Shown: piece by piece, positions 1-22,808 of the stretch
How positions within the stretch are numbered: the first letter of the stretch is position 1
Layout of the letters: the number at the start of each line of letters is the position of its first letter
DNA from: a virus
IMG/VR virus record: IMGVR_UViG_3300027985_001385
Location: 1 to 22,808 of that record
Strand: one strand, 5' to 3'
Length of the DNA: 22,808 nt
Translations under genes and position numbers: made by a program
Notes under the pieces: generated by a model
What the model was told of the DNA's origin: nothing
Database searches by the model: none
What the model saw: the letters and a program-made list of their open reading frames with translations, nothing else

Positions 1-332
1 ATTGGTGTGGCAAACCTGTTTACAAAAAGCGTTCTGATGTTGAAAGGAGTGAACATAATTTTTGTGATTATGGATGCTATATCGACTATGTCAATTTTGA
101 AAAAGCAGGTGCAGATAATCAAATGGTTTCTGGAGAAAAGCTATATCGTAGACTTGCAGAAATGAAGATAGGGCGAAAACTTCATAAGAATGATGAGGTA
201 CATCATATTGATGGAAATCATAAAAACAATAATTTGGACAATTTAATGGTTATCACCGCATCAGAACATATGAAAATACACGCAACGAAGAAAGAGAGGG
301 ATAACCGTGGCAGATTTATTAAAAAAGAGTGA
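1..332 (+). CDS. HNH endonuclease, 5'-truncated by window edge
   Basis: The reading frame is open from base 3 to the stop at 330-332, so the gene begins left of the window; the ATG at 123 is probably internal. The first visible residues contain a CGKP cysteine and a later C-x3-C pair, like the zinc ribbon in front of many phage HNH nucleases. The core follows: DEVHHIDGNHKNNNLDNL, with the HH pair and the Asn/Asn-Leu region of the beta-beta-alpha metal fold, then a SEHMKIH tail. Known family role: metal-dependent DNA nicking or cutting, often as a free-standing homing endonuclease in phages. Its 3' end overlaps the downstream helicase gene by 26 bases, so the two are probably translationally coupled. 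Whether it is homing or packaging related cannot be told from the fragment. Confidence 0.85.
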   Translation, partial: WCGKPVYKKRSDVERSEHNFCDYGCYIDYVNFEKAGADNQMVSGEKLYRRLAEMKIGRKLHKNDEVHHIDGNHKNNNLDNLMVITASEHMKIHATKKERDNRGRFIKKE

Positions 333-1677
333 TTTGCATGACTACCAGAAATATAGTGTCAATTTTATCATTGAACATCCTGTGGTAGCTGTTTTTCTAA
401 ATTGCGGACTTGGAAAAACTGTTACATCCCTTACTGCAATTAATGATTTAATGTTTGACTACTTTGAGGTGCATCGTGTTTTAGTAATATGTCCGTTGCG
501 AGTAGGTAGTGTTTGGGCGAATGAAATACAACGTTGGGAGCACTTAAACCACCTCAAATTTTCCATTGCAGTAGGCTCTGAGGCTCAAAGAAAAACAGCA
601 TTAATGCAAAAAGCTGATATTTACATTATTAATCGTGAAAATGTTGACTGGCTGATAAATAATAGTGATCTGCCTTTTAATTACGATATGGTTGTCGTTG
701 ATGAGCTTAGTTCTTTCAAATCATATAGTGCAAAAAGGTTCAAAAGTTTACTCAAAGTGCGGCCAACAGTAAAAAGGATTGTTGGATTAACTGGAACTCC
801 ATCAAGCAATGGTCTAATGGATTTATGGGCTGAGTTTAAAATTCTTGATATGGGTAAAAGGCTAGGCAGATTTATTTCCCACTTTCGCAGTAATTTCTTT
901 GACCCAGATAAACGAAATCAGCAGATGGTTTTTAGTTATAAACCTAAAGCTGGTGCTGAAGATGAAATTTACAGACTTATATCGGATATTACAATATCAA
1001 TGAAGTCAGCAGATTATCTCAAAATGCCAGAATGCGTTATAAACGAGATTTCTGTCACTCTTTCAGAAAAAGAGCAAAAAGCGTATAACACCTTAAAGCA
1101 AGATTTGGTTCTTTCTATTAAAGATGATGAGATTGATGCAGTTAATGCTGCAGCTCTTTCAAATAAGCTTTGTCAGATGGCAAATGGTGCTGTCTATGGT
1201 GAAGAAAAACAAGTCTTTCAGATACACGATAAAAAACTTGATGCGCTTGAGGATTTAATTGAAGCCGCCAATGGTAAACCCGTGTTGGTTGCATATTGGT
1301 TCAAGCACGATTTGGAGCGAATCAAGAAACGCTTTAATGTTCGTGAAATAAAATCATCAGCTGATATTGCTGATTGGAATGCTGGGAAAATCCCTGTTGC
1401 AGTTATACACCCAGCAAGTGCTGGACACGGACTAAATTTACAAGCTGGTGGCTCAACCCTCATTTGGTTTGGTTTAACTTGGAGTTTAGAGCTTTATCAG
1501 CAAACAAATGCAAGGCTGTGGCGACAGGGACAAACCTCGGATACTGTTGTTATTCATCACATTATTGCAAAAGGCACTATTGACGAAAACATTATGTCAG
1601 CACTTGGCAGAAAAGAAAAAACACAGTCGGCGCTTATTGATGCGGTGAAGGCAAGCTTGAAAGGAGTTAATAAATGA
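307..1677 (+). CDS. SNF2-family DEAD/DEAH helicase
   Basis: A 456-residue superfamily 2 ATPase of the compact SNF2-like phage type. Visible motifs in order: Q-motif-like DYQKYSV (12-18), Walker A GLGKT (34-38), DEAH-box variant DELS (132-135), motif III LTGTP (161-165), motif V SAGHGLNLQ (371-379) and motif VI QQTNARLWRQGQ (398-409) with the arginine finger. The C-terminal IDENIMSAL segment is typical of SNF2 proteins. Family knowledge suggests ATP-driven DNA translocation or remodelling in phage replication or recombination; the substrate cannot be read here. The start is GTG at 307 behind an AGAGAGGG ribosome site, inside the end of the HNH gene. The stop overlaps the next start as ATGA (1674-1677), implying one operon. 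Confidence 0.93.
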   Translation: MADLLKKSDLHDYQKYSVNFIIEHPVVAVFLNCGLGKTVTSLTAINDLMFDYFEVHRVLVICPLRVGSVWANEIQRWEHLNHLKFSIAVGSEAQRKTALMQKADIYIINRENVDWLINNSDLPFNYDMVVVDELSSFKSYSAKRFKSLLKVRPTVKRIVGLTGTPSSNGLMDLWAEFKILDMGKRLGRFISHFRSNFFDPDKRNQQMVFSYKPKAGAEDEIYRLISDITISMKSADYLKMPECVINEISVTLSEKEQKAYNTLKQDLVLSIKDDEIDAVNAAALSNKLCQMANGAVYGEEKQVFQIHDKKLDALEDLIEAANGKPVLVAYWFKHDLERIKKRFNVREIKSSADIADWNAGKIPVAVIHPASAGHGLNLQAGGSTLIWFGLTWSLELYQQTNARLWRQGQTSDTVVIHHIIAKGTIDENIMSALGRKEKTQSALIDAVKASLKGVNK

Positions 1678-1892
1678 CCAAGAATTATCAAAGTCTTGCA
1701 AACGCAATTATTTTACAAGCAGTTAAAGACTACCGAGAAGTGTTGCAAAGATGGGACTTCCACCCTGATAAAAAAGCGTATATTAACGAGAAAAAAGAAT
1801 TGGAGCGATTCTTCCACTCTAATTGGTTTTCAACACTTACGAGCATTGACCCAGAAGTACTTATTAATAAATTGATTCAGGAGGTATCTTAA
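1674..1892 (+). CDS. Small conserved phage protein, function unknown
   Basis: A 72-residue soluble, mostly helical protein with no signal peptide or membrane segment. It begins at an ATGA overlap with the helicase stop and ends one base before the next start, so it lies inside a compact translationally coupled operon. The pattern NAIILQAVKDYR followed by KKELERFFHSNWFSTLT is one I associate with small proteins found between SNF2 helicase and DUF1492 genes in Firmicutes prophages. No catalytic motif is visible. It could be a helicase accessory protein by position, but this is only inference. Confidence 0.75.
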   Translation: MTKNYQSLANAIILQAVKDYREVLQRWDFHPDKKAYINEKKELERFFHSNWFSTLTSIDPEVLINKLIQEVS

Positions 1893-1893
1893 T

Positions 1894-2307
1894 ATGACCG
1901 CAAAAGAGTATTTAGGACAGGCTTACCGCCTTGACCAGCGCATCAACAGCAAACTTGAGCAAATACAATCGTTAAATGAACTGGCTACCAAATGCACCTC
2001 AACGCTTAGTGACATGCCAAGAAACCCCAATCGTGCAACATCTTCAATGGCAGAAGCCATTGAGAAAATAATTGACCTTCAGCATGAGATAAACCACGAA
2101 ATAGATTATCTTGTTAATTTAAAGCGTCAAATATTTGACTTTATAAACTCTATTGATAATCAAGAATATAAAGATCTACTAGAAAAGAGATATTTATGCT
2201 TTTATACATGGGACAAGATTTCAAGGGATTTAAATTACAGTTTGCGCTGGATACACATAATGCACTCAAAAGCATTAATTGCCCTTGAACAAAAGTGTGC
2301 ACACTAG
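1894..2307 (+). CDS. DUF1492 family late-gene regulator (ArpU/RinA-like)
   Basis: A 137-residue protein starting AKEYLGQAYRLDQRINSK, the typical DUF1492 opening. Heptad-like helices span about 10-30 and 50-90. The C-terminal 50 residues (LLEKRYLCFYTWDKISRDL, then SLRWIHIMHSKAL) read as a sigma-70 region-4-like helix-turn-helix. ArpU/RinA-type proteins activate the phage late operon; RinA of staphylococcal phages acts on the terminase promoter directly downstream of its own gene. The context fits: the stop codon lies inside tandem CACTAGTN repeats (2302-2317) that precede a TATAAT box, with packaging genes following. The ATG at 1894 has a GGAGG site at 1880. The family call is good; the activator role is inferred. 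Confidence 0.85.
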   Translation: MTAKEYLGQAYRLDQRINSKLEQIQSLNELATKCTSTLSDMPRNPNRATSSMAEAIEKIIDLQHEINHEIDYLVNLKRQIFDFINSIDNQEYKDLLEKRYLCFYTWDKISRDLNYSLRWIHIMHSKALIALEQKCAH

Positions 2308-2340
2308 TTCACTAGTATTCCACCAAGTATATGGTATAAT
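2302..2340 (+). promoter_or_regulatory. Candidate late promoter with tandem repeats at the -35 region
   Basis: An extended -10 box, TGGTATAAT, occupies 2332-2340. There is no good TTGACA at the expected distance. Instead two tandem 8-mers, CACTAGTT (2302-2309) and CACTAGTA (2310-2317), fill the -35 position, and a perfect GTGTGCACAC palindrome lies just upstream (2295-2304). This architecture fits a promoter that needs an activator, most simply the DUF1492 protein whose stop codon lies within the repeats. Start of transcription would be near 2347. The binding partner is inferred. Confidence 0.6.
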
Positions 2341-2364
2341 GGCATTAGTAGAAATATATCCAAA

Positions 2365-2397
2365 GGGCATTCACTTTTATAGTGAGTGTCCTTTTTT
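2365..2397 (+). terminator. Intrinsic terminator just after the late promoter
   Basis: An 11-bp stem (2365-2375 with 2381-2391, two G-U pairs), a 5-base loop TTTAT and a run of six T at 2392-2397. It lies only about 20 bases after the predicted transcription start. It either ends the upstream operon or makes a short promoter-terminator leader that late transcription must read through. Confidence 0.8.
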
Positions 2398-2416
2398 CAT
2401 AGATTGAGGTGAAACA

Positions 2417-2782
2417 ATGCCCTACAAACCCAAGCGCCCTTGTTCCTACCCCGGTTGCGGTCTACTCTGCGATAACGATGAGCAATACTGTGCCGAGCAT
2501 AAACAAGAAACAAACAAAACCTACAACAAGTATCAGCGTGACCCCAAGTCCAACAAACGCTACGGTCGAGCGTGGAAGCGTATCCGTGATAGGTACATCA
2601 AGGCTCACCCACTGTGTGAGGAATGTCAGAAAAACTGTGTGCTTACTCCTGCTGAGGAAGTCCACCACATATTACCGCTGTCCAAAGGCGGTGGCAATGA
2701 AACGAGCAACCTAATGGCTCTTTGCAAGTCCTGTCACTCACGCATTACTGTAGAGATGGGCGATAGGTGGTCAAAGTCTTAA
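2417..2782 (+). CDS. HNH endonuclease (packaging-associated)
   Basis: A 121-residue HNH nuclease. An N-terminal cysteine cluster (C9, C14, C18, C25, H28) is a likely zinc site. The core has C67-x2-C70, the catalytic HH pair at 83-84 (EVHHILPLSKGG), ETSNLMAL with conserved Asn residues, and C103-x2-C106 HSR, a complete zinc-stabilised HNH fold. It lies directly upstream of the P27-type small terminase, the position where HK97-like cos phages keep an HNH protein that works with terminase in DNA cutting during packaging. The ATG follows a GAGGTGA ribosome site at 2407. It is the first gene after the candidate late promoter. Confidence 0.93.
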   Translation: MPYKPKRPCSYPGCGLLCDNDEQYCAEHKQETNKTYNKYQRDPKSNKRYGRAWKRIRDRYIKAHPLCEECQKNCVLTPAEEVHHILPLSKGGGNETSNLMALCKSCHSRITVEMGDRWSKS

Positions 2783-2784
2783 AA

Positions 2785-2937
2785 GAGGTTAGTATTATAA
2801 TTTAGTACCAACCTCCCGCGGTGGGGGTATAAAAATCCTCAAACCCTTTAGAATAGGACAGCGGTGCTGGGTGTCGTGTAAGAAAAGCCAATTTCAAAAA
2901 ATAATTCAAAAAAATCAAATTCAATGGTGGTGATAAT
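2785..2937 (+). other. Probable cos/packaging region between HNH and terS
   Basis: This non-coding gap holds several symmetric elements. A 10-base inverted repeat with one mismatch lies at 2785-2794/2806-2815 (GAGGTTAGTA against TACCAACCTC). A GC-rich block, CCTCCCGCGGTGGGGG, follows immediately and contrasts with the AT-rich surroundings. A later A-tract section has two TTCAAAAAA copies (2893-2901 and 2905-2914). In HNH-containing HK97-type phages the cos site commonly lies beside the terS gene, so this is the best candidate here. The cut position cannot be placed from sequence alone. Confidence 0.5.
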
Positions 2938-3480
2938 ATGGCTAAAGGAGATGGTAGAGGTGGTGCTCGTTCAAATGCAGGCAGACCTAGAAAGGCTTTA
3001 AGCGATGCAATAATTGATGGCACTCGTCCTTCAAGGTTAAAATCAGTAAAATTTCAAGGCGAAGATTTAATTAATGAAACAACACCAACAATTCCGGAGG
3101 CTTTGGGTTATCTTACTGAAGTTCAAAAAGATGGTGAAGAACTCCTTGCTAAAAAGTTCTTTCAGGATATTTGGAACTGGCTTGTGGAGCGAAAATGTGA
3201 AAAGCTTTTTGATATAAATTATCTGCAACGTTTTGCTATGCAACAGGCTCGTTATGTTCAGCTTGAAAGATTAATCTCAAAGCACGGATTTCTTGCAAAA
3301 TCTTCTTCAGGTGATGCAAGGGATAATCCCCTTGAGGCAATTTTAATGAACCGACTCAAAATTCTTAATCAGATGCAGTATGCAATAGAAAACACAGTCA
3401 GAGCAAACTGTACTGTTCCTTTTACAGGACTTCCGAATGTGGCAGACCCAATGGAGGCTTTGCTGAGTGGTGGGAGGTAA
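2938..3480 (+). CDS. terS: Phage terminase small subunit, P27 family
   Basis: A 180-residue protein with the P27-family signature: a basic glycine-rich start (GRGGARSNAGRPRK), a PxxPExLGYL-like segment (TIPEALGYL, residues 52-60), helices LLAKKFFQDIWNWLVE and DINYLQRFAMQQARYVQLERLI, and a C-terminal DPMEALLSGGR. The small subunit recognises the packaging site and loads the large subunit. The DNA-binding helices are the basic N-terminal half. A GGTGGTGAT site precedes the ATG. In many relatives terL follows closely; here a methylation and accessory module of about 7 kb separates terS from terL. Confidence 0.9.
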   Translation: MAKGDGRGGARSNAGRPRKALSDAIIDGTRPSRLKSVKFQGEDLINETTPTIPEALGYLTEVQKDGEELLAKKFFQDIWNWLVERKCEKLFDINYLQRFAMQQARYVQLERLISKHGFLAKSSSGDARDNPLEAILMNRLKILNQMQYAIENTVRANCTVPFTGLPNVADPMEALLSGGR

Positions 3481-3488
3481 AATGATAC

Positions 3489-3517
3489 TTGTAGAATAAA
3501 TAATTATGTGGTATTAT
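3489..3517 (+). promoter_or_regulatory. Candidate promoter for the small membrane protein
   Basis: TTGTAG (3489-3494), a 17-base spacer and TATTAT (3512-3517), with TG one base upstream of the -10 box (extended -10). The -35 box is poor, the -10 good. It lies 43 bases before the ATG at 3560 and would give that gene its own transcription. Confidence 0.4.
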
Positions 3518-3559
3518 GTTACAAAGATTATTTATATTTTGTGAGAGGAGACAATTAAC

Positions 3560-3760
3560 ATGAAAATAATGCGTGGCTTTACACTTTGGCTGCTGGCTTC
3601 AATTGCACTCTATTTTTGCTCTGTAGCGACATTATGGGTTATGACATTGATTTTTAGGGCAACATTTGAGAGCACCTGGATTTCCGCCATAGCTGTTACT
3701 ATACTTGGTGAAATCGTCATGTTCTGCTCTTGGCTTTATAGCAAGCATAAACGTAGTTGA
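3560..3760 (+). CDS. 66-residue two-helix membrane protein
   Basis: A small integral membrane protein: a basic N-terminus (MKIMRG), transmembrane helix 1 at about 7-31 and helix 2 at about 39-60, ending in basic residues (SKHKRS). No known family motif is seen. It starts behind a GAGAGGAGA ribosome site, has a candidate promoter upstream (3489-3517) and a strong terminator downstream (3801-3832), so it forms its own unit inserted between terS and the methyltransferase. Small membrane proteins with their own signals inside phage late operons are often morons that change the host surface or block superinfection; that role is inference. It could also be a remnant of host origin. Confidence 0.7.
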   Translation: MKIMRGFTLWLLASIALYFCSVATLWVMTLIFRATFESTWISAIAVTILGEIVMFCSWLYSKHKRS

Positions 3761-3778
3761 GATTATGAGCATAATCTC
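3759..3778. repeat. Perfect 8-bp inverted repeat at the membrane protein stop
   Basis: GAGATTAT, a GAGC spacer and ATAATCTC form a perfect dyad that starts inside the TGA stop codon. No T-run follows. Its core TTATGAGCATAAT (3763-3775) recurs at 8119-8131 upstream of the amidoligase. Confidence 0.6.
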
Positions 3779-3800
3779 ACCCAAACAATTAAATACTTTC

Positions 3801-3832
3801 AAAGACAATTCTTAACTGAGTTGTCTTTTTTT
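3801..3832 (+). terminator. Intrinsic terminator after the membrane protein
   Basis: An 11-bp stem, AAAGACAATTC (3801-3811) with GAGTTGTCTTT (3818-3828, one G-U pair), loop TTAACT, and a T-run reaching 3832. It closes the small membrane-protein unit and stands ahead of the methyltransferase genes. Confidence 0.85.
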
Positions 3833-3863
3833 ATTACTTAAAACCTAAAAGGGAGGAATTATT

Positions 3864-5093
3864 CTGAATACAACAGAAAAAATGGAGCAAATATCAATCG
3901 AAAAATTAGTTCCATATATAAATAATTCTAGGACGCATAGTCCCGAGCAACTTAAAAAGCTACAATCAAGCTTACGCGAGTTTGGTTTTGTAAATCCGAT
4001 TCTCATAGACAGCAAATTTAATATTATCGCAGGGCACGGACGTGTTCTCGCTGCAAAGGCAGAGGGAATGGCTGAAGTGCCTTGTGTTTTTGTTGACCAT
4101 TTATCAGACGCACAGAAAAAAGCCTACATCATAGCAGACAACCGTCTTGCTGAAGATGCAGGCTGGGATAAAGAATTATTAGCAGTTGAAATTGAAAACT
4201 TGAAGGAATTAGAGTTTGATATTTCGGAGCTTGGCTTTGAACTTGACGAGATTGATAATATTTTAAATTCTGGTGCTGATGTTACAGAAGATAATTTTGA
4301 CGAGCCTTTGCCGGAAACACCTATTACAAAGCAAGGCGATGTTTGGCTACTTGGTAGACACCAACTAATCTGTGGTGATAGCACAAAGCTTGAAACTTAC
4401 ACAAAACTTATGAACGGCAAGAAAGCAAACTTAGTTGTGACAGACCCGCCGTATAACGTCGCCTACGAGGGTACTGCCGGAACAATTCAGAATGACAATA
4501 TGGACGATAAAAAGTTCTATGAGTTTTTGCTTTTCGCTTATAAAGGAATGTATGAAAGCTTAACTGATGGTGGCTCAATTTATATTTTTCACGCAGACAG
4601 AGAAACTGTGAATTTTCGGCTTGCATTTAAAGACGCAGGCTTTTTTTGTCACCAGACTTGTATCTGGGTGAAGAATTCGCCGGTTTTGGGGCGCTGCGAT
4701 TATCAATATACTCACGAGCCTGTGCTTGTTGGCTGGAAACCAACAGCCGGGCATAAATTTTATGCCGACAGAAAGCAACGTACTACCTGGAACTTTGATA
4801 GGCCCACAAAATCAAAGTATCACCCAACAATGAAGCCGATTGCTCTTGTTGCTTATCCGATAACAAACTCTAGCTTAACTAATTCTATTGTCCTCGACCC
4901 CTTTGGTGGAAGTGGCTCAACGCTTATAGCTTGCGAACAAACGGACAGAATTTGCTACACAATTGAACTTGACGAAAAGTACGCTGATGTTATTGTTAAA
5001 AGATACATTGAGCAGACAGGTTCAGCTGATGGCGTGCTTTTGTTGAGAGATGGTGAGGAAATAAAGTACTCTGAGGTGGCTGATAATGACTAA
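3864..5093 (+). CDS. ParB-domain DNA methyltransferase (N6-adenine/N4-cytosine), probable CTG start
   Basis: The N-terminal ~130 residues form a ParB/sulfiredoxin-like domain with GHGR (51-54, counted from the ATG at 3882). The C-terminal part is an amino-methyltransferase: catalytic DPPY (188-191), HPTMKP (314-319), then SAM-binding FGGSGS (341-346). DPPY before FGGSG is the beta-class order. It transfers methyl from SAM to the exocyclic amine of A or C; phage versions commonly protect against host restriction. The first ATG (3882) lies 25 bases from the GGGAGG site, too far. An in-frame CTG at 3864 lies 7 bases from it and gives N-terminus (M)NTTEKMEQ, so I place the start there. The last 8 bases overlap the C5 methyltransferase gene. 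Target sequence cannot be predicted. Confidence 0.9.
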   Translation: MNTTEKMEQISIEKLVPYINNSRTHSPEQLKKLQSSLREFGFVNPILIDSKFNIIAGHGRVLAAKAEGMAEVPCVFVDHLSDAQKKAYIIADNRLAEDAGWDKELLAVEIENLKELEFDISELGFELDEIDNILNSGADVTEDNFDEPLPETPITKQGDVWLLGRHQLICGDSTKLETYTKLMNGKKANLVVTDPPYNVAYEGTAGTIQNDNMDDKKFYEFLLFAYKGMYESLTDGGSIYIFHADRETVNFRLAFKDAGFFCHQTCIWVKNSPVLGRCDYQYTHEPVLVGWKPTAGHKFYADRKQRTTWNFDRPTKSKYHPTMKPIALVAYPITNSSLTNSIVLDPFGGSGSTLIACEQTDRICYTIELDEKYADVIVKRYIEQTGSADGVLLLRDGEEIKYSEVADND

Positions 5094-7152
5094 TCAGGAT
5101 TTGACACGAAACCTTACGCTCGGCTCACTCTTTGATGGCTCAGGAGGTTTTCCTTTGGGAGGCTTGATTTCTGGTATTACCCCAATTTGGGCATCAGAAA
5201 TTGAGCCTTTTCCTATTCGTGTTACAACGAAAAGATTTCCTAATATAAAACATCTCGGTGATATTTCAACAATTAACGGTGCTGAAATTAAACCCGTTGA
5301 TATTATAACCTTTGGTTCACCTTGCACTGATATGTCAGTTGCAGGCAAAAGAGCCGGACTTATTGGCTCACAATCCGTCCTTTTTTATGAGGCAATTAGA
5401 ATTATTAAAGAAATGAGGTCGGCCACTAATGGCGAAAAACCAAGATTTATCGTGTGGGAGAACGTGCCTGGAGCATTCTCCTCAAACAAAGGTGAGGACT
5501 TCAAGGCAGTCCTTGACAGCATCGCAAAAATTAAAGATGAAACCCTATCTATTTCTAAACCTAACAAATGGATTGGTTCAGGCAGTATCGTGGGAGTTGA
5601 TTTCTCCATCGCATGGCGAACCCTTGATGCACAATACTGGGGAGTTCCCCAACGAAGAAAACGAATCTACCTTGTCGCAGATTTTGCAGACAAACGTGCA
5701 GGAAAAATACTATTTGAGTCCGAAGGCGTGTCAGGGCATTCTTCGAAGAGCCTCTGTCCGTGGCAAGGAACTGCCAACAGCGCTCAAACTTGCGTTGGAG
5801 AAACAAGCAAAATTGTCCTAAACGACCAAGGTGGTCAGCGAATAGATGTACTTAATAATTTATCGGCAACCCTTAGAGCCGAGGCTCATCACCCTCCTTG
5901 CGTAATGTTTGAAAACCACAGCCAAGACACTCGCTACAAAGAAATTAATATTGCACCGACCGTTTCTGCTACATACGGAACGGGTGGAAATAATCAGCCG
6001 TTTGTAACTTCTGCAGGCTTTTGCACAGAACATTCAGCAAATAGCCGTGGTATCGGTTATGAAGAAGAAACTTCTCCAACTCTCCGTGCTGGAGTTGTTC
6101 CGGCAACCGTTTCCTTTGAGGACACACCTAAAACTATGAAAATCCGCAGTGGCTGTAATGGAGGTGGCAAAGGTGCTTTAATTCAGGACAATAAATCTGC
6201 AACCCTTTCTTGTAATAATGACCAATCAATATTTATTCCACAAGCTTATGGCATCTGCTCTGATGGCAGTAATTCTATGAAATCAGACAACCCTCGCAGT
6301 GGTATTTACGAGGCTGATACTTCAAGAGCAATTGACGGAAATGGTGGAAATCCTTCTTGCAATCAAGGTGGGATAGCCATTGTGGAAAGCTATTCTTTGC
6401 AAGGTTCTATGATAGGTCGCAAGGACGATAATGGCCCTAACGGTGATGGAATTAACAAAGATGTAGCTTTTACTCTTAATACTACCGACCGACACGCAGT
6501 TTATTCTATGACAACGGGCAGTTTTATGCAAATTAATAAAGAAAAATCGCCAACACTTGCGTCAAGAGATTACAAAGACCCATCTGTTGTAACAGAACCT
6601 ATCTACGCAATTGACCGAGAAACTTTTAATTGTGGGCAGAATTTTGCAAGAAATCTTGGAATTGCTGAAAATGGTGTAGCATCTACACTGAATGCTCAAG
6701 GGCCTTCTGCAGTTGCTGAACCCTCTAGCTTTTACCCTCAAATGAAAGCTGAAAGTCAATGCTATCGTGATGATGGCATTTCAAACACACTTTTGAATGG
6801 AACTAACCCTGGCTTTCAAAACGGGATTGTTGAACCCAACTACACAGTTCGCAGATTAACCCCAAAGGAATGTGCTTTGCTACAAGGCTTTCCGATATGG
6901 TGGTGTGATAATCTTGAAACAGCAGAGCCAACTGAAGAAGAAATATTGTTCTGGTCAGAAGTTTTTGAAACACATAGAAAAATTATGGGTACAAGTACAA
7001 AGCCAAAAAGCAGACAGCAGATTATTAAATGGCTACAAAATCCTCACAGCGATAGTGCTGAGTACAAAATGTGGGGAAACGGAGTAGCACTTCCTTGCGT
7101 ATGTTTTGTCTTGAGTGGAATTGTGTTATTTACACAACAAAGCTGTAAATAA
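5086..7152 (+). CDS. C5-cytosine DNA methyltransferase with repeat-rich insert
   Basis: A 688-residue enzyme, much longer than the usual 300-450. C5-MTase motifs: I FDGSGGFPLGG (16-26), IV GSPC with catalytic Cys80, VI ENV (125-127), VIII QRRKR (189-193), IX RRLTPKECALLQGFP (589-603) and X GNGVALP (664-670). Between VIII and IX, where the target-recognition domain belongs, about 330 residues (256-585) carry roughly nine degenerate repeats of S-x-T-L, then ~8-10 residues, then P/hydrophobic (LSATLRAEAHHPP, TSPTLRAGVVPA, KSATLSCNNDQ, KSPTLASRDYKDP, VASTLNAQGPSA). All catalytic motifs are intact, so it is probably active. It overlaps the amino-methyltransferase gene by 8 bases, implying co-expression and joint modification of phage DNA. 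Confidence 0.92.
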   Translation: MTNQDLTRNLTLGSLFDGSGGFPLGGLISGITPIWASEIEPFPIRVTTKRFPNIKHLGDISTINGAEIKPVDIITFGSPCTDMSVAGKRAGLIGSQSVLFYEAIRIIKEMRSATNGEKPRFIVWENVPGAFSSNKGEDFKAVLDSIAKIKDETLSISKPNKWIGSGSIVGVDFSIAWRTLDAQYWGVPQRRKRIYLVADFADKRAGKILFESEGVSGHSSKSLCPWQGTANSAQTCVGETSKIVLNDQGGQRIDVLNNLSATLRAEAHHPPCVMFENHSQDTRYKEINIAPTVSATYGTGGNNQPFVTSAGFCTEHSANSRGIGYEEETSPTLRAGVVPATVSFEDTPKTMKIRSGCNGGGKGALIQDNKSATLSCNNDQSIFIPQAYGICSDGSNSMKSDNPRSGIYEADTSRAIDGNGGNPSCNQGGIAIVESYSLQGSMIGRKDDNGPNGDGINKDVAFTLNTTDRHAVYSMTTGSFMQINKEKSPTLASRDYKDPSVVTEPIYAIDRETFNCGQNFARNLGIAENGVASTLNAQGPSAVAEPSSFYPQMKAESQCYRDDGISNTLLNGTNPGFQNGIVEPNYTVRRLTPKECALLQGFPIWWCDNLETAEPTEEEILFWSEVFETHRKIMGTSTKPKSRQQIIKWLQNPHSDSAEYKMWGNGVALPCVCFVLSGIVLFTQQSCK

Positions 7153-7171
7153 CTCTTTAAAATACTACATC

Positions 7172-7237
7172 AAAACCCCTTGCTATTTTTAGGCTTTAGA
7201 GTGATTAATGTAATATCCTAAAAATGAAAGGGGTTTT
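7172..7237 (+). promoter_or_regulatory. Long hairpin that buries the next gene's ribosome site
   Basis: Two stacked perfect stems: AAAACCCCTT (7172-7181) with AAGGGGTTTT (7228-7237), and ATTTTTAGG (7185-7193) with CCTAAAAAT (7217-7225), separated by a 3x2 internal loop and closed by a 23-base loop. The ribosome site AAAGGGG (7227-7233) for the ATG at 7241 lies in the outer stem. The hairpin could limit translation of the downstream protein. The short TTTT tail means it could also act as a weak terminator for the methyltransferase operon. Confidence 0.75.
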
Positions 7238-7240
7238 AAT

Positions 7241-7876
7241 ATGCAAATTAATTATAACTTGAAAGGTAATGCTCGCAAAGAACTGGTCAAGGCAATCAGT
7301 GAAATTACGGGAATACCAAGTAAATACAAGGGCGCGCCTACCTTTGCTTACGAAATTGGAGAAGTTATCGTTGATAAAAATGGCACTATTCAAGGTGCTA
7401 ACCAACAGCTGAAAAATCAGCTTGCTGAACAAGGCTTTGTTGCAGAGCCAACAGCTGAAATTGGTGTGAGCATTGATGTCCCAAAAGCTGACTTTACAGA
7501 CACGGCTATTGATAATCTTCAAAAACTAATAGCAAGCAAAGCTACTCTTATTAAAAAGGCAATCTGTACAGATAATCTTGATGTTGAGATAACTGAAGAA
7601 AGAATTAGCTTCCCTTGGTTCCCTTTTGGAGCAACGTCTGACGAAGTAAAAGCCTACACTCATTTCATAACAGCACTTTGTGATATGGCAAAAACACTCC
7701 AAAGAGTCAACGCTACCCAAAGGCCTGTAGAAAACGAGAAGTACGACTTTCGTTGTTTTCTTTTAAGGCTTGGTTTCATCGGCCCTGAGTATAAGGGAAT
7801 GAGAAAAATTTTGCTGAAGAACCTTGTTGGTTCGTCTGCTTTCAAGGAGGTTGTAAATAATGAGATTTCCAAGTAA
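7241..7876 (+). CDS. Prophage 'virulence-related' protein, amidoligase-like C-terminus
   Basis: A 211-residue soluble protein of a family often labelled virulence-related in Firmicutes prophages; the label carries no proven function. The opening MQINYNLKGNARKELVKAIS and ISFPWFPF (122-129) are recognisable. Residues 121-202 align without gaps to residues 214-295 of the amidoligase encoded about 0.3 kb downstream, sharing N-E-K, R, L-x-R-x-G-F-I-G-x-E and L-x-G-S-x-A. The upstream amidoligase catalytic motifs (E-x-E, H-x-H) are absent, so it is unlikely to be an enzyme alone and may be a partner or regulatory relative. Translation starts at the ATG behind a hairpin-buried ribosome site. It overlaps the DUF4314 gene by 17 bases. 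Confidence 0.85.
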   Translation: MQINYNLKGNARKELVKAISEITGIPSKYKGAPTFAYEIGEVIVDKNGTIQGANQQLKNQLAEQGFVAEPTAEIGVSIDVPKADFTDTAIDNLQKLIASKATLIKKAICTDNLDVEITEERISFPWFPFGATSDEVKAYTHFITALCDMAKTLQRVNATQRPVENEKYDFRCFLLRLGFIGPEYKGMRKILLKNLVGSSAFKEVVNNEISK

Positions 7877-8084
7877 AGAAATTGTCGAGCGTATCCGCAA
7901 GGCTTATCCCAGAGGCACACGAGTTAAGCTATTGAAAATGGACGACGCTCAGGCACCGCCGATTGGAACAAAAGGAACAGTATGTGGAGTTGATGATACT
8001 GCCAGCATATTAGTAAATTGGGATAATGGCTGTGGATTGAATGTGGTTTACGGCGAGGATTTATGCGAGAAAATAATCGAGTAA
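7860..8084 (+). CDS. DUF4314 domain protein
   Basis: A 74-residue protein with a short N-terminal helix (KEIVERIRKAYPRGTRVKLL) followed by a small beta-barrel-like stretch: APPIGTKGTVCGVD, SILVNWDNGCGLNVVYGEDLC. The GTKGTV...V.WDNG pattern is the DUF4314 signature and resembles an SH3-like barrel. The function is unknown. The start lies 17 bases inside the preceding gene behind an AAGGAGG site, so the two are translationally coupled. Confidence 0.85.
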   Translation: MRFPSKEIVERIRKAYPRGTRVKLLKMDDAQAPPIGTKGTVCGVDDTASILVNWDNGCGLNVVYGEDLCEKIIE

Positions 8085-8135
8085 TATGTACACTTCTAAC
8101 CCCTATATATTGTGTAGTTTATGAGCATAATTAAC

Positions 8136-8164
8136 TTGATATATACCACCAGTAGAGTTAATAT
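8136..8164 (+). promoter_or_regulatory. Candidate promoter of the amidoligase gene
   Basis: TTGATA (8136-8141), a 17-base spacer, and TAATAT (8159-8164). An inverted repeat TTAACT (8131-8136)/AGTTAA (8156-8161) overlaps both boxes and could be an operator. A TTATGAGCATAAT motif (8119-8131) lies directly upstream. The whole 126-base gap before the amidoligase is free of coding potential, so it is probably a control region. Confidence 0.5.
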
Positions 8165-8210
8165 GTGACTACAGAAAGAAACACACTACTAAAGAAAAGG
8201 GGCAAGGAAA

Positions 8211-9110
8211 ATGTTAGAATCGAGATTTGGCATTGAAATCGAGTTCACGGGAATCACAAGGGAAAAAGCTGCAGAGGTTACTGCACAGCACTTAAACGGA
8301 ACAGCAACTCGCACCTACGATGGTTATGACACTTACAAGGTTACAGCACCAGACAATAGGGTTTGGAAGTTAATGAGCGATGCCTCAATCATTTGCAAAC
8401 GCAAGGAAAACGGCAGAATTGTTTCAGCCGACAGGAGCTACAGCGTTGAGTTGGTCAGCCCAATTCTTACCTACAAAGAGGACATAGAAACCTTGCAGGA
8501 GCTTATTCGAAAGCTTAAAAAGGCTGGAGCGTTTGAAAATAACAGCTGTGGAATTCACCTTCACCTTGATGGCGCAAACCATACAGTTCGGAGCATTCGC
8601 AACTTTATAAACATAATTTCCTCCAAGAACGACCTTTTTTATAAAGCACTTGAGATAAACCCTGAAAGAATAAGATATTGCAAAAAAATGGATAGCCTTT
8701 TGGTTGATAAGCTAAATCGTAAAAAGCCAAAGACAATGGCTGAGATTGAGAGCCTTTGGTATGAGGGTTACAGCGAAAGCACCTCAAGGCATTATCACTC
8801 AAGCAGGTACCACTTTTTAAACCTCCACAGTTTTTTTACAGGTCATCACACGGTTGAATTAAGAGGGTTTAACAGCACCCTTCACGCTGGAAAAGTCAGA
8901 AGCTACATTGTTCTGGCTCTCGCCCTTAACCACCAAGCTTTAACTCAGAAATTTGCAAGTTCCAAAAAGCCACAAACTGACAATGAGAAATTTGCAATGA
9001 GAACCTACCTTAACCGAATTGGCTTTATCGGTGAGGAATTTGCAAACTGCAGAGAGCATTTAACTGCACACCTTGATGGGTCAGCGGCTTGGCGATTTCA
9101 GGTAGCATAA
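8211..9110 (+). CDS. Amidoligase family protein (glutamine synthetase-like fold)
   Basis: A 299-residue member of the Amidoligase_2 type. Visible catalytic pattern: RFGIEIEF with E9 and E11, VELVSP with E80, CGIHLHLDG with H116 and H118, and TVELRGF with E216 and R218, matching the metal- and nucleotide-binding residues of the glutamine synthetase/GCS fold. Such enzymes join a carboxylate to an amine using ATP. Published comparative work on amidoligases (Iyer and colleagues) linked phage members with cyclotransferases and suggested peptide or cell-wall modification; the substrate here is unknown. The C-terminal 82 residues match the virulence-related protein upstream. A GGGGCAAGG site precedes the ATG. 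GGCT follows after a hairpin. Confidence 0.9.
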   Translation: MLESRFGIEIEFTGITREKAAEVTAQHLNGTATRTYDGYDTYKVTAPDNRVWKLMSDASIICKRKENGRIVSADRSYSVELVSPILTYKEDIETLQELIRKLKKAGAFENNSCGIHLHLDGANHTVRSIRNFINIISSKNDLFYKALEINPERIRYCKKMDSLLVDKLNRKKPKTMAEIESLWYEGYSESTSRHYHSSRYHFLNLHSFFTGHHTVELRGFNSTLHAGKVRSYIVLALALNHQALTQKFASSKKPQTDNEKFAMRTYLNRIGFIGEEFANCREHLTAHLDGSAAWRFQVA

Positions 9111-9123
9111 AAGCTACCTGTTT
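9099..9123 (+). repeat. Hairpin across the amidoligase stop codon
   Basis: A perfect 8-bp stem CAGGTAGC (9099-9106)/GCTACCTG (9113-9120) with loop ATAAAA that contains the TAA stop, followed by only TTT. Too weak for full termination; it may attenuate or stabilise the transcript between amidoligase and cyclotransferase. Confidence 0.6.
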
Positions 9124-9139
9124 GAAGGAGGAAATTTAA

Positions 9140-9598
9140 ATGAATAATAAACTTTGCCGAGATAATAAGTATTATCTTGCCTACGGCAGCAACCTAAACC
9201 TTGAGCAAATGGCGCACCGTTGCCCTACGGCAAAGCCTGTTGGGGTAACTATCCTAAAGAACTACCAGTTGCTTTTTAGAGGGCAACACGGTGGTGCTGT
9301 GGCAACGGTTGAACCCCTAATAAATTCCAGAGTTCCCTGCTTGCTTTGGGAGATTACTCCTGATGATGAAATGGCACTTGATAGGTATGAGGGTTTTCCG
9401 TTCCTTTATTGCAAGGAAACGGTCAAGGTCAAACTTGGCAGAAAAACAGTTGAGGCTATGGTTTATATTATGAACGAGGGAAAGCCACTGAACTCGCCAA
9501 GCTGTTATTATTACAGTGTGATTTTACAAGGGTATAAGTCAGCTGGGTTTGACATTGAAATTCTAAAAAAGGCTGTGGAGGAATCAGTGGAAAGCTGA
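9140..9598 (+). CDS. Gamma-glutamylcyclotransferase family protein
   Basis: A 152-residue GGCT/AIG2-like protein. The signature YLAYGSNLN (residues 13-21) forms the substrate-binding loop, and ALDRYEGFP (79-87) carries the conserved acid (E84) expected to act as the general base. The barrel continues through VKLGRKTVEAMVYIM. Family enzymes release 5-oxoproline from gamma-glutamyl amines or peptides. With an amidoligase immediately upstream, the pair would make and break gamma-glutamyl-type bonds, suggesting control of a modified peptide or metabolite; this is inference. An AAGGAGG ribosome site precedes the ATG. The C-terminus (SYKSAGFD-like GYKSAGFDIEIL) is typical of phage members. Confidence 0.88.
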   Translation: MNNKLCRDNKYYLAYGSNLNLEQMAHRCPTAKPVGVTILKNYQLLFRGQHGGAVATVEPLINSRVPCLLWEITPDDEMALDRYEGFPFLYCKETVKVKLGRKTVEAMVYIMNEGKPLNSPSCYYYSVILQGYKSAGFDIEILKKAVEESVES

Positions 9599-9610
9599 TA
9601 AGATTAACAA

Positions 9611-9648
9611 AAAAATATAACCTCGATTACCAATTAAGGTAGTCGAGG
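9611..9648 (-). terminator. Likely terminator of the first CPBP gene
   Basis: An 11-bp stem (9621-9631 with 9638-9648, one G-U pair) and a 6-base loop. Read on the minus strand it is followed a few bases later by a run of T (plus-strand A tract ending at 9615). It lies about 70 bases beyond the CPBP stop. On the plus strand no T-run follows, so it points to the minus-strand unit. Confidence 0.55.
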
Positions 9649-9715
9649 CTTATGTTGATGAAATTAAGCGTGGAAATTATAATTACAAAGGCATTAGAGT
9701 GTGATTAGATTATTA

Positions 9716-10513
9716 TCATTTTGCGACGCTTGCAGTTTTTCTTTTGAGCATCAAAAAGAAGATAACAGAAAGCATGATGTTGAGTGCCAACACGACAATA
9801 CTTCCCTCTATTTTACAACTGCCGCCGGAAATAAGTGTATTTCCGCTAAACACCGTATTCAATAAATTAGGATAATCATCTGCCAACGAAACGCCACCGA
9901 GTATGATAGAACCGATCCCGTTCCAAACGGTATGGATCAGTATAGGAGTAATAAGCGAATCGGTATACTCAAGAACAAGTGATATAAAAAAGCTCATTGT
10001 AATTACATTGAGAACTGGAACAATACCTGCTTCAAAAGCTCCACCGTACATAACCGTGAACAAAGCTGTAGTAACGATAATAGCCGCTATCACATTGTAT
10101 TTGCTCTTAATCAGTTGATATAAATACCCCCTGACCAATAGCTCCTGCATAACTACATTCAGGAAACAGGAGATCAGCCATATAGCCAAGTATGAAATAT
10201 GATTTGTTCCGGAAAATTTCAGTGCCCCGGTTAAACACATGACAGAGACCGCAATGGCGAGCCATAAAACGCCAATTGCTATACCGACGCAAAGGTTAAG
10301 GACAGGTTTTTTAAAAGAAATAATTTTGATTTTTCTCTTTTCAATCAGCCAGAATATTAAGCTGAAAACGATAATATAGGCAAGCGGTAACACCTCTGCA
10401 CCAAGGCGCCAAATTGCAGGATTATCAGATGGTATATTACCCAATCCAGCAAAAGCTGCCCACCCTATAAAAAACAGGATGATTTTCAATGATGTGATTA
10501 AGAACTTCCTCAT
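9716..10513 (-). CDS. CPBP (Abi) family membrane protein with degenerate active site
   Basis: A 265-residue integral membrane protein with about eight hydrophobic segments, related to CPBP/Rce1 intramembrane proteases. The usual motifs are EExxxR, FxxxH and HxxxN. Here motif 1 reads QELLVR (Q123 in place of the first Glu), motif 2 reads FTVMY (Y156 in place of His) and motif 3 is intact (HTVWN, H194/N198). Two of the four expected catalytic or metal-site residues are changed, so it may be a pseudoprotease. CPBP members include bacteriocin immunity and abortive-infection (Abi) proteins. It lies antisense in the late operon, between GGCT and terL, with its own promoter (10558-10586) and likely terminator. 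A moron role in host protection is inferred. Confidence 0.88.
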   Translation of the reverse strand: MRKFLITSLKIILFFIGWAAFAGLGNIPSDNPAIWRLGAEVLPLAYIIVFSLIFWLIEKRKIKIISFKKPVLNLCVGIAIGVLWLAIAVSVMCLTGALKFSGTNHISYLAIWLISCFLNVVMQELLVRGYLYQLIKSKYNVIAAIIVTTALFTVMYGGAFEAGIVPVLNVITMSFFISLVLEYTDSLITPILIHTVWNGIGSIILGGVSLADDYPNLLNTVFSGNTLISGGSCKIEGSIVVLALNIMLSVIFFLMLKRKTASVAK

Positions 10514-10557
10514 TTATTTGCCTTTCTATAATGGGTTATATTAATAATCTCTATATA

Positions 10558-10586
10558 ATTATACCAGTGTTATATTGATAAGTCAA
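10558..10586 (-). promoter_or_regulatory. Strong promoter of the first CPBP gene
   Basis: On the minus strand: TTGACT (10586-10581), a 17-base spacer and TATAAT (10563-10558), with TG one base before the -10 box. Near-consensus for a housekeeping sigma factor, so the gene should be expressed in the lysogen independently of the late operon. Confidence 0.85.
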
Positions 10587-10642
10587 CAAAATTTTACCAA
10601 TTAAGAGTTTTTATAGCTCTTTTTTACAAAGGAGGGACAGCT

Positions 10643-12244
10643 ATTCAGAAACTAAATAAGTACAAACCCACACAGTTTAAATCAAAAGACAGTATTTATA
10701 GCAAAAACCACGCTGATTATGCTGTTGCCTTTATCGAATCCTTGAAACACACCAAGGGCACGTGGTCTGGTAAGCCTTTTGACCTAATAAATTGGCAGGA
10801 GCAGATTATCCGTGATGTTTTCGGAACGCTCAAACCCAATGGCTATCGGCAATTTAATACTGCTTATGTTGAAATCCCAAAGAAAATGGGCAAGAGTGAG
10901 CTTGCGGCGGCTGTTGCACTTCTCCTCACTTGTGGTGATAATGAAGAACGAGCCGAGGTTTATGGTTGTGCTGCTGACAGAAACCAAGCAAGTATCGTTT
11001 TTAATGTTGCGGCAGATATGGTGCGAATGTGTCCGGCTCTATCAAAGCGAGTCAAAATTCTTGACTCACAAAAACGCCTTATTTTTCAGCCGACAGGCAG
11101 TATTTATCAAGTGTTGTCTGCTGATGTTGGCAACAAGCACGGTTTCAATACCCACGGCGTTGTCTTTGATGAGCTTCATACTCAGCCGAATAGAAAACTT
11201 TATGATGTTATGACCAAAGGCTCTGGCGATGCTAGAATGCAGCCACTGTATTTTCTTATTACCACAGCCGGAGATAATCAGAATAGTATCTGCTGGGAGG
11301 TTCATCAAAAGGCGCTAGATATTATTGAAGGCAGAAAGCATGACCCCACTTTTTATCCTGTAATTTTCGGAGCAGCACAGGAAGATGACTGGACAGACCC
11401 AAAGGTGTGGAAAAAAGCTAACCCTTCGCTTGGAATTACTGTTGGAATAGATAAAGTAAAAGCTGCCTGTGAATCAGCAAAGCAAAACCCTGCTGAAGAA
11501 AACTCATTCAGACAATTAAGGCTCAATCAATGGGTTAAACAAGCTATCCGTTGGATGCCAATGGAGAAATGGGATAAGTGTGCGTTTGCTGTAAATCCAG
11601 AAGAACTTATAGGTAGGGTTTGTTATGGTGGACTTGACCTTTCAAGTAGCACAGACATTACAGCATTTGTACTTGTTTTCCCGCCAATAGACGAAAATGA
11701 CAAATATTTTGTACTCCCTTATTTTTGGATACCGGAGGATAACATTGATTTGCGTGTGCGACGTGACCATGTGAATTATGATGTGTGGGAAAGGCAAGGA
11801 CAACTTTTCACAACTGAGGGTAATGTTGTGCATTACGGCTATATTGAGCATTTTATTGAAGAGCTCGGCTTAAAATACAACATCCGCGAAATTGCCTTTG
11901 ACCGTTGGGGAGCTGTGCAGATGGTACAGAATCTTGAGGGATTAGGGTTCACTGTTGTTCCGTTCGGACAGGGTTTCAAGGATATGAGTCCGCCGACAAA
12001 AGAGCTAATGAAACTAACCCTTGAAGAAAAAATTGCACACGCAGGGCACCCAGTTTTGCGTTGGATGATGGATAATATTTATATCAGAACCGACCCCGCC
12101 GGGAACATAAAGCCAGACAAAGAAAAAAGTACCGAAAAAATTGACGGTGCTGTGGCAACTATTATGGCACTTGACAGAGCAATTCGTTGTGGTGGAAATA
12201 CTGGTGGAAGTATTTATGACGAGAGAGGGATTTTGGTGTTGTAG
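10643..12244 (+). CDS. terL: Phage terminase large subunit, probable ATT start
   Basis: A 533-residue terminase if started at ATT 10643. ATPase domain: deviant Walker A IPKKMGKS (78-85), Walker B VVFDE (D176-E177), coupling motif FLITTAGD. Nuclease domain: GLDLSSSTD (D332, D338), EIAFDRWG, and KIDGAVA (D501), the acidic triad of the RNase H-like fold. It packages and cuts phage DNA. The only conventional start codon, TTG at 10742, lacks a ribosome site and would delete conserved N-terminal sequence. Upstream the frame stays open and encodes QKLNKYKPTQFKSKDSIYS, and AAAGGAGGG (10628-10636) lies 6 bases before the ATT. No ATG, GTG or TTG exists between. An ATT start would imply weak or regulated translation. 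Confidence 0.93.
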   Translation: MQKLNKYKPTQFKSKDSIYSKNHADYAVAFIESLKHTKGTWSGKPFDLINWQEQIIRDVFGTLKPNGYRQFNTAYVEIPKKMGKSELAAAVALLLTCGDNEERAEVYGCAADRNQASIVFNVAADMVRMCPALSKRVKILDSQKRLIFQPTGSIYQVLSADVGNKHGFNTHGVVFDELHTQPNRKLYDVMTKGSGDARMQPLYFLITTAGDNQNSICWEVHQKALDIIEGRKHDPTFYPVIFGAAQEDDWTDPKVWKKANPSLGITVGIDKVKAACESAKQNPAEENSFRQLRLNQWVKQAIRWMPMEKWDKCAFAVNPEELIGRVCYGGLDLSSSTDITAFVLVFPPIDENDKYFVLPYFWIPEDNIDLRVRRDHVNYDVWERQGQLFTTEGNVVHYGYIEHFIEELGLKYNIREIAFDRWGAVQMVQNLEGLGFTVVPFGQGFKDMSPPTKELMKLTLEEKIAHAGHPVLRWMMDNIYIRTDPAGNIKPDKEKSTEKIDGAVATIMALDRAIRCGGNTGGSIYDERGILVL

Positions 12245-12251
12245 TGTTGAG

Positions 12252-12290
12252 TAATTTAGTATTGACTAATACTAAATTAGGTGATATTAT
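12252..12290 (+). promoter_or_regulatory. Palindromic operator-promoter of the RHH/DUF1643 cassette
   Basis: A perfect 12-bp inverted repeat, TAATTTAGTATT (12252-12263) and AATACTAAATTA (12268-12279), with spacer GACT. A promoter is built into it: TTGACT (12262-12267), exactly 17 bases, TATTAT (12285-12290). The -35 box sits at the dyad centre, so a bound repressor would block RNA polymerase. Ribbon-helix-helix proteins usually bind such repeats, and the next gene begins with an RHH-like segment, suggesting autoregulation. It starts 8 bases after the terL stop. Confidence 0.85.
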
Positions 12291-12312
12291 TTACTTAAGG
12301 GAGGTGCTTGCC

Positions 12313-13200
12313 GTGAGTAAAAATGTAACTATTACGATTGATGAGGATACCTATGAAAAATTTTGTATGGCACTTGCCCTTAATAAAGAAGACCAATCTC
12401 AAGCTTTTGAACATTGTATGAAGTGGTATATTGCAGAAAGTTTTGACAGGGTATCTCAAAAATACAATCCTAATACTAAACTAAAAAGCTTAAAAGAAAT
12501 TGCTGAAGGATTTAATGGAAAAGCAAACCAGCGGATACCAACATGGGCAATTCGCCCAACGCAATATAACCACAAAATCATACGAGCATTTTTTGAGATA
12601 GAACAAGAACAAGGTGACGTTACTCTTTCAGCCTTAGAAAAATTGTGCAGCAACAAGTATAATCAAAAATTATATGTTCCAACCTTTAAAAGCAACTATG
12701 CTCAAATGAAACTTGATGCCCCTAAAAGCCATGGCAAGGTTTTTAAAGACGATGGCAACATTGTAACAATATGGAGTGAAGTTGAGCATACCTTACTATC
12801 TTACCGAGAATTTTTTCTTGGCAATCAAAAAGGAGTGATAAGTCCCATGAGAATAACTAATGAAATGTCTGAACAAGCTTATGAAATTGCTAAGAAGGTT
12901 TACTATGAACAATTGACTAGAACAGAGGCGAGATTGGAAATTGCAGATATAACAGGGATGAGCGAGGGTTCGGCAGGAGATTATATAACAAATTTACTTG
13001 CAATGCTTGATGGTAAAAAGTACACAAGAACTCTCAACACATATGCAACAAGATATTTTCTGGTTAGTATAAAACGAGATTTCGGTGAGGATTTATTTGA
13101 AAAAGCAAAGCAAGCTGTTGCTCAGCATATCAAATATTATAATGCCTTGGGCAACGGAAATTTAAACAGCATACAAGAAGTGATTAATGAGTTAGGTTGA
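12313..13200 (+). CDS. RHH-like N-terminus plus McrA-associated-like C-terminal domain, unknown function
   Basis: A 295-residue protein from GTG 12313, chosen because AAGGGAGGTG (12297-12306) lies 6 bases upstream; earlier in-frame starts fall inside the operator. Residues 3-42 (NVTITIDEDTYEKFCMAL then a helix pair) look like a ribbon-helix-helix DNA-binding unit. A middle region (about 75-170: NHKIIRAFFEIEQEQGDVT, HGKVF, VTIWSEVEHTLL) looks like a compact helical/winged domain. Residues 182-295 (QAYEIAKKVYY, GMSEGSAGDYI, YTRTLNTYATRYFL, AVAQHIKYYNALGNG) resemble a domain I have seen ahead of HNH/McrA-type nucleases, but no HNH motif is present. It forms a pair with the DUF1643 gene 10 bases downstream. 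A cassette regulator or defence component is inferred. Confidence 0.7.
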   Translation: MSKNVTITIDEDTYEKFCMALALNKEDQSQAFEHCMKWYIAESFDRVSQKYNPNTKLKSLKEIAEGFNGKANQRIPTWAIRPTQYNHKIIRAFFEIEQEQGDVTLSALEKLCSNKYNQKLYVPTFKSNYAQMKLDAPKSHGKVFKDDGNIVTIWSEVEHTLLSYREFFLGNQKGVISPMRITNEMSEQAYEIAKKVYYEQLTRTEARLEIADITGMSEGSAGDYITNLLAMLDGKKYTRTLNTYATRYFLVSIKRDFGEDLFEKAKQAVAQHIKYYNALGNGNLNSIQEVINELG

Positions 13201-13210
13201 TGGTGATATA

Positions 13211-13723
13211 ATGGAATGGATATATGTTAATAATGAAGATAATTCAATACGGTATGTATTAGGAACTAAAGGTGTTAAGCCACTAATCTGTTTTGGCATT
13301 AATCCAAGTACTGCGGAACCAAACAATTTAGATCCTACGTTGAAAAAAGTCGAAAAAATAGCGTTAAACAATGACTTCGATAGCTGGATAATGATTAATG
13401 TCTATCCTAAGAGGGATACAATCTTCGAAAACCTAAGTGATGTTTGCAATGATTCTGAACATTGCAAAAATTTAATGCATATAAAAAATCTAATGTTGGA
13501 TAGTTCTTGTATAAGTATTTGGGCGGGATTTGGGGATCACATTTATGACAGACCTTATTTAATTAACTGCTGGAAAGATATTTATATTCAACTTAACAAT
13601 GATAAAATTAAATGGCTGACAACTGGTATAAATAAATCTGGTTCACCTAAACATCCTCTTTATCAAAAAGCTTCATCTAAGTTGATTAGTTTTGATATGA
13701 AAAGCTACATAAATACGCTATAA
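13211..13723 (+). CDS. DUF1643 domain protein
   Basis: A 170-residue soluble protein. The DUF1643 pattern is clear: LICFGINPSTAEPNNLDPTLKKVEKIA (N-P-S-T-A and D-P-T), then WIMINVYPKRDT, a helix, SIWAGFGDHIYDRPYL, and a late KHPLY. The conserved Asn, Asp and His residues suggest an enzyme or ligand-binding fold, but no activity is established that I know of. It follows the RHH-like gene by 10 bases behind a weak GGTGAT site, in one transcription unit that ends at the terminator starting at 13729. Its neighbours terL and portal are normally adjacent, so the pair is inserted cargo. Its AT-rich, non-phage-like codon use agrees with separate origin. Confidence 0.85.
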   Translation: MEWIYVNNEDNSIRYVLGTKGVKPLICFGINPSTAEPNNLDPTLKKVEKIALNNDFDSWIMINVYPKRDTIFENLSDVCNDSEHCKNLMHIKNLMLDSSCISIWAGFGDHIYDRPYLINCWKDIYIQLNNDKIKWLTTGINKSGSPKHPLYQKASSKLISFDMKSYINTL

Positions 13724-13728
13724 GCGAG

Positions 13729-13756
13729 GCATCTGTCTGTAGACAGGTGCTTTTTT
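13729..13756 (+). terminator. Intrinsic terminator between the DUF1643 gene and portal
   Basis: A 9-bp stem GCATCTGTC (13729-13737)/GACAGGTGC (13742-13750, one G-U pair), loop TGTA and six T at 13751-13756. It begins 6 bases after the DUF1643 stop and separates packaging genes from the head genes. Confidence 0.88.
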
Positions 13757-13785
13757 CATCCCCAAAAACAAGGAGGTATCAACAT

Positions 13786-15019
13786 ATGAACCCACTAAAA
13801 AACCTATTTCATTCAAGAGATAAACCCCGTAATGCCTTAAATGGGAGCAATTACAGCTTTTTCTTTGGACCAACCACCAGTGGAAAAACCGTAAATGAGC
13901 GAACGGCAATGCAAACCACAGCAGTTTATTCGTGTGTGAGAATACTCGCTGAAACCATAGCAAGCCTGCCACTTCAGCTTTATGAGTATACTGAAAATGG
14001 CAAAGAAAAATCGACCACCCACCCGCTATATAATCTGCTCCATAACGAGCCAAACCCCGAGATGACTTCATTTGTGTTCCGAGAAACACTTATGAGTCAT
14101 CTTTTATTATGGGGTAACGCATACGCACAGATTATTCGTGATGGGCGAGGTCAGGTTATTGCATTGTACCCACTTCTTCCAGATAAAATGACGGCGGACA
14201 GAACTTCAAATGGTGAGATTTATTATCAGTATCAAACCGACAAAGGCGAGGTCATTCTTCGAAAAGAAGAGGTTTTGCACATTCCCGGACTTGGCTTTGA
14301 TGGCTTGGTTGGCTATTCACCTATTGCAATGGCTAAAAACGCAATAGGAATGGCAATTGCTACTGAAGAATATGGTGCAAGCTTTTTCTCAAATGGAGCA
14401 AATCCCGGCGGAGTTCTCGAGCACCCTGGAGTTGTAAAAGACCCAAAACGTGTGCGTGAAAGTTGGTGTCTATCAAGGTAGCTCTAATGCACATAGGGTT
14501 GCAGTTTTAGAAGAGGGCATGAAATTTCAGCCGATAGGGATTCCACCAGAACAGGCACAATTTTTAGAAACAAGAAAGTTTCAGATAAATGAGATAGCTC
14601 GAATTTTCAGAATCCCACCTCATATGGTTGGAGATTTAGAAAAATCGAGCTTTTCAAATATAGAGCAACAGAGCCTCGAGTACGTTAAATACACACTTGA
14701 CCCTTGGGTTGTTCGCTGGGAACAGGCAATGCAAAAGGCTCTGCTTTCAACATCTGAAAAGCAAAAATACTTTGTAAAATTTAATGTTGATGGACTTTTA
14801 AGAGGTGACTACGCCTCAAGAATGGCTGGTTATGCAACAGGCAGACAGAATGGTTGGCTTTCAGTTAACGATATTCGTGAACTTGAAAACCTAAACCGCA
14901 TACCAACTGAGTTTGGTGGGGACTTGTATCTTGTAAATGGTGCTATGACTAAATTACAAGATGCAGGAATTTTCGCAAATACAACAAATACAGAAACGGA
15001 GGAAACAATAGATGAATAA
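13786..15019 (+). pseudogene. HK97-family portal gene, interrupted by a frameshift near 14467
   Basis: The ATG at 13786 follows AGGAGGT. Residues read as an HK97-type portal: MQTTAVYSCVRILAETIASLPL, LLLWGNAYAQIIRDG, EVLHIPGLGFDGLVGYSPI, NPGGVLEHPG. After RVRESW (to 14466) the frame runs into CLSR and a stop (14479-14481). The next frame, from 14468, resumes exactly where the portal should: VYQGSSNAHRVAVLEEGMKFQPIGIPPEQAQFLETRKF, FRIPPHMVGDLE, to the stop at 15017. Relatives have two residues (Asn plus Ser/Ala) between the Trp and the V/A-Y-Q-G, so about 5 bases are missing. The ATG at 14450 has no ribosome site. The portal is essential, so this is either a real inactivating deletion, an assembly error or, least likely, programmed shifting. 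Joined, it would be about 410 residues, the normal length. Confidence 0.88.
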
Positions 15020-15692
15020 ACGCTTTTGGAATTGGGTTGAGGAAGATAATTCACGAACCCTATTCTTAAACGGAGCAATTGCTGAGGAAAGCTGGTACGA
15101 TGATGAAGTTACACCTAAACAGTTTAAAAATGAGCTATTTTCAGCAGAGGGTGACATCACAATTTGGATTAATTCACCCGGCGGGGATTGCATTGCAGCA
15201 AGCCAGATTTACAATATGCTGATGGATTACAAAGGGCAAGTAACTGTAAAAATTGACGGAATTGCAGCAAGTGCTGCGTCAGTTATTGCAATGGCTGGGA
15301 CAAAGGTTTTAATGTCACCGACAAGCCTTTTGATGATTCATAATCCTTTAACTGTCGCAATCGGTGATAGCGAGGAAATGCAAAAAGCTATCTCAATGCT
15401 TGATGAGGTTAAGGAAAGCATCATTAACGCTTATGAAATTAAAACTTCACTCCCACGAGCAAAGCTTTCAAAATTAATGGACGCAGAAACCTGGCTTAAT
15501 GCAAATAAGGCTTTAGAGCTTGGATTTGCAGATGATATTATGTTCAAAGACAATCAGACTGCTACACAAAACAGCTTTACTTTCAGCAGACGTGCTGTTA
15601 CAAATTCACTTTTGGATAAGATTAAACCAAAGCAAAAAACAACAGGCACACCAATCGAAAATCTCGATAAGAGATTACAACTTTTGAAATAG
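15012..15692 (+). CDS. ClpP-like head maturation protease
   Basis: A 226-residue serine protease of the ClpP fold used as prohead protease. WINSPGGD (52-59) is the oxyanion-region signature, GIAASAASVIAMAG holds the nucleophile Ser87, and MIHNP holds His110; the acid lies later, in the DAETWLNANKALELGFADDI region. It cleaves the capsid delta domain and itself during head maturation. The ATG overlaps the portal stop by 8 bases and follows CGGAGG, so it is coupled to the portal. The C-terminal ~40 basic residues (KIKPKQKTTGTP) are the usual disposable tail. Confidence 0.93.
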   Translation: MNKRFWNWVEEDNSRTLFLNGAIAEESWYDDEVTPKQFKNELFSAEGDITIWINSPGGDCIAASQIYNMLMDYKGQVTVKIDGIAASAASVIAMAGTKVLMSPTSLLMIHNPLTVAIGDSEEMQKAISMLDEVKESIINAYEIKTSLPRAKLSKLMDAETWLNANKALELGFADDIMFKDNQTATQNSFTFSRRAVTNSLLDKIKPKQKTTGTPIENLDKRLQLLK

Positions 15693-15704
15693 GAGGATTT
15701 ATTT

Positions 15705-16898
15705 ATGAATACAGTTTTAGAACTTAGGGAAAAACGTGCAAAAGCGTGGGATGCCACTAAAGCCTTTCTTGACACCAAAAGAGGTACAGACGGACTTATT
15801 TCTGCAGAGGACACAGCTACTTATGAAAAAATGGAGGCTGATGTAGTTAATTTAGGAAAAGAAATTGACCGTTTAGAAAGACAGCAATCACTTGATTTAG
15901 AGCTTTCAAAGCCTTTAAATTCGCCACTTACAAGCAAACCAACAGCTACCGGAGATACAAAAACAGGCAGAGCCACTGATGAGTACAAATCGGCATTCTG
16001 GAAAGCTATGAGAAGTAAAAATCATTATGACTTGCAGAATGCACTTCAGGTTGGCTCTGACACTGAGGGCGGCTATTTAGTTCCGGATGAGTTTGAAAGA
16101 ACGCTAATTCAGGCTTTGGAAGAAGAAAATGTGTTCAGAAAGCTTGCAAAAATTATCACTACTTCAACCGGTGACAAGAAAATTCCTGTTGTTGTCACAA
16201 AAGGCACTGCCTCTTGGATTGACGAAGAGGGCGCAATTCCTGAAAGTGATGACAGCTTTGGTCAGGTTTCAATTGGCGCATACAAGCTTGCGACTATGAT
16301 TAAGGTTTCTGATGAGCTTTTAAACGACAATGTTTTCAACCTTGAAAGCTATATAGCTAAAGAGTTTGCAAGACGTATCGGCACAAAAGAGGAAGAGGCA
16401 TTTTTCATCGGTGACGGAACTGGCAAACCTACTGGAATTTTCAACGCAACAGGCGGTGCAGAGGTTGGCGTGACTGCTGCAAGTGCAACAGCAATAACGC
16501 TTGACGAGGTTATGGACTTATTTTTCAGCTTAAAATCTCCATACAGAAAAAATGCGACTTTTGTGATGAATGACACAACTGTCAAGGCAATCAGAAAGCT
16601 AAAAGACGGCAACGGCAATTACATCTGGCAGCCATCTATAACTGCCGGAACTCCAGATACCATTTTAACAAGACCCGTTGTGACATCTTCATTTGTGCCA
16701 GTTATCGCATCTGCTGCAAAATCAATCGCATTTGGTGATTTTAGTTATTACTGGGTTGCAGACCGTCAAGGCAGAGCGTTCAAGAGATTGAATGAACTTT
16801 ATGCTGCAACTGGTCAAGTTGGTTTTATTGCCACACAGCGTGTTGACGGAAAGCTAATTCTCCCAGAAGCAATTAAAACGTTACAGCAAAAGGTATAG
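15705..16898 (+). CDS. HK97-family major capsid protein
   Basis: A 397-residue major capsid protein. Residues 1-100 are a charged coiled-coil delta (scaffold) domain (LELREKRAKAWDATKAFLD, LGKEIDRLERQQ). The mature part begins near 105-115: LQVGSDTEGGYLVPDEF is a hallmark, followed by the spine helix and P-domain (GTKEEEAFFIGDGTGKPTGIFN), FVMNDTTVKAIRKLKDGNGNYIWQPS, and the C-terminal A-domain FGDFSYYWVADRQGRAFKRLNELYA. The adjacent ClpP-like protease would remove the delta domain. GGAGG precedes the ATG. A terminator follows, giving a way to make more capsid than tail mRNA. Confidence 0.95.
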   Translation: MNTVLELREKRAKAWDATKAFLDTKRGTDGLISAEDTATYEKMEADVVNLGKEIDRLERQQSLDLELSKPLNSPLTSKPTATGDTKTGRATDEYKSAFWKAMRSKNHYDLQNALQVGSDTEGGYLVPDEFERTLIQALEEENVFRKLAKIITTSTGDKKIPVVVTKGTASWIDEEGAIPESDDSFGQVSIGAYKLATMIKVSDELLNDNVFNLESYIAKEFARRIGTKEEEAFFIGDGTGKPTGIFNATGGAEVGVTAASATAITLDEVMDLFFSLKSPYRKNATFVMNDTTVKAIRKLKDGNGNYIWQPSITAGTPDTILTRPVVTSSFVPVIASAAKSIAFGDFSYYWVADRQGRAFKRLNELYAATGQVGFIATQRVDGKLILPEAIKTLQQKV

Positions 16899-16921
16899 CA
16901 GTGTGCCACTGCCGGCAATTC

Positions 16922-16954
16922 GCACTCTAAGCTAAGTTGCTTAGGGTGCTTTTT
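16922..16954 (+). terminator. Intrinsic terminator after the capsid gene
   Basis: An 11-bp stem GCACTCTAAGC (16922-16932)/GCTTAGGGTGC (16939-16949, one G-U pair), loop TAAGTT and five T (16950-16954). It probably reduces transcription of the connector and tail genes relative to capsid. Confidence 0.88.
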
Positions 16955-17006
16955 CGCCTGCGACATTATTTGGTGATAAATTGAAATTATTTACGAAAGG
17001 ATAAAT

Positions 17007-17315
17007 ATGACGCTTATTGAAAAAGTAAAAGCAAATCTAATCCTCGAGCATAGTGAGGACGATGTACTTCTTCAAAATTACATCACAGCCGCAACAGCCT
17101 ATGCTGAAAGTTATCAAAAAAAGACAGAGGGATTTTATTCGGAAAACTCAATGCACCCAACCACCGAGCAAGCAGTAATAATGCTATCAAGCCATTTCTA
17201 TGAAAGTAGAGATGGCTCTACTGCTGGGTTTTTCTCTGATAATATTCAAGCGAGTGAACAAGTCTGGAATGTTGTGAATATGCTTTTGAGGCTAAATAAG
17301 GAGTTTTTAGTATGA
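17007..17315 (+). CDS. Head-tail connector protein (HK97 gp6-like)
   Basis: A 102-residue helical protein with the head-tail connector pattern: LIEKVKANLILEHSEDDVLLQNYITAATAYAESYQ, then TEQAVIMLSSHFYESRDG and a C-terminal VVNMLLRLNKEF. Members form a ring under the portal. It begins 108 bases after the capsid stop behind GAAAGGA and overlaps the next gene as ATGA at 17312-17315, so it starts the connector operon. Confidence 0.88.
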   Translation: MTLIEKVKANLILEHSEDDVLLQNYITAATAYAESYQKKTEGFYSENSMHPTTEQAVIMLSSHFYESRDGSTAGFFSDNIQASEQVWNVVNMLLRLNKEFLV

Positions 17316-17644
17316 GTTTTGGGAAATTAAATACACGAATTGATATTATAAGCACCGAGCCTGTTAAGGATAGCGAGGGTTTTGTGACTACTGGTGATAA
17401 TATTATCGCAAGTGTAAAAGCATATTTTGAGCAGAAGAACTCAACTGAAAAGTGGCTTAATATGTCGCAGAATAATTCTGTAAATGCACTATTCAGACTT
17501 CGGCATATTCCTAATATTGAAATCACCAACAAGCATATCATCGTTTGTGAGGGTAAGCGTTACAATATTTATTCGGTTGAGAATGTGAAAAACAAAGGTA
17601 TGTATTTTGAAATTTTGGTGGTGAGCGTTGATGGCAAAGTGTAA
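17312..17644 (+). CDS. Head closure / head-tail adaptor protein
   Basis: A 110-residue beta-rich protein of the SPP1 gp16-like adaptor type: GKLNTRIDIISTEPVKDSEGFVTTG at the start, AYFEQKNSTEKW, FRLRHIPNIEITNKHIIVCEGKRYNIYSVENV at the end. It plugs the portal-connector exit after packaging. It overlaps the connector by four bases and the next gene by about 14, so translation is coupled. Confidence 0.87.
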   Translation: MSFGKLNTRIDIISTEPVKDSEGFVTTGDNIIASVKAYFEQKNSTEKWLNMSQNNSVNALFRLRHIPNIEITNKHIIVCEGKRYNIYSVENVKNKGMYFEILVVSVDGKV

Positions 17645-18062
17645 TTTTTCTATGCCGGAGGATTTTCTTTCAAAGGTTTCTCGCCTTGCTGAAAAAACTG
17701 ATGAAATAATTCCAAAGGTGCTTGAGGCTGGTGGCGAGGTTGTTCTCACAAAGGTTAAAAGCAATCTGCAATCTGTGGTGGGCAATAACACAAAGCTAGA
17801 AAGCCGTTCCACTGGTCAGCTTGTTTCTACTCTTGGGGTTACTCCTGCAAAGCAAGATAAAGAGGGCAATTTTAATGTTAAGGTTGGGTTTGATGAGCCT
17901 CGTTCTGATGGATGCAGTAATGCTAAAATTGCAAATATTCTTGAATACGGGAAAAGTGGTCAGCCACCTAAGCCATTTTTAAAGCCTGCAAAAACGCAGA
18001 GCAAAAAGTCTTGTATTGATGCTATGAAAAACAAGTTGGAAAGTGAGATTGAAGGCCTATGA
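17631..18062 (+). CDS. HK97 gp10-type head-tail/tail completion protein
   Basis: A 143-residue protein with the HK97 gp10 signature: an N-terminal helix (EDFLSKVSRLAEKTDEIIPKVLEAGGEVVLTKVKSNL), TGQLVSTLGVTP, then KIANILEYGKSGQPPKPFLKPA, the family's most conserved block, and a last helix. I start at ATG 17631, with GGTGGTGAG a few bases upstream; TTG 17628 is a less likely alternative. It overlaps the adaptor gene and ends as ATGAG with the following gene. Confidence 0.88.
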   Translation: MAKCNFSMPEDFLSKVSRLAEKTDEIIPKVLEAGGEVVLTKVKSNLQSVVGNNTKLESRSTGQLVSTLGVTPAKQDKEGNFNVKVGFDEPRSDGCSNAKIANILEYGKSGQPPKPFLKPAKTQSKKSCIDAMKNKLESEIEGL

Positions 18063-18424
18063 GCATTTTATCTGAAATTAATACTCTTATAGAAACAATT
18101 AATATTCCCGTAGAAACAGGGGTATTCAGTGGTGTTCCTCCCGATGAGTATATTGTGATTACTCCACTCGTTGATACATTTGCAGTTTTTGGGGACAACT
18201 ATCCACTGCTTGAAGTTCAAGAGGTTAGGCTGTCACTTTTTAGCAAAAATAACTATATACAAAGAAAAAATCAGCTTGTAAGGCTTTTGTTACAGGCTGA
18301 TTTTACTATTACTGAAAGACGCTATGTAGGGCATGAAAATGATACTGGCTATCATAATTATGCGATTGATGTGGCGAAAGAAATTTATAATTTAAACCAG
18401 GATTTGACGCAGGAAAAGAACTAA
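18059..18424 (+). CDS. Tail terminator / minor tail protein
   Basis: A 121-residue protein in the tail-terminator position, between gp10 and the major tail protein. The N-terminal helix ILSEINTLIETINIPVETGVFSG, the strand EYIVITPL, the conserved LLEVQEVRLSLFSKNN and the helix KNQLVRLLLQADFTI fit the family that caps the tail tube. ATGA overlap with the preceding gene. The exact family label is less certain than the position-based role. Confidence 0.78.
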   Translation: MSILSEINTLIETINIPVETGVFSGVPPDEYIVITPLVDTFAVFGDNYPLLEVQEVRLSLFSKNNYIQRKNQLVRLLLQADFTITERRYVGHENDTGYHNYAIDVAKEIYNLNQDLTQEKN

Positions 18425-18456
18425 AAATTCAAACACTATAAGTGTGCGAAATGGGT

Positions 18457-18471
18457 CCAGCGTCACGCTGG
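18457..18471 (+). repeat. Short hairpin in the major tail protein leader
   Basis: CCAGCG, loop TCA, CGCTGG: a perfect 6-bp GC-rich stem, seven bases before the GGAGGG ribosome site. A smaller CACT-ATA-AGTG hairpin lies at 18434-18444. They may stabilise the abundant tail-tube mRNA; no T-run follows. Confidence 0.5.
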
Positions 18472-18489
18472 CGGAATGGAGGGAAATTA

Positions 18490-19065
18490 ATGGCACAAAT
18501 AGGACTAAAATATTTAATCTGCTCGGAGCTTACTGAAACAGAAAGCGTTGCAACCTATAACACCGGAATGGTTATGTCAAAGGCAATAAAGGCTGATATT
18601 TCTATTGAAATCAACGAAGGCAAGCTTTATGCCAATGATATGTTGGTTGAAAATATTAAGGAATTTAAGTCTGGCAAAGTTTCTCTAAACGGTGACCATT
18701 TAAGCTATGAGGTTTTAGCTTTGATTTTAGGGCATACCCTTTCAACGCTTACACCCGGAACGGAGCAAAAGCTTGTTGCAAAGGGTGATGATGACGGAAA
18801 GTGCGTCGGAGTAGGCTTTTATGCGACTACTATTAAAAATGGTGCTCGAAAATACAGAGCAATTTGGCTTACAAAAGTTAAGTTCGGAATTCCAAATGAA
18901 AGCCTTGAAACCAAAGGCGATGCAATTAATTTTCAGACACCAACAGTTGAGGGAACAATCCTCACCGATGTAACTGGGGTCTGGAAAGAGGAAGCTACCT
19001 TTGACACCGAGGCAAAAGCTGTTGCATGGCTTGACGGGCTTGCAAACATCGGAGGTGTAGGATAA
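18490..19065 (+). CDS. Major tail protein (phi13-type tail tube)
   Basis: A 191-residue beta-rich protein: MAQIGLKYLICSELTETES, MSKAIKADISIEINEGKLYANDMLVE, FKSGKVSLNGDHLSYEVLALILGH, GFYATTIKNGARKYRAIWLTKVKFGIPNES, DAINFQTPTVEGTI. These blocks match the phi13-type major tail protein that forms the tube. ATG 18490 is chosen because GGAGGG (18478-18483) lies 6 bases upstream; the open frame continues to 18442 but that part overlaps the leader hairpin. The tail chaperone starts directly at its stop. Confidence 0.92.
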   Translation: MAQIGLKYLICSELTETESVATYNTGMVMSKAIKADISIEINEGKLYANDMLVENIKEFKSGKVSLNGDHLSYEVLALILGHTLSTLTPGTEQKLVAKGDDDGKCVGVGFYATTIKNGARKYRAIWLTKVKFGIPNESLETKGDAINFQTPTVEGTILTDVTGVWKEEATFDTEAKAVAWLDGLANIGGVG

Positions 19066-19455
19066 ATGGATAACGACAGATGTTCGCAAATTTTAATCGG
19101 TGGAACAGAATATTCACTTGTTCTTACCACGAAAGCCACAAAGGAAATAGCTAAGCGTTATGGAGGACTTTCAAATCTCGGTGACAAGCTGATGAAGTCT
19201 GAAAATTTTGAAGAGGCCCTTGATGAGGTTGTTTGGCTGATTACACTTTTGGCAAATCAAGGAATTATGATTGATAATCTGCAAAATGGTGAGAAAAAGC
19301 CTTTGCTCACAGAGGAAAATGTGGAGCTACTCACTTCACCACTTGAACTTGCGACCTATAAGACGGCAATAACAGAGGCTATGTTTAAAGGAACAAAGCG
19401 GAATATTGAGTCGGAGTCTGAGGCTGAACCCTCAAAAAACACACAAGTCGGGTAG
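19066..19455 (+). CDS. Tail assembly chaperone, unshifted form (gpG-like)
   Basis: A 129-residue zero-frame product: GTEYSLVLTTKATKEIAKRYGGLSNLGDKL, EALDEVVWLITLLANQGIMI, LLTSPLELATYKTAITEAMFKGTKRN, then a low-complexity acidic linker (ESESEAEPSKN) and stop TAG at 19453. It occupies the gpG position between major tail protein and tape measure and chaperones tape-measure assembly. The slippery site at its 3' end makes the longer gpGT form from the same start. GGAGGTG precedes the ATG. Confidence 0.88.
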   Translation: MDNDRCSQILIGGTEYSLVLTTKATKEIAKRYGGLSNLGDKLMKSENFEEALDEVVWLITLLANQGIMIDNLQNGEKKPLLTEENVELLTSPLELATYKTAITEAMFKGTKRNIESESEAEPSKNTQVG

Positions 19456-19637
19456 AGGATGTTGAACTCTTTACCCGACTAATTTATTATGGAACTGCTC
19501 AGTTAAACCGTTCTGAAAATGAAGTGTGGTTAATGCCGATTGGAAAGTTGCTGGATTTGTGGACTTGTCACAAGCAGTTTATTGGGGTTGAAAAGGCGAA
19601 AAGAGAGGTTAGTATTGATGAGATTGTGCCGATTTAA
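19066..19637 (+). CDS. Tail assembly chaperone, -1 frameshifted fusion (gpGT-like)
   Basis: A -1 shift on A AAA AAC at 19434-19440 joins the first 125 codons to a second frame running from 19440 to the TAA at 19635-19637, giving about 190 residues. The added 65 residues (VEDVELFTRLIYYGTAQLNRSENEVWLMPIGKLLDLW, CHKQFIGVEKAKREVSIDEIVPI) match the well-conserved T domain that follows gpG in Firmicutes siphophages. This second frame has no start codon or ribosome site of its own, so it is expressed only by frameshifting. The lambda precedent shows that the ratio of short to long forms matters for tail assembly. Its stop overlaps the antisense CPBP stop. Confidence 0.88.
19434..19480 (+). promoter_or_regulatory. 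Programmed -1 frameshift element
   Basis: The slippery heptamer A AAA AAC (19434-19440) lies in the correct phase (TCA AAA AAC). After a 5-base spacer comes a perfect 9-bp stem, AGTCGGGTA (19446-19454)/TACCCGACT (19472-19480), with a 17-base loop. The zero-frame TAG stop overlaps the end of the 5' arm. Slippery site, spacer and stimulator all match the standard arrangement. Confidence 0.9.
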
Positions 19638-20431
19638 ATAAATGTGTTCATTTTAAAAGGTAAATGATGCTTTATTGCTGGTATCGAAATTAAAGTATAT
19701 AAGCACATAAGCACAAAGAAAATAATGTCGAAAGGTTGACCAGCTATTGAACCGCAAATATTGGAGGCTGTATGTATTAAAATCAAAGAGATGATGTCTT
19801 TTTTATAGTAAAGGATAATCGCATATGCCAAACCAATAATTGTAGGGAAAATAAACCTAAATATTGCTCCGCCTATAGATATTTCATTGTATAAAAAGTA
19901 TGCCGGCAAATGCATAAGACCAAATAATATTGCAGAAATGACTATTCCAACAGATATTTTTATATCATGCTCTTTAAGTCTAAATATTTCATTTGTGATA
20001 AACCCTCTAAAAATCAGTTCTTCAAAAACAGAAACGCCTAACAGCAATTTTATAGATTCACCAATCAATATCTGCCAAGAGTAATTATTAACAAAATGGC
20101 TATATACAATAGCGCCAATAGAAATTACAATACAGATACTTCCAATTATAACTGTATTTGGTGTAACTTGAAAATTCTCAGAGATTTTAAATTTGTACTG
20201 AAAAATAATTACAATAAAAATCAACAATGTTATAAAGCCACATACCAGTAAATTGTAAAAATTCTCACTAAACCAATACTGACGAAACTCATCGCTTAGT
20301 GGTAATATATGATAATAGAAGTCTAACGAAAATTTTCTGCTTGTGATAAATAAGCCAAGTGGCATATATGACAGCCACACAATAAATATTTTAAACCATA
20401 TAAAATATTGTTTATTCGATAATTGTTTCAT
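19634..20431 (-). CDS. CPBP (Abi) family intramembrane protease, intact motifs
   Basis: A 265-residue, AT-rich-coded membrane protein with about eight hydrophobic segments. All CPBP motifs are present: EELIFR (E137, E138, R142), FGLMH (F170, H174) and HTASN (H220, N224), so catalytic function is plausible. Family members act as CAAX-type proteases, bacteriocin maturation or immunity proteins, or Abi phage-resistance factors. It lies antisense between the tail chaperone and tape measure, normally adjacent genes. Its stop overlaps the gpGT stop (TTAA at 19634-19637). It has its own promoter (20473-20501) and an AAAGGA ribosome site 8 bases before the ATG. A moron active in the lysogen is the best reading; host protection is inferred. 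Confidence 0.92.
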   Translation of the reverse strand: MKQLSNKQYFIWFKIFIVWLSYMPLGLFITSRKFSLDFYYHILPLSDEFRQYWFSENFYNLLVCGFITLLIFIVIIFQYKFKISENFQVTPNTVIIGSICIVISIGAIVYSHFVNNYSWQILIGESIKLLLGVSVFEELIFRGFITNEIFRLKEHDIKISVGIVISAILFGLMHLPAYFLYNEISIGGAIFRFIFPTIIGLAYAIILYYKKDIISLILIHTASNICGSIAGQPFDIIFFVLMCLYTLISIPAIKHHLPFKMNTFI

Positions 20432-20472
20432 AATTCAAATCCTTTATTAATAATAAAACTTTAATATTTATA

Positions 20473-20501
20473 ATTATAAACTATAGTCATCCAAAATTCA
20501 A
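20473..20501 (-). promoter_or_regulatory. Promoter of the second CPBP gene
   Basis: On the minus strand: TTGAAT (20501-20496), a 17-base spacer, TATAAT (20478-20473). The -10 box is perfect. It lies 42 bases before the CPBP ATG and within 60 bases of the tape measure start on the other strand. Confidence 0.8.
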
Positions 20502-20532
20502 CATATATTTTCCAGACAGGAGGTGACCCACC

Positions 20533-22701
20533 ATGCCCGACTTCGGCTTAAAAATCGGCATTGAAGGAGAAAAAGACTTTAAAAATTCCCTTCGTGATAT
20601 AAATCAAAGCTTTAAGGTTTTAGGCTCTGAAATGAGCCTTGTTTCAAGCCAGTTTGACAAGCAGGATAAATCTATTGAGGCTCTCACTGCACGAAACCAA
20701 GTGCTGAATAAAGGCATTGACGAGCAGAAAAATAAAATTGATACCTTGCAGAAAGCACTTGAAAATGCGAGTAAGTCCTTTGGCGAGAACGATAAACGTA
20801 CACAAAACTGGCAGATTCAGCTTAATAAAGCAAAAGCTGAACTCAACGAAATGGAGCGTGAGCTTACTCAGTCGGTACAGGCTGCTGACGACTTCGGTGA
20901 TGAGCTTACAGAATCAGCTAATGCTGCCGAGAAATCAGGCTCTAAATTTGAAAAGCTTGGTGGTGTCCTCAAAGGTGTAGGAGTAGCAATGGGTGCTGTC
21001 GCCGTTGCCGCTGGTGCTGCTGCTATTAAGCTTGGCAAAGAAGTTGTTCAGCAGTTCGGTGAGCTGGAGCAAAACCTTGGTGGCTCGGAAGCTGTCTTTG
21101 GAAATTATGCCACTTCCATTCAAAAAACAGGGGAAGAAGCTTATAAAAACCTTGGTGTATCTCAAAGTGATTATCTTGCCACCGCAAATAAAATGGGTGT
21201 GCTCTTTCAAGGCTCAGGCATTGAGCAACAAAAAAGTCTTGAACTTACAGAAAAAGCTATGCAACGAGCGGCTGATATGGCATCAGTTATGGGAATTGAT
21301 ATGTCTTCAGCAATGGAGGCTGTCACTGGTGCTGCAAAGGGCAATTTCACCATGATGGACAACTTGGGCGTTGCTATGAACGCCACGAATATTCAGGCCT
21401 ATGCTCTTTCAAAAGGACTTGATTTTACTTGGAATTCAGCAACACAGGCAGAAAAAGCAGAAGTTGCTATGCAGATGTTTTTTGAGAATACAGAGCAATA
21501 TGCCGGAAACTTCGCAAGAGAAAGTACACAAACAATTTCAGGTTCTATCGGACTTTTGCAAGCAGCACTAGGCTCTTTTACAGCCGGACTTGGTAACACA
21601 AACGCCGATATGACAAATTTAACGGGAAACCTTGTGGATGCTTTTCAGTCGGTGGTTAAAAACATCGTACCAGTGCTTGAAAATATCGTATCAGCGTTGC
21701 CGACCGTTACAGACGCAATTTTACAGGCAATTGGTGATCTCTTGCCTATGCTACTCAAAACTGTAACAAACCTATTTACACAAGTGCTTGAAACAATAAT
21801 AAGCCTTTTACCAGAGCTTATTCCGGCTGCGGTTGATGCACTAATCACGATTGTTGATGCGTTGATTGATAACCTCCCCATGCTGATTGAGGCTGCAGTT
21901 CAAATGGTTATAGCACTTGCAGAAGGGCTAGCTGATGCACTCCCAGAACTTATTCCATCAATAATTGAAGCAATAATTTTAATTGTTGAAGTGCTCCTTA
22001 ATAATATGGATAAAATCCTTGCAGCTGCCTTTGCATTAATTGAAGGGCTGGCGCAAGGACTTTTAAATTCCCTGCCGATACTAATTGATGCTTTACCAGA
22101 AATAATAACAACAATAATTGATTTCATAACAAATAACTTACCACTAATTATTGAAATGGGAATAAAACTTACAGTTCAGCTTGCAGCTGGGTTAATTCAA
22201 GCAATACCACAGCTTGTGGCAAGTATTCCACAGATTATTGCAGCACTTCTTGGAGGCCTTGGCTCTGCTGTTTCCTCAGTAACACAAATCGGAGTTGACA
22301 TTGTTAAAGGCTTGTGGGAGGGCATAAAGTCAATGGGTAGTTGGATTGGTGACAAGGTTTCTGACTTTTTTGGTGGCATTGTTGATGGTGCAAAGGACCT
22401 GCTCGGAATACACTCACCGTCAACAGTTTTCGCAGGCATTGGTTCAAACATGGGAGCTGGAATCGGTGTCGGCTTTACTGACGCAATGAACGGTGTTGAG
22501 CGTGATATGAAAAACGCAATACCTACAAGCTTTGATGTCAACGCAAATGTTAATGGCTCTGGCAAACACTCAAATACTATTAATCATACAGGTGTTATTC
22601 GTGTTGAGGGTGTAAATGATAGTGGTGTTCTTTCTGGAATTGTTGATATTATTATTGGAGAACTTCGAAAGACCAGCTATAAAAAGTCAATAGGTTTTTG
22701 A
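20533..22701 (+). CDS. Phage tail tape measure protein
   Basis: A 722-residue protein. Residues 10-130 form a long coiled coil (IEALTARNQVLNKGIDEQKNKIDTL). An Ala/Gly-rich hydrophobic stretch follows at 141-168. Residues 170-370 are the conserved core (LEQNLGGSEAVFGNY, ANKMGVLFQGSG, GAAKGNFTMMDNLGVAM, QTISGSIGLLQAALGSF). Residues 376-575 are degenerate amphipathic repeats built on LPxLIxAAVxxIxxL. A conserved block near 621-648 (DLLGIHSPSTVFAGIGSNMG) precedes a C-terminal domain. It sets tail length and is injected with DNA; at about 1.5 angstrom per residue the tail would be near 105-110 nm. AGGAGGTG precedes the ATG. The gene is separated from its chaperone by the antisense CPBP insertion. 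Confidence 0.94.
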   Translation: MPDFGLKIGIEGEKDFKNSLRDINQSFKVLGSEMSLVSSQFDKQDKSIEALTARNQVLNKGIDEQKNKIDTLQKALENASKSFGENDKRTQNWQIQLNKAKAELNEMERELTQSVQAADDFGDELTESANAAEKSGSKFEKLGGVLKGVGVAMGAVAVAAGAAAIKLGKEVVQQFGELEQNLGGSEAVFGNYATSIQKTGEEAYKNLGVSQSDYLATANKMGVLFQGSGIEQQKSLELTEKAMQRAADMASVMGIDMSSAMEAVTGAAKGNFTMMDNLGVAMNATNIQAYALSKGLDFTWNSATQAEKAEVAMQMFFENTEQYAGNFARESTQTISGSIGLLQAALGSFTAGLGNTNADMTNLTGNLVDAFQSVVKNIVPVLENIVSALPTVTDAILQAIGDLLPMLLKTVTNLFTQVLETIISLLPELIPAAVDALITIVDALIDNLPMLIEAAVQMVIALAEGLADALPELIPSIIEAIILIVEVLLNNMDKILAAAFALIEGLAQGLLNSLPILIDALPEIITTIIDFITNNLPLIIEMGIKLTVQLAAGLIQAIPQLVASIPQIIAALLGGLGSAVSSVTQIGVDIVKGLWEGIKSMGSWIGDKVSDFFGGIVDGAKDLLGIHSPSTVFAGIGSNMGAGIGVGFTDAMNGVERDMKNAIPTSFDVNANVNGSGKHSNTINHTGVIRVEGVNDSGVLSGIVDIIIGELRKTSYKKSIGF

Positions 22702-22733
22702 AAAAAATTTCATTAACCCCTGAGAAATAAATA

Positions 22734-22808
22734 ACACATTTTTAGAGAGATATCAAGGGTAAAATAAACAGGCTAACGCCTGCCCTTGACACCTCACAAA
22801 AAATGTGT
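22734..22808. repeat. Nested long inverted repeat at the right edge
   Basis: Two 26-base arms, 22734-22759 and 22783-22808, are complementary at 22 of 26 positions. Outer (ACACATTTTT/AAAAATGTGT) and inner (TCAAGGG/CCCTTGA) parts are perfect. The 23-base centre contains its own hairpin, CAGGC-TAAC-GCCTG (22769-22782). The repeat reaches the last base of the window and may continue. It could be a mobile-element end, a MITE-like repeat or a structured RNA after the tape measure gene. Confidence 0.8.

What the first reader, a model, noticed from the sequence alone, without database searches (positions are those of the whole stretch)
5851..6840. About nine S-x-T-L repeats replace the target-recognition region of the C5 methyltransferase
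Between motifs VIII and IX the enzyme carries roughly 330 residues of repeated pattern (S-x-T-L, short variable loop, P/hydrophobic) separated by Gly/Asn-rich spacers. Each unit resembles the short segment that normally precedes motif IX. Repeats could provide several recognition specificities, as in multispecific phage methyltransferases, or evolve by recombination to evade changing restriction systems.
Basis: partly seen in the sequence, partly recalled or inferred. Interest (0 to 1): 0.55.

Follow-up and report, generated by a model that had tools for sequence, protein, structure and literature searches.

The report
Phage methyltransferase with nine recognition cassettes
A phage DNA-methylating enzyme carries a row of nine exchangeable short cassettes that look like DNA-reading units, so one enzyme may protect the phage from many bacterial restriction enzymes at once; in related phages the row holds one to twelve cassettes drawn from a shared set.

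Summary
Window ORF 5086-7149 (688 aa) is a phage C5-cytosine methyltransferase. Between motifs VIII and IX it carries nine cassettes of 30-46 aa (residues 243-582, window 5812-6831), each with a 'TL'-type core, which the literature describes as the hallmark of C5-MTase target-recognition domains (TRDs). Relatives show that the cassettes are real units: in 179 distinct variable regions I found 27 types, 1 to 12 per protein, 98 combinations; 1393 of 1408 hits cover at least 85% of their model. Homologous types mostly exclude each other (B 132, D 46, both 0). Enzymes with nearly identical catalytic halves carry different arrays (560 of 561 nt identical, then different cassettes), so arrays are exchanged by recombination. 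Cassette H matches a unit of the multispecific phi3T methyltransferase. Best explanation: an expanded multispecific phage C5-MTase, with cassettes as alternative TRDs giving several methylation targets and broad anti-restriction protection. The kind is known from Bacillus phages with fewer TRDs; size, slot organisation and spread make this a new variant. Not shown: that each cassette gives its own specificity. AlphaFold did not resolve the cassettes, and a three-unit pneumococcal phage enzyme has one published motif.

The parts
5086..5676 (+). C5-MTase catalytic half, motifs I-VIII (residues 1-197); motif IV reads GSPCTD, ENV motif WENVP, motif VIII VPQRRKR
   Evidence: Pfam PF00145 E 4.1e-39; M.HhaI by phmmer; boundary at motif VIII; motif names recalled
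5677..5811 (+). linker before the first cassette (residues 198-242)
5812..5907 (+). cassette A, core SATL
   Evidence: module HMM 67.7 bits; type found 154 times in 179 regions
5905..6006 (+). cassette B, core APTV; homologous to type D, never with it in one of the 179 proteins
6013..6111 (+). cassette C, core SPTL; absent in close relatives L005, L006, L008 and L010
6124..6240 (+). cassette E, core SATL
6247..6384 (+). cassette F, core SRAI here (family consensus SRTL); the most widespread type (161 hits); its relative F2 is the only cassette of the small natural enzyme L192
6394..6501 (+). cassette H, core AFTL; matches the second unit of the phi3T multispecific MTase; homologous to type H2, never with it in one of the 179 proteins
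6502..6591 (+). cassette I, core SPTL; homologous to types N and Y
6604..6717 (+). cassette J, core ASTL; homologous to J2
6730..6831 (+). cassette K, core SNTL; last cassette before motif IX
6850..7149 (+). motif IX-X part (RRLTPKECALLQGFP ... MWGNGVALPC)
   Evidence: PF00145 second piece 6727-6903
3882..5093 (+). ParB-N domain fused to an N6/N4 methylase; overlaps the start of the C5-MTase by 8 bases; conserved partner gene
   Evidence: PF01555 E 7.2e-31 and PF02195 E 4.1e-8; a homologue lies directly upstream in 139 of 160 eligible relatives

Best explanation
The enzyme is an expanded multispecific phage C5-cytosine DNA methyltransferase. One catalytic core, made by the two halves of the protein, is fed by nine alternative TRDs strung between motifs VIII and IX. 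Each cassette is one TRD built round a TL motif, with family-specific residues before and after it that read a short DNA target; only one cassette docks on the DNA at a time. The phage thereby methylates several short targets and is protected from several host type II restriction systems. Recombination between phages adds, removes or replaces whole cassettes in a fairly fixed set of slots, so protection can be re-tuned without touching the catalytic core. Shown: catalytic family, cassette units, variation and exchange. Inferred: TRD function, by position, TL motif and one TRD match. Not shown: the targets, their number, one-at-a-time docking and the protection.
For: Core: PF00145. The small natural single-cassette relative L192 models on M.HhaI with Z 24.4, rmsd 3.6, 248 residues aligned. 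Position and motif: the cassettes fill most of the stretch between VIII and IX, and a TL-type core is conserved in the 25 cassette families laid out (types M and Z, one sequence each, were not; in type U the script anchored on the wrong pair and the core reads SSL by eye; type S reads AL). The TL motif, its place 10-50 residues before motif IX and its role in target reading are described in PMC2413257 (sections 3 and 6 read). TRD match: H2 and H hit the phi3T multispecific MTase at PAFTVNTIDRHGVA (E 4.5e-6 and 1.6e-5 in a three-sequence search). Units: 1393 of 1408 hits cover at least 85% of the model; B/D 132/46/0 both, H/H2 126/41/0, N/I 109/55/0, J/J2 52/75/1, F/F2 154/18/7. Number: 1-12 per protein over 179 regions; L192 with one F2 cassette is a normal-size enzyme of 383 aa. 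Exchange: L046/L240 have 560 of 561 nt identical in motifs I-VIII, then different arrays; L220/L130 are identical or nearly so up to J2, then carry Y against N. 14 of 48 pairs with at least 98% catalytic identity differ in architecture. On a catalytic tree of 171 rows, presence/absence needs at least 22 changes for B, 22 for J2 and 21 for D. Distant scaffolds (47-71% catalytic identity, nine enzymes compared) carry some of the same cassettes, in part in other orders. Context: phage genes all round; none of 20 window proteins scanned with Pfam looks like a restriction nuclease, though the phage helicase at 307-1677 also hits PF04851, a helicase-type 'ResIII' model. Bacillus phage multispecific MTases with several TRDs are reported to widen protection (PMC5923457 passage; PMC8936443 passages).
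Against: No methylation data. AlphaFold gives pLDDT under 50 for residues 214-588 and about 25-55 for the single cassette of L192, so no TRD fold is shown. Only type H/H2 matches a unit of an enzyme known as multispecific, over 13-14 residues; the other matches are weak. The pneumococcal phage SpSL1 enzyme has three APT[LI] units, yet one motif is published for it, so units may outnumber targets. No cassette with at least 92% nt identity was found between enzymes under 75% catalytic nt identity in 63,616 comparisons. Order is nearly fixed in the near clade (226 type pairs seen in one order, 21 in both). Presence/absence changes were not compared with shuffled labels. Some regions hold a 45-residue linker that is also of TRD size, though without a TL core here.
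Confidence: 0.8

Rival explanations
1. Only some cassettes are working TRDs; the others are worn-out or silent remnants kept as spacer, so the enzyme has one to three targets.
For: In the window protein the F core is SRAI while the family consensus is SRTL. L003 ends its array in a 21-aa remnant-like unit M. SpSL1 has three units and one published motif.
Against: Within families the TL pair and flanks are strongly conserved (mean column conservation 0.69-0.89 in 25 families). 1393 of 1408 hits are near full length. Module identity tracks catalytic identity instead of decaying faster.
Confidence: 0.12
2. The cassettes together form one extended DNA-binding surface that reads one long or loose target.
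For: Cassette order is nearly fixed and homologous types exclude each other, as expected if neighbours touch.
Against: One to twelve units are tolerated, a one-unit enzyme exists, and units drop in and out between enzymes with nearly identical cores.
Confidence: 0.05
3. The cassettes do not read DNA targets but act as decoy, scaffold or protein-binding repeats; recognition sits elsewhere, for instance in the 45-residue linker.
For: The structure is unresolved, and the linker 198-242 also lies between motifs VIII and IX.
Against: The linker has no TL core, and the TL motif is the published TRD hallmark. H matches a phi3T unit.
Confidence: 0.03

Closest known systems
Multispecific C5-MTases of Bacillus SPbeta-group phages (M.phi3TI, M.SPRI, M.H2I, M.phiBssHII; names from reference lists and recall)
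   Same: Phage-encoded C5-MTase, several TRDs in tandem between motifs VIII and IX, a TL motif in each. Cassette H matches the second unit of the phi3T enzyme.
   Different: The phi3T enzyme has two such units in its variable region; this family has up to 12, drawn from at least 27 types, in slots with mostly exclusive homologous types. A ParB-methylase gene precedes it in most relatives (139 of 160). Kinship of the two catalytic cores was not tested.
M.HhaI / M.HaeIII, single-TRD type II C5-MTases
   Same: Catalytic fold (L192 model Z 24.4 to M.HhaI); the TL motif GIAITL in the M.HhaI TRD.
   Different: They have one TRD and a partner restriction enzyme (recalled); here nine cassettes, and no restriction nuclease among 20 window proteins scanned.
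SpSL1 pneumococcal phage m5C MTase (P0006)
   Same: Phage C5-MTase with three APT[LI] units before motif IX.
   Different: 360 aa with an M.HhaI-like core; one published motif, printed as RCGRC in the text and RCRGC in a table and in the record.
PHROG phrog_38038 ('unknown function') and phrog_116 (DNA methyltransferase)
   Same: phrog_38038 matches in four stretches (E 2e-112; best one residues 507-686); phrog_116 matches residues 3-679 with the cassettes as an insert.
   Different: The PHROG table gives no function for phrog_38038.

Membership tests
C5-cytosine DNA methyltransferase (PF00145) | conserved catalytic motifs I-X with one core in two halves | tested here: met
   PF00145 over its cut-off; in 66 aligned sequences PC, ENV and QRRxR are invariant and GNG nearly so
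Multispecific phage C5-MTase | several TRD-size units in tandem between motifs VIII and IX | tested here: met
   nine cassettes of 30-46 aa at residues 243-582
Multispecific phage C5-MTase | a TL motif in each unit | tested here: met
   TL-type core in the 25 families laid out; in the window protein 8 of 9 fit [SAP]xT[LIV] and F reads SRAI
Multispecific phage C5-MTase | units homologous to TRDs of proven specificity | tested here: inconclusive
   only H/H2 match a phi3T unit, over 13-14 residues; which phi3T target that unit reads was not found in a held paper
Multispecific phage C5-MTase | units work independently and can be removed one at a time | tested here: inconclusive
   natural gain, loss and replacement of whole units; activity not testable here
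Multispecific phage C5-MTase | more than one methylated target | not testable with these tools
   needs methylation sequencing
Multispecific phage C5-MTase | phage-encoded, without its own restriction enzyme | tested here: met
   terminase, portal, protease and capsid genes around it; no restriction nuclease among 20 window proteins scanned with Pfam; ORFs 17007-19455 and most small ORFs were not scanned, and the window is a fragment
Single-TRD C5-MTase (M.HhaI type) | one TRD before motif IX | tested here: not met
   nine units in the window protein; the relative L192 does have one

The most novel reading that the evidence does not exclude
A common pool of interchangeable TRD cassettes is shared by Bacillota phages, and each enzyme is a combination of up to a dozen of them in a slot order, with homologous cassettes competing for the same slot. 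Each array then works as a record of the restriction systems the phage lineage has met, and a single enzyme could methylate around ten different targets, more than any multispecific MTase I know of (recalled).
Probability: 0.5. Interest if true: 0.78.

Novelty: new variant of a known kind. Interest (0 to 1): 0.58.

Why it matters
If each cassette is a working TRD, this is a natural parts kit for cytosine-methylation specificity and an anti-restriction device whose make-up can be read from sequence. It would let one predict which restriction systems a phage escapes, and it offers many new TRDs for methylation tools and for transforming poorly tractable Clostridia. It may have been overlooked in methylome work: a large human gut phage methylome study states that it did not analyse m5C (PMC10477858 passage). 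The family is common in the collections: 581 of 584 pattern-matched viral contig stretches and 412 of 438 stretches in one-per-species genomes encode a relative. Among 146 genomes of one host order, 11 had a match to the cassette region, so it is not universal.

Tried and rejected
Full-length AlphaFold model of the window protein: the core is good, but the cassettes (214-588) are under pLDDT 50, so no statement on their fold. The model of the single-cassette relative L192 gave the same for its cassette, and the Foldseek/VIA matches to M.HhaI rest mainly on the core. No known fold is claimed or denied for the cassettes.

Recent transfer of single cassettes between diverged enzymes, by nucleotide identity: none in 63,616 module comparisons at the thresholds used. 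Exchange is seen between enzymes with near-identical cores and as altered order in distant scaffolds.

'A cassette type never repeats in one protein' holds in the near clade (1 of 179 has a repeat, against 149 expected from random draws), but it is not a general rule: the distant enzyme L280 has two A and two S cassettes. Fresh tandem duplication: rejected, as only weak two-copy DNA repeats were found.

Assigning DNA targets to cassettes by the published N-TL/C-TL trimers: the trimers were read off but no safe assignment resulted, as the rules cover mainly four-base targets and the spacing differs. Control C5-MTases: delimiting the variable region failed in 8 of 11 (the other three gave 0, 0 and 1), so whole-protein counts were used.

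Rows dropped: 20 homologues without a clean motif VIII or IX match were left out of the 179; 171 of 179 entered the catalytic comparison and 171 the tree. Two homologue sets kept only the best 80 of 581 and of 412 loci and a third the best 80 of 198, which biases towards close relatives. Module families were seeded by eye from printed homologues, so the number 27 is a minimum and depends on the cut-offs. In the slot statistics overlapping hits were settled by best score, so two types cannot both be counted on one stretch.

Literature: nine searches on this question and one on the phage group Heliusvirales in an open-licence library; the listings showed no paper on this family or on enzymes with this many TRDs, and beyond the passages and sections cited the listed papers were not opened. 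The primary Trautner-group papers were not seen (one tried and not held) and are known here from reference lists and recall.

Full report
What is there. The window is an IMG/VR phage fragment. ORF 5086-7149 encodes a 688-aa C5-cytosine methyltransferase (PF00145, E 4.1e-39). It sits between a ParB-N6/N4 methylase gene that overlaps it by 8 bases and amidoligase, terminase, portal, protease and capsid genes. No restriction nuclease was found among the 20 window proteins scanned with Pfam; the phage helicase at 307-1677 hits the helicase-type model PF04851 ('Type III restriction enzyme, res subunit') beside SNF2 and is a DNA helicase in PHROGs. The variable region between motifs VIII and IX spans residues 198-588: a 45-residue linker, nine cassettes (A B C E F H I J K, residues 243-582) and six residues before motif IX. 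Each cassette has a TL-type core; 7 [SA]xTL matches stand against 0.21 expected by shuffling and none in the rest of the protein. Eleven other C5-MTases from three host genomes have 0-3 matches to a similar pattern, while the 179 family members have a median of 7.

The cassettes are units. I collected relatives from viral contigs, genomes and named phages, and reduced them, with the window protein, to 179 distinct variable regions of 99-491 aa; 20 homologues without clean motifs were dropped. 27 cassette types were defined by HMMs seeded by eye; about 20% of the residues, including the linker, stayed uncovered. Proteins carry 1 to 12 cassettes, most often 7 or 8, in 98 combinations. 1393 of 1408 cassette hits cover at least 85% of the model, so units come and go whole. 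Profile comparison shows homologous pairs F/F2, N/Y, J/J2, N/I, B/D and H/H2. Several exclude each other: B only 132, D only 46, both 0; H 126, H2 41, both 0; N 109, I 55, both 0; J 52, J2 75, both 1. F/F2 is less strict, with 7 carrying both. They behave as alternatives for one slot. Order is nearly fixed: 226 type pairs occur in one order only and 21 in both.

The cassettes turn over. Against the window protein, L003 (94% identical in the catalytic half) has an extra type G and the short unit M in place of K, and L005 and L006 lack C. Of 48 pairs with at least 98% catalytic identity, 14 differ in architecture. L046 and L240 share 560 of 561 nt in motifs I-VIII and 134 of 135 nt in the linker; their shared cassettes are then only 77-93% identical and the arrays differ (A C B E R F H N P against A B E F S H N), which marks a recombination breakpoint at the entry to the array. 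L220 and L130 are nearly identical up to J2 and then carry Y against N. On a tree of the catalytic parts of 171 enzymes the minimum numbers of presence/absence changes are high (B 22, J2 22, D 21, X 21, N 20; not compared with shuffled labels). More distant enzymes (nine compared, 47-71% catalytic identity) carry some of the same cassettes, in part in other orders or repeated: H before F in L284; X S S A C A B H, with weaker hits between, in L280. L279 has F before A (the A hit is weak, 16 bits), but there the cassettes lie in another frame than the catalytic half, so that gene may be broken. Against easy recent transfer: no cassette of at least 92% nt identity was found between enzymes with less than 75% catalytic nt identity in 63,616 comparisons.

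What they most likely do. In C5-MTases the TRD lies between motifs VIII and IX (recalled) and contains a TL motif 10-50 residues before motif IX, with DNA-reading residues on either side (PMC2413257, sections 3 and 6 read). Tandem TRDs giving several targets are known from Bacillus phages (PMC8936443 passages), where they widen protection against restriction (PMC5923457 passage). The cassettes sit in the right place, have the TL motif as their common element, and differ by family on both sides of it. H and H2 match the second unit of the phi3T multispecific enzyme. A natural one-cassette relative, L192 with F2 only, has the size of an ordinary C5-MTase (383 aa) and its model matches M.HhaI with Z 24.4, mainly through the core. 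I therefore read the array as nine alternative TRDs serving one catalytic core. The number of targets is not shown. The SpSL1 phage enzyme, with three similar units and one published motif (passages of PMC6755750; units), warns that units and targets need not match one to one.

What was not resolved. AlphaFold could not place the cassettes, either in the full protein (pLDDT under 50 for 214-588) or in L192. This fits units that need DNA or compete for one site, but equally fits a shallow, gappy alignment. No DNA targets could be assigned.

Known or new. The kind, a multispecific phage C5-MTase, has been known since the 1980s (reference lists seen; details recalled). New, as far as the searches reach, are the scale (up to 12 units), the large shared set of cassette types with slot-like alternatives, the wide spread (viral contigs; mostly Clostridia genomes by record title; Streptococcus and gut Clostridia phages), and the usual ParB-methylase partner (139 of 160 eligible relatives). 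Nine searches of an open-licence library listed no description of the family; subscription papers are not covered. One gut phage methylome study says it left m5C out, so such enzymes could easily be missed.

Noticed in passing
window 13747-14481 and 14450-15019, +: The portal protein is split over two overlapping frames: the first matches PF04860 positions 2-182, the second 186-321. A frameshift, a sequencing error or a true split gene.
   Followed up: no
window 9716-10513 and 19634-20431, -: Two Rce1-like CAAX protease genes lie on the minus strand inside the otherwise plus-strand packaging/structural region.
   Followed up: no
window 7241-7876, 8211-9110 and 9140-9598, +: Two amidoligase-family genes (phrog_2443; the second also PF12224) followed by a gamma-glutamyl cyclotransferase gene, right after the C5-MTase.
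   Followed up: no
window 3882-5093, +: A ParB-N domain fused to an N6/N4 methylase overlaps the C5-MTase start by 8 bases; a homologue directly precedes the C5-MTase in 139 of 160 eligible relatives, so the two may act as one modification unit.
   Followed up: partly
window 5429-5821, +: The +1 frame over the catalytic half is open for 130 aa; across 171 relatives the longest open run in that frame has a median of 127 aa against 50 in the +2 frame. Possibly only a by-product of conserved codons; coding was not tested.
   Followed up: partly
loci L278 (genome G116) and L279 (genome G079): In these relatives the catalytic half and the cassette half lie in different frames, meeting near the linker; L278 also has a stop in the catalytic half. 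Decay, sequence error or a split enzyme.
   Followed up: partly
genome G001 (record of L091), frames at C1:1574247-1575959, 5043767-5045209 and 6249590-6251008: One Anaerocolumna genome holds three members of the family with different cassette arrays (frames of 689, 585 and 589 aa).
   Followed up: partly
loci L282, L290, L292: Distant C5-MTase scaffolds hold TL units that match none of the 27 cassette types at the cut-offs used (for example SGTLVASGAGMNRPGG and ARTLTARGDGSP), so the full set of cassettes is larger.
   Followed up: no
P0001, PHROG scan: phrog_864, labelled DNA primase, matches residues 68-371 with E 1.1e-22; probably a label carried over from a fusion or a mixed cluster.
   Followed up: no
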